Source of the DNA: Lachnospiraceae bacterium
GTDB taxonomy: Bacteria > Bacillota > Clostridia > Lachnospirales > Lachnospiraceae
Length of the DNA: 64,000 bases
Assembly: GCA_016284315.1 (NCBI GenBank)
Contig: JAEEOO010000028.1
Location: forward strand, 1-64,000
Direction: 5' to 3'
Within the stretch, counting starts at the first letter, position 1. Each line of letters starts with the position of its first letter. Made by a program: the position numbers and the translations under genes. Shown piece after piece: positions 1 to 64,000 of this stretch. Under the pieces are notes generated by a model. The model saw only the letters and a program-made list of their open reading frames with translations, had not been told where the DNA came from and did not search any database.

Positions 1-839
1 TGTTTCCTAAGATGTTCTTTCCCTTCATACTTAAAAGCTTCTCGCCCTGGAATCCCTTGATCTCCTTCATGTGAATAACCAAGCTTTTGAAGTGCTGCTA
101 TCACTTCCGGAAGATCTGCCCTATCCTGAATTACAACATCAATATCAATAATAGGTTTAGCTGAGAGACCCTCCACAGATGTGCTTCCAACATGTTCTAT
201 CCGTATCACAATATCTTTAAGCACAGTATTCAATTCGTCTCTGATCGCTGCGAAATCATCAGCCCATGTTTTTTCATATGAATGTACAACAACGTGTTTT
301 TTCTTAACGACCATATTGCATCTATCCCATGATTCATCTTTAAATGAAAAAGCACCTGTTACTGTTCTTCTTTCTTTAAACCCTATTTTTTCATAAAAAC
401 TTTTTGCTCTAGGATTCTGAGGAAAGACCATTAACTGCACTGCTTCAGCATCCGTTTCGTTAAATGCATGTTGAAGTATAAGATCAAACATTTCTCTGGC
501 AACACCTTTTCCCCGATAAAAAGGATCCACTATAACAAACTTTAGCATTCCCTCTCGAGTATCACAATTAAACGAATAGCAAAAAAATCCAACCGGAGTA
601 TCGTCTATCACAGCCACATATGCCAAGTCCCCATATCTTTCATAGACTCCTTTCAATGCCTCTGTAAAATCTTCTTTTTCCAGAGGATACTTAAACCTGT
701 TAGCACACCACATTGAATGGATTCTTTCGTCGGTAGCCCAATTTTTTATACTTTTAAAATCTTTGTCAGAATCAAATGCTCTTATTTCCATGTCTACAGT
801 TTTTCCTTTGTTTAAAACCGTTTTATTCTCTATGTCCAT
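1..839 (-). CDS. GNAT acetyltransferase-GrpB (UPF0157) fusion, 3' end outside window
   Basis: This open frame is missing from the ORF track because it runs off the window start. Read from 839, it gives an N-terminal GNAT domain (acetyl-CoA loop around YRGKGVAREMF, then FYEKIGF), followed by a GrpB/UPF0157 domain recognisable by IEHVGSTSVEGLSAKPIIDI, a nucleotidyltransferase-like fold. ATG at 839 has a GGGAGGA about 12 nt upstream, but that motif lies in the right end of the neighbouring IS. A second ATG at 791 gives a more usual GNAT start. The C-terminus lies outside the window. The substrate is unknown. The family calls are firm; the fused arrangement is read directly from one continuous frame. 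Confidence 0.8.
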   Translation of the reverse strand, partial: MDIENKTVLNKGKTVDMEIRAFDSDKDFKSIKNWATDERIHSMWCANRFKYPLEKEDFTEALKGVYERYGDLAYVAVIDDTPVGFFCYSFNCDTREGMLKFVIVDPFYRGKGVAREMFDLILQHAFNETDAEAVQLMVFPQNPRAKSFYEKIGFKERRTVTGAFSFKDESWDRCNMVVKKKHVVVHSYEKTWADDFAAIRDELNTVLKDIVIRIEHVGSTSVEGLSAKPIIDIDVVIQDRADLPEVIAALQKLGYSHEGDQGIPGREAFKYEGKEHLRK

Positions 840-848
840 AATGATGTT

Positions 849-1000
849 GTGACATCCTCCCCTACCTATAGAGGTAGGGGCTTCCCTAACCTCTTCAGTA
901 AGTTCAGTTCTCGTTCGATAGTCCCAACGGGCTAAGCATAAGCGAGCTAACCCCGTGTGTCCCACGGTTCTATTTTTAGGTCATGCAAATGCTATGCGCA
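849..1000 (-). ncRNA. Probable omegaRNA (reRNA) scaffold at the IS right end
   Basis: The minus strand from the 3' end of tnpB to the right end is non-coding and strongly structured. It contains CCGTGGGACACACGG, then a GGGGTTAGC/GCTTAGCCC pairing, then the terminal CCCCTACCT/AGGTAGGGG hairpin. In characterised TnpB systems the guide RNA scaffold overlaps the tnpB 3' end and the right end, and the guide is the host sequence just beyond the element. Here that would be the start of the GNAT-GrpB gene. The role follows from family knowledge; the exact ends are not determinable by eye. Confidence 0.6.
859..880. repeat. IS right-end subterminal hairpin
   Basis: A perfect 9-bp stem, CCCCTACCT and AGGTAGGGG, encloses a 4-nt loop. 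It matches the stem at the other end of the element (2523-2543) and fits the TnpA recognition hairpins of IS200/IS605 elements. Confidence 0.8.
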
Positions 1001-2016
1001 TTCCCTCATTCCTGATATTTATTGCGGCATTTACATCTCTGTCATGATGTGTGGTGCACTGTGGGCAATCCCACGCTCTGACAGCGAGATTCTTTATATC
1101 CTTGTTTACATACCCACAGCAAGAACAGGTTTGACTACTTGCAAAGAATTTGTCCACCTTTACAAGTTTTTTACCCTCTTCTTCCAGTTTGTACTTCAAA
1201 AAGGATACAAACATTCCCCAACCGTTATCTGAAACGGATTTACCGAAATTCAAAGCCTGTGACATTGCTTTCATGTCAAGGTCTTCTATACACACGCAAT
1301 CATAAGCATTGGTTATCTGTCTTGACTGTTTGTGCAGAAAGTCCTTGCGTTGATTTGCGACCTTCTCATGCAGCTTGGCGACCTTGATACGCTGTTTATC
1401 ACGGTTCTTTGAGCCTTTCTGCATAAGCGATAGTTTCCTTTGCTCTCTTTTTAACTTCTTTTCGGCTTGTCTGTAGTATCTTGGATAAGCAGGTTCGTCA
1501 CCGTTACTGTCCTTGTACAGTTCGTGCATGGAAAAATCCAATCCCAAAAAGTTATGTAGCTCTGTTTCCTGTACTTGATTTTCATACTCAAACAAAACAC
1601 TTGCATAATACTTTCCGCTTGGTGTCTGACTTATCGTTACCGATTTCAAGCTGTAACAACTTGGTATAGACCTATGCTGTTTCAATCTGACCTGTCCTGC
1701 TTTAGGCAATTTCAAATATCCATCGGATATAGCTATATTGCCATTGATACATACAGTTGAATAGCTGTTCTTGTTAAGCTTTTTAGATTTAAACTTCGGG
1801 AATCCCACTTTCGGCTGTTTGAAAAAGTTTTGAAACGCTGTATCATGATGACGAAGCGATTGCTGTAATGACACGCTGTCTACTTCCTTCAAGAATGCAT
1901 ATTCTTCTGTCAAGCCAGTGGTTATATACCAACCTGACACACCCAAAAGTCTTGGCAAACAAAACTTTCTGCTCGTCATTTGGGTAGATTCTGAATTTAT
2001 ATGCTTTGTTTGCCAC
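981..2016 (-). pseudogene. tnpB: TnpB RNA-guided nuclease, frameshifted by an internal deletion
   Basis: The N-terminal signature (VANKAYKFRIYPNDEQKVLF to YNHWLDRR) is in the frame of ORF 1843..2139, starting at GTG 2016. The rest (EYAFLKEVDSVSLQQS onward) is in the frame of ORF 981..2021. The switch near 1910 joins YNHWL directly to EEYAFLKEVDS. Intact family members have roughly 20-30 extra residues there, so an out-of-frame internal deletion is likely. The C-terminal RuvC and zinc regions remain: GLDFSMH, CVCIEDLD, a CxxC...CPQC zinc ribbon and DRDVNAAINI. The first ATG at 2021 reads the wrong frame. As it stands the gene cannot make a full TnpB; an N-terminally truncated product is possible. 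Confidence 0.85.
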
Positions 2017-2021
2017 ATCAT

Positions 2022-2435
2022 TCACTTCCTTTTTCTGTCTTTTTGTCCTTGACCTTCTACATATTTCTTTATCACTTCTATCGGCGCACCGCCTGTTGTC
2101 AGCAAGCAAAAGCTCTGACTCCAAAAATATTCTTTCCATAGTTTCTGCCTTATTTGCGGAAACTCCTTTTTCAAAAGTCTGCTGCTTGCACTCTTGTAAG
2201 CATTTATGAACTTGCTTATTTCCGTGTTCGGATGTGCCTTGAAAAGTATATGTACATGATCTTTATCGTGATTCCATTCTTCAAGAGTGATATTGTAATT
2301 CGGTGCAATATACTCAAATATCTCTTTTGCCCTATTTGAAATATTATCATTAAATACCTGTCTGCGATACTTGACCACAAGCACAAGGTGATAGTGCAGC
2401 AAGAATACTGAATGCGCATTATTATCTAATTTCAC
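2022..2435 (-). CDS. tnpA: IS200/IS605 Y1 (HUH) transposase TnpA
   Basis: This 137-aa protein has the usual TnpA length. It carries the HUH motif (DKDHVHILF, residues about 57-65) and the nucleophilic tyrosine in IEVIKKYVEGQ near the C-terminus. It begins MKLDNNAHSVFLLHYHLVLVVKYRR, typical of the family. It would cut and join single-stranded element ends at the subterminal hairpins. The TGA stop nearly touches the tnpB start, so the pair was co-transcribed. No lesion is visible. Confidence 0.95.
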   Translation of the reverse strand: MKLDNNAHSVFLLHYHLVLVVKYRRQVFNDNISNRAKEIFEYIAPNYNITLEEWNHDKDHVHILFKAHPNTEISKFINAYKSASSRLLKKEFPQIRQKLWKEYFWSQSFCLLTTGGAPIEVIKKYVEGQGQKDRKRK

Positions 2436-2522
2436 AGTGTTTCAGCCTTTCTGTATTATTCGACTGAATATATTATACCATGAAAAGAACGGAAAGTCAA
2501 GTGAGTAAGGAACGCAATTCAT

Positions 2523-2543
2523 CTCCTACCTAAGAGGTGGGAG
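2523..2543. repeat. IS left-end subterminal hairpin
   Basis: CTCCTACCT and AGGTGGGAG form a 9-bp stem with one G-T wobble and a 3-nt loop, about 90 bp upstream of tnpA. It is related to the right-end hairpin and is probably the TnpA binding site. Confidence 0.75.
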
Positions 2544-2576
2544 TCTTCTTGCTGGAAGAGGATAAATATATTCGTA

Positions 2577-3026
2577 TTATCCAAGGCTTCTCTCCATCTT
2601 CACATGAGGAATCCCATCTTCCATAAATGGCTCTGATACCACTTCAAAGCCTTCTTTCGCATAATAGCCTATGGCATATTCCTGGGCCTCCAGGTATATC
2701 TTCTTAGCCTTTAGCTGCTCAGTAGCTACCCTTACGCCTTCATGAAGGATCCTTCCTCCGATGCCTTTACCATGTTCCAAGGTAACAACTCTTCCTATCT
2801 GAGCTATTCCGGATGCTTCATCATGATCTTTCCAGAATACCCTGAGGCACCCTGCAACTCTCCCGGAATCATTGTAGCAAAAGACATGTATTGCATCCTG
2901 ATCCTTATCATCCATATCCTGATAAATGCATTCCTGCTCTGTGACAAATATCTCAAATCTTGTCTTTAATATCTCGTAAAGCTCTGTAGTACTGAGCTCA
3001 TTAAAATGTTTAACTATCAAATCCAT
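2577..3026 (-). CDS. ElaA-like GNAT N-acetyltransferase
   Basis: This 149-aa protein belongs to the ElaA branch of GNAT acetyltransferases. The N-terminal TELYEILKTRFEIFVTEQ, followed by YQDMDDKD, is the ElaA signature. The acetyl-CoA loop is QIGRVVTLEHGKGIGGRIL, and the C-terminus has YAKEGFEVVSEPFMEDGIPHVKM. The acceptor is unknown. The start at 3026 fits the family N-terminus, but the nearest strong SD (AAGGAGAT) lies about 16 nt away. That SD instead suits a 9-codon ORF (ATGAAGATACTGGATGG...) overlapping this start. The gene follows the ankyrin-GH43 gene by 72 bp and probably shares its transcript; the IS lies just downstream. Confidence 0.85.
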   Translation of the reverse strand: MDLIVKHFNELSTTELYEILKTRFEIFVTEQECIYQDMDDKDQDAIHVFCYNDSGRVAGCLRVFWKDHDEASGIAQIGRVVTLEHGKGIGGRILHEGVRVATEQLKAKKIYLEAQEYAIGYYAKEGFEVVSEPFMEDGIPHVKMERSLG

Positions 3027-3098
3027 CCAGTATCTTCATTATCTCCTTGTTTCTTTCAAGCATGTTATAAATGCCATCCTCTGACAACACGCCTCTTC

Positions 3099-4979
3099 TC
3101 AGTTTTCATAAAACACAGCCGTCAAATCCCCCTCACCGGAATATGCATACATGCCCATCATGGCACCGGTAAAACGCTTGCCTTTCTTTAGCCCTTCATC
3201 GCATAAGTAATAGACATTATCTAATACTCCAAACACAGTATTACCATCGTCTGCATCCATATAACTATATGACAGTCTACGCACCAGATAACTTGTATTC
3301 ATGATCAGCTTTATTTTCTTCGCTCCCGAGTGAACCGGCTCATTGGAAATCAATAAATCATCATTATCCCCCACATGCTCATTGGAGTATAAGTACATTT
3401 TTCCATTACGGCAGATTATTCCGAACTCAAAGAAAGTATTCTCATCATAATAGCCGGTGATGCCGGCAGTCTGCCCCTCATTCATTTCAGGAATCTCCAG
3501 TATGGCTGAATATTCAAAATCAAAAGAAGTTTGTCTTCTGAGAACTATGTTCCGGCTGTCAACACTTGAAAGTGGCGCCTTACTTCCCTTAATCTCAAAA
3601 CGACCTGCGTAAGGGTCGTACTTCACATCTCCATCTGCAAATGGGCGGGGAGTCATATAATCCATCGGAAGTCCACAGGGTGAGATTCCCGGTTCCCTGG
3701 CAGAAACACTATCAGCAAATGGCTTTACCTGCATGGCTGACGGACCCTTGAGGTTATTTACAATCGGCCATCCGTCCGGTGTCCATGTTACAGGATCGAG
3801 TGCTGTCTCTCTTCCTAAAAGACTGTACCCATCTCCTATCATCCGTCCACACAGATACACCATATACCAGCGCCCATCCTGAGTTTCTACCAGATCTCCG
3901 TGTCCACATCGCTGGATCGCTGCATCAGGATCATCCTGCCTCATTATTGGATTGTAGGGACAGGTTTCATAGTTGCCAAAAAGCTCTTTTGACCTGGAAA
4001 CAGTTACCCTGTGGCCGGGACCGGTTCCACCCTCTGCTTCAAGAAGATAATAGTAGCCGTCCTTTTTATACAGATGTGGGCCTTCAGGTGCTCTCTTATG
4101 GTCTCCATAAAACAATAGTCTTGCTTCAGAAATCTGTTTTGATCCGGACTCATCCAGTTCAATTATCCTGGCGCCCCTGTTAAGGAGCATATATCTTTTC
4201 CCATCGTCGTCATTAAAGATACTGGGATCAATTCCATCTTCATCTATAAATACCGGCTCTGTGTATGGACCTTCAGGTTTTTCAGAAGAAACAACAATCT
4301 GTCTTCTGTAGGTTGGTGGTACATCGTTGAGCCTATATGTCGCTGTTATATAGTATCGCCCCTTGTAAAAAGAGATATCGGGAGCCCAGTAGCCTCTTCC
4401 GCCTTCGAGTTCGTCAAGATGCGCCCAATCAGGATTGGTTATAGCATGACCTATGATCTCCCAGTGGATCAGATCCCTGGAATGGGAAATTGGGATGCAG
4501 GGAAAAAAGATAAAGGAAGAATTCACCATGTAGTAATCATCTCCCACCCTGCAAATTGATGGATCAGGAAAAAATCCTGTCCTTATGGGATTACGATAGA
4601 AGTCCTCGTATTTATGGTCATATCTTTCGCACAGGTAATCCTCAATCGCAGGATATTTGTCATGTACCAGATCCCAAGGTGTCACAAGGTGCTTATCTCC
4701 ACAAACTGGATCCATTCCACATTTTTCTACGAGATACCTGAACACTTCCAGATTCCCGGATTCAGCTCCATAGTGCAGTACATTCCTGTGGTCATCATCA
4801 TATTCGTTAAGACTGATCCTGGAATACTCCACAAGAAACCTCAGTATTTCCAGGTTGCCCTTTTGAGCAGCACAAAAAAGCGCTTCTTTACTCACAAGAG
4901 AAGGTTCCTGTATTAACGCGCTCTTAACTGTATCTATATTATTGTCTTTAATATCTGTAATTAGTCTGGTAGCGTCCAT
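3099..4979 (-). CDS. Ankyrin-repeat/GH43 glycoside hydrolase fusion, predicted cytoplasmic
   Basis: This 626-aa protein has three parts. Residues about 1-125 are ankyrin-like repeats (EALFCAAQKGNLEILRFLVE; NVLHYGAESGNLEVFRYLVE). Residues about 130-440 are a GH43 five-blade propeller. The remainder is a beta-sandwich of the kind attached to many GH43 beta-xylosidases. The GH43 catalytic triad is visible: Asp139 (FFPDPS), Asp251 (GIDPSIF) and Glu299 (APEGPHLY). No signal peptide is present, so it should act inside the cell on imported oligosaccharides, probably xylo- or arabino-oligomers. Substrate is not deducible. The repeat domain may mediate partner binding. The start has AGGGA 6 nt upstream and overlaps a short leader ORF. 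Confidence 0.9.
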   Translation of the reverse strand: MDATRLITDIKDNNIDTVKSALIQEPSLVSKEALFCAAQKGNLEILRFLVEYSRISLNEYDDDHRNVLHYGAESGNLEVFRYLVEKCGMDPVCGDKHLVTPWDLVHDKYPAIEDYLCERYDHKYEDFYRNPIRTGFFPDPSICRVGDDYYMVNSSFIFFPCIPISHSRDLIHWEIIGHAITNPDWAHLDELEGGRGYWAPDISFYKGRYYITATYRLNDVPPTYRRQIVVSSEKPEGPYTEPVFIDEDGIDPSIFNDDDGKRYMLLNRGARIIELDESGSKQISEARLLFYGDHKRAPEGPHLYKKDGYYYLLEAEGGTGPGHRVTVSRSKELFGNYETCPYNPIMRQDDPDAAIQRCGHGDLVETQDGRWYMVYLCGRMIGDGYSLLGRETALDPVTWTPDGWPIVNNLKGPSAMQVKPFADSVSAREPGISPCGLPMDYMTPRPFADGDVKYDPYAGRFEIKGSKAPLSSVDSRNIVLRRQTSFDFEYSAILEIPEMNEGQTAGITGYYDENTFFEFGIICRNGKMYLYSNEHVGDNDDLLISNEPVHSGAKKIKLIMNTSYLVRRLSYSYMDADDGNTVFGVLDNVYYLCDEGLKKGKRFTGAMMGMYAYSGEGDLTAVFYEN

Positions 4980-5017
4980 ATAGATTCCCTGATCTCATCT
5001 AAATCTTCTTCCTTCAT
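4961..5017 (-). CDS. Possible 18-aa leader ORF overlapping the ankyrin-GH43 start
   Basis: An ATG at 5017 sits 6 nt after a strong AGGAGG and reads 18 codons (MKEEDLDEIRESIWTLPD) to a TAA at 4961-4963, overlapping the hydrolase start by 19 nt in another frame. The hydrolase frame has an in-frame stop upstream, so the peptide is not a missed N-terminus without a frameshift. It may couple translation to the hydrolase or be a remnant. It is too short for homology calls. Confidence 0.4.
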   Translation of the reverse strand: MKEEDLDEIRESIWTLPD

Positions 5018-5310
5018 GCTATACCTCCTGCTGTTCAATGTACCCCACGAAACAGCTTTATTTTATCATATATCTAGTCTCTTTGATACCGAGAACTGAT
5101 GCTTAGCCAGCTGATAAAATTCAGAAGGCCAGCGGAGACTATTACTATAACCGTTGGATATTCCAAAAAAGCCTTCTATATCTTCATAGGCAGCGGATTT
5201 TTGATATATTAATTATCCCGCTGTCAAAATCAGGTTAAAATTTGGTCCGCATCAGCGGAATTTATGATTCCGTTTTATTCGCTGTCGATGTTAGAAAAAA
5301 ATGAGTATAA

Positions 5311-5370
5311 GTCCCCCGGGGACGGAGGTGAGGGGACATTTTTGGCCCCTTAACCCCGTCCCCGGGGGAC
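5311..5370. repeat. GC-rich nested inverted repeat, GTCCCC/GGGGAC type
   Basis: Perfect 15-bp arms, GTCCCCCGGGGACGG and CCGTCCCCGGGGGAC, flank a centre that can itself pair (AGGGG/CCCCT). Each arm is also nearly self-palindromic. Similar short GGGACA/TGTCCC palindromes occur at 7723-7741 and 24414-24432, suggesting a dispersed repeat. Confidence 0.75.
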
Positions 5371-5396
5371 AAAATATGTGTACCAACAAAATGCAG

Positions 5397-5432
5397 AAAA
5401 CCGGCATATTCTCTACGGAAAATGCCGGTTTT
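5397..5432 (-). terminator. Terminator after lysS
   Basis: An 11-bp stem (AAAACCGGCAT/ATGCCGGTTTT) about 60 bp past the lysS stop. The T-rich side of the stem on the minus strand suits intrinsic termination, and the symmetrical A/T arms could work on either strand. Confidence 0.7.
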
Positions 5433-5493
5433 GTATGTCTTGTACTGTTGTTTTTTACAACAAAAAGTGCCTGAAAGCCTTGATTTTACTGGC

Positions 5494-7101
5494 TTACAGC
5501 TGCCTTAGTGTCGGGAAGAGCAAAACGTCTCTTATGCTTGCAGAATCGGTAAGGAGCATTGTGAGACGGTCGATGCCGTAGCCGATGCCGCCTGTGGGAG
5601 GCATACCGATCTCGAGAGCATTGAGGAAGTCCTCGTCAGTGTGCTCTGCCTCTTCGTCGCCTGCTGCCGCATTAGCATCCTGAGCTGCAAAACGCTCTCT
5701 CTGGTCGATGGGATCGTTAAGCTCTGAGTACGCATTGCACATCTCCCATCCGTTGATAAAGAGCTCGAATCTCTCTACCTTTGAAGGATCGCTGGGCTTC
5801 TTCTTGGTAAGAGGAGAGATGTCGATGGGGTGGTCCATGATGAAGGTAGGCTGGATAAGCTTCTCTTCACAGAACTCTTCGAAGAAGAGGTTAAGGATAT
5901 CACCCTTCTTGTGACGCTCTTCAAATTCAACGCCCTTTTCTTTTGCAAGAGCCTTAGCTTCTGCGTCATCCTTAACTGTATCAAAATCAACGCCTGCGTA
6001 CTTCTTAACAGCGTCGGTCATTGTAAGTCTTTCAAAAGGCTTTCCGAGGTCGATCTCGGTTCCCTGGTAGTTGATGGTGGTTGTACCGCAAACTTCCTGA
6101 GCAAGATACTTAAACATGCTCTCGGTAAGCTCCATCATACCGTTGTAATCGGTGTAAGCCTGGTAAAGCTCCATGAGGGTGAACTCAGGATTGTGTCTGG
6201 TATCGATACCTTCGTTTCTGTAAACACGGCCTATCTCGAATACTCTCTCAAGTCCGCCGACGATAAGTCTCTTAAGATAGAGCTCAAGGGAAATACGAAG
6301 CTTTACATCCTCATCAAGTGAATTGTAGTGAGTCTCGAAAGGTCTTGCAGCTGCTCCGCCTGCGTTGTGAACGAGGGTGGGAGTCTCAACTTCCATAAAG
6401 TCTCTGCCTGCCAAGAAGTTTCTGATCTCGCGGATGATCTTTGATCTCTTAACGAAAACTTCCTTGCTTTCGGGATTCATGATAAGGTCAACGTATCTCT
6501 GACGATATCTTGTATCGGTATCGGTAAGTCCGTGGAACTTCTCGGGAAGGATCTGTAAGCTCTTTGAGAGAAGTGTTATCTCATGAGCATGTACTGAGAT
6601 CTCGCCTGTCATGGTTCTGAAAGCGTATCCCTTGATTCCGTAGATATCACCAATGTCACTCTTCTTGAAATCAGCGTAAGCTTCTTCCCCAACGCCGTCC
6701 TTTGAAACATATGCCTGTACATCGCCCTTAAGGTCTCTGATGTTGCAGAATGATGCTTTACCCATAACGCGCTTAAACATCATACGTCCTGCGATGCTGA
6801 CCTCGATGGGATGTGCATCCATAATGGCTCTGCGTTCGTTGTATGCGTTCTTCTTTGCTTCACGAGCCTCGGCCTCTTCCATTCCGGTAGTGTCGGGATC
6901 CGACCAGTCGCCAAGAAGTTCTTTCTCAAGCTTTTCGTACTCTGCTTTAACCTCATCGGTGTGATAAGTCTGGTCGTATTTGGTTATAACAAAAGGATCC
7001 TTTCCGGCCTCCTGCAAGCTTGCGAGCTTCTCGCGTCTAACCTTCAGAAGCTGGTTTAAATCCTGGGGCTGCTGATTGTTCTGATTATTCTGGTCTGCCA
7101 C
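5494..7101 (-). CDS. lysS: Lysyl-tRNA synthetase, class II
   Basis: This 535-aa enzyme charges tRNA-Lys. It has an N-terminal OB-fold anticodon domain (about residues 95-190) and a class II catalytic core with motif 2 around FEIGRVYRNEGIDTRHNPEF and motif 3 GMPPTGGIGYGIDRLTM. It is slightly longer than the bacterial norm owing to a Gln/Asn-rich N-terminus and an acidic insert around residues 60-95. The start is GTG at 7101 after GAGG. It lies 26 bp after greA and shares its promoter; no T-box leader is visible. Identification is certain. Confidence 0.98.
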   Translation of the reverse strand: MADQNNQNNQQPQDLNQLLKVRREKLASLQEAGKDPFVITKYDQTYHTDEVKAEYEKLEKELLGDWSDPDTTGMEEAEAREAKKNAYNERRAIMDAHPIEVSIAGRMMFKRVMGKASFCNIRDLKGDVQAYVSKDGVGEEAYADFKKSDIGDIYGIKGYAFRTMTGEISVHAHEITLLSKSLQILPEKFHGLTDTDTRYRQRYVDLIMNPESKEVFVKRSKIIREIRNFLAGRDFMEVETPTLVHNAGGAAARPFETHYNSLDEDVKLRISLELYLKRLIVGGLERVFEIGRVYRNEGIDTRHNPEFTLMELYQAYTDYNGMMELTESMFKYLAQEVCGTTTINYQGTEIDLGKPFERLTMTDAVKKYAGVDFDTVKDDAEAKALAKEKGVEFEERHKKGDILNLFFEEFCEEKLIQPTFIMDHPIDISPLTKKKPSDPSKVERFELFINGWEMCNAYSELNDPIDQRERFAAQDANAAAGDEEAEHTDEDFLNALEIGMPPTGGIGYGIDRLTMLLTDSASIRDVLLFPTLRQL

Positions 7102-7127
7102 TTTAATACCTCTATTATTATTAAATC

Positions 7128-7610
7128 TTACTGTGCGCTTCTCTCGATACCAAGGATCTTGTAGCTTGCAACGCCAACGGGAGTCTCAACGTCAACTGCG
7201 TCGCCTACCTTGTGTCCGATGAGTGCCTTACCAACAGGGCTCTCGTTAGAGATCTTGCCCTCAAGGCTGTTTGCCTCGGTTGATCCGACGATCTTGTAGA
7301 TAAGCTCCTCTGAATATTCAAGGTCGAGAAGTTTTACTTTACATCCGACATTGATCTTGTCGAGATCTACCTCATCCTCGACTACAACTTCTGCATTCTT
7401 AAGGATCTTCTCAAGTTCCTCGATACGAGCTTCGATGTCGCGCTGCTCGTCTTTTGCAGCATCATATTCAGCATTCTCTGAAAGGTCTCCCTGTTCACGA
7501 GCTTCCTTGATCTTCTGTGCTACTTCCTGACGTCTTACAACTTTAAGGTTGTGAAGCTCCTCTTCGTATTTGGTGAGTCCTTCGTAAGTAAGAATATTTT
7601 TCTTTTCCAT
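7128..7610 (-). CDS. greA: Transcription elongation factor GreA
   Basis: This 160-aa protein stimulates transcript cleavage by backtracked RNA polymerase. It shows the N-terminal coiled-coil with the acidic tip (REQGDLSENAEYDAAKDEQ) and the C-terminal FKBP-like domain (SPVGKALIGHKVGDAVDVETP). It is full length. The gene is first in a greA-lysS operon, with a consensus sigmaA promoter 60-90 bp upstream. The SD (AAGGGG) is rather distant from the ATG. Confidence 0.97.
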   Translation of the reverse strand: MEKKNILTYEGLTKYEEELHNLKVVRRQEVAQKIKEAREQGDLSENAEYDAAKDEQRDIEARIEELEKILKNAEVVVEDEVDLDKINVGCKVKLLDLEYSEELIYKIVGSTEANSLEGKISNESPVGKALIGHKVGDAVDVETPVGVASYKILGIERSAQ

Positions 7611-7667
7611 GATTTTTTTAAACCCCTTCCTGTTAAGAGAATTTAAGTTTGCCTAACGTGCCACAAT

Positions 7668-7696
7668 ATTTTACTTTCATTTGACATATATGTCAA
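7668..7696 (-). promoter_or_regulatory. SigmaA promoter of greA-lysS
   Basis: On the minus strand, TTGACA (7696-7691) and TAAAAT (7673-7668) are separated by exactly 17 bp, about 60 bp upstream of greA. This is a near-consensus housekeeping promoter. Confidence 0.85.
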
Positions 7697-7722
7697 TAGT
7701 TTCGCGGTTTTCTGTAGGGTGG

Positions 7723-7741
7723 TTTGTCCGCCGGGGACAAA
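7723..7741. repeat. Short GGGACAAA palindrome
   Basis: TTTGTCC and GGGACAAA pair across a 4-nt loop between the greA promoter and the csrA terminator. It resembles the larger GTCCCC/GGGGAC repeat at 5311. Confidence 0.5.
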
Positions 7742-7770
7742 AAAATACGCCGCTTTTTAAAACGGCGTAT
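7738..7770 (-). terminator. Terminator of the flagellar operon after csrA
   Basis: ATACGCCG and CGGCGTAT form an 8-bp stem followed by seven U on the minus-strand transcript, starting 19 bp after the csrA stop. Confidence 0.9.
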
Positions 7771-7788
7771 CTGATATGTTCAAATCTA

Positions 7789-8010
7789 TTATCCGAAAAT
7801 GTTCTTGAGTGCCTCGAGTCCGCCCACTTCTGCTGCTGACTCCTTGTTGGCATTCTGGATCTGGAGATATACTTCCTTGCGGTAAACAGGGATCTCCTTG
7901 GGTGCGTTGATTCCGATCTTTACCTGGTCGCCCTTGATCTCAAGGATGGTGATCTCAACGTTGTTGTTGACAATAAGAGCCTCGTTCTTTTTTCTGGACA
8001 GTGCTAGCAT
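7789..8010 (-). CDS. csrA: Carbon storage regulator CsrA
   Basis: This 73-aa RNA-binding translational repressor starts MLALSRKKNEALIVNNNVEI, the family N-terminus; the longer ORF from 8055 only adds an upstream extension within fliW. The SD is AAGGATGG inside the fliW 3' end, and the ATG lies 1 nt after the fliW stop. In Firmicutes CsrA represses flagellin mRNA and is held in check by FliW, so this adjacency fits a three-part flagellin control. The C-terminal tail is slightly longer than in E. coli. A terminator follows. Confidence 0.96.
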   Translation of the reverse strand: MLALSRKKNEALIVNNNVEITILEIKGDQVKIGINAPKEIPVYRKEVYLQIQNANKESAAEVGGLEALKNIFG

Positions 8011-8011
8011 A

Positions 8012-8470
8012 TCACTCACCATCCTTTCTGCTCTTGAGAATATCGTAAATAGCAAACTTTACGGGATATTCTGAGCTGTCAACAATGATCTGAGCTGCCT
8101 TGCGCTCTTCAGCATTGATAACGATGGGTCCCTGAAGGTTAACAGACATCTTGGTAAGGTCTGAAGGAACCGTTACGGTAACAAGGACAAGGATATTGTT
8201 CTCGTTTAAATCGCCCAGTCCGCTGAGGAGCTCATCGTTTACCTCAGGATCGTAATCGCTCTTAACAATAAGGGGATCCATTACGGGGAGTGCAAATCCG
8301 GGCTCGTCAAGTGACTGTAAGTATCTGATGCCTGCGTTTGTTCCAAGCTCTTCATCATGAATCAGCGTGAAACGTCTAAGATCGGGAAATCCGATGATGC
8401 CCTTATCGAATGTAAGGATCTTGTCATCTGCAATATCGATCTCTCCGAAAATTCTGGTGTTAATCTTCAT
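8012..8470 (-). CDS. fliW: Flagellar assembly factor FliW
   Basis: This 152-aa protein binds CsrA and flagellin and relieves CsrA repression when flagellin is exported. The family pattern is visible: FDKGIIGFPDLRRFTLI near the N-terminus, then GFALPVMDPLIV and ILVLVTV with LQGPIVINAEERKAAQII. The ATG at 8470 follows GGAAAGGAG; the track's longer start is a TTG without good spacing. It is followed immediately by csrA. Confidence 0.96.
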   Translation of the reverse strand: MKINTRIFGEIDIADDKILTFDKGIIGFPDLRRFTLIHDEELGTNAGIRYLQSLDEPGFALPVMDPLIVKSDYDPEVNDELLSGLGDLNENNILVLVTVTVPSDLTKMSVNLQGPIVINAEERKAAQIIVDSSEYPVKFAIYDILKSRKDGE

Positions 8471-8617
8471 GATTCTCCTTTCCGGCAAACGTCATGTCTG
8501 CCTGTGCCTCATGCACAAAAACTAGTTTTTTCGTGACAACATCATTGTATCACACAAAGAGTATATCGGCTCATTTTTTTATGAACTTTATACTCTTTGT
8601 TTGGTATCTGTATTTAA

Positions 8618-10285
8618 TTAAATGTAATTCAGAAGTGTATTCTGGATGATCTTGCCGGTGGCGGTAAGAGCTGCCTGGTAGGTCATCTCAGAGCTTGAAA
8701 GCTGGATGGCAACTTCTGTAATATCGATATCCTCGTTCTCGCTCCTAAGAGTTTCGAAGGTGGTCTTCTGGTTCTGCATACGGCTCTGGATAAGCTCCAG
8801 TTTGCTTGAACGGGTACCGACATTGGTTATTGCAAGGGAGGTGTCATCGAGATACTTCTGGAAGGAGGTGATTCCCTTCTCAAATCTCTTCTGGCAAACA
8901 TCCTTTTCGTAGGTCAGTGCCTTCTCAGCTGCAACGAGCTGGTTCTGGAGAGTATTGAGAGCAAGCTCATTTGAGGTCTCAGCGATCTTGGTCTCGATAT
9001 TGCTCTTTACCGCTTCAAGATTCTGTACTTTCTGAAGAGCTGCCACAAGGTCATCTACTTCGCGGCCGATTCCAAGGTTGTAGGATTCGTCTGCGGTTGA
9101 GTTGATTCGGATGGTCTGGTTGAATCCGACGTCATACTCGATGGACTGCTTGTCAACGATTCCCTTTAAGTAGTCAGCGTTGTACATAATGTCCTTGTAA
9201 ACGGTATCGGTATTGGCTCCGCTTGCATCGGTCTCCCACTCGGTTGCTTTGCAAGCGTAATAGTGTTCGGGGCGAAGGTCGGTTGCCTCGAAATTGGTCT
9301 TCGAGTAGTTGACCTTGATCTCACCTTCGGTTATTCCTGCTGTGGTGGGATCGTCCTTGGTGGACATAAGCTTTGCGTAAAGGTTTTTTCCAATGATAAG
9401 TTCGCCGGTATCGGTGATAAGATTCATCTCATCGTCACCAACTTGGTAAATGGTGGGGTCTGTTGAAAGACCGGACTTCTTTACATCTACGGTCTTTTCT
9501 TTATATTCTGCATCTACCTCATCGTATTCATAATAACTTAATGAAGGAGTCTTCTTAATGGTATGAGTTTTTCCTTCATTGTCTGTATATGTAATATCCT
9601 GTAATGCATCAAGATAGGTTCCGCTTCCGTCAGCCTTTCCGTCTACATCGTTATATGCGAGTCTTAATCTATAGCACTCTGTAGTCTCAATCTGGCTTTC
9701 GTTAACCGATGACATTGTTCCCGTATTAAAATTCGCAGCGGTCCATCCATCGATGGCTGAGGAATTAACATAGGTAAAGCTGTCGAGAGCAGTCTTGTCA
9801 AGCTGCTCGGTGAGCTGATAGGTTACGTTCTTGCTTGCCTTCTGGAAAGAAAGTGATGTGTCGGTCCTGTAGCCTGTAAAGACATATCTTCCCGCATAGC
9901 TTGCGTCGCCGGTCTTGTAGACTTCATCGCCAAGGGCCTTGAGCTGTTCGATGATGATCTTTCTGTCATCGCTGGTAAGATCACCATTGGATCCTCTGGT
10001 GGCCTGTTCGATCATCTTGGTAACGATTGAAGAGGTGTTCTTAAGAGCATCCTCAGTTACCTGAAGCCAGCTGTCCGCATCGGGAATATTCTTGCTGTAA
10101 TACTGAGTAACTTCTGTAACATTACTGCGAAGTCTAAGAGCTCTGATCGCGATAACGGGATCGTCTGATGCTCTGTTGATCTTCTTCTGAGTGGACATCT
10201 GGGTTGTGAGATTGTCCTGAAGGACTTTATTTGAGTTGATGTTATTCAGAGAGTTTCTCTGCATTATCTTGTTAGTGATTCTCAT
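8618..10285 (-). CDS. flgL: Flagellar hook-filament junction protein FlgL (HAP3), long form
   Basis: The N-terminus (MRITNKIMQRNSLNNINSN, then ASDDPVIAIRALRLRSNV) and C-terminus (SSKLELIQSRMQNQKTTFETLRSENEDID, then TEVAIQLSSSEMTYQAAL) are the conserved D0/D1 helices shared with flagellin. At 555 aa it is much longer than the roughly 300-aa enteric FlgL. The extra length is a central, presumably surface-exposed region (about residues 150-400). It joins hook-associated protein 1 to the filament outside the cell. It follows flgK by 23 bp in the operon. Confidence 0.95.
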   Translation of the reverse strand: MRITNKIMQRNSLNNINSNKVLQDNLTTQMSTQKKINRASDDPVIAIRALRLRSNVTEVTQYYSKNIPDADSWLQVTEDALKNTSSIVTKMIEQATRGSNGDLTSDDRKIIIEQLKALGDEVYKTGDASYAGRYVFTGYRTDTSLSFQKASKNVTYQLTEQLDKTALDSFTYVNSSAIDGWTAANFNTGTMSSVNESQIETTECYRLRLAYNDVDGKADGSGTYLDALQDITYTDNEGKTHTIKKTPSLSYYEYDEVDAEYKEKTVDVKKSGLSTDPTIYQVGDDEMNLITDTGELIIGKNLYAKLMSTKDDPTTAGITEGEIKVNYSKTNFEATDLRPEHYYACKATEWETDASGANTDTVYKDIMYNADYLKGIVDKQSIEYDVGFNQTIRINSTADESYNLGIGREVDDLVAALQKVQNLEAVKSNIETKIAETSNELALNTLQNQLVAAEKALTYEKDVCQKRFEKGITSFQKYLDDTSLAITNVGTRSSKLELIQSRMQNQKTTFETLRSENEDIDITEVAIQLSSSEMTYQAALTATGKIIQNTLLNYI

Positions 10286-10308
10286 AGGCCGTTTCTCCTA
10301 ACCAAAGG

Positions 10309-12402
10309 TTATACACCTGTCTGAAGGATAAGTCTGTCGTAAATCTCCTGGAACACCTGGATCATCTTGGATGAGAGGTTGTATGCGTTCTGGAATTTAA
10401 CGAGATTAACTGCTTCTTCATCTTCATCAACGCCGGAGATCGATGTTCTCTTTACGTCGATGCTGTTCTGAATATTTTCGTAGCTTGCTTCAAAGGTTCT
10501 TGCGCTTGCAGAGTTAAGAGCTACGTCGGAAAGTACCGACTGAAGGAACTTGTCTGCGGATGATCCTCTGAAGGAAAGGACTTCTTTATTGAATGCGATC
10601 TCTCTTAAGTGCTCGATAAGGTCATTCTGTTCAACACCGTCCTCAGCCTTGAACTTGTTTGCCATAAGTGAGGGATCGTTTGAAAGTGCGGTGGTAATTG
10701 TAAAGTTACCTGCGGTCAGTCTGTAGTAGCTGTCGTCGGCTACGTTAACTGAGTAGGAATCAAGCTTACCGTCATTATCTGCATCTCCGGCATATGCTCC
10801 GTACTTCGTGCTGAAGAGAAGCTGTGAAGACTCGAGACCTTCCTGATAGCTGGCCTTGTCACCGGTAAACATCTCGGTGTTGGTCGCTCCGCCGTCGCCC
10901 TTTGAAAGGGTATCGTTGTAAGCTGCTGCGAATACTCTTACCCACTCGTTCATCTGACGCATGTAGTAAGGGATTCCCTGATAATTGATGTTTGAACCGA
11001 TCTTACACGTCTTGCCTTCGCGGTCGTTGGTGATGTGGCTGGTGTTGCCGTTTCCAACTTCGGAAAGGACTATATCGTAGGTGTATTTACCGGTAGTTGC
11101 GTCGTAGTTAAAAGTCCAGGAATCGTAAGCGAACTCTTTGTTTCCGATATTGATGATTCCGCCCTGATCTGAGAGGTTGCTCTTATCAAGATCCTTGAGC
11201 CACTCTGCGGTAACTTCTACGGTTGCAAGATCATTATCATGATGGATCACTGTTGAAAGATCAGTGGGGTTCTTAACAATTCGTCCTGTATCATTTCCAT
11301 CAGCATCCTTCTCAGTGTAGTAACCATTGGATGTTGTTGTAACAGTTCCTGTAAAGTACTCGCCGTTGTTACCGTCTCTTAATTCAACAAGTCCGCGGAG
11401 CTTTCCGCCCATTGCTGCGTTGTCCAGATGGAACTTCTGACCACGCTCTTTTACGTAATCGTTCCAGCTCTGCTTCTCATCGTTGGGGATGGTGTCATTG
11501 GTTACAACGTCTGCCTGGTAGGTTGAATATAATGAAGAGGATACCCAGTAAACATCGTAGAGTCCGTCGATATCCGTCTGGTTTACTTTCTCAGTGTTTG
11601 CTCTTGCCACAACTTCAAGCTTGTGGTAATCGCTCATATCAACCAGGATCTGGCCTCCCGCGATCTTTACGATGTAGCGGTTAGCGCCGGTCTCTCTTGT
11701 GGGATCGTTGGCGTCGGTGATAGGTGTTTCAACTGTAGTTACGTCTACGATCTCTGAGAGTTCATCGATGAGCTTTGTTCTCTGGTCACGAAGTTCGTTT
11801 GCCTTCTGGCCGGTAAGCTCGATGGTATTGATCTGCTTGTTTAAGGATGCGATCTCGCTTGCGTAGGAGTTGATCTGGTCAACCTGAAGCTTGATCTCGG
11901 AGTTGATGTCCTTCTGCATCTTCTGAAGGTTTCCGTAAACTCCGTTAAAGTAGTCGGTAAGCTGGCCGGCATATCCGACGAGCTGTGACTTGGTTGAAGC
12001 GTCTGAGGGGTTCTTCATGAGCTCTTCCAGTCCCTTGATGGCGAACTGGTCAAATACCTGTGAGAATCCTGCGTTGTTACCGGAATCGTAGAAGTAACCT
12101 TCCATCTCTTCCATGTAGTATGACTTCATGTGGTACTCACCAACGGTTGCATTGTTGTTCCAGAATTTTGCATCGTAGAACTCGTCCCTTATTCTTTCAA
12201 CTGCAAGGGTAGCAACGCCGGCACCTGCGCATCCGTAGGTTGCGAAGGTTCTGATAGCTTCTGCTGCCTGGGTCTTTACTTCCTGGCGGCTGTAACCTTT
12301 GGTTTGTACGTTTGAGATATTGTTTGCGGTTGTATTGAGGGACGCATTACTTGCAAGCAATCCCGAATATGCTATGTTAAGTCCAAAAAATGTTGAAGAC
12401 AT
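10309..12402 (-). CDS. flgK: Flagellar hook-associated protein FlgK, second copy
   Basis: This 697-aa protein has the FlgK N-terminus (FFGLNIAYSGLLASNASLNTTANNISNVQTKGYSRQ) and the C-terminal D0 helix (EDEEAVNLVKFQNAYNLSSKMIQVFQEIYDRL). It is the downstream of two adjacent FlgK-type genes; the two differ clearly in sequence, so this is not a recent duplication. The central variable domain is large and acidic. It may form a hetero-junction with the other copy or replace it. SD AAAGGAGG precedes the ATG. Confidence 0.93.
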   Translation of the reverse strand: MSSTFFGLNIAYSGLLASNASLNTTANNISNVQTKGYSRQEVKTQAAEAIRTFATYGCAGAGVATLAVERIRDEFYDAKFWNNNATVGEYHMKSYYMEEMEGYFYDSGNNAGFSQVFDQFAIKGLEELMKNPSDASTKSQLVGYAGQLTDYFNGVYGNLQKMQKDINSEIKLQVDQINSYASEIASLNKQINTIELTGQKANELRDQRTKLIDELSEIVDVTTVETPITDANDPTRETGANRYIVKIAGGQILVDMSDYHKLEVVARANTEKVNQTDIDGLYDVYWVSSSLYSTYQADVVTNDTIPNDEKQSWNDYVKERGQKFHLDNAAMGGKLRGLVELRDGNNGEYFTGTVTTTSNGYYTEKDADGNDTGRIVKNPTDLSTVIHHDNDLATVEVTAEWLKDLDKSNLSDQGGIINIGNKEFAYDSWTFNYDATTGKYTYDIVLSEVGNGNTSHITNDREGKTCKIGSNINYQGIPYYMRQMNEWVRVFAAAYNDTLSKGDGGATNTEMFTGDKASYQEGLESSQLLFSTKYGAYAGDADNDGKLDSYSVNVADDSYYRLTAGNFTITTALSNDPSLMANKFKAEDGVEQNDLIEHLREIAFNKEVLSFRGSSADKFLQSVLSDVALNSASARTFEASYENIQNSIDVKRTSISGVDEDEEAVNLVKFQNAYNLSSKMIQVFQEIYDRLILQTGV

Positions 12403-12420
12403 ATGCGTCCTCCTTTCTTA

Positions 12421-14331
12421 TTAAGCAAGTGATGTAAGAAGATGCTCCAGCATCTCGTCCACCACGTTTATAAAGCGGCTTGATGCGTTGTAAGCGCTCT
12501 GGAATTTGATCATGTTTGAAAGTTCTTCGTCGGATGATACGGCGTGAACCTGATCTCTTGCACTCTCTGCTGCGCTTACTGTGTTTTCCTGGTTCTCATA
12601 GATGGCGTTGTAAACGTAAGATGAGTTTGCAACCTGAGAAACAAGATCGTCGTAATATCCTAAAACGCTTACCTGCTTTAATACGTTGGGGTTAAGGGTG
12701 TGGATCTCGTCAGTGAAGACTGCCTTGAGCTTTGCCATGGTGTTAAGGTCTTCGGATCCGTCCTCAAGTCTGAATCCAAGTTTTGCAGGTGCCTGCATCA
12801 GTTCCTGATTCATCTGGGTGTTTGAAAGTGAGTAGAGAGTGTAGATCTCTTCGGGAGCGTAACTCTCTTTTTCGTATACCCAGTAGTCACCGTCAAGTGA
12901 ATTTCCATTGCCATCGGTTAATCCGGTGAGATGAAGCTTTGTGTATCCCTTTCCACCGATCTTTTCAAAAATTGAATAGGGGATTCCTTCTTCGTTGGTA
13001 AGGTATCCGTCAGGATTTACTGCGATAGCCTTGATAGTAGTGTTTCCCGAGTCATCGGTGTAGGTAAATTCTGAAAGGTTTACAGCGTTTCCGTCCTCAT
13101 CAGTTGCGGTAACCATTGGTGTAGCAGTTGTTCCGGTTGAGAAAGTGGTACGGCCTGCTGCATCTGCAAGTACATCGTTGATGGATACCATTGTGTTATG
13201 AATGAGCTGGTCAAATTCTGCCTGAACATTCATAAGAACTGACTGGGAAACTTTATCGTACTCTCCGCCTGCGATATCTGCATAGGTGGCTCTGTGGTCG
13301 CCTCTTGCAAGGAGCATTGCCTTTACTCCGCCGATATCGGTTCCAAGCTCTGAAGATACTTCTCTGTTTAAATTGAAAACAAGTGCGTTCTCAATGTTAA
13401 ATGTCTTTGTCTTTAAAGTGGTAACACCGTTCTGGGTGATGTCTTTCTTTAATACTCCGTCGGTGGTGATCAGCATTCCCTTTCCATTGGGGAACTCGTC
13501 ACTTCCGGGAAGAACGTTTGCGTTCTGGGGCCAGAAGGGTGTGTAGAATCCGGTAATGGAATTAACGTCGAGCCCGATCTGGTAGCAGGTGCTTCCCTTT
13601 ACGAAGTCCTCGCCTTCGATCTGAACGTATACGTTTCCGAAGGTGTCGGTATCGTAGGTAATGTCAACAAGCTTTGACAATTCATCAAGGATCAGGTTTC
13701 TCTGGTCCTTAAGGTCGTTGGCATGCTCGATCTTGCCCATCTCGATAGCTCTGATCTGGTCGTTTAAGTCAAGGATCTTTTGTCCGTATTCATTTATCTT
13801 TTCTACTTGCTGTTTTACCTGGAGATTCAGGTTGTCCTGATAGCCCGAAAGCCCGTCGTATACGGACTGAGCTCTGGTGAGAAACTCAGAAGCCTCCTGG
13901 ATAAGTGTGCTCTGGGTAACAGAGCTGCAAGGATCCTTAGATAACTCCTGAACTGCAGTCCAGAGATCGGAAAGCTGGGTCTGGAAGGCTTCGCCGTTCA
14001 TTTCTCCGAGCTGATCCTCAACTTCAAGAAGGGTATCTCTCGATACCTCGTAAAACATACTTCTTCCCGATTCTTTTCTGAAAGTTCTGTCGAGGAAATA
14101 ATCTCTGATCTGCTTTACATTAGAATATGATACACCAAGACCGGACTGCTGCGGAGAAACCGCGCTGGCCGTCTTGGAAATGGTCATGTATAATTTGTCG
14201 GACTGTTCAACCTGCTGACGAGTGTAACCTTCCGTATCTGCATTGGTGAGGTTATGCGCAACGGTGTTAAGCGCATTGTGACTCGTCTGCAATCCGGAGG
14301 TTCCCACATATAAGCTGCTCCACAAGGACAT
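12421..14331 (-). CDS. flgK: Flagellar hook-associated protein FlgK, first copy
   Basis: This 636-aa protein starts SLWSSLYVGTSGLQTSHNALNTVAHNLTNADTEGYTRQQ and ends SDEELSNMIKFQSAYNASSRFINVVDEMLEHLL, both diagnostic of FlgK D0/D1. It would sit at the hook-filament junction. It lies directly after flgN, the FlgK/FlgL export chaperone, and 18 bp before the second FlgK. SD is GGAGG. Of the two copies this one is closer to the usual FlgK length. Confidence 0.94.
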   Translation of the reverse strand: MSLWSSLYVGTSGLQTSHNALNTVAHNLTNADTEGYTRQQVEQSDKLYMTISKTASAVSPQQSGLGVSYSNVKQIRDYFLDRTFRKESGRSMFYEVSRDTLLEVEDQLGEMNGEAFQTQLSDLWTAVQELSKDPCSSVTQSTLIQEASEFLTRAQSVYDGLSGYQDNLNLQVKQQVEKINEYGQKILDLNDQIRAIEMGKIEHANDLKDQRNLILDELSKLVDITYDTDTFGNVYVQIEGEDFVKGSTCYQIGLDVNSITGFYTPFWPQNANVLPGSDEFPNGKGMLITTDGVLKKDITQNGVTTLKTKTFNIENALVFNLNREVSSELGTDIGGVKAMLLARGDHRATYADIAGGEYDKVSQSVLMNVQAEFDQLIHNTMVSINDVLADAAGRTTFSTGTTATPMVTATDEDGNAVNLSEFTYTDDSGNTTIKAIAVNPDGYLTNEEGIPYSIFEKIGGKGYTKLHLTGLTDGNGNSLDGDYWVYEKESYAPEEIYTLYSLSNTQMNQELMQAPAKLGFRLEDGSEDLNTMAKLKAVFTDEIHTLNPNVLKQVSVLGYYDDLVSQVANSSYVYNAIYENQENTVSAAESARDQVHAVSSDEELSNMIKFQSAYNASSRFINVVDEMLEHLLTSLA

Positions 14332-14353
14332 ATGTTAACCCTCCATATTGGAT

Positions 14354-14872
14354 TTACTGTTTGGCATCGAATCCTTTGCGGTTAACACCCATCGTTTCTC
14401 CGGTGTTGTATGCTCCGCGGGAGTAGTTCGCCGTCTCCGGTGCGGTCTTCATTGCCTGAAGTAAGTTCAGTTCAAATTCAACCATCTCAATTGAGTTCTT
14501 GAGAAGTTCGCCGTTCTGACGGTTTACCTGCTGCAGCGCTTCGGCGGATTTTTTGATCCTGTCGATGGCTGCTGCCAATGCCTTCTGCTCTTCGGGTCTG
14601 GAGGAAAGTATTTCCACCAGCTCTGTAAGCTTCAAAGTGTTAACATCCTTGTTCAACACGTTGGCCATGTCTTTCATTATCTCGTTGCGTTTTTTATCGA
14701 GATTGACAATAATTCCTGTTTTGTCCTGCTCCTCTTCCGTGAGTAGCGTTAAGGCTTCCAGATCACCCTTGACGATCACTGCCGTCTTCTTACGGGATGT
14801 TTCCAGAAGCCCATCATAGCTGTCGGATTCCTTATTAAGGATATCGATCAAGTTTTCCATCAAACTTGCCAT
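14354..14872 (-). CDS. flgN: FlgN-like export chaperone for hook-associated proteins
   Basis: This 172-aa, mostly helical protein sits between flgM and flgK, the standard FlgN position. It begins MASLMENLIDILNKESDSYDGLLE and has the long helical hairpin typical of FlgN (EEQDKTGIIVNLDKKRNEIMKDMANVL). FlgN holds FlgK and FlgL in the cytoplasm before export. AGGAG 9 nt upstream supports the first ATG. The call relies on both sequence pattern and position. Confidence 0.88.
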   Translation of the reverse strand: MASLMENLIDILNKESDSYDGLLETSRKKTAVIVKGDLEALTLLTEEEQDKTGIIVNLDKKRNEIMKDMANVLNKDVNTLKLTELVEILSSRPEEQKALAAAIDRIKKSAEALQQVNRQNGELLKNSIEMVEFELNLLQAMKTAPETANYSRGAYNTGETMGVNRKGFDAKQ

Positions 14873-14883
14873 TAATTATGCTC

Positions 14884-15165
14884 CTATACAAGGCCCTGCT
14901 GGAACTTAGCAAGAAGTTTGTCTGCAAAGCTCTCGGTACTTACATTATATTCGTTGTTCTGTACCTGCTTCTTAACCTCTGCTACGAGATCTTCTCTCAT
15001 ATCAGGAGTCTTTGCAAGTGCTGCCTTAGCTATCTGCAGGTCTTTTCCGAAGCTGCTGATAGAAATCTGGTCTGCAACATGAGAAGTCGCATTGGTCTTC
15101 TGTACCTGGCGAGTCTTCTGTGTCTGGTATACGCTCTGTACCTGATTGTAAGCTTCTATTCGCAT
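14884..15165 (-). CDS. flgM: Anti-sigma28 factor FlgM
   Basis: This 93-aa protein fits FlgM: a basic, disordered N-terminal half, then DQISISSFGKDLQIAKAALAKTPDMREDLVAEVKKQVQNNEYNVSTESFADKLLAKF, matching the sigma28-binding C-terminus. FlgM blocks the flagellar sigma factor until it is exported through the finished hook. It is first in the operon, behind a sigma28-like promoter, so its own inhibitor target probably drives it. Confidence 0.93.
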   Translation of the reverse strand: MRIEAYNQVQSVYQTQKTRQVQKTNATSHVADQISISSFGKDLQIAKAALAKTPDMREDLVAEVKKQVQNNEYNVSTESFADKLLAKFQQGLV

Positions 15166-15256
15166 AAGGATGCCTCCCTCCGTAAATAAAATCGTGTAAT
15201 AAGTGTTTTGGTGGTTACGGTTGCCTCGCGGCGCCCGTTTAATCTTTACAGTTAGT

Positions 15257-15282
15257 TTATCGGAGACTTTTTATTTTTCTTA
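15257..15282 (-). promoter_or_regulatory. Sigma28/sigmaD-type promoter of the flgM operon
   Basis: On the minus strand TAAG (15282-15279) and CCGATAA (15263-15257) are separated by 15 nt. The flagellar sigma consensus is TAAA, about 15 nt, then GCCGATAA. It lies about 90 bp upstream of flgM. Confidence 0.75.
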
Positions 15283-15334
15283 AGGGGAAAATCTGGATTT
15301 TTTTTAAAATTTTTCCATTTTCTTCCATATAAGG

Positions 15335-15376
15335 CATAAAAAAACTCCGGTCACATTTTATATCGGACCGGAGTTT
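15335..15376 (-). terminator. Terminator after the GH31 gene
   Basis: AAACTCCGGTC and GACCGGAGTTT form an 11-bp stem followed by a U-rich tract on the minus-strand transcript, just past the GH31 stop. Confidence 0.9.
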
Positions 15377-15383
15377 GAAAACT

Positions 15384-17408
15384 TTATGCTTTTTTGAATA
15401 CGGGCATGTACTCGATGGGAGCGTCCACAGTTACGGTCTGTCCGCCTTCGAAGGTCTCGCCGGTGGAGGTTAAAGTCCACTTTCCTGCAGGGAGATATAC
15501 GTCTCTCTTGAAGCAGTTGAGCTCAAAGATGGGCGCTACAAGGTACTCGCTACCGAACATGTACTGATCCTGAAGCTCCCAGCACTTCTTGTCCTCGGGG
15601 AACTCGAAGAACATGGTACGGATAAGAGGTGCACCATTGGTGCTTGCCTCGTCGTAGAGCTTCTTGATGTAATCATGCATGCTGACGCGAACGTCATAAT
15701 ACTTCTTCATGATCTTGTAGTTGTCCTCGCCGTAGCTCCAAAGCTCGTTGGGCTGACCGGTGTGGAGGTATCCGCCTCCCCAATCTCTGTCGTCGAGAGG
15801 TGGAATATTGTAAGGTCCACGGTCTCCGTGCATACGAAGAACTGCGGAGTATACAGCGAACTGGTACCAGCGGATCAGAAGCTGTCTGAAGTCGGGATCG
15901 TTAACGTCATCAGTCATGAAACCACCGATGTCTGTGGTCCACCAGGGAATACCTGCAAGACCCATGTTAAGTCCACACTGAACCTGCTCATAAAATGCCT
16001 GGAATGTAGAAGGAACGTCGCCGGACCATACTACATTTCCGTACTTCTGGCTTCCTGCCCATGCGCAGCGGAGAAGATTTACGACAGTACCGTCACCTAA
16101 ATCTTTCATCTTATCATAGAAGACTCTGCTGTACATCTGGGGGTACATGTTGCTTACCTGGAGCGCAGGGCCTGCACTGTAGCGGTAATTCTCGAAATCA
16201 TATACGCCGTAGTCGGGCTCTGAATTGTCGAGCCAGAAAGCGTCGATTCCGAAATCATAGTAATTCTTCTTGCAGACATTCCATACATACTCGCGGCACT
16301 CGGGATTGAAAGGATCGATCTCTACACAGTCGCCCTGATAGTCGTAGGTCTGGTCTGCTCCGCGCTCTGTTCTGATGAGGAGTCCCTTGTCCATCATGGG
16401 ATAGAAGTTCTCGCTCTTTCTGTCAACAGAGGGCCATACTGATACGATGACCTTGATGCCCATGGAGTGGAGTTCGTCTACCATTGCCTTGGGATCGGGC
16501 CAGTATTTCTTATCAAATTTCCAGTCACCCTGTACGGTCCAGTGGAAGAAGTCGATAACGATCTGGTCGATCTTGATGCCTTCCTTCTGATATGCTCTTG
16601 CCACCTCAAGAACTTCGTCCTGAGTTCTGTAGCGGAGCTTGCACTGCCAAAGTCCCATAAGGTTCTCGGGGAACTTGGGAGCATGGCCGGTAACTGCGGT
16701 GTAGTTGGCAAGTATCTCCTTGGGACCATCTGCTGCAGTGATCCAATAGTCCATTTCCTTGGTGGAGCGTGCGATCCATTCGGTGTAGTTCTTACCGAAG
16801 GTTACGCGTCCAACCGCGGGGTTATTCCAAAGAAGTCCGTATCCGAGAGATGAGGTCATGAAAGGAACGGAGATCTGGGAGTTTCTCTGTGCGAGCTCAA
16901 GTACGCAGCCCTTTAAGTCAAGGTCCTGCTGCTGATACTGGCCCATACCGAAGATCTTTTCATCTTTGTTGGCATCAAACTTTACGTTAAGAGAGAAATC
17001 GCTTCCTCCGATGATGCCCTTCCATTCACGGTTAACGATCTTCAAGCAGCGGCTTCCCTGTGAGATTGTTCCGTCGTATGAACGGTAATATTCTCTAAGG
17101 ATAAGCTTGTCGTCTCTGAAAAATGAGATAATGCCGACGAAGTTAACCTCAGCCTTAAGGCGTCCATTGGTTATTGTGGCATAGGTTCTCTTGTCGATGG
17201 TGCCGTCTCCCACCCAGTGATCACGCTCAAAGATCTCGATCTTTGCATCCACTGCGGGTACCTTTTCGGTCAGCGCCCAGTCATTGCCGGTAAACTTCCC
17301 GAACTTGGTAGCTCTAACTCTGAATGAATCTTTTCCCCAGGGCTCGATAACAAGTTTCTCTCCCCCTCGGTAGCAAACCAGTGCTCCGTTTTCTTTTTCA
17401 AAACCCAT
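15384..17408 (-). CDS. GH31 family glycosidase (alpha-xylosidase/alpha-glucosidase)
   Basis: This 674-aa protein has an N-terminal galactose-mutarotase-like domain (to about residue 240), a GH31 TIM barrel (about 245-590) and C-terminal beta domains. The predicted nucleophile is Asp394 (FWLDNSEPDYG) and the acid/base Asp464 (WSGDVPSTF); WWTTDIGGF also marks the family. The WLDxxEP form is closer to alpha-xylosidases than to classical alpha-glucosidases, but specificity cannot be settled by eye. No signal peptide, so it should act in the cytoplasm. AGGAGG precedes the ATG. A single-gene unit with its own terminator. Confidence 0.93.
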   Translation of the reverse strand: MGFEKENGALVCYRGGEKLVIEPWGKDSFRVRATKFGKFTGNDWALTEKVPAVDAKIEIFERDHWVGDGTIDKRTYATITNGRLKAEVNFVGIISFFRDDKLILREYYRSYDGTISQGSRCLKIVNREWKGIIGGSDFSLNVKFDANKDEKIFGMGQYQQQDLDLKGCVLELAQRNSQISVPFMTSSLGYGLLWNNPAVGRVTFGKNYTEWIARSTKEMDYWITAADGPKEILANYTAVTGHAPKFPENLMGLWQCKLRYRTQDEVLEVARAYQKEGIKIDQIVIDFFHWTVQGDWKFDKKYWPDPKAMVDELHSMGIKVIVSVWPSVDRKSENFYPMMDKGLLIRTERGADQTYDYQGDCVEIDPFNPECREYVWNVCKKNYYDFGIDAFWLDNSEPDYGVYDFENYRYSAGPALQVSNMYPQMYSRVFYDKMKDLGDGTVVNLLRCAWAGSQKYGNVVWSGDVPSTFQAFYEQVQCGLNMGLAGIPWWTTDIGGFMTDDVNDPDFRQLLIRWYQFAVYSAVLRMHGDRGPYNIPPLDDRDWGGGYLHTGQPNELWSYGEDNYKIMKKYYDVRVSMHDYIKKLYDEASTNGAPLIRTMFFEFPEDKKCWELQDQYMFGSEYLVAPIFELNCFKRDVYLPAGKWTLTSTGETFEGGQTVTVDAPIEYMPVFKKA

Positions 17409-17555
17409 TTGAAATCCTCCTAATAGGTGATTGTATTTAAGAACTGTGGCTTTATAATACGCTCAATTTTGTTATATGTATATCAAGTAATTTCCTGCTT
17501 TGAAAATCTTTACGTGAAATATTTTTATATTTTTGTTTTGTGTTTATATTCCGGA

Positions 17556-18764
17556 CTAGTTGAGGTTTACCTTTACATTCTCTCTGAGGTAGTTCATAAC
17601 GTCCTCGGTAAGGAATGTAATTCTGTAATCTTCGGGATTGAGTTCCTTAACTTCCTCAGACTCGGGATCGTAACCTGCAGTTGTAATGAACTCGTTAAGT
17701 CTTGCCTTGAGAGCTTCCTCGTCAAGTACGAAGCCTTCCTTCTCAGCGATGGTAGCAAGTACAACGTCGATCTTGAGCTGCTCGTAGCTGTTCTGATAGA
17801 TGAACTGCTCTTTGCTGATTCCAAGAAGCTGTGCTGCAAGAGTATCTGCATCGGTTCCGTATACCTGAGCATACTGATCAAGAAGATCTGATGCATCCTG
17901 CTGATAGCTGTAAACGAGGTTGTCAGGGAATTCATCTTTATAAGTAGCGATTCCGACAAGTTCCTGTACGATAGCATTCTCAAGATCCGCATCGTACTGC
18001 TGCTTGATCTGGGCATCATAGTATTCCTTCCAGAAGCCCTTGATACCGTCGTATCCTACAACAGGTTCTGAACCGGTGGTAGCATTGAATGCATCAACGA
18101 TAGCTTCCTCGGGGATAATGTAGTTAACGGTGCAGGTAAATACTACTGCCTGACCTGCAAGGTCAGCATTTCCGTAGTTCTCGGGGAAGGTAAGGTCAAG
18201 GTCAACGGTCTCGCCGGGCTTTACGCCAACAAGTCCGTCCTCAAATCCGTCGATGAAAGAGTGAGATCCGATCCAAAGGGTGTAGCCCTGTGCGGTTCCG
18301 CCGTCGAATGCAACGCCGTCTTTCTTTCCTTCGAAGTCGAGGCTGATAACGTCTCCATTTTCGACAGCTCTGTCAGTAATGCAATTCTCCTCGGCAACGG
18401 TGGGCGCGGTTGTACCGATCTGCTGCTTAAGGATGTAATCAAGGTCGTCGTCACTGACGAAGTACTGGTCAACAAGGTTTACTTCAATACTCTTGTAATC
18501 GCCCACCTCAACATACTTTGCAAGTTCAAGGTCGGTAACGTTCATTCTTGTTCCGTCCCAGTTTGCAAGATCAAGGGGCGTTTGTTCTGAAGTTTCAGTC
18601 TCGGTGCCTGCTTCGTTATCTGTTTCTGTACCCTCGGTTGCCGTGGTGGTCTCACCCTGAGTATTCTCGGTCTCGTTGTTCTTTTTTCCGCAGCCTGCGA
18701 TGCATGCGATGGAAAGAGCTGCAGCAAGCATTGCTACGAGTGACTTTTTGATGTTCTTTTTCAT
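17556..18764 (-). CDS. Trigger-factor-like peptidyl-prolyl isomerase lipoprotein
   Basis: This 402-aa exported lipoprotein has signal MKKNIKKSLVAMLAAALSIACIAGC with a lipobox cysteine, then a Thr/Glu-rich linker (about residues 30-65). An FKBP-type domain follows (ENGDVISLDFEGKKDGVAFDGG to GFEDGLVGVKPGETVDLDLTFPENY), then a helical C-terminal region like that of trigger factor. It probably folds secreted proteins at the outer membrane face. The ATG at 18764 with AAGAGG is preferred over the track's start 123 nt upstream, which destroys the signal peptide. Confidence 0.85.
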   Translation of the reverse strand: MKKNIKKSLVAMLAAALSIACIAGCGKKNNETENTQGETTTATEGTETDNEAGTETETSEQTPLDLANWDGTRMNVTDLELAKYVEVGDYKSIEVNLVDQYFVSDDDLDYILKQQIGTTAPTVAEENCITDRAVENGDVISLDFEGKKDGVAFDGGTAQGYTLWIGSHSFIDGFEDGLVGVKPGETVDLDLTFPENYGNADLAGQAVVFTCTVNYIIPEEAIVDAFNATTGSEPVVGYDGIKGFWKEYYDAQIKQQYDADLENAIVQELVGIATYKDEFPDNLVYSYQQDASDLLDQYAQVYGTDADTLAAQLLGISKEQFIYQNSYEQLKIDVVLATIAEKEGFVLDEEALKARLNEFITTAGYDPESEEVKELNPEDYRITFLTEDVMNYLRENVKVNLN

Positions 18765-18793
18765 TTTTTTCCTCTTAAATCTAAATATTTGTA

Positions 18794-20278
18794 TCACAAT
18801 ACAGGCGCAAGGAGTCTTGATATCTGCTCCTTGAAACGTATGAAATACTTTCTCTTTCTGTATTCCTCTTTGGTCATGACGGAGCATTCCTTTACGTCGT
18901 TCATAAAGATCTCGGTCATTTCCTTTGCCTTGTCACGGTCATAGACCACTGCATTTACTTCGAAGTCGAGAGCAAAGGAGCGGATGTCCATGTTTGCGGT
19001 TCCGTAGGTGTAAACCTCTTCGTCCGCAATAAGGCCCTTGGCGTGGAGGAAGCCGCCTTCGTATTTGTAGCAGGTTGCGCCTGCTTCCACAAGCTCACCG
19101 GCAAAGCAGTGAGTCGCCCAGTAAACAAAGGGATGGTCGGGCTTGCAGGGAATCATGACACGAACGTCAACCCCCGATTGAGCCGCCAGTTTAAGGGCAT
19201 TTAATATGCAGTCATCCGGGATCAAATAGGGAGACTGAATATAAACGGATTTCTTTGCGTGGGAGATGAGATAAACGTAATTGTCCCTTATCTGCTGCAT
19301 CTCACTGTTGGGACCGGAGCTGACGATCTGGATATTACAGTTGTCCTTTCCGATCTCGTGGGAACCTACCTCCCACATATCATCTCTGTCGAAAAGCTTC
19401 TCGCCGGTGACGTAAGCCCAGTCAAGGGCAAATCGTCCGTGGAGAAGATAAGCCGCCTCGCCGGTAATGCGAAGGTGGGTGTCCCTCCAGTGGCCGAACT
19501 TTTCTTCCATATCGATGTATTCACGGCCGATGTTGAAACCGCCGATATAAGCAACTCTGTTGTCAATAACAACGATCTTTCTGTGGTCACGGTAGTTGAC
19601 GCGGAGCTGGATCTTGCCGAACAACGCGGGCCAGAAGCCGCCTACCTTAATGCCCATCTTTTGGATCTTTTTCCAATAACTTCTCGGGGTGGATCTTGCG
19701 CCGAGGCCGTCGTAAAGGACTCTGACTTCAACGCCCTCTTCCACCTTTTGGCGGAGGATCTCCACGATCTCGTCCATGAGCTCGTCGTTTCTTATAATAT
19801 AATATTGAAAGTCAATGAACTTGGTTGCCTTTTTAAGGTCTTCCTTAAGGGCCGCAAACTTTGTCTGGCCGCTGGTAAATACTTCCACGTCGTTTCCGCC
19901 GGACAAAGGAGCATAGGAATTGTGGAGGTTATAATAAACCAGTTGTTTAAAGTCGTAGAGCTCCTGGGGCAGTTCCTGCTTTGAACTCAGTTTTTCAAGC
20001 TCCAGCTTCTGCTCGTGGATCCTGTTCTGCATCATCTCCTCGAAGCCTTTTTCGTGGAACATTCTCCTTTTATTCAGAGTCGTTCCCGCAAGGAGGTAGA
20101 TGACAAAGCCTATAACGGGGAAGGCGAGCATGAGAAGAATCCATGCCCAGACGCTCTTGGGATTCTTGCGCTCGAAGAACACAGCGATGAGTGCGAAGAT
20201 GATATCAAACCCAATAAGAGCATAAACAACATAGTGCCAAACCGTCTTTGTAGTTTCCCAAACAACCGGCCAGTTCAT
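18794..20278 (-). CDS. cls: Cardiolipin synthase
   Basis: This 494-aa membrane enzyme condenses two phosphatidylglycerols to cardiolipin. It has two N-terminal membrane segments (about residues 10-35 and 40-62) and two phospholipase-D HKD motifs, HRKIVVIDNRVAYIGG and HAKGLIADEEVYTYGTANMD. The track start at 20485 adds 69 non-homologous residues; ATG 20278 (MNWPVVWETTK) has AGAGGG upstream and fits the family. It is divergent from a small membrane-protein gene and followed after 29 bp by the PPIase lipoprotein. Confidence 0.95.
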   Translation of the reverse strand: MNWPVVWETTKTVWHYVVYALIGFDIIFALIAVFFERKNPKSVWAWILLMLAFPVIGFVIYLLAGTTLNKRRMFHEKGFEEMMQNRIHEQKLELEKLSSKQELPQELYDFKQLVYYNLHNSYAPLSGGNDVEVFTSGQTKFAALKEDLKKATKFIDFQYYIIRNDELMDEIVEILRQKVEEGVEVRVLYDGLGARSTPRSYWKKIQKMGIKVGGFWPALFGKIQLRVNYRDHRKIVVIDNRVAYIGGFNIGREYIDMEEKFGHWRDTHLRITGEAAYLLHGRFALDWAYVTGEKLFDRDDMWEVGSHEIGKDNCNIQIVSSGPNSEMQQIRDNYVYLISHAKKSVYIQSPYLIPDDCILNALKLAAQSGVDVRVMIPCKPDHPFVYWATHCFAGELVEAGATCYKYEGGFLHAKGLIADEEVYTYGTANMDIRSFALDFEVNAVVYDRDKAKEMTEIFMNDVKECSVMTKEEYRKRKYFIRFKEQISRLLAPVL

Positions 20279-20314
20279 TTCTCTTTCCCTCTCTATTAAA
20301 TCAACACACAGATA

Positions 20315-20343
20315 TAGATATTTTACCACATATGTGCTAAAAT
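20315..20343. promoter_or_regulatory. Symmetric divergent promoter between cls and a membrane-protein gene
   Basis: A 24-bp near-palindrome (ATTTTACCACATATGTGCTAAAAT, 20320-20343) places a TAAAAT -10 with an extended TG on each strand, back to back: TGC-TAAAAT on plus and TGG-TAAAAT on minus. A weak -35 (TAGATA, 20315-20320) is present only for the plus direction. The palindrome could also be an operator. Confidence 0.55.
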
Positions 20344-20375
20344 CATATACAGATTTTTTGACTAAGGAGCAATTT

Positions 20376-20882
20376 ATGGCTACATTCGGTATTTTACTTT
20401 TTACACTTACACCTGCGATCATCGTACCCATCGTAGTGCTTGTGGTACTTATCGCACTTTTCATCGTTTTATATTTTCTCGGCAAGAAGGCTCAGAAAAA
20501 GCAGGACGAGCAGCAGGAGATCATGCAGGCAAACAAGCAGTACGTTACAATGCTTGTTATTGACAAGAAGAAGCTTACCATTACAAAGTCAGGTCTTCCC
20601 CAGAGCGTTATCGACCAGACTCCCAAGTATCTTCGTTGGCAGAAGCTTCCCGTTGTTAAGGCAAAGGTTGGACCCCAGATGGTTACCATGATCGCCGATG
20701 ACAAGATCTTTGCAGATCTCCCCGTTAAGAAGGAGATCAAGGCAGGTATCAGCGGACTTTATATCGTTGATTTCAAGGGTGCTCACGGAAAGCTTGCTAC
20801 TCCCGAGAAGAAGAAAAAGAAGGGACCTGCAGCTTGGATCGAAAAGCTTCAGGAAAAAGCAGGCGCTAAGCCCATTAAGTAA
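20376..20882 (+). CDS. Small membrane-anchored protein of unknown function
   Basis: ATG 20376 follows AAGGAGC and gives 168 aa. Residues about 5-35 form one hydrophobic segment (LLFTLTPAIIVPIVVLVVLIALFIVLYFL), followed by a basic stretch and a compact, probably beta-rich cytoplasmic domain (QYVTMLVIDKKKLTITKSGLP to LPVKKEIKAGISGLYIVDFKG) and a lysine-rich C-terminus. The N-out/C-in topology is inferred from the positive residues after the helix. I do not recognise the family. It has its own promoter and terminator. Confidence 0.85.
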   Translation: MATFGILLFTLTPAIIVPIVVLVVLIALFIVLYFLGKKAQKKQDEQQEIMQANKQYVTMLVIDKKKLTITKSGLPQSVIDQTPKYLRWQKLPVVKAKVGPQMVTMIADDKIFADLPVKKEIKAGISGLYIVDFKGAHGKLATPEKKKKKGPAAWIEKLQEKAGAKPIK

Positions 20883-20903
20883 TTAAAAAGTAATTGAAAC
20901 ACA

Positions 20904-20932
20904 AAACCCGGCTTATATGCCGGGTTTTATTT
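20904..20932. terminator. Bidirectional terminator between convergent genes
   Basis: AAACCCGGC and GCCGGGTTT pair across TTATAT, followed by TATTTTG on plus and by a T-rich arm on minus. It lies between the plus-strand membrane gene and the minus-strand DUF1934 gene. Confidence 0.85.
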
Positions 20933-20958
20933 TGCTTATTTATGTTGTTACTTTTAGT

Positions 20959-21375
20959 CTACTCCGTCACATGAATGTGGATGGTGGCATCCGCAGGGTC
21001 TGTATTGGCAAGAGCCATTCTGTATCTGATAAAGATTTCCAGAGATTCTTCCTTCTCATCAATTGTCAGGGTCTCTGTATCGATCTCAAGGAGCATGCTT
21101 CCAAGGCTTGTTACATACATGGATCTTGTTGTGTTTCCCACATCAAAGACCATAGTAGTTTCAGCGATACCTCTGTACTCAACGGTTACGGTCTTCCCCT
21201 CGATCTTGATCATAGCCTTGCGCTTCGCATTGGTCTCGGGATCGACTTCGGTGTATCTGATGTAATTCTTTCCGTTCTTCTCGTAGTACAGGCCCTCGGT
21301 GTGGGTCTTTAAAACTTCTTTATCGCTTCCTTTTCCGTGAGTTCCGGTGATCTTGATCTTTACGTCTTTGTTCAT
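20959..21375 (-). CDS. DUF1934 family protein (calycin-like barrel)
   Basis: This 138-aa protein fits DUF1934, small barrel proteins like B. subtilis YwiB. The alternating strands include IKITGTHG, EGLYYEKNGKNYIRYTEV, VTVEYRGIAETTMVFDVGN, YVTSLGSMLLEIDT and SLEIFIRYRMAL. The function is not established. It follows ispE by 9 bp, so the two are probably co-translated in a cysE-ispE-DUF1934 run. Confidence 0.75.
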   Translation of the reverse strand: MNKDVKIKITGTHGKGSDKEVLKTHTEGLYYEKNGKNYIRYTEVDPETNAKRKAMIKIEGKTVTVEYRGIAETTMVFDVGNTTRSMYVTSLGSMLLEIDTETLTIDEKEESLEIFIRYRMALANTDPADATIHIHVTE

Positions 21376-21384
21376 GCTTTCTTC

Positions 21385-22263
21385 CTAAACGGTGGTAGTA
21401 ACAAAAATGTCCTTTGCGGGACATCCTTCAGTTTCCCTGAGGGCTTTTGCCGCCTTTTCGGCTGAAGTCTTATCCGGGAATACTCCAAATACGGTGGGGC
21501 CGCTTCCGCTCATTAAGCTTCCAAGGCTTCCGTTTGTATCAAGGATGTCCTTGATCTTTTGAACTTCGGGACAGGCAGGAATAGTTACGCACTCAAGAAT
21601 GTTTCCAAGCTTTGATGCGATCTTTTCTGCAATATTTCCTTCGCCCTTTTCGATGATCTCTTTCATTCCCTTAACGTCGGGATGAGTGGGATTAGGAAGA
21701 GCGTCCAGATGCTCGTATACGTATTTGGTTGAAACGCCGGCTTCGGGCTTTGCTATAACAAGGTCGATAGAACCAATGGTTCTAAGAGGCGACAACTTTT
21801 CTCCGATACCCTCTGCCAACATTGTACCACCTTTTATACAATAAGGCACGTCTGCTCCGATCTTTACTCCAAGTTCGCAGAGTTCATCATCGGTTAGCTG
21901 TAAGTTGAAGAGCTCATTTATTCCGTGTAAGGTCGCTGCCGCGTCGGTGCTTCCTCCCGCCATTCCTGCTGCCATGGGGATGTTCTTTGTTAAGGAGATC
22001 AGTACTCCCTTGCTTGAATCCACCTTGGGCAATAAAAGGGCTGCTGCCTTGTAGATAAGATTGTCCTTATTATCCGCTGTGATGTCGCTGTCAAAGATGA
22101 TGCGCTCTTCGCCTTCTTTAACTTCGATAACATCAAAAGAAAGCTCGTCGCGTAAACCGATGGTCTGCATGATCATACAGACCTCGTGATATCCGTTCTC
22201 GAGCTTTCCTATTACATCCAAGGATAAATTGATTTTAGCGTATGCTTCTTTTACGATCGCCAA
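21385..22263 (-). CDS. ispE: 4-diphosphocytidyl-2-C-methyl-D-erythritol kinase
   Basis: This 292-aa GHMP kinase phosphorylates CDP-ME in the MEP isoprenoid pathway. It shows the substrate motif EAYAKINLSLDVIGKLENGYHEV, the ATP loop PMAAGMAGGSTDAAATLHGIN and the C-terminal MSGSGPTVFGVF. The start is TTG at 22263 with GAGG 8 nt upstream; no ATG fits. It sits between cysE and DUF1934. Confidence 0.97.
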   Translation of the reverse strand: MAIVKEAYAKINLSLDVIGKLENGYHEVCMIMQTIGLRDELSFDVIEVKEGEERIIFDSDITADNKDNLIYKAAALLLPKVDSSKGVLISLTKNIPMAAGMAGGSTDAAATLHGINELFNLQLTDDELCELGVKIGADVPYCIKGGTMLAEGIGEKLSPLRTIGSIDLVIAKPEAGVSTKYVYEHLDALPNPTHPDVKGMKEIIEKGEGNIAEKIASKLGNILECVTIPACPEVQKIKDILDTNGSLGSLMSGSGPTVFGVFPDKTSAEKAAKALRETEGCPAKDIFVTTTV

Positions 22264-22294
22264 TTTATTTTCCTCAAAAATTTATTTATAAAAA

Positions 22295-23188
22295 CTATTT
22301 GCTTCTCTGTTCCTGACAGCACTGCATGCTGACTCTTTCATTGGGTTCAACAGATGAAGTAATGAATGCGTTGGAACCGATGACTGCGTCGTGGCCGATG
22401 ACGGTCTCTCCGCCAAGGATAGATGCTCCGGCATAGATGGTAACTCTGTCCTCGATGGTGGGGTGACGTTTTGTTCCCTTAAGGCTCTGGCCTCCTCTTG
22501 TGGAGAGTGCACCAATGGTTACACCCTGATATACCTTTACGTACTCACCGATAATGGTGGTCTCACCGATAACGATTCCTGTACCGTGATCGATAAAGAA
22601 ATACTTGCCAATGGTTGCACCGGGATGAATGTCGATTCCGGTTCTTGAGTGAGCGTACTCGGTCCACATCCTGGGGATGAGAGGAACGCCAAGTGTAAAG
22701 AGCTCATGGGCAATTCGGCTTATGGTAATTGCACGAAGGCCGGGATAACAAAGAATGATCTCGTTGGTGTTGTATGCTGCGGGATCCCCCTCAAAAGAAG
22801 CCTGCACGTCTGTCTCCACAAGGTCTCTTACCTTGGGGATACGGCTTAAGAATTCATGAGTGATCTCTTCAGCCTTTTTTGCGATATCCTCATCGCTGAC
22901 ATTCTCGTACTCCGATGACTGTCTTAAAGCGATGGGAATCTGTTTAACGAGGTTATAGTATACGTCCTCAATAAGGACGGTAAGCCTGCTGTCAATGTTG
23001 TAGAAGCGGTATCCCTTTTCTCTGTAGAAAGCTGGGAACACGATCTTTACAAGTTTATCAAGAATATCATTTACAGCTTCTCTGTCCGGCTGCTCAAAGA
23101 GCTTGTCCGGATTGATGATGCTGGGCTTCTGATAGTTCTTAAGTATCTCGCTTGTCAGAGCTTTGATCTCTTTGTTTTCCTGGGCCAT
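22295..23188 (-). CDS. cysE: Serine O-acetyltransferase
   Basis: This 297-aa protein makes O-acetylserine for cysteine synthesis. The C-terminal half is a left-handed parallel beta-helix of hexapeptide repeats with the catalytic region GIDIHPGATIGKYFFIDHGTGIVIGETTIIGE. The long helical N-terminal domain (to about residue 150) makes it closer to the longer, CysE/EpsC-related anaerobe form than to the short Bacillus CysE. The tail PNERVSMQCCQEQRSK is atypical. SD GGAGG. It lies 21 bp after dnaJ. Confidence 0.93.
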   Translation of the reverse strand: MAQENKEIKALTSEILKNYQKPSIINPDKLFEQPDREAVNDILDKLVKIVFPAFYREKGYRFYNIDSRLTVLIEDVYYNLVKQIPIALRQSSEYENVSDEDIAKKAEEITHEFLSRIPKVRDLVETDVQASFEGDPAAYNTNEIILCYPGLRAITISRIAHELFTLGVPLIPRMWTEYAHSRTGIDIHPGATIGKYFFIDHGTGIVIGETTIIGEYVKVYQGVTIGALSTRGGQSLKGTKRHPTIEDRVTIYAGASILGGETVIGHDAVIGSNAFITSSVEPNERVSMQCCQEQRSK

Positions 23189-23209
23189 GTCTGCCTCCGA
23201 TGTTTGGTG

Positions 23210-24385
23210 TTATTTACCGAAACGCTTTTTCTTTTTTCCGTCGTCGGGATCCTTTGATGTCTCGTTAGCTACAGCGTTTAAGCTGTCACCGGTAAGCTTA
23301 TCAAACGCGATGAGAGCTTCTCTTGCTTCCTTTGAAAGCTTGTCCGGAGTCTTGATGATGAGGTTGATGTAGTGATCGCCTCTGACGCCCTTGCTTCTCC
23401 AGGAAGGTACTCCCTTTCCGCGAAGTCTGACACGTGTGTCGGTAGGGGTTCCGGGCTTAACGGTGTAAGCAACTTTTCCGTCAACGGTATCAATAAGAAT
23501 ATCTCCGCCGAGGGTAGCAACCGCAAATGAGATAGGAACGTTGGAGAAGATATCGAATCCGTCTCTCTGGAAGATCTCGTGAGGACGTACTCTGACTTCA
23601 ACACGCGCATCTCCTCTGGGGCCGCCGTTTCTTCCGGGATCGCCGAGTCCGGGCATGTTAACTGCCTGGCCGTTGTCGATACCTGCGGGGATGTTAACGG
23701 AGTATTTCTTCTTCATGGGAATGAATCCGTTGCCGCGACAGTCGGGACATTTCTCGCGAATGATCTTACCTGTTCCCTGACAATCGGGGCAGGCTTCAAC
23801 GCTTCTCATCATGCCGAGCATTGACTGTCTTGTGCGAACTACCTGACCTTTACCACCACAGGTAGAACAGGTCTCAGGCTTGGTTCCCTTCTTGGCTCCT
23901 GTTCCGCCACATGATGAACAGGTCTCCTTTACGGTGAGCTCGATCTCTTTCTCGCATCCGAATACTGCCTCAAGGAAATCAAGGTCTACACGGGTACGGA
24001 TGTTGGCACCCTTCATGGGGCCGTTGCTGTTGCCGCCGTATGTACGGCCACCGCCGAATATATTGCTGAAAATATCTCCGAAACCAAATGAACCGAAGAT
24101 ATCTGAAAAGTCCATTCCGCTGAAATCGAATCCACCACCGCCGGCACCGCCGTCAAAGGCTGAATGTCCGAACTGGTCGTACTTACGTCTCTTCTCGGGA
24201 TCCGACAATACTGCATAAGCTTCAGAAGCCTCTTTGAATTTGGCTTCCGCTTCTTCTTTATTGTTGGGGTTAGCATCCGGATGGTACTTCTTTGCCAAGT
24301 CCCTGTATGCTTTTTTAAGTGTAGCATCATCGGCGTTTTTATCTACGCCGAGGACTTCGTAATAGTCCCTTTTTTGATCTGCCAT
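23210..24385 (-). CDS. dnaJ: Chaperone DnaJ (Hsp40)
   Basis: This 391-aa class I J-protein stimulates DnaK ATPase. It has a J-domain with HPD ([11 protein letters not shown]), a Gly/Phe-rich linker (about residues 75-125), four CxxCxGxG zinc repeats ([36 protein letters not shown]) and the substrate-binding C-terminus. It is full length. It is separated from dnaK by a 264-bp hairpin-rich spacer with its own possible promoter. Confidence 0.98.
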
Positions 24386-24413
24386 TTTAGTCTTCCTTAT
24401 TTATGCGCGTATA

Positions 24414-24432
24414 GGGGACAAAGAATGTCCCC
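24414..24432. repeat. GGGGACA palindrome in the dnaJ leader
   Basis: AGGGGACA and TGTCCCCT pair across a short AAGAA loop, between the putative dnaJ promoter and the dnaJ SD, so the 5' leader RNA would carry it. It matches the GTCCCC/GGGGAC repeat type seen at 5311 and 7723. Confidence 0.6.
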
Positions 24433-24439
24433 TGCGCGT

Positions 24440-24470
24440 ATTATAACATATTAGTAGTAATTTGATACAA
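24440..24470 (-). promoter_or_regulatory. Possible sigmaA promoter of dnaJ
   Basis: On the minus strand TATAAT (24445-24440) preceded by TTGTAT (24470-24465) at 19-bp spacing. The -10 is perfect but the spacing is long. It would allow dnaJ expression independent of CIRCE. Confidence 0.5.
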
Positions 24471-24479
24471 GATGCGCTA

Positions 24480-24645
24480 ATTATCACGATGTCACAGAAT
24501 ACGTGACATCGTGCGCAACACTACGCTCATTCAAGATGCGCTAAAGTACACCGCATCTTGCGCGACACTCCGCTCCGCTTCGTGTGAAAAAGCTCGTAAA
24601 TTCATCGAGACTTTTTCATGTGCCTTGCAAAGTACGCAAGGCTCA
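24480..24645. repeat. Array of hairpins in the dnaK-dnaJ spacer
   Basis: Four separate inverted repeats lie in the spacer: CACGATGTCAC/GTGACATCGTG (11-bp perfect, 24485-24513), CAAGATGCG/CGCATCTTG (24532-24560), a TGAAAAAG/CTTTTTCA-type stem (about 24585-24619) and GCCTTGC/GCAAGGC (24622-24642). The first two are each preceded, on the minus strand, by AGTGTYGCGC, suggesting diverged copies of one unit; AGCGCATCTTG also recurs near 24470. No strong T-run follows, so they may not stop transcription. Confidence 0.7.
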
Positions 24646-24649
24646 TCGC

Positions 24650-26581
<1,932 letters not shown>

Positions 26582-26613
26582 TTATAATTAAACATTGGTT
26601 ATTGTTTACAGGT

Positions 26614-27252
26614 TTATTCGGGTACGACTGCTACCATGCTGTAACGAAGCACGATTCCGTGGTAGGTGTATCCTTTCTGAAGTTCCGCGCAGATGGTTCC
26701 GGGTTCGTACTCGTCACTCTCCTGCTGGGTAACCGCATTGTGAAGGTTGGGATCGAGAGGTTTTCCGAGAGCTTCGATCTGCTCAACTCCAAGGTTCTCA
26801 AGTTCGGTCATATACTGTCTGTAGATCTTGTCCATTCCCTGAACGAAGGGATCGTCCTTCTTGTCTTCGGGAACTGTTGCCATTCCTCTTTCAAAGTTGT
26901 CGAGGATGGGAAGGAACTTCTTTAAGACTGATGCCGCTCCGTTGTCAAAGCTTGCTGTCTTTTCTTTTTCGGTACGGTTTCTGAAGTTCTCGAACTCTGC
27001 AAGCTGGCGTTTTACTTTATCGTCAAGAGCCGCAACCTGTTCTTTGAGAGCTTCTTTTTCTTTATCAACTTTTTCTTTGCCGAATTTCTTGCTCTTTTTG
27101 GAGCCTTCTTTTTCGGTCTCTTTTTCTTCAGCGCCTTCTGCTGTCTCTGCTTTTGTTTCTTGTGTTTCCTCTGCAGCTTCGGTGTTTACATTTTCAGTAT
27201 CTGCATTCTCAGGGCATTCGGCGTTTTTTTTCTTGATCTCTTCGTCTGCCAT
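26614..27252 (-). CDS. grpE: Nucleotide exchange factor GrpE
   Basis: This 212-aa protein releases ADP from DnaK. The first 70 residues are a Glu/Lys/Thr-rich disordered tail, followed by the long coiled coil (LDDKVKRQLAEFENFRNRTEKEK) and the C-terminal beta domain ending EPGTICAELQKGYTYHGIVLRYSMVAVV, diagnostic of GrpE. It lies 18 bp after hrcA. Confidence 0.97.
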   Translation of the reverse strand: MADEEIKKKNAECPENADTENVNTEAAEETQETKAETAEGAEEKETEKEGSKKSKKFGKEKVDKEKEALKEQVAALDDKVKRQLAEFENFRNRTEKEKTASFDNGAASVLKKFLPILDNFERGMATVPEDKKDDPFVQGMDKIYRQYMTELENLGVEQIEALGKPLDPNLHNAVTQQESDEYEPGTICAELQKGYTYHGIVLRYSMVAVVPE

Positions 27253-27270
27253 TTCAATACCTTTCTATCT

Positions 27271-28296
27271 TTATTCTTTTCTGTATAGGTCGTCCAGCTT
27301 TGTCTTGATGGATTTAAGAGTTCCGACAACCTTGTCATAATCCATTCTTCTGGGACCAACGATTCCGATGGTTCCCTTCATGCCGTCGCCGAGATCATAT
27401 GTGGCAGTAACCACGCTGCAATCCTGCATGTTCGTATTGGCGTTCTCGCCGCCGATGTAAACCTGGATGCCTGTCTCTTCGCCGGGTTCTGAATTCTGGA
27501 TGATGTCTCCCAAAACTTCTTTTTCTTCGAAAGCGGTGATAAGCTTTCTTGCGCTTTCGTTGTCCGCAAGCTCGGGATATTTGAAGATGTTGTTGGTACC
27601 GCTGGTGTAAACCTCAAGGTCCTTGTCCTCTGAAAGTGTTTCAACAACTTCGTCGATCACATCACCGATGACACCGCTGTGGATGCCTGCCTGCTGTTTA
27701 AGCTTTGCCACCATGCTTAAGTTTATCTCCTCGATGGCAAGTCCGTTAAGCTGAGTATTAAGAAGCATGTTCAGCTTAAGCATTGTCTCGTCGTCGATCT
27801 CTTCGGACACTTCGATCATCCTGTTACGGATCATGTTTCCTTCGATGACTACGACTGCAAGTAAGTGGTTTGAATCAACTCTTGAAAGCTGGATGAACTT
27901 GAGCTTGTTTAAGTGAGTCATGGGGGCGGTGATCATTGTTGCGTACTGGGTATCCTTTGCAAGGATCTTGACCACCGACTTAAGCATGTCTTCAAGTCTG
28001 TCCTGTCTCTCAAGGAGCATGTCCTTCATGTCGGCAACTTCTCTTTCCTTTGCTTCCATAAGAGTATCTACATAGAAGCGATATCCTTTATCGGAAGGAA
28101 TTCTGCCGGCTGAGGTGTGGGGCTGTACGATGTAGCCCATCTCCTCAAGGTCAGCCATCTCATTTCTTATTGTTGCGGAACTAAGATTAAGATCCGTGTA
28201 TTTCGAGATCGTCCTGCTGCCGACGGGTTCGCCGGTCTCAAGATAATTTCTGATGATCGCCTGAAGGATTTTTGTCTTGCGCTCATCCATCTCCAT
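27271..28296 (-). CDS. hrcA: Heat-shock repressor HrcA
   Basis: This 341-aa repressor binds CIRCE. It has an N-terminal winged helix (KILQAIIRNYLETGEPVGSRTISKYTDLNLSSATIRNEMADLEEMGYIVQPHTSAGRIPSDKGYRFYVD) and the C-terminal GAF-like region ending GTIGIVGPRRMDYDKVVGTLKSI. It is first in the operon and sits behind a CIRCE element and a consensus promoter, giving the usual autoregulated loop titrated by GroEL. The groE genes are not in this window. Confidence 0.98.
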   Translation of the reverse strand: MEMDERKTKILQAIIRNYLETGEPVGSRTISKYTDLNLSSATIRNEMADLEEMGYIVQPHTSAGRIPSDKGYRFYVDTLMEAKEREVADMKDMLLERQDRLEDMLKSVVKILAKDTQYATMITAPMTHLNKLKFIQLSRVDSNHLLAVVVIEGNMIRNRMIEVSEEIDDETMLKLNMLLNTQLNGLAIEEINLSMVAKLKQQAGIHSGVIGDVIDEVVETLSEDKDLEVYTSGTNNIFKYPELADNESARKLITAFEEKEVLGDIIQNSEPGEETGIQVYIGGENANTNMQDCSVVTATYDLGDGMKGTIGIVGPRRMDYDKVVGTLKSIKTKLDDLYRKE

Positions 28297-28358
28297 CTGC
28301 TTCCGCTCCTTTAATGATTGAAGGCTTTATGCCACCTGATTGCTACTTTTTAGATTTG

Positions 28359-28385
28359 TTAGCACTCATTAAAGTAGAGTGCTAA
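28359..28385 (-). promoter_or_regulatory. CIRCE operator (HrcA binding site)
   Basis: TTAGCACTC, 9 nt, GAGTGCTAA: a perfect match to the CIRCE consensus, located just downstream of the -10 and about 60 bp before hrcA. Confidence 0.98.
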
Positions 28386-28399
28386 TATCTTCTTAAACT

Positions 28400-28428
28400 A
28401 AATTATCACTAACCCCATTCTATGTCAA
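28400..28428 (-). promoter_or_regulatory. SigmaA promoter of hrcA-grpE-dnaK
   Basis: TTGACA (28428-28423) and TAATTT (28405-28400) on the minus strand are spaced by 17 bp. CIRCE begins 15 bp downstream of the -10, so HrcA binding would overlap the transcription start. Confidence 0.85.
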
Positions 28429-28489
28429 CTCATAAATTCTAAAAGAATTCTAAAAAACCTAAAACAATTTTGTTCCCGGGATTTCTTGC

Positions 28490-28525
28490 AAAAAAAGACC
28501 TGCAGTGAATGATCACCACAGGTCT
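28490..28525 (-). terminator. Terminator after the H1-like gene
   Basis: AGACCTG and CAGGTCT form a 7-bp stem with an inner partly pairing loop, followed by a run of T on the minus strand, 25 bp past the stop. Confidence 0.8.
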
Positions 28526-28547
28526 TGTTATTTCTTATATATATAGA

Positions 28548-29120
28548 TCAGAAGTTGTAGTACATGTCAAAGGAGTCGTGAATCTCACCGTTAATAACAC
28601 TGTATACTTTCTGCTCTGCAAGGTTGATGTAGATCTCGATTGACTTAACATCAGCGCTCTTTAATCCAAGATCGAATTTAGCACGATCCTTTGCAGTCTT
28701 GAGATACTGCTTTAAGAGTGCATCAGCTGATACGTTCTTTCCATCAACTGCAAATACAGCATTGGTCTTAACAACGGTTTTCTTAGCAGCTTTCTTAGCG
28801 GGCTTCTTTGTAGCTACCTTCTTTGCGGTTGTAGCCTTCTTTGCTACTTCCTTCTTAGCAGGTGCTGCCTTCTTTGCGGTAGCAGCCTTCTTTGCAGGTG
28901 CCTTCTTTGCTGCTTCCTTCTTAGCAGGTGCTGCAGCTTTCTTTGCAGGTGCCTTCTTTGCTACTTCTTTCTTCGCAGGTGCTGCCTTCTTTGCAGCGGG
29001 CTTCTTTGCAGCGGCCTTCTTAGGTGCTTCTTTCTTAGCAGCTTCTGCAGCAGGTGCAGCAGCCTTCACTTCAGTGCTAGCGGTTGTAGCCTTAGCTACA
29101 GTTTTCTTGGTAACTGCCAT
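28548..29120 (-). CDS. Lys/Ala/Pro-rich histone-H1-like protein with DUF6465-type C-terminal domain
   Basis: Residues about 25-115 of this 190-aa protein are PAKKA/KKAPAKK-type repeats, as in eukaryotic H1 tails and bacterial H1-like proteins. The last 70 residues (FAVDGKNVSADALLKQYLK to IEIYINLAEQKVYSVINGE) form a small domain resembling DUF6465, known mainly from Lachnospiraceae. It probably binds nucleic acid through the basic tail; the C-terminal domain role is unknown. The gene has a consensus promoter and its own terminator, so it is likely abundant. The long ORF on the opposite strand (28699..29139) is a shadow of the repeat. Confidence 0.85.
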   Translation of the reverse strand: MAVTKKTVAKATTASTEVKAAAPAAEAAKKEAPKKAAAKKPAAKKAAPAKKEVAKKAPAKKAAAPAKKEAAKKAPAKKAATAKKAAPAKKEVAKKATTAKKVATKKPAKKAAKKTVVKTNAVFAVDGKNVSADALLKQYLKTAKDRAKFDLGLKSADVKSIEIYINLAEQKVYSVINGEIHDSFDMYYNF

Positions 29121-29187
29121 GATGACATCTCCCTTCTGAAACTTTTAAATAAGTTAATTGGTTACAAATTAATTATCTAACGCTCAA

Positions 29188-29216
29188 ATCGTAACGCTTT
29201 TTCGAACCATTGTCAA
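29188..29216 (-). promoter_or_regulatory. SigmaA promoter of the H1-like gene
   Basis: TTGACA (29216-29211) and TACGAT (29193-29188) on minus with a 17-bp spacer, about 65 bp before the ATG. Confidence 0.8.
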
Positions 29217-29257
29217 CTTTTTGAGCGAATTTAACGCCATTTTAAAGCATTTTTCTG

Positions 29258-30442
29258 TCAATAATTTTCTTTGATAAACTTACGAAGTACAGGTAAGGAT
29301 CTTTCAACTTTTTCAGTATCGATACAATATGCCATTCTGAAATATCCCGGAGCGCCGAAAGTATCGGCAGGAACGAGGATGAGATCATACTTTAATGCCT
29401 TCTTTGAAAAGGCTTTTGCATCCTCTTCCGGAGCCTTGGGGAAGATGTAGAATGTTCCGTCAGGCTTGACAACGGTTATTCCAAGATCTACCAGTTCATT
29501 GTAGATCAGATTCATATTTGTTTCGTATACACTAAGGTCAGCTGTTAAATCTATCGTCTCTGCAACAGCGAGCTGTATTATGGAAGAAGGACAGTTGTGA
29601 CCGATTCCTCTTGAGATCTGTCCGCACATGTAAATAAATGTTTCTGCATCTTCACACGCGGGATTAACTGCCACGTATCCGATTCTTTCTCCGGGTACGG
29701 AAAGTGATTTGGAGAAAGAGTAGCACATGATGGAATTATCATAGTACTTTGAAACGCAAGGCGCTGTCTTTCCGCCGAATACGATCTCTCTGTAAGGCTC
29801 ATCGGTTATAAGGTAGATCGGATGTCCGTACTGTTTTGATTTTTCAGTCATGAGAGCCGCCAATTTTTTGATAGTCTCTTCGGAGTAAACAACACCGGTA
29901 GGATTGTTGGGTGTGTTCACAAGAACTGCCATGACTTTTTCTGTCATCATCTCTTCCGCTTTTTCAAAGTTGATCTGGAATGTATCAAGCTGGGGCGGAA
30001 CAACTTTTAATACCGCGCCGCTGAGATCAACGTAGGGATGATACTCGGGGAAGAAGGGGGCAAAGGTAAGAACTTCATCGCCGGGCACGGTAACAAGTCT
30101 TACTGCATGTGCGATCGCTCCTGCTGCTCCGCTGGTCATGAAAATGTGTTCCTTCCTATAAGGTAGTCCGAATCTTCTTTCAAGAGATGCGGCAACTTTT
30201 TCCCTAACCGATGTTATACCGAGGCTGGGTGAATAGCCATGAAGGTAATTTGTTTCTTCGTTCTGAAGCATCCTTATCATGGCATCCGTAAATTCCTGAG
30301 GGACGGGGACACTGGGGTTTCCGAGGCTGTAATCAAATACGTTCTCGTATCCGATCTCTTTTCCTCTTGCTGTTGCAAACTCTGAGAGTTCTCTGATGAC
30401 TGACTTGCCCGAGAGCATGTCCTTGTATTTTTGTACGAGCAT
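29258..30442 (-). CDS. Class I/II PLP-dependent aminotransferase (aspartate aminotransferase-like)
   Basis: This 394-aa fold-type I enzyme shows NTPNNPTGVVYS, the aspartate motif ITDEPYREIVF and the PLP lysine in CYSFSKSLSVPGERIGYVA. It is full length. The substrate is not deducible; relatives in Clostridia are annotated as aspartate or broad-specificity transaminases. It lies 20 bp after the TraX-family gene. Confidence 0.92.
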   Translation of the reverse strand: MLVQKYKDMLSGKSVIRELSEFATARGKEIGYENVFDYSLGNPSVPVPQEFTDAMIRMLQNEETNYLHGYSPSLGITSVREKVAASLERRFGLPYRKEHIFMTSGAAGAIAHAVRLVTVPGDEVLTFAPFFPEYHPYVDLSGAVLKVVPPQLDTFQINFEKAEEMMTEKVMAVLVNTPNNPTGVVYSEETIKKLAALMTEKSKQYGHPIYLITDEPYREIVFGGKTAPCVSKYYDNSIMCYSFSKSLSVPGERIGYVAVNPACEDAETFIYMCGQISRGIGHNCPSSIIQLAVAETIDLTADLSVYETNMNLIYNELVDLGITVVKPDGTFYIFPKAPEEDAKAFSKKALKYDLILVPADTFGAPGYFRMAYCIDTEKVERSLPVLRKFIKENY

Positions 30443-30462
30443 TTTTGTTACCTCTGTATTAA

Positions 30463-31545
30463 TTATTTAAAAAAACCATAGTACATGATCTGTTCCGGGA
30501 AATTATCAATGGTCATTCCATAAACAGTCAGCCTTAAAACAAATATGGTTATGACTCCCAGGATAAACAAATGAGCGGGATAGAATGCATAAAAGAAATA
30601 TTTATTTCCTTTTCCTCTTTCACCGTTGTAATTGCTAATGAGAGGCACTGCCAAAAAGCAGGGGATCTCGCTGACAGAAAAGACGGAGAGCGTTCCGCAT
30701 CCTGCAAGGAATGAAGGTAAGCGATAATTCCTTAAGAGGTAAATAATAAGGATGGTCGCTATTCCCATTGCTCCGTAGTCTGAGCTTAATCCAAACATCG
30801 CCTTCTGATCTGTCAAAACGCAAGCTGCACCAAAGAACGCAAGGATAATGGTATAGTTCATACCCGCTTTTGCGTTTCGGACATTGCTTACTATTATCAT
30901 GGAAACGCCGGCAATGAGCATGCCTATGAAATACAAAGCAAGCATCATGATAAGTACGTCCTTTTGTTCCAAATAGCCCTTTCCACATAAAGCTAAGTAT
31001 ATTTCGTATGCATAATTAATAAACAGTGCGGTAAATGCATGGGGCGCAAGAAATATCGCTGCAATCCTGAGCCAGACTCTTGCTGTTTTCTTAAGCTCTT
31101 TGTCTTTCAGCGCATCTATTCCCATGATCATAGCCAAGCCGGCGGCAAGGGTAAAGAATACGTTCTGATAGAAAGGATAGATCATATATCCGAAGATCGC
31201 CATGTCAAAGGGTATCTCAGATATTAATGCAAAGATGATAAGTCTTAAAAGATATTTCCATTTGCATCTTGTGTACTTAAATCCTTCTACTATAAAGAAG
31301 CAATAGAGGGGGAAGCTAATTCTTCCGATCGCTCTTAAGATAACGTAGATAAGCATTGCATTTTCAGAGATGTCTCCCATTCCGATAAAGCCAAGGGCGG
31401 ATGGGTCCAGTCCGTTTTGTCCGAAGTCAAGGCGTCCGCTATAGAGCAGTGCCTGGTAAACAGATGCGGTAGCATGATCGATAAACATGCAGATAACAGC
31501 GATGAGTTTTATCGTCGCTGCTGTAAGTCCGGGTTTCTTTTCCAC
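30463..31545 (-). CDS. TraX family membrane protein
   Basis: This 360-aa polytopic protein has about eight to ten hydrophobic segments. The start TAATIKLIAVICMFIDHAT and the internal GRISFPLYCFFIVEGFKYTR and YAFYPAHLFILG are TraX-family signatures. F-plasmid TraX acetylates pilin; chromosomal Clostridia members are uncharacterised and may acylate surface molecules. The start is GTG at 31545 after AGAGGAG. There is no conjugation gene nearby, so a plasmid origin is not implied. Confidence 0.85.
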   Translation of the reverse strand: MEKKPGLTAATIKLIAVICMFIDHATASVYQALLYSGRLDFGQNGLDPSALGFIGMGDISENAMLIYVILRAIGRISFPLYCFFIVEGFKYTRCKWKYLLRLIIFALISEIPFDMAIFGYMIYPFYQNVFFTLAAGLAMIMGIDALKDKELKKTARVWLRIAAIFLAPHAFTALFINYAYEIYLALCGKGYLEQKDVLIMMLALYFIGMLIAGVSMIIVSNVRNAKAGMNYTIILAFFGAACVLTDQKAMFGLSSDYGAMGIATILIIYLLRNYRLPSFLAGCGTLSVFSVSEIPCFLAVPLISNYNGERGKGNKYFFYAFYPAHLFILGVITIFVLRLTVYGMTIDNFPEQIMYYGFFK

Positions 31546-31595
31546 GATTCTCTCCTCTTTTATCCGATTATCCGGTGGTTATTCCCATTTAATGA

Positions 31596-31850
31596 TTATT
31601 CTTCTATGATAATGCCGTCTACTTTTTCAGGCTTTGATTCATCGCTTGAAGTTTTCTGCTGCGCGTTTGTTCTCTGACGGTTTGCCTGCTGTCTTTTTGC
31701 ATCTTCTTCGTTAAGGTAATCGTAAGCAACATCTACACCTTTCTTTACGGAATGAAGAAGTGTTCTTCCAAGATCAACAAATGCTCCTCCGAGATTATAT
31801 GCGGTATTCTTCCACTCGTTTCCGAGATCGTTATTATTGTTATTTGCCAT
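31596..31850 (-). CDS. Small charged protein of unknown function
   Basis: This 84-aa protein begins with an Asn-rich stretch (ANNNNNDLGNEW), has an amphipathic central part (YNLGGAFVDLGRTLLHSVKKGVDVAYDYL) and a Gln/Arg/Ser-rich polar end. The hydrophobic region is too weak for a membrane segment. An SD (AGGAGG) precedes the ATG. I do not recognise the family. Confidence 0.7.
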   Translation of the reverse strand: MANNNNNDLGNEWKNTAYNLGGAFVDLGRTLLHSVKKGVDVAYDYLNEEDAKRQQANRQRTNAQQKTSSDESKPEKVDGIIIEE

Positions 31851-31926
31851 AGTTTTATTCCTCCTACTTATGCTTTAATATACTACATATTTAAAGTAAG
31901 GTCAAAGTTATCGTGAGTTTCCGTAC

Positions 31927-31955
31927 TTGACACGGGCGCGTAATTCTTATAAACT
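31927..31955 (+). promoter_or_regulatory. Promoter of the SRP RNA gene
   Basis: TTGACA (31927-31932) and TAAACT (31950-31955) with a 17-bp spacer, about 20 bp before the RNA 5' stem. Confidence 0.8.
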
Positions 31956-31974
31956 ATGTTCACAAATAAAAATG

Positions 31975-32138
31975 TCCCCTGTAAGGAATTCGTCTGTGGC
32001 ACGTTGGTCTGGTCTCGCGCAATGCGACGCTGTGAACCGTGTCAGGTCGGGAACGAAGCAGCACTAAGCAGATGCTCCATGTGCCGTGAGGGCGCTGGGC
32101 GAGCTGCGCAGGCGCATTCCTTACAAGGGATGTTTTTT
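31975..32138 (+). ncRNA. ffs: Signal recognition particle RNA (4.5S-type) with terminator
   Basis: The conserved SRP core GTGTCAGGTCGGGAACGAAG followed by CAGCACTAAGCAG is present. The ends pair (TCCCCTGTAAGGAAT with ATTCCTTACAAGGGA, one mismatch), giving a hairpin RNA of about 157 nt followed by T6 at 32132-32137. It binds Ffh to target membrane proteins. The length is between the enteric 4.5S and the Alu-containing Bacillus forms. The ORF 31956..32156 is spurious. Confidence 0.95.
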
Positions 32139-32152
32139 ATTCTCTTCCAGTC

Positions 32153-32357
32153 GTAACTACAGTAATTAATTTCTTCACACGATTCCGCTACTAAGTTCGA
32201 TAAATTTTGTTAAAGGCAAAATCGCATTGCTACAACTCGCGACGTTCACGCTATATTTGCGTGAACTGCTCAAACATTATCGCAATGACGATTTACACAA
32301 AATTCATCTCACTAAGTGCTACATCTATCATTCAGAAATTAATCACTGCAGCTACTC
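32153..32357. repeat. Long imperfect palindrome downstream of the SRP RNA
   Basis: The region is symmetrical about position 32255. The outer arms GTAACTACAGTAATTAATTTCT and AGAAATTAATCACTGCAGCTAC match at 19 of 22 positions. Middle arms (around CTAAGTTCGATAAATTTTGT and ACAAAATTCATCTCACTAAG) pair with bulges. The centre is GTTCACGC-TATATTT-GCGTGAAC, perfect 8 bp. There is no coding frame. It may be a MITE-like element or a long structured RNA. Apart from this, the 32139-32410 gap holds nothing I can identify. Confidence 0.65.
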
Positions 32358-32410
32358 CTTAAATTAATATATAAGTTATAGAATAGAATTATTTACAATT
32401 TTTAGCTAAG

Positions 32411-33493
32411 ATGAATAAGATAAATAGATTCAAAAACTATATATCCCCTAATGAGGAATGTGCTATCGCAGCTAGCCTAGCGCCCTACACGGAATGTACC
32501 CTCTGCGCCCGCCGATGCCGAGTCGATAGGACGAGTGGAGCGAGAGGTGTCTGCGGGCAGGGGGCCGAAATGCGGGCGGCGAGGGCCGCATTACATTTGT
32601 GGGAGGAGCCTGTGATATCCGGCGTGTACGGATCGGGGGCGGTGTTCTTCTCGGGATGTAACCTGCGGTGCGTATTCTGCCAGAATCATGATATAGCCAT
32701 TGGTGATGTCGGAAAAGAGATCACTGTAGAGAGGCTCTGCGAGATCTTCTTTGAGCTTAAGACAAAGGGCGCACACAATATCAATCTTGTCACAGGTACG
32801 CCCTACATCCCTCACATCGCCGAGGCGATAAAGCTGGCAAAGGATAAAGGTTTCGATCTTCCTTTCGTATTTAATTGCGGAGGATATGAAGATGTGGATG
32901 CATTAAAGATGCTGGATGGATTAATAGATATTTATCTGCCGGATCTAAAGTATTATTCGCCGGAACTTTCACTAAGATATTCAAAAGCCGCTGATTATTT
33001 TGAAAGAGCAGCTGCTGCAATAGCGGAGATGTACAGGCAGGTAGGAAGTCCAATATTGGAAGAACGAAGCAATGAAGAGGAAGGAACTGCTAAATCTGTT
33101 CATTTTGAAGATGCTGTCAGTGGTTCCGAGGAAAGAGTCCGCACTGCTTACGACAATCCCCCTCTTATGAAGAAGGGCGTCATCGTTCGTCACTTGCTTC
33201 TTCCAGGTTGTACGAAAGATAGTAAGAAGATCCTTCGTTATCTTCATGAAACCTACGGCGACAATATCTATATCAGTATCATGAATCAGTATACTCCTTT
33301 GGAGCATATAACCAACGGATATAACGATAATGGTGAGCTTAAATACCCGGAGCTTACACGGAAGGTTACTGACGAGGAGTACGACCGTGTAGTTGATTTT
33401 GCACTTAAGCTTGGCATCGAGAATGCATTTATCCAGGAGGGTGACACCGCTAAAGAGAGTTTTATTCCTGCTTTTGACTACGAGGGAATCTAA
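32411..33493 (+). CDS. PflX-like radical SAM protein
   Basis: This 360-aa protein has the radical SAM CxxxCxxC motif (FSGCNLRCVFCQNHDIA) preceded by a cysteine-rich N-terminal segment (ECTLCARRCRVDR, GVCGQG) that may hold a second cluster. This is the PflX/COG1313 pattern, usually annotated as pyruvate formate-lyase activating enzyme-like. Residues about 207-250 are a polar insertion (GSPILEERSNEEEGTAK) not expected in short family members. No pfl gene lies nearby, so the target protein is unknown. The SD is weak. A strong terminator follows. Confidence 0.88.
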   Translation: MNKINRFKNYISPNEECAIAASLAPYTECTLCARRCRVDRTSGARGVCGQGAEMRAARAALHLWEEPVISGVYGSGAVFFSGCNLRCVFCQNHDIAIGDVGKEITVERLCEIFFELKTKGAHNINLVTGTPYIPHIAEAIKLAKDKGFDLPFVFNCGGYEDVDALKMLDGLIDIYLPDLKYYSPELSLRYSKAADYFERAAAAIAEMYRQVGSPILEERSNEEEGTAKSVHFEDAVSGSEERVRTAYDNPPLMKKGVIVRHLLLPGCTKDSKKILRYLHETYGDNIYISIMNQYTPLEHITNGYNDNGELKYPELTRKVTDEEYDRVVDFALKLGIENAFIQEGDTAKESFIPAFDYEGI

Positions 33494-33494
33494 A

Positions 33495-33525
33495 AAGAGC
33501 GTACCACGCGGCACGCTCTTTTATA
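33495..33525 (+). terminator. Terminator after the radical SAM gene
   Basis: AAAGAGCGT and ACGCTCTTT stem followed by T-rich sequence, starting at the stop codon. The symmetrical T/A arms could also serve the convergent CdaR-like gene. Confidence 0.85.
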
Positions 33526-33536
33526 TTGCATATTTT

Positions 33537-34616
33537 TTACTGCTGTTTAAGATAATCCAAATATCTCTGTACCATCATTGCGATGCGGTAGGTAAGAGCA
33601 TCTTCGAATTCCCTAAGGTTAAGGCCTGTTGCTTTCTGCACTTTGTCCAATCTGTAGAGGATGGTGTGTCTGTGCATGTAAAGCTGTTCGGAAGTCTGGG
33701 ATACGTTAAGGTTGTTCTCAAGGAACTTTCCGATCATGGTAATGGTTTCTTCATCCAGTTCGGGAGGAAGTCCGTCTCCGAATACTTCTTCAAGGAACAT
33801 CTCGCAGAGGTTAACGGGAAGCTGGTAGATAAGTCTTCCGATTCCGAGAGCGGAGTAGGCTGCGATTCCTTTTTCTTCATAGAAGATATTGCTTACTTCA
33901 AGAGCAAGCTTTCCTTCCTTATATGACTTTGAAACGTCCTTGAGTTCTTCAACGGGATTACCGAAGGCAACCTTCGCATTGGTCATAGCCTCAGTATTGA
34001 TCAATGAGATGATGGTCTCGCTGATCTCTTCAAGATCGGAGATCTCAGGTTTCTTTTCAAATTTCTTTACAAGGATGATCTTGTCCTCATCCACCGCAGT
34101 GATGATGTTTCCGGTCTGGGTGGTGTAGGTCATCTTGAGAAGCTCGGTAGCAATATTCTTTACGTCATGCTTAACATCAACAAGGAATACTGTTCTCCAA
34201 GCCTTTGTGTCTATATGAAGCTTCTTTGCGCGATTGTAAATGTCCACAAGAAGCATATTGTCCAAGATAAGGTTCTGGTAAAAGCTGTTCTTATCGTATT
34301 TTTCCTGGTATGCGATCTGAAGGGCTTTTATCTGGGATACGGCTATGCGGGCAACATTGTACGCGGTATCGTCCTGACCATTGGTTACAATGATGTAGGC
34401 GGTCTCCTCATCCTCGGTTACCTTAAGAAGGTGGCTGTCGCCGATGACCTGGCTGTCTGCAGGGGATGCAGAAAAGGCCCTGACGTATTCAGAGCTGATA
34501 GAGCTGTCTCCCGCCGATGCGATTAAACTTCCGTCTCCCTCAAATGCTGCGATGTCTATTTTTGTAATGGAATAAAGATCATCTATACAATTTTGAATAA
34601 CAGAATTTGATATCAT
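33537..34616 (-). CDS. CdaR/PucR-family transcriptional regulator
   Basis: This 359-aa protein ends in the PucR C-terminal helix-turn-helix (KFLENNLNVSQTSEQLYMHRHTILYRLDKVQKATGLNLREFEDALTYRIAMM) found in CdaR and PucR regulators. The N-terminal part (to about residue 110) resembles a sensory domain and the middle a GGDEF-like fold typical of the family. The effector is unknown; family members respond to sugar diacids or nucleobases. It follows the sugar-ABC ATPase gene, which hints at carbohydrate control. Confidence 0.85.
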   Translation of the reverse strand: MISNSVIQNCIDDLYSITKIDIAAFEGDGSLIASAGDSSISSEYVRAFSASPADSQVIGDSHLLKVTEDEETAYIIVTNGQDDTAYNVARIAVSQIKALQIAYQEKYDKNSFYQNLILDNMLLVDIYNRAKKLHIDTKAWRTVFLVDVKHDVKNIATELLKMTYTTQTGNIITAVDEDKIILVKKFEKKPEISDLEEISETIISLINTEAMTNAKVAFGNPVEELKDVSKSYKEGKLALEVSNIFYEEKGIAAYSALGIGRLIYQLPVNLCEMFLEEVFGDGLPPELDEETITMIGKFLENNLNVSQTSEQLYMHRHTILYRLDKVQKATGLNLREFEDALTYRIAMMVQRYLDYLKQQ

Positions 34617-34628
34617 TCTCTTCCTCTA

Positions 34629-34656
34629 AAAATGCCCCGGCAGGTTTTGCCGGGGC
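34629..34656 (-). terminator. Terminator between ugpC and the CdaR-like gene
   Basis: GCCCCGGCA and TGCCGGGGC pair across TTTT-type loop, followed by ATTTTT on minus, 25 bp past the ATPase stop and directly before the regulator's SD. Confidence 0.85.
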
Positions 34657-34680
34657 TCTTTAATCGTTTTTAAATGAAAA

Positions 34681-35793
34681 CTAGTTGGTGATAGTCTTCT
34701 CAGTTTCCTTATCGAATACGTGGATCTTCTCAACGTCGATAGCAAACTTAATGGTGTCACCGGGTCTAGCGGTTGTACGAGAATCAACTCTTGCGGTGAT
34801 GGGGAACTCTTCAAGATCGAAGTAGAGATATACTTCTGCACCAAGGAGCTCGTAAACCTTAATGGTTGACTCGAATACTGACTGAGGTGATGCCTCGATA
34901 TACATTTCGGAATCATATACATCCTCAGGACGGATACCAAAGGTAACAACCTTTCCGTCATAACCACCCTCGATGAGCTTCTTGCTCTTTGCGGGAGGAA
35001 GGGGAATTGCATGGCCGGCGATCTCAAGGCTTGCAACATCGCCATTAACCTTAACGGTAGCATCAAGGAAGTTCATCTGAGGTGATCCCATGAATCCTGC
35101 TACGAAGAGGTTAGCGGGCTTCTCATAAAGGTTCTGAGGAGTGTCAACCTGCTGGATAACACCATCCTTCATAACTACGATACGATCACCAAGGGTCATA
35201 GCCTCGGTCTGGTCGTGGGTAACGTAGATGATGGTGGTACCAAGTCTCTGATGAAGCTTAGCGATCTCGATTCTCATCTGTACACGAAGCTTTGCATCAA
35301 GGTTTGAAAGAGGCTCGTCCATAAGGAATACCTTGGGGTTACGTACGATTGCACGTCCCATGGCAACACGCTGTCTCTGACCACCGGAAAGAGCCTTAGG
35401 CTTACGATCAAGGAGAGCGGTAAGGTCGAGGATCTTAGCTGCCTCGTTTACCATCTTTTCGATCTGATCCTTGGGAACTTTTCTAAGCTTAAGACCGAAT
35501 GCCATGTTATCACGAACTGACATATGAGGATAAAGAGCGTAGTTCTGGAATACCATTGCGATATCACGATCCTTAGGCTCTACATCGTTAACGAGTCTGT
35601 CGCCGATTCTAAGTTCACCTGAGGAGATATCCTCAAGTCCTGCGATCATACGAAGTGTTGTTGATTTACCGCATCCTGAAGGTCCAACGAAAATGATGAA
35701 CTCCTGGTCAGCGATCTCAAGGTTGAAGTTCTTAACAGCTTCGAAGCCGTTAGGATAAACCTTGCAAATGTTCTTTAAAGACAAACCTGCCAT
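34681..35793 (-). CDS. ugpC: Sugar ABC transporter ATPase, UgpC/MsmK type
   Basis: This 370-aa protein has Walker A (GPSGCGKSTTLRMIAGLE), the signature LSGGQRQRVAMGRAIVR, Walker B (VFLMDEPLSNLDAKLR), the H-loop (YVTHDQTEAMTLGD) and a C-terminal TOBE/regulatory domain. Such orphan MsmK/UgpC subunits energise several carbohydrate importers in Firmicutes, and no permease genes lie adjacent here. GAAAGGAG precedes the ATG. The symbol is by family; the partners are unknown. Confidence 0.93.
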   Translation of the reverse strand: MAGLSLKNICKVYPNGFEAVKNFNLEIADQEFIIFVGPSGCGKSTTLRMIAGLEDISSGELRIGDRLVNDVEPKDRDIAMVFQNYALYPHMSVRDNMAFGLKLRKVPKDQIEKMVNEAAKILDLTALLDRKPKALSGGQRQRVAMGRAIVRNPKVFLMDEPLSNLDAKLRVQMRIEIAKLHQRLGTTIIYVTHDQTEAMTLGDRIVVMKDGVIQQVDTPQNLYEKPANLFVAGFMGSPQMNFLDATVKVNGDVASLEIAGHAIPLPPAKSKKLIEGGYDGKVVTFGIRPEDVYDSEMYIEASPQSVFESTIKVYELLGAEVYLYFDLEEFPITARVDSRTTARPGDTIKFAIDVEKIHVFDKETEKTITN

Positions 35794-36008
35794 GTTTAAT
35801 GACTCCTTTCAAAGTTACAGTTTTAAATAGAACTAAAAACTACAATGCTAAGTATAACCATATATAGCAATTTTAGCCATAACTCAAATAAACAAATATT
35901 CCTTTTCATTTTGTCGAAATTGACATTATTTCTTAAATAATTATAAAAGTGACGACAATTTGAACAAAGGGTAATTGCTTTTGTGTTCATTTTGTAGGAT
36001 TACATAAT

Positions 36009-37505
36009 TTATGCCTTCTTAAAAAGGTTTATCTCCCCGGTGAACTTCTCGTCTTCTTTATAGAAGGCAAGCCTGTTCTTTCCTGTGTGCTTTACGCCGT
36101 AGAGCGCTTCATCCGCACTCTTGTACAAAGTTTCAAAAGAAGATCCGTCCATGGGGAACATGGATGCTCCGAGGCTGGCATTAACGGAATACTTTGTATA
36201 CTCTCCTACTTCAAAGCCCTTAAAGAATACCTCAATTTTTTTAGCTTCCTTTTGGGCAACTTTCATATCCTTTATATCTTTAAGGAAGACAACGAACTCA
36301 TCGCCGCCCACTCTTCCGATGATATCCGTTGCGCGGTAAAGGGTCTGCAGCCTGAGTCCGAGATTTCTGAGAACCTCATCGCCAAAGGCATGTCCCATGG
36401 TGTCATTGATCTTCTTGAAATTGTCTACATCAATAAGAATAAACACGCCCTGGCCGCCGGGATTGTTTTGGATATATTCCCTGATGTGATCCTCCGTAGC
36501 CGACTTATTGTATGCGCCGGTAAGAAGATCGGTCTCAGCTTTTCCGATAAGTTCCTTACGGTTGGACTTAAAGTTCTTTCTCATAACAAAGATACCGTAA
36601 GCATAGATCAATCCGAGGAGGATGAGGCAGATAGAGATCTGGATCCTCATATAAAAAGCGGGCTTGCTGTACTGCTCAAGGCTGACGTTAACGGCATTCT
36701 TGTCGTATCCCGCAAGGAGTATCCAATGGGTACCCTCGATCTTTGAATATGTAATATAGCGATGGGACTTGTTCTGCTTTACTTCAAGGACGCTCTGTTT
36801 TCCTTCGACGTACTTCTGTCTGAAGTTGTTCCACTGAGCTGTAGTAACAGCGTTCTCCTCAAGGCTCTTCCAGATGTTTCCTCTAAGAAGAAGCACGTTT
36901 GCGGTCCTTCCTTCTGTGCAGAGGAGGTCTTTTCTGTCATCAAGGATCGCATAGAATGCGTACTTGTAATTTTCGTCATCGCTGACAACATTGGTAAATA
37001 CTTCTTTATCTATAAACACGAGAACGCGTCTTCCGGAATCAACGGGAGAGCCGGTAACAACAAAGACTTCTTTGTCATCAACGCCGTTCCGGGTGGAATA
37101 TACAACGTCGTTTCTTCTTATCGTGTCAATATAATCGGCTTTGGCAAGGTTGTACTTGTTTCCTTCTTCATCATAGCCGATGTTTTTCTCGTCGAGGTAA
37201 ACAGCTTTATAACCGAATGTTTTCTTGACCACGTCGCTTAAGAACTCAGTGTCTTTCATCATCCAGGCTTTGTCGCCGGTCATCAAAACAGCCATGTTAA
37301 CATACTCGGAAGTATCGCAGATAGCCTCCGACAATTCATACGCGCTGTCCTTTATCTCAACCGTTAAGTTTTTGGAAATCAGGGAATAAAAATTCTGAGT
37401 GTTCTTCTGTGAAAAAACCCCCAAGGACAAGAAACCTGATGCGATTACGATAGAAAGCGTAATTGCGCTAATTATAAGAACTTTTTTTGTATTGCTTTTT
37501 TTCAT
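36009..37505 (-). CDS. Membrane-bound GGDEF diguanylate cyclase
   Basis: This 498-aa protein makes c-di-GMP. An N-terminal membrane segment (about residues 8-30), an extracytoplasmic Cache-like sensor region (about 35-275) and a second membrane segment (about 285-310) precede the GGDEF domain. The active-site GGDEF is intact (GRVGGDEFVVF) and the inhibitory I-site RxxD lies five residues upstream (RATD), so product feedback is expected. The ATG at 37505 follows GGGGGA; the track start four codons earlier is a TTG. Confidence 0.93.
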   Translation of the reverse strand: MKKSNTKKVLIISAITLSIVIASGFLSLGVFSQKNTQNFYSLISKNLTVEIKDSAYELSEAICDTSEYVNMAVLMTGDKAWMMKDTEFLSDVVKKTFGYKAVYLDEKNIGYDEEGNKYNLAKADYIDTIRRNDVVYSTRNGVDDKEVFVVTGSPVDSGRRVLVFIDKEVFTNVVSDDENYKYAFYAILDDRKDLLCTEGRTANVLLLRGNIWKSLEENAVTTAQWNNFRQKYVEGKQSVLEVKQNKSHRYITYSKIEGTHWILLAGYDKNAVNVSLEQYSKPAFYMRIQISICLILLGLIYAYGIFVMRKNFKSNRKELIGKAETDLLTGAYNKSATEDHIREYIQNNPGGQGVFILIDVDNFKKINDTMGHAFGDEVLRNLGLRLQTLYRATDIIGRVGGDEFVVFLKDIKDMKVAQKEAKKIEVFFKGFEVGEYTKYSVNASLGASMFPMDGSSFETLYKSADEALYGVKHTGKNRLAFYKEDEKFTGEINLFKKA

Positions 37506-37544
37506 CCGATCCCCCAATCAGATATAAATCCGTACCCAACACTG

Positions 37545-37573
37545 ATTATATCACACGTCAAATCCCCATTCAA
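37545..37573 (-). promoter_or_regulatory. SigmaA promoter of the diguanylate cyclase
   Basis: TTGAAT (37573-37568) and TATAAT (37550-37545) on minus, 17-bp spacer, with a TG one base before the -10 hexamer region. It lies within 45 bp of the ATG and directly after the yesL-like stop. Confidence 0.8.
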
Positions 37574-37585
37574 CGTACAATAACC

Positions 37586-38269
37586 TTACTCCGCGCCATC
37601 ACTGAAAATGTGCTCATCATCCGAACCTGCGGGCAATATTCCGTCCCTGCGGTTGGAGTCTTCCTCCATCTTCAAAAACTGTTTGTTGTATAAGCATACC
37701 GACAAAAATGCCGGCAGAGAAAAACCGAACATTAAAACTATGGGCAGGAGCACAAGGAAATTGTAGGTAAGGTAAAAGGGTGCCACTGCCATGATGATCA
37801 TAAGGAATGATCTGGGCGGATTGCTGATGGCCACAAAGATTCCCGATTTGATCGTTCCTCCCACAGTGTTTGAAAATCTGCTAAGGACGGGGAAAGTCAT
37901 TGAGAAAATAAATACTGAGAATAAAACGGCTCCGCCCAAAAGGATCTTCACCGCCATGGGCATCTGATCGCCCATGTTTGCCTGAAAGGCCGCAAAGAGA
38001 TATGCAGGCACGCCAATAACAAGGATCATGATGATCCAGATAATGGTCGCCTGCCTAAAGTTTTCTTTGAATGATCTGAAATAAAGTTTTGTAATGCCGC
38101 TGTCTTCGTCACGTCTTATCTTTAACATAACGTAGTAACCGGCGGTTATAGCTGCTCCTGCGGTGACAACCGGGATGCAAAGCAAAAGTGTATAAATATT
38201 GATGATGATAAAATCCGCGATCTTTGTAAGAACGTTTATTACCGGACTGTCGGGAGCAAACAACTTCAT
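37586..38269 (-). CDS. YesL/DUF624 family membrane protein
   Basis: This 227-aa protein has about five to six hydrophobic segments and the DUF624 opening (LTKIADFIIINIYTLLLCIPVVTAGAAITAGYYVMLKI, then RSFKENFRQATIIWI). Family members such as B. subtilis YesL sit beside sugar-transport loci, but the function is unknown. The start overlaps the stop of the upstream acetyltransferase by 4 bp. Confidence 0.88.
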   Translation of the reverse strand: MKLFAPDSPVINVLTKIADFIIINIYTLLLCIPVVTAGAAITAGYYVMLKIRRDEDSGITKLYFRSFKENFRQATIIWIIMILVIGVPAYLFAAFQANMGDQMPMAVKILLGGAVLFSVFIFSMTFPVLSRFSNTVGGTIKSGIFVAISNPPRSFLMIIMAVAPFYLTYNFLVLLPIVLMFGFSLPAFLSVCLYNKQFLKMEEDSNRRDGILPAGSDDEHIFSDGAE

Positions 38270-38766
38270 AGTACTTTCTCCATGGGCGTCACGCGTATTC
38301 CGGCTTTTTCCTGTTCGGCAGCGGTGGCACGGAAGCCCAGACTTTTATAGAACTCAACTGCATAGGGTGCAGCCTTGACATGGAAGATAAATTCTCCGTT
38401 CTTCTCTTTGACGTAGTCGCCGAGAAGCTCAAGGAGCACTGAACCCACGCCCTGTCTGTGGTACTCTTCGTCCACAAACAGGAGCGATAGAATATTCATG
38501 TTTCGAATAGTACCGACGCCTATGATACGGTCCTCATCAAGGGCCACCATCATACGGTAAGTGCCTTGCAAAAAGGCCTTGTAGATGTCGTCGTCGGTAA
38601 TGAATTCGAAGAATTCTTTAATTCCTTCCTGCGAGTAATCCTTGGATTCAAACCTAAGGAAAGTCTTCCATACCATCATCATGGCAGGCTTCCATTCCTC
38701 CGGTCTTGCCCATCTGTAATCGTAGGGAGTTGTCTCAAGTAAATTTACAATCTTTGCGCAAGCCAA
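38266..38766 (-). CDS. GNAT family N-acetyltransferase
   Basis: This 166-aa protein has the acetyl-CoA loop after a beta strand, LLFVDEEYHRQGVGSVLLELLGDYVKEK, and the C-terminal AVEFYKSLGFRATAAEQEKAGIRVTPM. The acceptor is unknown. It overlaps the lipase gene by 22 bp and DUF624 by 4 bp, so the three genes are translationally coupled. Confidence 0.9.
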   Translation of the reverse strand: MACAKIVNLLETTPYDYRWARPEEWKPAMMMVWKTFLRFESKDYSQEGIKEFFEFITDDDIYKAFLQGTYRMMVALDEDRIIGVGTIRNMNILSLLFVDEEYHRQGVGSVLLELLGDYVKEKNGEFIFHVKAAPYAVEFYKSLGFRATAAEQEKAGIRVTPMEKVL

Positions 38767-39674
38767 TCGTATATACCCTCTTTGACGGTTTCTTTTTCCG
38801 TCTCGTTTAAGATCTCATGACGAAGTCCCGGGTAGAGCTTAAGTGTAATGTCTTTAACGCCTGCTGCCTTAAGTGAATCTGCAGCTTTCTTAACGCCTTT
38901 TCCGTAATCACCAACAGGGTCCTCCTCACCGGATACAAAGTAGAGGGGAAGGTCTGCGGGAACCTTGGCGAGATTCTTCTTATCAAGAAGTCTTCCGATA
39001 AGTTCAAACAGGGTTCTGAATCCGTTGACTGTAAAGAGGAATCCGCAATCGGGATCTTCGATATATTTGTCAACGTTCTCTTCGTTTACGCTTAGCCAGT
39101 CAAAAAGTGTCCTGGGATTAGGGATGTGCTTAAAGTATCCGCCAAAGGCGATCTTGTTGATAAATACGGCAATGTGCTTGTCACCAAGGAAGATCTTCTG
39201 GAAGCCCGCGATGAATTTGCTCACTGCGATAAGGCCCTTGGTCTGGTGACCTGTTCCCATGATGACTGCACCGGTTATTCCTGTGCCGTAACGGTATATA
39301 TAATTCCTTGCAATGAAGGAGCCCATGCTGTGGCCCATGATAAAGTAGGGAACTCCGGGATATAATTCCTGAGTCATCTTCTTTAATCTGTGAACGTCTC
39401 TTACAACAACGGTTGCGGGGTCCTGATCACAGAAATATCCCTTCATACCATTGGCGGCTGCGGTCTTGCCGTGTCCGAGGTGATCGTCACCGGTTACCAC
39501 AAAGCCCTTTGATGTAAGGAACTCGGCAAGGTCTTCATATCTTTCAATATATTCGCTCATGCCGTGGATGATCTGGTATACGCCTTTGATCTCACCGCTG
39601 TCGGGGGTGTATCTTACGGCATGGATCTTGCTGACTCCGTCTCTGGAGTCAAAGAAAAATTCTTCTTTCTTCAT
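38745..39674 (-). CDS. Alpha/beta hydrolase, monoacylglycerol lipase/lysophospholipase type
   Basis: This 309-aa protein shows an oxyanion region (YQIIHGMSEYIERYEDLAEFL), the nucleophile elbow GHSMGSF and acid and histidine candidates in SGEEDPVGDYG and YPGLRHEILNE, giving a complete Ser-Asp-His triad. No signal peptide is visible, so it acts in the cytoplasm or at the inner face. The true ester substrate is unknown. AAAGGAGG precedes the ATG. Confidence 0.92.
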   Translation of the reverse strand: MKKEEFFFDSRDGVSKIHAVRYTPDSGEIKGVYQIIHGMSEYIERYEDLAEFLTSKGFVVTGDDHLGHGKTAAANGMKGYFCDQDPATVVVRDVHRLKKMTQELYPGVPYFIMGHSMGSFIARNYIYRYGTGITGAVIMGTGHQTKGLIAVSKFIAGFQKIFLGDKHIAVFINKIAFGGYFKHIPNPRTLFDWLSVNEENVDKYIEDPDCGFLFTVNGFRTLFELIGRLLDKKNLAKVPADLPLYFVSGEEDPVGDYGKGVKKAADSLKAAGVKDITLKLYPGLRHEILNETEKETVKEGIYDWLAQRL

Positions 39675-39698
39675 GCGTTCCCTCCTTTATTTAATAAC

Positions 39699-39848
39699 GG
39701 ATTGCTTCATTGCTGCGCAATTCTCGCAATCCTCACCACCTTCGCAAATCGCGATTTTTCTTTGAAAAATCACTTCTTTGCTCATGTGGTGGCGCATCTC
39801 TGAAACAAACATTTTTCCTTGCACAAGTGCACTCAAAATGTTTGTTTC
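39699..39848. repeat. Three tandem hairpins between metG and the lipase gene
   Basis: The 186-bp spacer holds three inverted repeats: GGATTGC/GCAATCC (39699-39732, with ATTGC/GCAAT inside), a bulged stem CACC..GCAAA..GATTTTTC/GAAAAATC..TTTGC..GGTGG (about 39734-39792), and GAAACAAACATTTT/AAAATGTTTGTTTC with perfect 14-bp arms (39802-39848). None is followed by a good T-run, so simple termination is not a full explanation. Confidence 0.7.
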
Positions 39849-39860
39849 AATCTGCTGTTA

Positions 39861-41846
39861 TTAGCATATCTCCGCTCCTGCAGGCATATCCTTGCTGTCG
39901 GGAACCATGATGGAAAGCTTTCCGTCAGCGTCTTCTGCGCAAAGGATCATTCCTTCGCTCTTAAGGCCTGCGATCTCCTTGGGCTGAAGGTTTACAAGAA
40001 CCATTACCTTCTTGCCGACCATATCTTCGGGAGAGTAGCTTGACTTGATTCCGGAAAGGATCTGGTGAACCTTGCTTCCGATCTTAACCTGTGAGCAAAG
40101 AAGCTTCTTTGACTTCTTAACTTCCTCGCAGGAGATGATCTCACCAACCTGGAACTGAAGCTTTGCAAAGTCATCATAAGTGATGATGTCCTTGTCCTCG
40201 ATGTCGATGACTGCTTCGTCAGCCTTTGCTTCCTCAGCGCCACCTTCTACACCTGCTTCTGCCTTCTGGATAGCTGCAATTCTTTCAGCCTCTGCATATA
40301 CATCTTTGATGTCGAGTCTTGCGAAGAGGATCTCGGGCTTCTCAACAACCTTGTTTCCTGAAGGATATGCTCCGAAGGTATCAAGGGTATCGAAGTCGCG
40401 AAGCTTACAATTAAGCTGTGCTGCGATCTTGTCTGCAGTCTCGGGTAAGAATGCGGAAAGGAGACTTGCACCAACGGTTATACCTTCGCAAAGGTTGTAA
40501 AGAACGGTTGCAAGACGATCCTTCTTAGCCTCGTCTTTAGCAAGAACCCAAGGCTCGGTCTCGTCGATATATTTGTTGCATCTCTTGAATACGCCGAAGA
40601 TCTCGGTGATGGCATCTGCTACGTGGAGGGTCTCCATCTTCTCGGCAACCTTCTTGTAAGTGCCGGTAACAACTGCCTCGAAATCATCGTCAACAGTCTC
40701 TCTTGCCTTCTTGTTCTCAACAACACCGCCGAAGTACTTGTTGCTCATTGCAACAGTGCGGTTTACAAGGTTTCCGAGAACGTTTGCAAGATCGGTGTTA
40801 ACACGCTCGGTCATAAGATCCCATGAAATGGATCCGTCGTTTTCGAAAGGCATCTCGTGGAGCATGAAGTATCTAACCGCATCTACGCCGAAGAACTTTG
40901 CAAGGTCATCTGCGTAAAGAACGTTTCCACGGGACTTACTCATCTTGCCGTCTCCCGCAAGGAGCCAGGGATGGCCGAATACCTGCTTGGGAAGGGGCTC
41001 GCCGAGAGCCATAAGGAAGATGGGCCAGTAAATGGTATGGAATCTTACGATGTCCTTTCCGATAAGGTGAAGGTCAGCGGGCCAAAGCTTCTTGTACTGC
41101 TCTGTGCTGTTGCCGTCGGCATCGTATCCGATTCCGGTGATATAGTTTGTAAGAGCATCAAGCCATACATAAACGACATGCTTGTCATCAAAGTCTACAG
41201 GAATTCCCCACTTAAATGAGGTTCTTGATACGCAAAGATCCTGAAGTCCGGGGATGAGGAAGTTGTTCATCATCTCGTTCTTTCTGGATACGGGCTGGAT
41301 GAACTCGGGGTGGTCGTTGATGTGCTTGATGAGACGATCTGCATATTTGCTCATCTTGAAGAAGTAAGCTTCTTCCTTTGCGGGCTTAACTTCACGTCCG
41401 CAGTCGGGGCACTTGCCGTCCTTTAACTGGCTCTCAGTCCAGAAGGACTCACAGGGAGTACAGTACATTCCTTCATATGCTCCCTTGTAGATATCGCCCT
41501 GCTCGTAGAGCTTCTTAAAGATCTTCTGAACCTGCTTCTCATGATCGGAATCAGTTGTACGAATGAACTTGTCATAAGAGCAGTTAAGGCAATCACAGAT
41601 TCCGCGGATCTCGCTGGCAACCTTGTCAACGAACTCCTTGGGGGTAACTCCTGCTTCCTCTGCCTTTAACTCGATCTTCTGGCCGTGCTCATCGGTACCG
41701 GTCTGGAAGAATACATCGTATCCTTCTTTTCTCTTGTATCTTGCGATAGCGTCAGCAAGTACGATCTCGTAACTGTTTCCTATATGGGGCTTGCCTGATG
41801 TATAGGCAATAGCCGTAGTCAAATAATAAGGTCCTTTATTCTGCAT
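39861..41846 (-). CDS. metG: Methionyl-tRNA synthetase with C-terminal tRNA-binding domain
   Basis: This 661-aa class I synthetase has a HIGH-type motif (GKPHIGNSYE), the KMSKS loop (DGKMSKSRGN), a zinc knuckle (CTPCESF, CPDCG) and a C-terminal EMAP-like tRNA-binding OB domain (FQVGEIISCEEVKKSKKLLCSQVKIG to LKSEGMILCAED). An acidic linker (about residues 510-545) joins the parts. SD GGAGG. No T-box is seen in the short upstream gap. It ends close to a hairpin cluster. Confidence 0.97.
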   Translation of the reverse strand: MQNKGPYYLTTAIAYTSGKPHIGNSYEIVLADAIARYKRKEGYDVFFQTGTDEHGQKIELKAEEAGVTPKEFVDKVASEIRGICDCLNCSYDKFIRTTDSDHEKQVQKIFKKLYEQGDIYKGAYEGMYCTPCESFWTESQLKDGKCPDCGREVKPAKEEAYFFKMSKYADRLIKHINDHPEFIQPVSRKNEMMNNFLIPGLQDLCVSRTSFKWGIPVDFDDKHVVYVWLDALTNYITGIGYDADGNSTEQYKKLWPADLHLIGKDIVRFHTIYWPIFLMALGEPLPKQVFGHPWLLAGDGKMSKSRGNVLYADDLAKFFGVDAVRYFMLHEMPFENDGSISWDLMTERVNTDLANVLGNLVNRTVAMSNKYFGGVVENKKARETVDDDFEAVVTGTYKKVAEKMETLHVADAITEIFGVFKRCNKYIDETEPWVLAKDEAKKDRLATVLYNLCEGITVGASLLSAFLPETADKIAAQLNCKLRDFDTLDTFGAYPSGNKVVEKPEILFARLDIKDVYAEAERIAAIQKAEAGVEGGAEEAKADEAVIDIEDKDIITYDDFAKLQFQVGEIISCEEVKKSKKLLCSQVKIGSKVHQILSGIKSSYSPEDMVGKKVMVLVNLQPKEIAGLKSEGMILCAEDADGKLSIMVPDSKDMPAGAEIC

Positions 41847-41882
41847 TTCTTTCCTCCAATATATCAGATAGGATTATTCATA

Positions 41883-43049
41883 TTATAAATAGCTGTTCTT
41901 GGGAGAAACGTCGAAGGCATAAACCTTGTAACCCTTTCCCTTGTCAACAAATACTATTCTTATCATTTCGTCTTTGCGGGAGTAATCCAGCTCCTCGCCG
42001 CCACGCTTTGCATATGCGTGATATTTTATATCGATGCTGCAGCAGTTCTTCGCCCACATGACGGGCATGCCCACTTCAAGAACTTCGTTGCGAAGGTCGG
42101 TGTGGCCGTAAGCCCATCCCACGCTGTCCTCATATGCGTTGATAAGGGACTTGTCAGCCGGAGACTTTGCAAAGCAATAGCTCTGAGCGGCCGCAATGTG
42201 GTCGTCGATATGGTTCCTGCCATAGACATAATATGTCAGATAAGCGTTTAAAAAGCCCTGCGCATCTGTCTGAAGCTTTGATGCCGTCTTGTTGTCTGCG
42301 TGGATCACAACGAATGCTTCATCGGAACCGTCCACGGCAATGAAATCACCATCGGTTACCTTTGCATCATCTGCAGTGTAAATAACAACCTCGGGCTCGG
42401 TCAAGAGTCCTTCAACCTTGTAGAGGTTCCAGGTGATCTCGTCTGTAAGGCAACTGTCGTAGCCGGAAGTTTCCCTTTCGTTGTCGTAGGGAAATCTTAC
42501 GATCCCGGACTTCTCCATGCAATCTTCGGAAAGTTCTTTTCCGTTGCACATAACTTTATAACCATCGGGTACATCCTCGGTGACGGAGTACTCGCCCTTT
42601 GCAAAAACTTCCGTGAGCTCTGCGTCCCACTTAAGTCCGCTTCCGGTAAGTCCGATCCTTGCCACCTTCTCGTCCCCGAGATATATCTCATAGGCAGGTG
42701 CTTTATCGGTATAGTCCGCTGCTTTAAAGCAAGTGAACCCTTCGTCGCACATTCGATACTTGTCGTCGAAGTATTTCTTCGCGGTGTTCAAACTGTCGTA
42801 GGTTTCGTGAGTGTCGATCCACTCTGTGGCAAGAGTCTCGATATCGAAACCGTCCATGTACTGTTCAAAAGCCTTTTGAGGAGCCTGCTCAAGCTGCTCC
42901 ATTACTGCTTCAAGGCGCTGTTTTTCATCGTACTCAGTCTGATAGACGGTGAGTTTTTTCCAAAGAAGGCCGAGTAAAACCAGACATCCTATAAATATGA
43001 TGCCAAGGTATACCAAATATAATGCTCTGAAAACCGGGTTTTTCATCAT
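41883..43049 (-). CDS. Membrane-anchored extracytoplasmic protein, unknown function
   Basis: This 388-aa protein has one N-terminal membrane segment (about residues 8-30, ALYLVYLGIIFIGCLVLLGLLW) and then a long soluble part, probably outside the cell. The last 100 residues (ADNKTASKLQTDAQGFLNAYLTYYVYG onward, with HTDLRNEVLEVGMPVMWAKNCCSIDIKYHAYAKR) look like a compact fold. I do not recognise the family. It overlaps the phosphodiester glycosidase gene by 4 bp, so the two products probably act together at the surface. Confidence 0.8.
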   Translation of the reverse strand: MMKNPVFRALYLVYLGIIFIGCLVLLGLLWKKLTVYQTEYDEKQRLEAVMEQLEQAPQKAFEQYMDGFDIETLATEWIDTHETYDSLNTAKKYFDDKYRMCDEGFTCFKAADYTDKAPAYEIYLGDEKVARIGLTGSGLKWDAELTEVFAKGEYSVTEDVPDGYKVMCNGKELSEDCMEKSGIVRFPYDNERETSGYDSCLTDEITWNLYKVEGLLTEPEVVIYTADDAKVTDGDFIAVDGSDEAFVVIHADNKTASKLQTDAQGFLNAYLTYYVYGRNHIDDHIAAAQSYCFAKSPADKSLINAYEDSVGWAYGHTDLRNEVLEVGMPVMWAKNCCSIDIKYHAYAKRGGEELDYSRKDEMIRIVFVDKGKGYKVYAFDVSPKNSYL

Positions 43050-44134
43050 TCTGTTCCCTCCGGCATGATCAGTATTGCATTTGGCAGGCCGCGCATTCCG
43101 ATAAGGCCCGAACCTCTGGTGAGCTGCTCTCCGTCAAGGCGCATCTCGGCTGAGGAACCGCCGTCAAGCATTGTTGCATTGACAGCACCATAATCGGTCA
43201 TTATCTTCACAAGGTCGTCCCTTGTGGCACCAAGGCTGGCTGCATGTCTTCCTTCTATAACAAGTAAGAGAACAGTACCGTCCTCGCACTGTCCGATGGC
43301 AGTACGGGGATTGTAGCCTCCGCCCAGTTTCTTGGCGGGCTTTCCGTCTCTTACAAGAACGCTACCCATTTCAAAGGTGAAGCCTTCCACCGCTCCGGCA
43401 TTGATCGCCTGCTTTGCGGTGCAGCTTTTAAGCATGAGATTGTGGTCCGCATCAAATCCGACGAAATTGTTGCATACTCCCAAATCTTCGCCGTAAATGA
43501 TCTTTCCGTTCTTTATAACAAATCCGTCGGGGCATCCGCCGTGACCTTTTCCGTCAACATCGGCAAATCCGCCACCGTTTATTCCTCCGATGGCACCGTA
43601 GTCCTCGATAAATTTGTAGAGGTATTTTCCGTAGCCGTCTTCGCTGTAGCCTCCGAGAACACCAACAGTTATTCTTGAAGGATCTTTTATCAGCATGATC
43701 TTTCCGCGGAAAGTATCGCCGGTAACGTCTTCAACCTTGATGCCGTCAACAAATCCGTCATCGGCCACATCGCCGGTTGCGTTTGTTGCTTCGGCATTTG
43801 AGGTACTTTCCGATGCAGGTACAACTTCCTCTCCCACTCTGTAATCAAGGGGTTCGAAATCGTCAGCTGTCTGAAGGGGTGCAAGAAGTTCCCTTACTTC
43901 ATCGTCGTTCATGAACCAGTAGGGAAGGAACTTAAGGGCACTGGTCTCGTTGCATGAATTAACGAAAATATACTTGGCTCTTGAGGAGGGACCGTGGGTA
44001 AGGACCAGTATTACCGCTACCAAAAAGACAATAAACATGGCAAAAGTCGTAAACAAAACAAGCGCGCTATTTCCAAAAACAGCGCCCACTACTCTTCCGG
44101 TCCTTTTCTGTTTTGTCTCGTTAACATTTCCCAT
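43046..44134 (-). CDS. Phosphodiester glycosidase (NAGPA domain) family protein, membrane-anchored
   Basis: This 362-aa protein has one membrane segment near the N-terminus (about residues 20-45) and a NAGPA domain, recognised by GGINGGGFADVDGKG, NPRTAIGQCEDGTVLLLVIEGRHA and ATMLDGGSSAEMRLDGE. The domain hydrolyses phosphodiester-linked sugars and in bacteria often accompanies exopolysaccharide or teichoic-acid genes; the substrate here is unknown. The ATG at 44134 is chosen because the longer track start is a TTG. It is coupled to the next gene by ATGA overlap. Confidence 0.85.
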   Translation of the reverse strand: MGNVNETKQKRTGRVVGAVFGNSALVLFTTFAMFIVFLVAVILVLTHGPSSRAKYIFVNSCNETSALKFLPYWFMNDDEVRELLAPLQTADDFEPLDYRVGEEVVPASESTSNAEATNATGDVADDGFVDGIKVEDVTGDTFRGKIMLIKDPSRITVGVLGGYSEDGYGKYLYKFIEDYGAIGGINGGGFADVDGKGHGGCPDGFVIKNGKIIYGEDLGVCNNFVGFDADHNLMLKSCTAKQAINAGAVEGFTFEMGSVLVRDGKPAKKLGGGYNPRTAIGQCEDGTVLLLVIEGRHAASLGATRDDLVKIMTDYGAVNATMLDGGSSAEMRLDGEQLTRGSGLIGMRGLPNAILIMPEGTE

Positions 44135-44226
44135 AAATCTCGAATGTCTCCCGGCAAAAACCAAAAAGCCATTTTTACAAGCTAAAAAATCCCTCTGAGT
44201 ATAAAAACGTAAAGTATATTATAGCA

Positions 44227-45123
44227 CTATACGCGTAATTTGTCATATTCTTCCTTGATCCGGTAAAAGATTTCGGAGGATCCGTTGCCGGTGTCGGGAT
44301 GGTAAACCTTGCAAAGGTCGTGATATCTTCTCTTGATCTCGCCGGGAGTCTTGCAATCTGCGAAGAATCCTGCGGCATTTTCGCTGTTTCCGGGGATGGC
44401 GGCTTTCCGGCGTCCCTCGTTCTCAAAACGGGGCTCCTCGTAGCCTCCGTCCTCTATCTCGTCATAGTCCTCGTATCCGTCTTCGTCGTAACCCTCGTCA
44501 TAGTTATCGTCGTAGTCCTCATATTCTTCATAGCGGTCATAACGATCCCTGCGGCCGAGGCGCTCTCTTCTGTAATCTTCAAGCTCTTCTTCGTATTCTC
44601 TTCTATACTCTTCTTCGAGGTATCTTCTCTCGTTTCTTCTGCTTGCCCTGATACCGCTAAGAAATCCGTCATCGTAGCCTTCGTCATAGCTCTCTTCCAT
44701 GCGGCTTTCTTCTGCGTGGATGACTTCACTCTTAAGGGCCTTGTATCGAATAAAATTGATGACATCAAAAACGGGCCCGCCTACAAGCATGATGATCAGA
44801 GCGATGTGGAGCTGCTGAGGTCCGAGCTTTGCAGCCTGGGTCACGGTAACGGCAGCTACTATAGCCGCAACGATGATGCCCAGGATCCAATGGTGCATAA
44901 GACCAATAAAGAAACGGACATAGGAAACAAGTCCGTAGCAGATGGCAAACATGACGGCGTACTTTTTTGGATCAGCCTGGATGTTGGGCCAAACGGCTTC
45001 TATTCCTTTATCCCAATCCCAATAAATTGCCACGGAAAGAACCGCGGCAATAATGAGCTTTGCAGGTATTATTGAAAGTTTTTTTCTGATCTCCGCAACT
45101 TTGATTGCTTTTAAAACGTTCAT
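44227..45123 (-). CDS. Membrane J-domain protein with acidic Tyr/Glu-rich middle
   Basis: This 298-aa protein has three or four hydrophobic segments (residues about 18-130), then a highly acidic Asp/Glu/Tyr/Arg region (about 140-245), and a C-terminal J-domain, GFFADCKTPGEIKRRYHDLCKVYHPDTGNG, with an intact HPD. It could recruit DnaK to the membrane. The acidic middle is low-complexity and disordered-looking. It is not DnaJ itself (no zinc fingers). It follows the pseudouridine synthase by 11 bp. Confidence 0.82.
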   Translation of the reverse strand: MNVLKAIKVAEIRKKLSIIPAKLIIAAVLSVAIYWDWDKGIEAVWPNIQADPKKYAVMFAICYGLVSYVRFFIGLMHHWILGIIVAAIVAAVTVTQAAKLGPQQLHIALIIMLVGGPVFDVINFIRYKALKSEVIHAEESRMEESYDEGYDDGFLSGIRASRRNERRYLEEEYRREYEEELEDYRRERLGRRDRYDRYEEYEDYDDNYDEGYDEDGYEDYDEIEDGGYEEPRFENEGRRKAAIPGNSENAAGFFADCKTPGEIKRRYHDLCKVYHPDTGNGSSEIFYRIKEEYDKLRV

Positions 45124-45134
45124 TACAAGTATCC

Positions 45135-45899
45135 TTAGTGTAATTTTTCCGGGATTTTTTTCATAATATCATGAAAAGGCTTTGCCGTAAATTCAAGTTT
45201 TTCACGGCTTGCGGGGTGTTCAAAGGAAAGATCCTTTGCGCAAAGAAGTACCTGTCGAAGCCCCATCTTCTTTGAGAGTTTGCAGCTTGCTTCGCTTCCG
45301 TATTTCAGATCCCCGATTATGGGCATTCCTGCGTTTGAGAGCTGGGCTCTTATCTGGTGGAATCTTCCTGTCTTAAGATCAACATCAAGCTTTGCAAGCT
45401 TAACGCCTTCATATTCGCAAATGCTTTCAACTTCATATTCCAGAAGGGCTTCCTTTGCATCGGGGTATTTTGATCTTTCGCTTTCTGCAACGATCTTCGC
45501 GGTGCCTTCTTTTGTTTTTGTGATGTAGTTTTCGAGGACAGTCTTGGAACCGATGGTTGCTGCTTTCGTACCGGTGGTTTTGTCCGGATCAATTTCGGTG
45601 CTTTCGTTAACGAGCACGATGGCCTCGTACTTCTTTGTAAAGCCCGTTTCTCCCTTTTGGGAAACCTGCTTCGATAATTCCGCAGCGGCTTTTTGATTCT
45701 TTGCAAATACAAGAAGTCCGGACACGGGCTGGTCAAGGCGATGGATAACGCCTACATAACTGCCTTTTAAATAGTTCTTTAAAAGACTTACCAGATCCTT
45801 TTCACCCACCTTCTTTGTCTGGGTTGCAAGGCCCGCAGGTTTAAAGACCACTATTACGTTGTCGTCCTCAAAGAGGATTTCAAGATCTGTTGGTTTCAT
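45135..45899 (-). CDS. RluA/RluD-family RNA pseudouridine synthase
   Basis: This 254-aa enzyme isomerises uridine in rRNA or tRNA. It has ILFEDDNVIVVFKPAGL, the catalytic HRLDQPVSGLLVFAKN (Asp nucleophile) and the C-terminal DLKTGRFHQIRAQLSNAGMPIIGDLKYG. It lacks an N-terminal S4 domain, unlike RluD. The exact position modified is unknown. It follows the RsmF-like gene, making a two-gene RNA modification run. Confidence 0.93.
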   Translation of the reverse strand: MKPTDLEILFEDDNVIVVFKPAGLATQTKKVGEKDLVSLLKNYLKGSYVGVIHRLDQPVSGLLVFAKNQKAAAELSKQVSQKGETGFTKKYEAIVLVNESTEIDPDKTTGTKAATIGSKTVLENYITKTKEGTAKIVAESERSKYPDAKEALLEYEVESICEYEGVKLAKLDVDLKTGRFHQIRAQLSNAGMPIIGDLKYGSEASCKLSKKMGLRQVLLCAKDLSFEHPASREKLEFTAKPFHDIMKKIPEKLH

Positions 45900-45930
45900 T
45901 TACTCTTATCTTTTCTATTTGTGTTTGAAT

Positions 45931-47295
45931 CTATTTTCTCAGTCCCTTGGGGTAGTGGTTCTTGAGGATTCCGCCGGCGGATTTTCCCCAGGCAAGGGAA
46001 TAGCCGTTGACAGTAACAAGAGTCCAGCCCTTTTCCGTCTCGGTGTTTACCGTAAGTCCCTTAATGTAGTCCCCTGCTTCTTTGATAGTAAGGTCAACGC
46101 TTCGCTTTGCCCTGTTGCTGTTGATGGCAAGAGCCAGTGAATGAGCCGGCTCGAAGCGATCCTTTTTAAGGCTTCCGAGACAAAGGCCCGGTCTTAAAAC
46201 TTTGAGTCCCCTTAAAGTCGGCATCGCAGAAGGAACAAGATAAACACTGTCTCCAAAGTTTTCAAGTCTTCCGCTTCCAAGGAAGCCACCTTCTTCAAAA
46301 AGCTCGGGCTTTAAGATATCGGAAAGGTATTCTTCAATCTTCTTTCTATCGGATTTTGAAAGAGGAGTATCGTTTATATTGTTATCACCATCGGTTATAA
46401 CATTCTCTCCCGCCTTTTCAAGAACTGCGGCGAAATGTCCTTCACCCTTAATCTTGTGGGGCCAAAGTCTGTGCATATCAAGGACTTTAAAGTCCTCATG
46501 TCTCTTAAGGAAATTCTCTATTGACTCTTCATCTTCTTCGGGTGCAAAGGTGCAGGTTGAATAAACGATCCTTCCGCCCGCCTTCAGCATCTTTGCTGCG
46601 CAGTCAAGGATCTCCGCCTGTCTTTCAGCGCACATCTTTACATTTTCAGGGCTCCATTCCTTGATGGCTTCCTCGTTCTTTCTGAACATTCCTTCTCCGG
46701 AGCAGGGAGCGTCAACCATGATGCGGTCAAAGAATCCTTCAAATCTGTCGCTTAAGGATGCGGGGGATTCTCCGGTCACAACTGCATTCTTGATACCCAT
46801 TCTCTCGATGTTTTCTGAAAGGATCCTTGCACGCTGGCCGTTGATCTCGTTAGAAACAAGAAGTCCCTTGCCCATCATATAGGACGCGATCTGGGTACTT
46901 TTTCCGCCGGGTGCGGAGCAAAGGTCAAGAACTCTCTCGCCGGGCTTTGCCTCCAAAAGAGTTCCGGGGAGCATGGCGCTGGGCTCCTGAATGTAGTAAA
47001 CTCCCGCCTCATGGTAGGGATGCTTTCCGGGCTGAAGGGCTTCGTCATAATAGTAGCCGTTCTCCGCCCATGTTACAGGTTCAAGGTCCTTGCAGAAGAT
47101 TTCTTCCTCTCCCTTGGGAGAAGACTTTTCTTTAAAGATCTCGGCTGCGCTTCTTCCATCAGCGTTTACCTTTAAGGGGCTGACACGAAGTCCTCTGTAT
47201 CTTTCGCCGGAGAGAGCAGTCTCAAATGCCTCATACTCATCTCCAAGCATTTTCCTCATTCTGTTTTCAAATTCTATAGGTAAGAAATCAGACAT
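45931..47295 (-). CDS. RsmF/NOL1-type m5C RNA methyltransferase
   Basis: This 454-aa SAM-dependent enzyme has the SAM motif LDLCSAPGGKSTQIASYM, motif IV VDAPCSGEGMFRK and the catalytic YSTCTFAPEEDEE, with a C-terminal PUA-like extension typical of RsmF. It probably methylates 16S rRNA; a tRNA target cannot be excluded. Its start overlaps the arginase-like gene's stop by 8 bp. Confidence 0.94.
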   Translation of the reverse strand: MSDFLPIEFENRMRKMLGDEYEAFETALSGERYRGLRVSPLKVNADGRSAAEIFKEKSSPKGEEEIFCKDLEPVTWAENGYYYDEALQPGKHPYHEAGVYYIQEPSAMLPGTLLEAKPGERVLDLCSAPGGKSTQIASYMMGKGLLVSNEINGQRARILSENIERMGIKNAVVTGESPASLSDRFEGFFDRIMVDAPCSGEGMFRKNEEAIKEWSPENVKMCAERQAEILDCAAKMLKAGGRIVYSTCTFAPEEDEESIENFLKRHEDFKVLDMHRLWPHKIKGEGHFAAVLEKAGENVITDGDNNINDTPLSKSDRKKIEEYLSDILKPELFEEGGFLGSGRLENFGDSVYLVPSAMPTLRGLKVLRPGLCLGSLKKDRFEPAHSLALAINSNRAKRSVDLTIKEAGDYIKGLTVNTETEKGWTLVTVNGYSLAWGKSAGGILKNHYPKGLRK

Positions 47296-48112
47296 ATTTC
47301 TTTAATTCCTCTATTATCTTTAAGTCGGTAATCTTTCCCGCTTCCGATGCCTTAAGGCTTTCCGCTTCACCGGATGAAGCCGGCAAAAGCCCGCAAATAT
47401 CAGCGCCAAGTACTTTTCTGTCGGTACAAATCTCTCTAATCATATTAAGAAGGGTTTCAAGGGACATTTCCCCCTGATCCCAATTGGTCATGACTTCATG
47501 GGTGGATAAAACATCTTTGTCTACTGATATATAAACAGGGAGTTTTTCTCCGTTGACCTTTGTGGCCGCGTTGTAGTCAAGGGCTGCCAAGTTCAGTGTT
47601 TTTCCCACCTCTGCCAGCGCTTCCCCTGAGAAAATAAGCAGTTTACTATTATTTCTTATTTCCTCATCCAACTCATCTACGCTCTTCTGAGGTGGCCCGA
47701 TCATCACCATTCTGACAAGTTTGTCATCTTTTTCGAGAACTTCCTTTGCCCAGGAACCGCAGCTCAGCATATCAAACATGGCGGGCTTCATGTCCGTGTG
47801 ATTATCGAAGAACACAAGCTCATAGGGCTCATCTATGTCTTCCGTAAAGACGCGGGACATATGATGGTAATTTCCGGAATCTATTAAGTGAATACCTTCG
47901 TATGTCTTGACACTGCTTTTGTCATCCGCCGCAGAAGCCTCAACAGCATACGCTTTTGCAGCCCCCTTCAGACGATCTTTAATTTCTTTATGAGCCTCAT
48001 CGTCAAGATACATATCCGTTCCGGAAATGTCGCTGCAATCAACGAATTCAAAGCCGGGATAATCTTCTTTTATATATGTATTTGTGAAGTTTACAAGTAT
48101 ATTCAACGCCAT
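47288..48112 (-). CDS. Arginase-fold (ureohydrolase-like) protein
   Basis: This 274-aa protein has scattered arginase-superfamily metal motifs: GNYHHMSR, VFFDNHTDM (DxHxD-like) and YISVDKDVLSTHEVMTNWDQGEMSLETLL (SxDxD-like), with a later GADICG. Length and order match arginases and agmatinases but the family is divergent; a true guanidino substrate is not proved. The gene overlaps the methyltransferase by 8 bp, so they are coupled. An inverted repeat, AGATTTTG/CAAAATCT (48127-48151), lies just before the start and could be an operator. Confidence 0.75.
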   Translation of the reverse strand: MALNILVNFTNTYIKEDYPGFEFVDCSDISGTDMYLDDEAHKEIKDRLKGAAKAYAVEASAADDKSSVKTYEGIHLIDSGNYHHMSRVFTEDIDEPYELVFFDNHTDMKPAMFDMLSCGSWAKEVLEKDDKLVRMVMIGPPQKSVDELDEEIRNNSKLLIFSGEALAEVGKTLNLAALDYNAATKVNGEKLPVYISVDKDVLSTHEVMTNWDQGEMSLETLLNMIREICTDRKVLGADICGLLPASSGEAESLKASEAGKITDLKIIEELKKYV

Positions 48113-48269
48113 GGCACTAGTATATAAGATTTTGTACTATTTCGCAAAATCTACATTTTCTGCGCACAGAATGTTCACAATTCTCCTTTATCCTAAACTC
48201 AACAAAGCGAAACACATTCGCACCTTTTAAAGCTAACAGTAAACAGACACCTAATTAAGAGGATAACTT

Positions 48270-49091
48270 ATGAGCGATCAAACAATTTTTAAAAGATATG
48301 AAATTAAATACATAGTAACCAAAGACCAGTACAAAAAGATTCTCGAATCCATGGCTCCTTACATGAGAGAAGATGAACATGGAATGAGCAGAATCCAGTC
48401 ACTCTACTTCGACACTCCAAATAACATTCTTGCAAGGCGAAGCTTAGACAAGCCTATGTACAAAGAAAAACTTAGACTTCGCAGCTACGGCTTGGCCCAG
48501 GACGGCACAAAGGTCTTCGTAGAAATCAAGAAAAAGTATGACGGAGTTGTTTATAAAAGAAGAATCGATATGACAAGCGTTCAATCAAATGCATATCTTC
48601 CCGGAATGTTCTCAGGAACACCGGAAGCCCGCAGATTCCTTTTAAAGGCATTTGTTAACAGCTATAAGGACGGAACCTCTAGGGCACAGATAGTTAAAGA
48701 AATCGATTATTTCTTAGGTTTGTACAAAGGCATCCGTCCCGCAATGATGCTCCAGTACGACAGAGACGCATTCTACGCAGTGGATGATCACGAATTCAGA
48801 ATCACATTCGATGACAACATTCGCTGGAGAACAACGGACCTCAGGATGGACAAAGGATTTTACGGCAACCTCCTTTTGGATGAAGATCACATCCTTATGG
48901 AAGTCAAGGTCGGAGGTGCAATGCCCGCCTGGTTCGTAAAAATCCTTACAGAAAACAAGATTTACAAGACTTCATTTTCCAAATACGGAACAGCTTATGT
49001 TATTAACAGCGGCCTTGCAAGCAGGCTTCCCGCATCCGTTAAGGATGTACTTAACGACAGATATTTCTATGAACTCGAAAAATGTATTTAA
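48270..49091 (+). CDS. VTC domain polyphosphate-polymerase-like protein
   Basis: This 273-aa protein fits the VTC/CYTH-like domain: FKRYEIKYIVTKDQYKKILE, then IQSLYFDTPNNIL, KLRLRSYG, KVFVEIKKKYDGVVYKRR and the C-terminal ILMEVKVGG. In yeast the VTC4 tunnel makes polyphosphate; the bacterial homologues are usually next to DUF4956 proteins, as here. Catalysis is not proved in this clade. SD GAGGA. Confidence 0.88.
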   Translation: MSDQTIFKRYEIKYIVTKDQYKKILESMAPYMREDEHGMSRIQSLYFDTPNNILARRSLDKPMYKEKLRLRSYGLAQDGTKVFVEIKKKYDGVVYKRRIDMTSVQSNAYLPGMFSGTPEARRFLLKAFVNSYKDGTSRAQIVKEIDYFLGLYKGIRPAMMLQYDRDAFYAVDDHEFRITFDDNIRWRTTDLRMDKGFYGNLLLDEDHILMEVKVGGAMPAWFVKILTENKIYKTSFSKYGTAYVINSGLASRLPASVKDVLNDRYFYELEKCI

Positions 49092-49121
49092 CTAACCATT
49101 GGTTTTATAGGAGGAATTATA

Positions 49122-49808
49122 ATGACAAATTTATTTGCAAGCATATTTGATACAGCAGCAGAAACAATCCCTTTTTCACAATTCGGGATTGCAGTCGGAG
49201 CATCACTTTTGATCGGCTTTGCTCTCGCTTGGATTTATAATATAAAAAACAAATCATCAAAAAGTTTTCTTATCTCAATTGCACTTTTACCCGCCATCGT
49301 TTGTGTTGTAATCATGATGGTTAACGGTAATCTCGGGGCAGGTGTTGCCGTAGCCGGAGCCTTCAGCCTCGTAAGATTCCGTTCCCAGCCCGGCAGTGCA
49401 AGAGAAATCAGCACCATCTTTATCGCAATGGGCACCGGACTTATTACAGGAATGGGCTACATTGCATACGCAGCAGTTTTTGCACTTGTTCTTACAGCAG
49501 TAATGGCACTTTTATCCTTCGCTCCATTCGCAAAGGGCGGTATCGATACCGAAAAGGATCTTCGTATCACCATCCCCGAAGACCTCAACTACAGCGAAGC
49601 ATTCGATGACATCCTTGAAAAATACACCGCTCGCAACGAGCTTTTATCAGTTAAAACCAGCAACATGGGAAGTCTTTTCAAGCTTCGCTACAAGGTAGTA
49701 CTTAAGGACGGTAAGTCCGAGAAGGAATTCATGGATATGTTAAGAACACGCAACGGAAACCTTGAAATCAGTATGGCTAAGCCGGAGGTGATCACAAATG
49801 AATTATAA
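49122..49808 (+). CDS. DUF4956 membrane protein
   Basis: This 228-aa protein has about four hydrophobic segments in the first 135 residues (including GIAVGASLLIGFALAWIYN and LITGMGYIAYAAVFALVLTAVMALL), with the family hallmark AGVAVAGAFSLVRFRSQPGSAREI between them, then a cytoplasmic C-terminus. Family genes nearly always accompany VTC genes, so it probably channels, anchors or regulates the VTC product. The stop overlaps the next gene by 11 bp. Confidence 0.9.
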   Translation: MTNLFASIFDTAAETIPFSQFGIAVGASLLIGFALAWIYNIKNKSSKSFLISIALLPAIVCVVIMMVNGNLGAGVAVAGAFSLVRFRSQPGSAREISTIFIAMGTGLITGMGYIAYAAVFALVLTAVMALLSFAPFAKGGIDTEKDLRITIPEDLNYSEAFDDILEKYTARNELLSVKTSNMGSLFKLRYKVVLKDGKSEKEFMDMLRTRNGNLEISMAKPEVITNEL

Positions 49809-51273
49809 AAAAGTAATCAAACTTATATGCGCCATTTCCACTGCAGGCTGTCTTGCATTCTCCCTTGCAGGCTGCTCAGCAGTTTCAGATATAACACACG
49901 CAGTTACTGAAGTAACATCGGAATCAACCGAGACTTCAGCATCCGTCAACTCAGACAACGCCGAACTCTTTACCGACAGGGACCTGGATCCCAGCTACGA
50001 AGCATCAAAAGCCGAAACCATCACTCTTTCGGACTCAGGATCAACAAGTTCGTCCAAGTCGGTTGAAATAGACGGATCAACAATTAAAATCACGGAAGGA
50101 GGAATCTACGAACTAACAGGAACATTAACAGACGGACAGATTATTATAGAAGCAGATGACGAAAAGGTCCAGCTTGTACTTTGCGGAGTCAACATCACCA
50201 ATACTTCTTCAGCCACAATCTACGTGCTCGACGCAGACAAAGTATTTATAACATTACAGGAGGATACAGAAAACTATCTCGCCACAACCGGCGAATTTGT
50301 ACAGACCGACGATAATAATGTCGATGCGGTAATCTTCTCAAAGGACGATATCGTTCTTAACGGAGAAGGTTCCCTTACCATCACAACTAAATACGGACAC
50401 GGTGTTGTAAGCAAGGATGACCTTAAGATCACATCAGGAACCTACACCGTAAATGTTTCAAAGGACGCATTCAGCGGAAACGACAGCCTCAGCATCGCAG
50501 ACGGCAACTTTACCGTATCTGCAGGGGATGACGCTTTCCACAGTGATAATATAACAACTGTAAACGGAGGTAATATTAACATTCTTACCTGCTACGAAGG
50601 TCTTGAAGGAACCGCAGTAGTGGTAAACGATGGAAATATAGTAATTAACGCAAGTGATGACGGACTTAACGCCGGTGGCGGAAACGACGGCAGCGGTGCA
50701 GGAAATGAAAGCTTCAATCCTTTCTCAAGCACCGACAATTCATCATATTATATTCAGATTAACGGAGGTAACATTACAATCAACGCAGAGGGTGACGGAG
50801 TGGATGCTAACGGCTCCATTTATGTAACCGGCGGTTATACTCTTATTAACGGCCCTACCATGGCAGCAAACGGAGCTCTTGATTACGACGGAACAGGCGA
50901 AATCACAGGCGGCACTTTCATCGCTATCGGTGCAAGCGGTATGGCAATGAACTTCAGCAGTGCTGACCAGGGATCCATCCTTGTAAGCGGCGTGTCAATT
51001 AAAGAGGGGGACACAATTACTCTTACCGATTCAAAGGGCAATGTAGTGTTAAGCCTTGAATCTCAGGTTTCAACAGATTCAATTCTCTTGAGCTCTGAAG
51101 ACATTAACAGTAGCGAGACCTACACCTTGACCATCGGAAGCTCTTCTACCGAAATCAAGATGGACGGAAACAACCTCTACGGCTCAGGATTCTCAATGGG
51201 ATTCGGCGGAACCCAAGGAGGATTTGGAGGAGGAAAGCCTGAGGGAGATTTCGGTGGCGGACATAGAAGCTAA
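49798..51273 (+). CDS. Secreted beta-helix lipoprotein of the Cthe_2159/DUF4353 type
   Basis: This 491-aa protein has a lipoprotein signal (lipobox around FSLAGCSAV), a disordered Ser/Thr-rich linker, and a region of repeated beta-helix-like turns with short D/N-rich loops (SKDDIVLNGEGSLTITTKYGHG, SKDDLKITSGTYTVNVSKDAFSGND, AGDDAFHSDN, ASDDGLNAGGGND). Cthe_2159-type proteins are beta-helix, calcium-binding, polysaccharide-binding proteins. A glycine-rich tail ends it. It is coupled to DUF4956 and so belongs to the VTC cassette. SD GGAGGTG. Confidence 0.85.
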   Translation: MNYKKVIKLICAISTAGCLAFSLAGCSAVSDITHAVTEVTSESTETSASVNSDNAELFTDRDLDPSYEASKAETITLSDSGSTSSSKSVEIDGSTIKITEGGIYELTGTLTDGQIIIEADDEKVQLVLCGVNITNTSSATIYVLDADKVFITLQEDTENYLATTGEFVQTDDNNVDAVIFSKDDIVLNGEGSLTITTKYGHGVVSKDDLKITSGTYTVNVSKDAFSGNDSLSIADGNFTVSAGDDAFHSDNITTVNGGNINILTCYEGLEGTAVVVNDGNIVINASDDGLNAGGGNDGSGAGNESFNPFSSTDNSSYYIQINGGNITINAEGDGVDANGSIYVTGGYTLINGPTMAANGALDYDGTGEITGGTFIAIGASGMAMNFSSADQGSILVSGVSIKEGDTITLTDSKGNVVLSLESQVSTDSILLSSEDINSSETYTLTIGSSSTEIKMDGNNLYGSGFSMGFGGTQGGFGGGKPEGDFGGGHRS

Positions 51274-51305
51274 AACTCATACTTCATACTTGAAAATGTA
51301 CAGAT

Positions 51306-51339
51306 ATACCCCGCACAAGATATAGTCTTGGCGGGGTAT
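51306..51339 (+). terminator. Hairpin, possible terminator after the VTC cassette
   Basis: ATACCCCGC and GCGGGGTAT pair perfectly, with CAAGA/TCTTG also pairing inside the loop. The following T-run is weak, so termination strength is uncertain. Confidence 0.55.
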
Positions 51340-51348
51340 ATCTTGTCC

Positions 51349-51378
51349 TTGACACTTCACATTCTTTACATCTACAAT
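51349..51378 (+). promoter_or_regulatory. SigmaA promoter of the charged coiled-coil gene
   Basis: TTGACA (51349-51354) and TACAAT (51373-51378), 18-bp spacer, about 65 bp before the ATG. Confidence 0.75.
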
Positions 51379-51444
51379 GATAGTGAGATAGTGGATTATT
51401 GCGGAATTGGAATCCGTTGTTTTTATATTACAAGGAGGTAGCTT

Positions 51445-52194
51445 ATGGCAGTTGAATTAGGAACCAAGATGGTTATCAGAGAAGAAACTATTAACAATTC
51501 AAAACGAGTAAATAATAATGATGTCAGAAGGACCTCTGAGGCTTCTTCCGACAGAGCAAGGGAACTTGAAAAAGCAAGACAGGAAGAGAATTTAAAGCGC
51601 GAAGAAAACCGCAAAGCTCTTCTTGAGGAGCAGCAGAAGGCCGCTACTTTAGACAGCACAAGGGGTAAGGTTATCTCAGAGTCTAAAGACGGCGATACCG
51701 TTCGTGCCAGCCAGAAGGCAATGGACGCTGTAAAGGACGGAATCGTTCTTCCCAAGGAAAGCGACGAAGAGGTCACAGATCTTACAGGATATTCTTCAAA
51801 ACAGATCGATACTCTTTACAAAGAAGGCAAGATCAGCCGCGAGACCAGGGACAAAGAGATCAGAAAGCGCGAAGAGCTGAAGAAGCAGCTTAACGAAGAT
51901 CAGGATAAGAAGGAAATCCGCAAGGAACCCGTTAAGGTTGATACAACAGCCGATACAAAGGCTGCCGACGCTCGCAAGAACGATGAGAAAAAAGCAGAAG
52001 CTGCAAAGGATCAGGAAGCAAGAAATCGCGAGGCTCAGAGAAGAAATGATTCTCTCGCAGCCGAGCAGGAGAACTTCAAGAACTTCGAATCCAATATGAA
52101 CGACCTTATCGGTCAGCAGATGAGACAGGGACTTGATCCCAATCTCGAGAGATTCGGAACAGTTGAAGGCTTCAATGTTTCAATCACCCAGTAA
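51445..52194 (+). CDS. Highly charged coiled-coil protein, unknown function
   Basis: This 249-aa protein is rich in Lys, Glu, Asp, Arg, Gln and Ala with long predicted coiled-coil runs (EASSDRARELEKARQEENLKREENRKALLEEQQK; NDEKKAEAAKDQEARNREAQRRNDSLAAEQE). There is no signal peptide or hydrophobic segment. A small middle section (LTGYSSKQIDTLYKEGKISRETRDKEI) looks helical and could be a binding motif. I do not recognise a family. It has its own promoter, SD (AAGGAGG) and terminator. Confidence 0.8.
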   Translation: MAVELGTKMVIREETINNSKRVNNNDVRRTSEASSDRARELEKARQEENLKREENRKALLEEQQKAATLDSTRGKVISESKDGDTVRASQKAMDAVKDGIVLPKESDEEVTDLTGYSSKQIDTLYKEGKISRETRDKEIRKREELKKQLNEDQDKKEIRKEPVKVDTTADTKAADARKNDEKKAEAAKDQEARNREAQRRNDSLAAEQENFKNFESNMNDLIGQQMRQGLDPNLERFGTVEGFNVSITQ

Positions 52195-52211
52195 TATTTC
52201 CGGCATATACA

Positions 52212-52246
52212 AAACCCCGTATCAAAAATGGTACGGGGTTTCTTTT
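52212..52246. terminator. Bidirectional terminator between convergent genes
   Basis: AAACCCCGTA and TACGGGGTTT form a 10-bp stem followed by CTTTTAT on plus and TTGTATAT on minus. It lies between the coiled-coil gene and the OmpA-domain gene. Confidence 0.85.
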
Positions 52247-52275
52247 ATCTTAAAAGATTGTTGTTTTGTTTTACG

Positions 52276-53976
52276 TTACTGCATTCCTGCAAGGTTAATG
52301 TAGAATACGAACTCTACTCTTCGGCTTGCGTCCTTGTTTACGCTTCCGTCAGCGTTGTAAACGGGTACGTCATATGAGTAACCAACGGGTACAAGAATGT
52401 TTGAAAGCTTTCCGCTTACTTCTTCCGAAATTCCGGATTCGCTTAAGCAGTAATTCTTTACGTTGTCAGCTCTTTCCTGAGACAGTTCTTTATTAAAATC
52501 GTAGTCTCCGTCAGTGTCTGTGTGGCCCTGGACTTCAACTTTTGAAATGAATCCGTCGTACTTCTCGTCGCCGATAACCTCGGTGAAAGCTGTTATAAAG
52601 GCGGTGAGAGCAGCTTTTCCATCTGCGGAAAGTTCTGCGCTGTTGGTGGCAAAAAGGATTGATGAATCAAGGATGATCTCTCCTGTTTCTTCATCGATCT
52701 TTGCAGCAATTCCCTTATTTGAGAAGGCCTCCTCAAAATCGCTCAAGAGATTGTCTCTTGTCTCAAGGATCTCTTCAATCTCTTCATCCGTAAGGTTTTC
52801 AAGAACCGCCACATCTTCCTCTGATACGTTGGCTCCAAGATCTTCGATGGTGTAGTGGTTAACACTGGCCTCGGAAAGGAAGGTGCTTAAGTAGTAATAG
52901 TTTTTCTTTCCATCGGATAATACAAGTCCGTCAAATCCGCAGTAGAACATGACCATCTGATGGGTGTGGGTCTCGCCGTTCTGGTCCTTGTAGGAGAAGG
53001 TAAAGAGTCCGTCCTCATCCCATTTTGCGATTCCGTTGCAAACTCCCGCATGGCCATCGGTGTCGGTCTTAAGAGAGAATGTAGACTTCTTAAGCACAAG
53101 GTTTCCTACAGAATCAAGAGCTACGGTCATATCGATTCCTGTAATATCATCGATCTTCTTGGAATTCTCCGAAAGACTGCTTTCTACAGATACACTTTCC
53201 TCGGTAACATAGCTTCTCCAGCTTGTGAAATCTCGCTCGATAAGAGTGTATTCCGTCTTGTCATCTTTAAGTGTAAGCTTCGGTCCGCAGAATTCGAAGA
53301 TGTATGAAATGCTGTTATCATCGAAGGTATAGGACAGGTCACCGGTGGTCTCGTCGTAGCTCCAATTAATAACGGGGGTAAAGGTTATAACATTTCCGTC
53401 AACGGTAAATGCCGCGTCACAGCTGACTCCGTTATTGTCGTCGCCACTGACTGCGTAGTAGATCTGGCACCAGTTGTACTGAGTGTCGGTGATCAGCGCA
53501 TTATCAAGCTCCGCGTTTCCGGAGACGATCCTGTAAGGAATTGAAGAAACCATCTTGCCCGCAAAATTGCTGCAGATATCTTCGCCCTTGGTCCACTGTG
53601 CTTGGTTTAAAAATCTTCGGGATGCGTATGATGTCTGGATCCCGTCCTTCGGATGGTTCAATCTGTAATCCCCGTAGAACATCTGGGGAGTGTATTTAAC
53701 TTTTGCGTAGATGTCGGCAGCGCTGACTGCTTCAGTCTCAGGCATGTCCCCACCATACCATCTGCCGTCGTAAAATACTTCGCCGAAAGGGAAGAATGAA
53801 TCGCTGTCTGAGCCTTCTTCCGAGTTATCTTCCGAGTCTGCTCCGGATTCCGGCACATCTCCCTGTTCCATTCCATAGTTCTGATCAGGCTGGGCAGGCC
53901 TCTTATCAGAACATCCTACCAGCGCGATCATAAGCGCCGCACCCAATATCGGCAACAACCAATGTTTACTCACCAT
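52276..53976 (-). CDS. Lipoprotein with C-terminal OmpA-like domain
   Basis: The ATG at 53976 gives 566 aa with a lipoprotein signal (LPILGAALMIALVGCSDKR). A long central region follows, with repeated beta-like stretches and no clear family. The last 130 residues are an OmpA-like peptidoglycan-binding fold: ILFATNSAELSADGKAALTAFITAF, EVQGHTDTDGDYDFNKELSQERADNVKNYC and NKDASRRVEFVFYI. OmpA domains are uncommon in monoderm lipoproteins; here it would tether the lipoprotein to the wall. It follows mtnN by 23 bp and probably shares its transcript. The track start 21 codons upstream breaks the signal peptide. Confidence 0.82.
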   Translation of the reverse strand: MVSKHWLLPILGAALMIALVGCSDKRPAQPDQNYGMEQGDVPESGADSEDNSEEGSDSDSFFPFGEVFYDGRWYGGDMPETEAVSAADIYAKVKYTPQMFYGDYRLNHPKDGIQTSYASRRFLNQAQWTKGEDICSNFAGKMVSSIPYRIVSGNAELDNALITDTQYNWCQIYYAVSGDDNNGVSCDAAFTVDGNVITFTPVINWSYDETTGDLSYTFDDNSISYIFEFCGPKLTLKDDKTEYTLIERDFTSWRSYVTEESVSVESSLSENSKKIDDITGIDMTVALDSVGNLVLKKSTFSLKTDTDGHAGVCNGIAKWDEDGLFTFSYKDQNGETHTHQMVMFYCGFDGLVLSDGKKNYYYLSTFLSEASVNHYTIEDLGANVSEEDVAVLENLTDEEIEEILETRDNLLSDFEEAFSNKGIAAKIDEETGEIILDSSILFATNSAELSADGKAALTAFITAFTEVIGDEKYDGFISKVEVQGHTDTDGDYDFNKELSQERADNVKNYCLSESGISEEVSGKLSNILVPVGYSYDVPVYNADGSVNKDASRRVEFVFYINLAGMQ

Positions 53977-53999
53977 ACCAACCCTCAATACTCTCTTTT

Positions 54000-54698
54000 T
54001 TATAACTGTGGAACAAGTGCGCGAACAAGCTTTGCACAATGCTCTGCTGCATGCTTTTCAAATGTAGGATAATCCATCTGTGCTGAATCGTCCGCTTTGT
54101 CGGAGATTGCTCTTAAGATCACAAAGGGAATTCCGTTTAAGTATGCGCCGTGTGCAATGGAAGCACCTTCCATTTCACAGCAGTCGCCCTTGAAATTCTC
54201 AATGAGCTTTTCTTTGATGTCCTTTGCGCAGATGAACTGGTCGCCGCTGACTACACGTCCAACAAGAGTGTGAAGTTCGGGAAGAACTTCTTTGCAAGTC
54301 TTTTCAGCAAGTTCGATCATCTTTTCATCGGCAGGGAATTCCCTGATACCAAGCTGAGGGACTTCGCCAAGAGCGTATCCAAAATTTGTGACATCAACGT
54401 CATGATGTACCGCAACCTTGGAAATAAGGATATCTCCGATATCCAATTTTGCGTTAAGGGATCCGGCAACACCGGTGTTAATGATATGAGTAACCTCGAA
54501 AATATCGGAAAGGATCTGGACGCAAAGAGCTGCGTTTACTTTTCCGATTCCGCTTCTTACAACTACGATCTCTGCGCCGTCAAGAGTTCCTTCGTTGAAC
54601 TCCATGTTTGCTTTGGTGATGACTCTTGTAACGTTCATCTGTTTCTTTAATGTGTCAACTTCGAGCTCCATTGCTCCGATAATTCCGATCTTACTCAT
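54000..54698 (-). CDS. mtnN: 5'-methylthioadenosine/S-adenosylhomocysteine nucleosidase
   Basis: This 232-aa enzyme hydrolyses SAH and MTA. It has IIGAMELEVDTLKKQM at the start, the catalytic region SGIGKVNAALCVQ, VSGDQFI, CCEMEGASIAH and RAISDKADDS. Its product S-ribosylhomocysteine feeds luxS, the preceding gene. The ATG at 54698 is preferred to the one 2 codons earlier since it leaves GAAAGG at good spacing. Confidence 0.96.
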   Translation of the reverse strand: MSKIGIIGAMELEVDTLKKQMNVTRVITKANMEFNEGTLDGAEIVVVRSGIGKVNAALCVQILSDIFEVTHIINTGVAGSLNAKLDIGDILISKVAVHHDVDVTNFGYALGEVPQLGIREFPADEKMIELAEKTCKEVLPELHTLVGRVVSGDQFICAKDIKEKLIENFKGDCCEMEGASIAHGAYLNGIPFVILRAISDKADDSAQMDYPTFEKHAAEHCAKLVRALVPQL

Positions 54699-54714
54699 AG
54701 GCATTTTCCTTTCA

Positions 54715-54749
54715 AAATAAAATCCACCGGCCTGTTACAAAGCCGGTGG
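54715..54749 (-). terminator. Terminator between luxS and mtnN
   Basis: CCACCGGC and GCCGGTGG form an 8-bp stem followed by ATTTTATTTTG on minus. mtnN transcription therefore may need read-through or its own promoter. Confidence 0.8.
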
Positions 54750-54774
54750 GGTTAAAATAGTCTCTTTATCCGTT

Positions 54775-55254
54775 TTACTGAGGATATACCAGCCTGTCTT
54801 CTCCGATTCCGTATAAAACATTATCAAGATACCTGGCAGCAAGATAGTTTGCCATTCCAAGATTCATGTCAAGATAGTTTCCGCAATCCTTGGGTGAAGC
54901 GCCGGGCACATCTCCCTTAAAATCTCTAATAAATTCATACATCTCGACCATAAGAGGAACGATATCCTTGGACTCATAATCCCCTGCAAGGAGGAGGTAG
55001 AATCCGGTACGGCATCCCATAGGTCCAAAGTATACGGTCTTATCCTTATACTGAGGGTGGTTCCTTAAAAAGGTAGCCGCAAGGTGCTCGATGGTATGCA
55101 TCTCAGCAGTGTTCATAACAGGCTCCTCGTTGGGGCTTGTCATTCTAAGATCGAAGGTGGTGATGGTCTCAGCACCAACATGATCTTTTCTGGAGACATA
55201 TACTCCGGGCTGTAACTTGATATGGTCAATTGTAAAGCTGGCTATTTTTTCCAT
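54775..55254 (-). CDS. luxS: S-ribosylhomocysteine lyase (AI-2 synthesis)
   Basis: This 159-aa enzyme cleaves S-ribosylhomocysteine to homocysteine and the AI-2 precursor. The metal ligands are seen in MHTIEHLAATF and in the cysteine of GASPKDCGNY, and the catalytic cysteine in GPMGCRTGFYLLL. It is full length. Together with mtnN it completes detoxification of SAH. Confidence 0.97.
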   Translation of the reverse strand: MEKIASFTIDHIKLQPGVYVSRKDHVGAETITTFDLRMTSPNEEPVMNTAEMHTIEHLAATFLRNHPQYKDKTVYFGPMGCRTGFYLLLAGDYESKDIVPLMVEMYEFIRDFKGDVPGASPKDCGNYLDMNLGMANYLAARYLDNVLYGIGEDRLVYPQ

Positions 55255-55267
55255 TTTGAATCCTTAA

Positions 55268-56014
55268 TTACTTTTTATCATCAGCAGGCTTAACAGCAAC
55301 AGGTCTCTTGAAAGCGGGCTTAACGGTAGCTGCTGCGGCTGCAACGGTCTCTTTAACTGCCTTTGCTGCAACATCTGCAGTTTCTTTAGCTCCCTTTGCT
55401 GCGGTATCAGCGGTAACCTTAGCGGTTTCCTTAGCTACTCCGGCTACTTTCTTGGTCTCCTCGGTTGCCTTCTTTGCTACTTTCTTTGTTTCTGCAGTAG
55501 CTTTCTTTGCTACCTTCTTGGTTTCTTTCTTAGTATCGGCAGCTACCTTCTTTGCAGTCTCGGTAGCCTTCTTGGTTGCTTTCTTGGTCTCGGCCTCAGC
55601 CTTCTTAGCAACCTTCTTGGTTTCTGCGGTAGCTTTCTTTGCTACCTTCTTGGTTTCCTCTGCAGCCTTCTTAACTGCTTTCTTTGCTGCACTTACTGTA
55701 CGAAGTGAGAGGATCTTGTTGGCAACCTCTACATTGCCGGCAACGGTGTATTTCTGTGCTGCGTAAGCATCTGCGGGCTCAACTTTTCCGTCAACCACAT
55801 CAATGAGAACTTTTGAATCGATGTCAACAAGAGCATCGTTATCATAGTAATCATAGGGCTGAACATTGAACTTTCCTTCGGAAACCTCAATATAGAAAGC
55901 GCCTTCTCCCTCTCCTTTTACATTGATCTGAATGGCTTTGTGACCGTCAACGTCCCAGCCTTCAGCCTTTGCGTATGCTTTCTGCACCTTTTCAACAATC
56001 TTTTCGTAAGTCAT
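55268..56014 (-). CDS. SCP2-like domain protein with Lys/Ala/Thr-rich LEA/H1-like tail
   Basis: The ATG at 56014 follows AAGGAGG and gives 248 aa. Residues about 1-105 resemble an SCP2 sterol-carrier fold (HKAIQINVKGEGEGAFYIEVSEGKFNV to DALVDIDSKVLIDVVDGKVEPADAYAAQKYTVAGN). About 105-225 is ETKKVAKKAT-type repeats with the 11-residue look of LEA/apolipoprotein proteins and H1 tails. The SCP2 call is moderate. A basic tail joined to a possible lipid-binding fold could bind nucleic acid or the membrane surface. It sits just upstream of luxS; the reverse-strand ORF 55308..55766 is a shadow. Confidence 0.75.
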   Translation of the reverse strand: MTYEKIVEKVQKAYAKAEGWDVDGHKAIQINVKGEGEGAFYIEVSEGKFNVQPYDYYDNDALVDIDSKVLIDVVDGKVEPADAYAAQKYTVAGNVEVANKILSLRTVSAAKKAVKKAAEETKKVAKKATAETKKVAKKAEAETKKATKKATETAKKVAADTKKETKKVAKKATAETKKVAKKATEETKKVAGVAKETAKVTADTAAKGAKETADVAAKAVKETVAAAAATVKPAFKRPVAVKPADDKK

Positions 56015-56161
56015 TTTTTCCTCCTTAAATCCATCTTTAAAACTCGTAATTCTAAAAACATACATTAAGAACAAAATAAAGAACAAACAAACTATTCACA
56101 TTATAATGCCAAGTTTCTTCAAATACAACAAATAATAGCGAGAAAATTTGTATATTTATAC

Positions 56162-56194
56162 AAAAAAACTCCGACGATTTCCATCATCGGAGTT
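56162..56194 (-). terminator. Terminator after rubrerythrin
   Basis: ACTCCGA and TCGGAGT stem, followed by T7 on minus, beginning about 26 bp past the rubrerythrin stop. Confidence 0.9.
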
Positions 56195-56219
56195 TCCATA
56201 CACCCTTTAGGCGCATTAT

Positions 56220-56804
56220 TTATTTAAAATATCTGTCCAAAAGGCCCTTCAAAGCCTTGCCGTGACGGGCTTCGTCACGTGCCATCTCATGAACTGTATC
56301 ATGAATAGCATCGAGATTGTTCTTCTTAGCACACTTTGCAAGATCGGTCTTGCCCTGGGTCGCACCGAATTCGCAATCAACTCTCCATGCAAGGTTATCC
56401 TTGGTTGAAGATGTCATCTTGGGCTCTAACTCGGAACCAAGCATCTCGGCAAACTTAGCTGCATGCTCTGCTTCCTCGAAAGCTGCCTTTTCCCAATAAA
56501 GGCCGATCTCGGGATATCCTTCTCTGTGAGCTACGCGAGCCATGCAAAGATACATTCCGACTTCTGAGCACTCGCCTTCAAAGTTAGCCTTGAGCTGCTC
56601 GAAGATATACTTCTTGTCTTCTTCGCTGATCTCTGAATTGTTTTTAACAGTGGTGGCATATACACCGAACTCGTGCTCAGCTGCAAGAGTAAGCTCGCCT
56701 TCAACTGCCTTGAATTTATCGCCGCTAACGTGGCAAATAGGGCATTCTGCGGGGGGATTATCACCCTCATGAACATATCCGCAAACAGGACATACATACT
56801 TCAT
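56220..56804 (-). CDS. Reverse-type rubrerythrin
   Basis: This 194-aa peroxide-reducing protein has an N-terminal rubredoxin domain (CPVCGYVHEGDNPPAECPICH) and a C-terminal di-iron ferritin-like domain (ANFEGECSEVGMYLCMARVAHREG; KAAFEEAEHAAKFAEML; DEARHGKALKGLL). The rubredoxin-first order is the reverse rubrerythrin arrangement found in strict anaerobes. The gene has its own promoter and terminator. Confidence 0.95.
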   Translation of the reverse strand: MKYVCPVCGYVHEGDNPPAECPICHVSGDKFKAVEGELTLAAEHEFGVYATTVKNNSEISEEDKKYIFEQLKANFEGECSEVGMYLCMARVAHREGYPEIGLYWEKAAFEEAEHAAKFAEMLGSELEPKMTSSTKDNLAWRVDCEFGATQGKTDLAKCAKKNNLDAIHDTVHEMARDEARHGKALKGLLDRYFK

Positions 56805-56859
56805 AGTCTTTTCCTCCGTTTACATTAGTCTGTGCAGTTGTAAATGCATCTAACTTAAG

Positions 56860-56886
56860 ATTATACTGTCCCGGTTTCCACGTCAA
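56860..56886 (-). promoter_or_regulatory. Possible promoter of rubrerythrin
   Basis: On minus, TATAAT (56865-56860) is preceded by TTGACG (56886-56881). The 15-bp spacer is short for sigmaA. The 56887-57099 stretch otherwise holds only the upstream region of the histidine kinase, with TATACT near 57020. Confidence 0.45.
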
Positions 56887-57099
56887 CCTAATCTTGGTTA
56901 GCGGCAACTACCAAATAACCATTGTGTACATAGTTTCCTTGATCTTCCACATTTAATTGTGAAATTATTTTATAAATTTTTAAGACTTATTTTCTTCGAT
57001 TTTTAACTCCTTGTGATATACTCATCAATAGAAACGGCAATTAACACAGAGTTTTTAGCCACCCGAAAATTCGAATTTTAAAAAACGGTGATCTGAAAT

Positions 57100-58197
57100 A
57101 TGAAGATAAAAACCAAAATAATCGTGGCTTGTATTATTTCAATCGTAGTTCCGCTTCTGTTTATGTTACTGGCCTTCCTTGGAATAGGTCGTTTCCTCGG
57201 CGGAATCACACCGGAGATGAAATTCACCTTTGACCAGCTGACAAAGCACTGGCTCATAGACCTTTTGATCGCATGTATCGTCATCATGGTCATGACGGGC
57301 CTTCTTGTTTCCACCTGGATAAGGCGAGGCATTTACGAACCGGTCAGTAAGCTGAACGAAGCCATGAACAAGATCCGCGAAGGTGATTATACATATATTC
57401 TTGAATCCAACGCCGAGAACGAGTTCGGTGATCTTTACAGAAACTATGAAGACATGCGCATGCGGCTTCAGGAAACCTGTGAAGAACGAGTCCGTCAGGA
57501 AGAAAAGAACCGTGAGCTTGTGAGCAATATCTCTCACGACCTTAAAACTCCCATAACCGCCATCAAGGGTTATGCCGAAGGAATCCTCGACGGAATATGT
57601 ACCACCCCGGAAAAGACCACGAAATACGTTCGTACCATATACAATAAAGCAGTTGATATGGACAGGCTCATAAACGAGCTTACTACTTATTCTAATGTAG
57701 ACAACGACAGGATACCTTACAAGTTCTTAAGGATCAGCATTACCGATTACTTCAACGACTGTATCGAAGAGATCGGACTTGACCTTGAGCAGCGAGGCAT
57801 CGAATACACTTACACCTGCATGGTTTCCCCCGATACATTGGTTATCGCCGATCCCGAGCAGCTTAAGAAAGTAATTAACAACATTATCAGCAATTCCATT
57901 AAATACATCGACAAGCCCCAGGGCAAGATCGATATAAGGCTCCTTGATCAGAACGATTCCGTTATGGTTGAGATTGAGGACAACGGTCGCGGAATTGCAC
58001 AGCAGGATCTTCCCAAGATCTTTGAGAGATTCTACAGAACCGACTCCTCCCGAAATTCCGCACAGGGCGGCAGCGGCATCGGTCTTTCGATCGTTAAGAA
58101 GATCATCGAGGACCACGGCGGATACATCTGGGCTACCAGTAAAGAAGGCGAAAGCACCTGTATGCACTTTGTACTTAGAAAATATATGGAACTTTAA
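57100..58197 (+). CDS. Membrane sensor histidine kinase
   Basis: This 365-aa kinase has two membrane segments (about residues 7-30 and 48-68) around a very short extracytoplasmic loop, a HAMP domain (about 70-120), the H-box ELVSNISHDLKTPITAIKGYAEGI, and the ATP-binding N, G1, F and G2 boxes (VINNIISNSIKY, EIEDNGRGIAQQDLPKIFERFYRTD, GGSGIGLSIVKKIIEDHGG). The short loop suggests intramembrane sensing of cell envelope stress, as in BceS-like kinases, but no transporter is adjacent. It is followed 24 bp later by its regulator. Confidence 0.94.
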   Translation: MKIKTKIIVACIISIVVPLLFMLLAFLGIGRFLGGITPEMKFTFDQLTKHWLIDLLIACIVIMVMTGLLVSTWIRRGIYEPVSKLNEAMNKIREGDYTYILESNAENEFGDLYRNYEDMRMRLQETCEERVRQEEKNRELVSNISHDLKTPITAIKGYAEGILDGICTTPEKTTKYVRTIYNKAVDMDRLINELTTYSNVDNDRIPYKFLRISITDYFNDCIEEIGLDLEQRGIEYTYTCMVSPDTLVIADPEQLKKVINNIISNSIKYIDKPQGKIDIRLLDQNDSVMVEIEDNGRGIAQQDLPKIFERFYRTDSSRNSAQGGSGIGLSIVKKIIEDHGGYIWATSKEGESTCMHFVLRKYMEL

Positions 58198-58221
58198 ATA
58201 CTTACGACTGGAGATGACTGT

Positions 58222-58917
58222 ATGAGCAAGATTTTAATCATTGAAGATGAAGCAGATATCGCAAATCTTGAAAAAGATTATCTCGAGATGAGCGATTATG
58301 AAGTTGATGTTTGCAATACCGGTTTAAAGGGACTTGAGGCTGCTAAGAATAATGAATATGACCTTGTAGTACTTGACCTTATGCTTCCCGAGATGGACGG
58401 CTTTGAGGTATGCAAAGAGATCCGTAAAGAGATCAATATTCCCATTATCATGGTTTCCGCAAAGAAGGATGACATAGACAAGATCAGAGGCCTCGGCCTT
58501 GGTGCTGATGACTATATGACAAAGCCCTTCAGCCCCAGCGAGCTTGTAGCAAGAGTTAAGGCCCACCTTTCAAGATATGACAGGCTTGTCAGCGCCGGTC
58601 AGCAGAAGACTCAGAACGATATCATCGAGATCAGAGGCCTTAGGATTGACAAGACAGCCCGCCGCGTATTTATCGAGGGCGAAGAAAAGCCTTTCACCAC
58701 CAAGGAGTTTGATCTTTTAACATTCCTTGCCGAGAATCCTAACCACGTATTTACCAAGGAAGAGCTTTTCAGAAGGATCTGGGACATGGAATCAATTGGT
58801 GATATCGCAACCGTTACGGTTCACATCAAGAAGATTCGTGAAAAGATTGAGAAAGACAACGCAAATCCCGATTACATCGAAACGATCTGGGGCGTTGGCT
58901 ATAGATTTAAAGTATAA
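58222..58917 (+). CDS. OmpR/PhoB-family response regulator
   Basis: This 231-aa regulator has a receiver domain with the phospho-acceptor Asp52 (YDLVVLDLMLPEMDG), the acidic pocket (IIEDEADI), the conserved Lys in DDYMTKPFSPSELVARV, and a C-terminal winged helix (FTTKEFDLLTFLAENPNHVFTKEELFRRIWD). Its targets are unknown. It is the partner of the kinase encoded just upstream. Confidence 0.95.
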   Translation: MSKILIIEDEADIANLEKDYLEMSDYEVDVCNTGLKGLEAAKNNEYDLVVLDLMLPEMDGFEVCKEIRKEINIPIIMVSAKKDDIDKIRGLGLGADDYMTKPFSPSELVARVKAHLSRYDRLVSAGQQKTQNDIIEIRGLRIDKTARRVFIEGEEKPFTTKEFDLLTFLAENPNHVFTKEELFRRIWDMESIGDIATVTVHIKKIREKIEKDNANPDYIETIWGVGYRFKV

Positions 58918-58962
58918 TGCTTAAACCTTAGGGACATTAAAAGCATTATCTCCTGCAAAAAC

Positions 58963-59003
58963 AAAGAGTATCGTGACCTTCTGATCACGATACTCTTTTA
59001 TAT
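58963..59003. terminator. Bidirectional terminator between convergent genes
   Basis: AAAGAGTATCGTGA and TCACGATACTCTTT form a 14-bp stem, flanked by T-rich sequence on both strands. It lies between the response regulator and the DUF3048 gene. Confidence 0.9.
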
Positions 59004-59026
59004 TGGTTAAAATTGTTCGATCTGAA

Positions 59027-60172
59027 TTACTGGATCACAAGTGAATCCCATGTATCATCGGGAACGATTCCGATGTAGGTTGTACCTGCGTTTAAGATAA
59101 TGTCATTTCCGTTTGCATCAAGGAAATGAGTGTTAGCCTCAAGGCTTGAATCCTTGTGCCAGGTGATAGGAACGCACTTACCATCGGTGATGTAATATCC
59201 TTCGCCGTCGCCGGTGATGTTGTACCACATGTATCCAAGTCCCCACTCACCGAAGGATGCCTTCTGAAGGATCACATTTCTGACACTGAGAACTTCTCCG
59301 GTCGCACCGTCTTTGTGAGCGTTGCCGTACTCGTAGTACTCATAAAGATTGGTATCGGCATTGTAGTGAAGCTCTGATGAGTTGTGAGGGAAAGGAAGTA
59401 CTATCTTCTTGGTAGCATCCTTTGTATAAAGGTAATCATTTCCGTCAAGTGCGCACTCCTCAGTAAACTGGAAGTGAGGGCCGGTGTAATATTTGGTGTA
59501 CTCTGAAGAAATAGTGGTTGAGTTCTTGAGGTACTTCTGAAGGTCTGTCTGAGTAATGTACTCGGTGAACTCTCTTGCCTTACCGTTGTCGATACGGGCA
59601 AATACACCGCTGATATTGTCTATGCTTTCAGTTTTGATGTATTCATCGATGAATACTGCAGGACCGCCATCGTGGCAAAGAACTGCGTTCCACTCAGCTG
59701 CGAGAATACAGTTGGTAGTTCTTGTAGAACGGATACTACCCATTCTCTCGATGGATCCCCAGTCCTTCTGGATTACCATAAGTCTGGTTACACGGTTGTT
59801 CTCGGTGCTGTTCATCATCTCATAGATAACGTCGGCATCGTTGATTCCGTAATGGTCAAGAGCGGTAAGCTCGTTGTCTACCATTGCAGCGATAGGTCTC
59901 TGATTCTCAAGGCTTGCATCGATAAGACGTCCGGAAAGTTCATTATAAACGAATCCTTCGGGAGCATCCTCGTTCTTAAGGATCTTAATCTCCTTTGCGG
60001 TCTGCTCTGCTTCCTCTACCACAGGCTCAGTTACTTCCTCTGAGGGCTGCTCGATGGGAGTTGCCATTTCGTTTGCTGAATCAGGAGCAGGTGTTTCTGT
60101 TTTTGAGCAGCCTGCAAATGCTGATACTGCAAGTGCTGCACAAAGCATCATAGTTACTACTTTTTTCTTCAT
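59027..60172 (-). CDS. DUF3048 lipoprotein (YerB-like)
   Basis: This 381-aa exported lipoprotein has signal and lipobox (AALAVSAFAGCSKTE), an acidic linker, and a DUF3048 body: RPIAAMVDNELTALDHYGINDADVIYEMMNSTENNRVTRLMVIQKDWGSIERMGSIRSTRTT, then HDGGPAVFIDEYI and the C-terminal GKCVPITWHKDSSLEANTHFLDANGNDIILNAGTTYIGIVP. Family members such as YerB lack an assigned function. The protein is full length. Confidence 0.92.
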   Translation of the reverse strand: MKKKVVTMMLCAALAVSAFAGCSKTETPAPDSANEMATPIEQPSEEVTEPVVEEAEQTAKEIKILKNEDAPEGFVYNELSGRLIDASLENQRPIAAMVDNELTALDHYGINDADVIYEMMNSTENNRVTRLMVIQKDWGSIERMGSIRSTRTTNCILAAEWNAVLCHDGGPAVFIDEYIKTESIDNISGVFARIDNGKAREFTEYITQTDLQKYLKNSTTISSEYTKYYTGPHFQFTEECALDGNDYLYTKDATKKIVLPFPHNSSELHYNADTNLYEYYEYGNAHKDGATGEVLSVRNVILQKASFGEWGLGYMWYNITGDGEGYYITDGKCVPITWHKDSSLEANTHFLDANGNDIILNAGTTYIGIVPDDTWDSLVIQ

Positions 60173-60186
60173 AATATTTCCCTTCT

Positions 60187-60558
60187 CTATTTTCCTTTAC
60201 CGTATGCTACCAGGACTACGCCAATAATGATAATGCACATTCCAAGGATTTTCTTTTTTGTTATCTTCTCGCCGAGAAGCCTGTTGGACAAGAACATTGT
60301 CCATATATATGTCAAGGATCCGAGGGGAAGCACCATCGCATAGGGTAACATCTTAAGAAGTATGATGTTTTCTCCGGCTGCAATGACATACATAATTCCG
60401 CCAAGATAAAAGAATGGCGAAATTAACATTCGAAGTTTGTTTCCGCCTTCGCCCGGCGAAGATTTCTTGAGGAAATAACTCGCGAGGGAAGAGATAAATG
60501 TGGAGGTCAAAAGCACCACCACTACGATGATGATATCCTTAGTTGACAGGGGTGTCAT
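60187..60558 (-). CDS. Half-size EamA/SMR-like membrane protein, second of a pair
   Basis: This 123-aa protein has four hydrophobic segments: IIIVVVVLLTSTFISSLASYFL, ISPFFYLGGIMYVIAAG, MLPYAMVLPLGSLTYIWTMFL and KILGMCIIIIGVVLVAYG. It resembles one half of an EamA/DMT transporter and is coupled to an upstream four-segment partner by a 20-bp overlap, so a heterodimer is likely, as in ArnE/ArnF or paired SMR proteins. The cargo is unknown. Confidence 0.82.
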   Translation of the reverse strand: MTPLSTKDIIIVVVVLLTSTFISSLASYFLKKSSPGEGGNKLRMLISPFFYLGGIMYVIAAGENIILLKMLPYAMVLPLGSLTYIWTMFLSNRLLGEKITKKKILGMCIIIIGVVLVAYGKGK

Positions 60559-60946
60559 TCTTACTGCTACCTCCTATCACTATTACTCCGGCAATTACCA
60601 CGAAGATTCCAACAACGGTGATCCATGAGATCTTCTCGGTAGGAATAAAGATAGCCGAGAGGATAAGAGCAAATACATAGCTCATGGAGTTGATGGGCTG
60701 GAGGACTGAAAGTTCTCCGTATCCGAGACCGATGGTCATGACCACCGCGCCAACGGCATATACCAGGAATCCGGGCAACACCTTTAAAAACAACATCCAA
60801 ACTCCGTAAAAACCTTGGGAGAAGGTAAGTGCAAGATCAAGGTTCTCCATTGGTTTCTTCCAGAGGAGCTGGCCGAGGGCCAGGCTAAATGCGGAAATAA
60901 GCAAAAGGATGATGCCTTTTCCGTTTCTTTTTAATGATTCTATCAT
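60539..60946 (-). CDS. Half-size EamA/SMR-like membrane protein, first of a pair
   Basis: This 135-aa protein also has four hydrophobic segments (IILLLISAFSLALGQLLW, MLFLKVLPGFLVYAVGAVVMTIGLGYG, VLQPINSMSYVFALILSAIF, ITVVGIFVVIAGVIVIGG). The PINSMSYVF loop is EamA-like. Its stop overlaps the start of the second half by 20 bp. It follows the dehydrogenase-side intergenic gap; together the pair is a split two-domain transporter. Confidence 0.82.
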   Translation of the reverse strand: MIESLKRNGKGIILLLISAFSLALGQLLWKKPMENLDLALTFSQGFYGVWMLFLKVLPGFLVYAVGAVVMTIGLGYGELSVLQPINSMSYVFALILSAIFIPTEKISWITVVGIFVVIAGVIVIGGSSKNDTPVN

Positions 60947-60976
60947 TTTTAACTCCTGAATATCAGACGTACTGAA

Positions 60977-61936
60977 CTAATTTACAACATTAATGGGACT
61001 TCCGTCAAGGAAGGCCTTTATGTTGTCGTAAACGCCCTGCACGCATCTCATTCTGGCCTCAACGCTGCCCCATGCAAGGTGAGGGGTAATGATGAGTTTG
61101 TTGGAATCCTTGATCTTTGAAAGAGGATTTGAAAGCTGTAAAGGTTCTTTCTCAAGGACGTCCAGTCCCGCTGCTTTGATCTCACCGGCTTCAAGAGCTT
61201 CGTAAAGGTCGGTGTTGTTTACAACCGGTCCGCGGGCAACGTTTATAAGGATGGCGGATTTCTTCATCTTCTTAAGGGCATCCGCATCAATGAAGTTTCT
61301 TGTAATATCGCTCAAAGGACAGTGAAGGGAAAGGAAATCGCTCTCTCTTAAAAGCGTATCCTTGTCGACTCTCTCGTACTCGGTAACGGCGCTCTTTCCG
61401 GTAACGGAATGGAAGATAACTCTGCATCCAAAGGCCGTAGCGATCCGGGCAACTTTGCGTCCAATGTTACCCATTCCTGCGATTCCCCAAGTCTTGCCGG
61501 CAAGTTCATAGAAAGGGACACCGAAGTTGGAGAAGCGGTCCTGGGCGCTGTACTCACCGGATTTAACGTAATTGTCGTAGTGAGGCAGGCTCTGTGAAAG
61601 GGCAAGAGCCATGGTGAAGCTGTGCTGAGCCACCATGTCGGTGCAATAATTTACTACATTGCATACAGGAATATTCCTGCTTCTTAAATAAGCAAGGTCA
61701 CAGTTGTCATAGCCTGTGGCAAACTCGCAGATGAGCTTAACATTTGCGGCATCCTTAAGGCTGTTCTCGTTCATGGGGGACTTGTTAGCCACCACGATAT
61801 CTGCATCCTTAACTCTCTCCGCTACTTCCTCGGGAGTAACGGTATTGGGATAGCAGATGACCTCGCCAAGATCGTTAAAGCAGTCAACCGGGATGTCCGG
61901 GCCGACGCTGTTTCTTTCCAATACGACGATTTTCAT
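60977..61936 (-). CDS. D-2-hydroxyacid dehydrogenase
   Basis: This 319-aa NAD-dependent enzyme has the Rossmann loop TWGIAGMGNIGRKVARIATAFGCRV, the catalytic Arg in NVARGPVVN, Glu in LDVLEKEP and His in IITPHLAWGSVEARMR. It interconverts 2-oxo and D-2-hydroxy acids; the substrate (glycerate, phosphoglycerate or lactate type) is not clear. It ends upstream of the EamA pair and is divergent from murG. Confidence 0.93.
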   Translation of the reverse strand: MKIVVLERNSVGPDIPVDCFNDLGEVICYPNTVTPEEVAERVKDADIVVANKSPMNENSLKDAANVKLICEFATGYDNCDLAYLRSRNIPVCNVVNYCTDMVAQHSFTMALALSQSLPHYDNYVKSGEYSAQDRFSNFGVPFYELAGKTWGIAGMGNIGRKVARIATAFGCRVIFHSVTGKSAVTEYERVDKDTLLRESDFLSLHCPLSDITRNFIDADALKKMKKSAILINVARGPVVNNTDLYEALEAGEIKAAGLDVLEKEPLQLSNPLSKIKDSNKLIITPHLAWGSVEARMRCVQGVYDNIKAFLDGSPINVVN

Positions 61937-62091
61937 AGTCGTTCCTCAAATTGTGTCCATTAATTTTCAGTATACAAAATGTGGTATTAAACCTCCTACA
62001 TTTTATCAAAGAGATATGGCAAATTCAATATCATGGTGCTACAATCTAAATTAATTAATAAAAACTTAAACTTTTTAATAAAGGAAAAAAC

Positions 62092-63156
62092 ATGAAAAGA
62101 ATAGTACTCACGGGCGGTGGCACAGCAGGCCATGTTACGCCCAATCTCGCCCTTCTTCCCGCCCTTAAAGAAGCCGGTTTTGAAGTGGCTTATATCGGAT
62201 CATACAACGGCATTGAAAAGCAGCTCATCTCCGACTACGGAATCCCTTATACAGGAGTTGCCACAGGTAAGTTCCGTCGCTACTTAGATCCCAAGAATCT
62301 CTCCGATCCTTTCCGCGTTATCAAAGGGTACAACGAGGCAAAAAAATATTTAAAGCAGTTTAAGCCCGATGTTGTATTTTCAAAGGGTGGATTTGTCAGC
62401 GTTCCCGTTGTAAAAGCGGCGGCTGCCCTCAAGATCCCCTGCATCATTCACGAATCCGACATGACTCCCGGACTTGCAAACAAACTTTGCTACGGTTCAG
62501 CAAAGAAGATCTGCTGTAACTTCCCCGAGACATTTAATTCACTTCCCGCAAGCAAGGCAGTTCTTACAGGTACTCCCATCCGCGACGAACTCTTTACCGG
62601 CGACGCTAAAAAAGGACGCGAACTTTGCGGTTTCGGCGATGATAAGCCCGTGCTTATGATAACCGGTGGTTCTCTCGGGGCAATGGCGGTTAACCAGGCT
62701 GTACGTGATGCTCTCCCCGAGCTTCTTGAGAAGTTTTATGTTGTTCATCTCTGCGGAAAGAACAAGGTAGATAACATGCTCCTTACCGTTGAAGGCTATA
62801 AGCAGTTTGATTATGTTAAGGATGAAATGAAGGACCTCTTCGCAATGGCAGACGTTGTCATCTCCCGCGCCGGAGCAAATGCGATCTGTGAGATACTTGC
62901 TCTTAAAAAGCCCAATATTCTCATTCCTCTTCCTTCAAAGGCAAGCCGCGGTGACCAGCTTTTAAATGCAAAATCATTTGAGGCTCAGGGCTATTCGGTT
63001 GTTCTTGATCAGGATGACCTTACGAAGAAGCTCATTGCAGATACTGTTAATGAAGTTTATGAAAACAGAGAGAAATATATAAAAACGATGGAGGGAAGCA
63101 GTCTTCATGACGCTATTCCCACCATCGTCGATCTTATCAAAGATTTAGCTAATTAA
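62092..63156 (+). CDS. murG: Undecaprenyl-PP-MurNAc-pentapeptide:UDP-GlcNAc transferase
   Basis: This 354-aa enzyme makes lipid II on the inner membrane face. It begins RIVLTGGGTAGHVTPNLALLPALKEAGFEV, with the C-terminal UDP-GlcNAc site MITGGSLGAMAVNQAVRDALPELLEKF and DVVISRAGANAICEILALKKPNILIPLP. It is full length. It stands alone here, outside the usual cell-wall cluster. A TACAAT -10 with TG lies about 60 bp upstream. Its end overlaps the convergent deacetylase by 8 bp. Confidence 0.97.
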   Translation: MKRIVLTGGGTAGHVTPNLALLPALKEAGFEVAYIGSYNGIEKQLISDYGIPYTGVATGKFRRYLDPKNLSDPFRVIKGYNEAKKYLKQFKPDVVFSKGGFVSVPVVKAAAALKIPCIIHESDMTPGLANKLCYGSAKKICCNFPETFNSLPASKAVLTGTPIRDELFTGDAKKGRELCGFGDDKPVLMITGGSLGAMAVNQAVRDALPELLEKFYVVHLCGKNKVDNMLLTVEGYKQFDYVKDEMKDLFAMADVVISRAGANAICEILALKKPNILIPLPSKASRGDQLLNAKSFEAQGYSVVLDQDDLTKKLIADTVNEVYENREKYIKTMEGSSLHDAIPTIVDLIKDLAN

Positions 63157-63955
63157 GAGTTATTGTTTCTCCGCCATGGATAACCATCGGTTCTTCATTC
63201 TTTCCTCTGTACCAAATATCGATGGTAGAAGGATTGAAGACCTTATCCCTATTGGCGCTGAACTCAAGTCTCTTTGTAGCAGTTATGTAATCGAAGATTT
63301 CGCCGTTTGTTGCATACCAGATATCATCTTTTCCCTGCATCATATCGGTGAAATCTTCTATTAATTTCCACCTTTCTTCCGAATCACCAAACTCATAGGA
63401 ATGTCCCCAAACGTACATAAGAGGGAGCTCCCTCCACAAAGGAAAATCAAGGAATTCTTTTCCCCATTTCATAAGGTCATTGTTGTGATGACATGTGGGA
63501 TCCCATGCAAGAAAATTCCTGGGTAATTCAAAATAATGGTTCTCGTTTACTGTTCTTGAATAGTGAACGCCGAGGCTGTTTATGATCCTGATAACAGTAT
63601 CGTTGTATGTTCCGAAGGCGTATGCCATTCCCTGAATGATCCTTCCGGTCAGCTTTTCAAGGGCCTGTCTGTCGGGCAGGATCTCAAGAGATATCTCCTG
63701 CTCAGTCATATGTGTAAGATCTTTGTGCTCCACTCCGTGGATGGCGATCTCATGGCCTTCGTAAATCTCGTTTAATTTATTCTTGTTTACAAAAAATGCA
63801 TTGTCAGAATCTGCAAGGGTTGATGAATTAAGGTTGAACGTTCCTTTCATTCCATGCTTGCGTAAAATTTCTGCAAGCCTTATGTCAAAAATCTGTCCGT
63901 CATCGTAGCTGAATGTCAGTGCTTTGTGTTTTCCCCCTGGGTAATAAAACTTCAT
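63149..63955 (-). CDS. Polysaccharide deacetylase (NodB homology) family protein
   Basis: This 268-aa protein shows the NodB motif 1 (ALTFSYDDGQ) and the metal-binding motif 2 (EIAIHGVEHKDLTH) and is predicted cytoplasmic because no signal peptide is visible. Later motifs are weaker (AYAFGTYNDTVIRIINSLGV). It would remove N- or O-acetyl groups from a sugar polymer or an oligosaccharide. AGGAGG precedes the ATG. It is convergent with murG with an 8-bp overlap and appears to be coupled to an upstream gene. Confidence 0.85.
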   Translation of the reverse strand: MKFYYPGGKHKALTFSYDDGQIFDIRLAEILRKHGMKGTFNLNSSTLADSDNAFFVNKNKLNEIYEGHEIAIHGVEHKDLTHMTEQEISLEILPDRQALEKLTGRIIQGMAYAFGTYNDTVIRIINSLGVHYSRTVNENHYFELPRNFLAWDPTCHHNNDLMKWGKEFLDFPLWRELPLMYVWGHSYEFGDSEERWKLIEDFTDMMQGKDDIWYATNGEIFDYITATKRLEFSANRDKVFNPSTIDIWYRGKNEEPMVIHGGETITLN

Positions 63956-64000
63956 GAATTCCTCCTCATGTATGACTGATATGTTTCCCGCATAGCAGTC
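63952..64000 (-). CDS. Possible C-terminal fragment of an upstream gene
   Basis: An open frame enters from the window end and ends TAMRETYQSYMRRNS with a TGA that overlaps the deacetylase ATG (ATGA arrangement). The overlap is a common coupling pattern, but only 15 codons are visible and the other frames cannot be tested. Confidence 0.3.
   Translation of the reverse strand, partial: TAMRETYQSYMRRNS

Follow-up and report, generated by a model that had tools for sequence, protein, structure and literature searches.

The window analysed here, a stretch of 64,000 nucleotides from a contig (JAEEOO010000028.1, assembly GCA_016284315.1) of a gut Lachnospiraceae bacterium with kinship to Butyrivibrio, carries on its minus strand a gene, P0001, that translates as a single 626-amino-acid frame with zero internal stops (Table 1). 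An earlier note, made from the sequence alone, had claimed that one frame joins ankyrin repeats to a GH43 glycosidase with an intact catalytic triad and a beta-sandwich, and this is borne out: the N terminus does score as ankyrin in a domain search (Ank_2 at residues 11 to 91, E 2e-12, plus Ank_4, Ank_3 and Ank, all above the curated Pfam cut-offs), the GH43 profile scores 282.3 bits against a cut-off of 32.2, the GH43_C2 profile (PF17851) scores 85.1 bits against a cut-off of 22.7, and the triad is invariant among relatives. The ankyrin-GH43 combination is, therefore, confirmed as real. A hydrophobic N-terminal signal was not visible on inspection of the P0001 sequence, in line with the note's claim that there is no signal peptide. 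P0001 is the sole Ank_2 match in its own genome (2.25 Mb, 81% complete).

Table 1. Positions within the window of the ankyrin-GH43 gene, its domains and its residues of interest
Feature	Positions	Strand	Basis
Ankyrin-GH43 fusion gene P0001, 626 aa	3099..4979	-	ORF, translation, Pfam
Ankyrin module, aa 1-124, four predicted helix pairs	4608..4979	-	Pfam Ank_2/Ank_4/Ank; AlphaFold pLDDT mostly 93-98
Near-invariant finger loop, aa 50-59 (VEYSRISLNE), candidate contact surface	4803..4832	-	28-fusion alignment
GH43 catalytic beta-propeller, aa 128-405	3765..4598	-	Pfam PF04616, E 5.7e-84; Foldseek best match 6ms3
Codon of D139, general base	4563..4565	-	invariant in relatives
Codon of D251, pKa modulator	4227..4229	-	invariant in relatives
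Codon of E299, general acid	4083..4085	-	invariant in relatives
Codons of H360-G361-D362; D362 aligns with BlXynB K247	3894..3902	-	alignment
GH43_C2 concanavalin-like beta-sandwich, aa 437-618	3126..3671	-	Pfam PF17851, E 6.8e-24

Elsewhere in the window, two adjacent genes for FlgK-like hook-associated proteins lie in tandem on the minus strand (10309-12402 and 12421-14331), followed on the same strand by FlgL-like (8618-10285) and FliW-like (8012-8488) genes. Two further minus-strand genes (28548-29120 and 55268-56086) encode Lys/Ala-rich, histone-H1-like proteins with motifs such as KKAAAKK and TKKVAKKA.

An AlphaFold2 model of P0001, built on an alignment of 49 relatives with ankyrin-less ones included, has a mean pLDDT of 93.5 and a pTM of 0.91. 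In an earlier run with 28 close homologues the GH43 part was poor, with a pLDDT of 37-51 in most blocks of residues 131-180, and was repaired once ankyrin-less relatives joined the alignment. Both models give four ankyrin helix pairs (residues 3-24, 31-52, 67-86 and 101-120), so that the earlier note was right about ankyrin but not about a count of two repeats; the single-repeat Pfam models Ank and Ank_3 pick up just the two canonical repeats. The junction with the GH43 domain (residues 121-127) is modelled without a low-confidence linker. The best fold match in Foldseek is BlXynB of Bacillus licheniformis (6ms3/6ms2; TMt 0.91, 42% identity), and matches to 6ms3, 5jow, 2exj and others support a five-bladed propeller.

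BlXynB shares with P0001 the propeller, the C-terminal sandwich and the triad but has no ankyrin module. The same fold and triad are found at 28-32% identity in the GH43_C2 beta-xylosidases of Geobacillus (2EXH), B. halodurans (1YRZ) and B. subtilis (1YIF), which are also without the module. The alpha-L-arabinofuranosidases BoGH43A/B of Bacteroides ovatus (5JOW, 5JOZ) again have the fold, the triad and an Asp after the conserved GH(A/G) motif; they differ in identity (about 31%), in lacking an ankyrin module and in genomic setting. The Xsa43 enzymes of Butyrivibrio (PMC5217386, PMC6344614) represent the same concept of a cytosolic GH43 xylosidase/arabinofuranosidase, yet their described partner domains are CBM6 or an esterase and the word ankyrin is absent from both papers. 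Canonical ankyrin repeats are shared with other bacterial proteins, including Dot/Icm effectors, but in P0001 they sit on a metabolic enzyme of rumen and gut commensals, and the best score of P0001 against the NCBIfam models of Dot/Icm ankyrin effectors was 14.8 bits against a cut-off of 600. Another ankyrin-enzyme fusion, an M48 peptidase with a C-terminal ankyrin array, was seen in a Lachnospiraceae locus (L096:562-1947).

In terms of the GH43 triad described in PMC7809346, D139 is the general base, D251 the pKa modulator and E299 the general acid. All three are invariant across the 49 relatives, ankyrin-bearing and ankyrin-less, and likewise across the 74 catalytic domains compared, save for one row gapped at D139. 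Invariant alongside them in both kinds of relative is H360, which may be the counterpart of His288 of XacGH43_1, a residue that coordinates the active-site calcium (PMC7809346). The position of D362 is occupied in BlXynB by K247, the residue mutated in 6MS3 (K247S); Lys247, a class feature of BlXynB-like enzymes, is thus replaced in P0001 by Asp. In the 2019 work of Zanphorlin et al. the natural Lys247 enzyme is said to be inactive. Every one of the 9 ankyrin-less sister enzymes has Lys at this position, as do most of the deep members of the ankyrin clade. Within that clade Asp is found only in a 25-row Butyrivibrio clade that includes P0001 (SH-aLRT of 100), and hence one Lys-to-Asp change suffices; the more distant BoGH43A and Geobacillus 5z5d likewise carry Asp. 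Because the triad and H360 are invariant and residue 362 is Asp rather than Lys, we would expect P0001 to be catalytically active. It was also observed that the Lys after the conserved GHG motif is clade-wide among ankyrin-less BlXynB-like enzymes of Bacillus and Lachnospiraceae and not a quirk of a single enzyme.

Conservation is highest in the catalytic domain, intermediate in the ankyrin module and lower again in the C-terminal sandwich. Within the ankyrin module it is most striking in the finger loop between helix pairs two and three, where V50, E51, Y52 and L57 are invariant among 28 fusions and S53, R54, S56 and E59 are conserved at 93-96%; this conservation extends to positions at which consensus ankyrin repeats vary. 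The ratio dN/dS for the ankyrin region is about 0.01-0.08 in pairs with measurable, unsaturated dS, and the module is therefore maintained by purifying selection. An alignment of the named loci shows that the first helix pair is absent in one Butyrivibrio subset (L012, L014-L017, L019 and L020), so that this pair is dispensable and there is no strict need for the module in its entirety. The pattern fits a fixed protein contact. The module is rigidly attached, and its most likely role is that of a fixed protein-protein surface, rather than sugar binding.

A scan of GTDB genomes, in which we kept loci whose relatives of P0001 extend into the ankyrin part, gave 31 loci (L002-L032) from Butyrivibrio and other Lachnospiraceae, Solobacterium/Erysipelotrichaceae and one Clostridia MAG; ankyrin-less relatives begin at 43% identity, with Bacillus (L033 and L034). 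The fusion is present in 29 of 397 sampled Lachnospiraceae genomes and in other families of the same order, whereas relatives from outside the family in a 399-genome sample of the phylum are all ankyrin-less. Its occurrence in the window's own genus is patchy: an ankyrin match above cut-off occurs in 4 of 31 genomes, in all four cases inside this kind of frame. The same architecture, which the earlier note had proposed to look for elsewhere, is therefore recovered in many other genomes, and the claim of novelty stands only in part: the fusion is widespread in one bacterial order, yet a description of it was not found in the open literature searched, either as an ankyrin-GH43 fusion or as ankyrin together with CAZyme terms. 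When 73 catalytic domains are placed in a tree, the 54 rows with ankyrin form a single clade (SH-aLRT of 96), whose sister group consists of ankyrin-less enzymes, BlXynB of Bacillus among them, and so a single gain of the ankyrin module suffices.

Most of the loci L005 to L031 have a common gene order, in which two permeases of the ABC sugar type are followed by a GDSL esterase, a second GH43 without ankyrin (A) and the ankyrin GH43 (B). Downstream lie an MsbA-like ABC exporter and/or a xylose-isomerase-like TIM-barrel protein. Farther upstream, two Butyrivibrio genomes encode a lipoprotein of the substrate-binding type and a member of the altronate/galactarate dehydratase family, together with a LacI regulator and a glucuronate isomerase that in L186 scores above its NCBIfam cut-off. 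In L188 there are an alpha-xylosidase and a gluconate 5-dehydrogenase, each scoring above its cut-off, and some loci have GH88 (L021) and a pectate-lyase-like protein downstream. We infer from this conserved neighbourhood that the substrates are pectic, galacturonate-containing oligosaccharides rather than simple xylan. Glucuronoxylan could be an alternative, and a GH115-like gene that adjoins the ankyrin GH43 in the near relative L004 could also mean xylan; arabino- and xylo-oligosaccharides are possible substrates of P0001.

The copy in the window stands outside this operon, flanked by a GNAT-like gene and lysS. An IS200/IS605-like pair on the minus strand (981-2435; TnpA-like 2022-2435 and TnpB-like 981-2021, with a zinc-finger motif) lies a few hundred bases from the relocated gene and could bear on its move. 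The orthologous galacturonate cluster is found on another contig of the same genome (C40); it includes GH28, GH88 and pectinesterase genes as well as an importer, a GDSL esterase, a dehydratase and UxaC, while both GH43s are absent from it. Where other Butyrivibrio have both GH43s, this contig (L198:15342-18787) has a MatE transporter and a GH28 with no obvious signal peptide. A third contig (C21) carries a homologue of A at 52% identity, which may be a paralogue of the A found in operons, next to a large protein with a pectinesterase domain.

A is directly upstream of B in most named operons, often with a 4-base overlap or a few tens of bases apart. In four loci (L130, L133, L135 and L138; genomes G075, G223, G300 and G419 of the family) A and the ankyrin-bearing B form a single GH43-ankyrin-GH43 chain of 1131-1189 residues. 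Three genomes of the window's genus (G011, G004 and G019) have chains of 1052-1067 residues in which A is fused to an ankyrin-less B (L146, L147 and L150), and on the tree the fusion of A to B needs about five changes in all. Homologues of A, counted at E <= 1e-100, a threshold that lets in looser ones (about 50%) beside the close ones (56-67%), are present in 26 of the 29 genomes with ankyrin-B and in 15 of 16 with ankyrin-less B, against 50 of 397 overall, figures that kinship and lifestyle inflate. As ankyrin-less B is also paired with, and even fused to, A, the pairing does not need ankyrin and is a property of B enzymes generally; the idea that the ankyrin domain causes the pairing is weakened accordingly. 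The ankyrin module may thus have entered an existing partnership of A and B. The earlier note had guessed that the repeats tether the enzyme to a transporter or another hydrolase: the linkage to both is seen in the neighbourhoods and the GH43-ankyrin-GH43 chains, whereas tethering by the repeat domain itself is a plausible proposal, which the equal pairing of ankyrin-less B weakens.

Our preferred reading, which we regard as probable, is that P0001 is a cytosolic, exo-acting GH43 xylosidase or arabinofuranosidase with an ankyrin module of single gain, which trims imported, likely pectic, oligosaccharides. An ancestor in the order that includes Lachnospiraceae gained the N-terminal module once. 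The enzyme, of the beta-xylosidase/alpha-L-arabinofuranosidase type with BlXynB as its nearest solved structure, would remove xylosyl or arabinosyl groups from oligosaccharides brought in by the ABC transporter, with the second cytosolic GH43 and the GDSL esterase working alongside it, and this trimming would most likely form one step in the use of pectin/galacturonate. The ankyrin module, rigidly attached, would present a fixed surface toward its own catalytic domain, a second copy in an oligomer or the partner GH43. In the window species the gene has left the operon. The architecture, the intact triad, the single gain, the purifying selection on the module, the gene neighbourhood and the fusions to A are shown directly; the class of substrate, the exo-acting mode and the function of the module are inferences from them. 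The place of the window copy outside the pectin cluster, the GH115-like neighbour in L004 and the pairing of ankyrin-less sister enzymes with A all speak against this reading.

What the module contacts is the point on which readings diverge. A purely intramolecular or oligomer-forming role, in which the module rests against its own propeller or against another copy of the enzyme and so shapes the positive subsites or stability, has in our view somewhat less than an even chance: the high pTM and short ordered junction of the model would fit it, as would conservation centred on one loop and retained in orphan copies that have no partner gene next to them, but the Butyrivibrio subset without the first helix pair does not. 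It is also possible, if rather unlikely, that the module is a docking domain that holds A beside B in a two-enzyme complex removing side groups in sequence. The adjacency of A and B, their fusion around an ankyrin module, the co-occurrence counts and the invariant loop inside the module would all agree with docking; however, ankyrin-less B co-occurs with A and fuses to it equally, orphan copies such as that in the window stand apart from A, and the counts carry the confounding and mixed threshold given above. A stronger form of this proposal, for which we see only a small chance, is that ankyrin serves in the cytosol as a specialised docking domain between enzymes, in loose analogy to dockerins, and brings two GH43s together on imported oligosaccharides that contain uronate; as the gain preceded the Lys-to-Asp change beside the active-site His, a GH43 lineage of weak activity may have become active again after it.

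Two other readings concern the enzyme itself. That P0001 is a poor or conditional catalyst, serving mainly as a scaffold or sensor, is suggested by the Lys of the sister group and most deep ankyrin members, but we consider it very improbable given the Asp that P0001 and its 25-row clade share with BoGH43A and 5z5d, the invariant triad and H360, and a catalytic domain that is the most conserved part of the protein. That the frame results from a frameshift or an error of assembly, or is a functionless chance fusion, could be suspected from one relative, L032, which reads as two ORFs. This split is due to a one-base change in a T run within the conserved GFFPDPS motif, and L032 is ruled out as a natural, unfused pair of overlapping ankyrin and GH43 genes. 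More than 50 genomes carry the fusion intact, its ankyrin part is under purifying selection, and an artefact is hardly credible.

The accessory domains found on plant-fibre enzymes mostly bind carbohydrate and lie outside the cell. A protein-interaction module that is conserved on a cytosolic GH43 and kept throughout an abundant clade of the gut and rumen, would be a tractable case of intracellular enzyme organisation, to which the repeated fusion with a second GH43 in a single chain adds. The peculiar Lys247 of BlXynB, moreover, is now placed as a conserved trait of a whole lineage that was switched once to Asp, and its role is directly testable.
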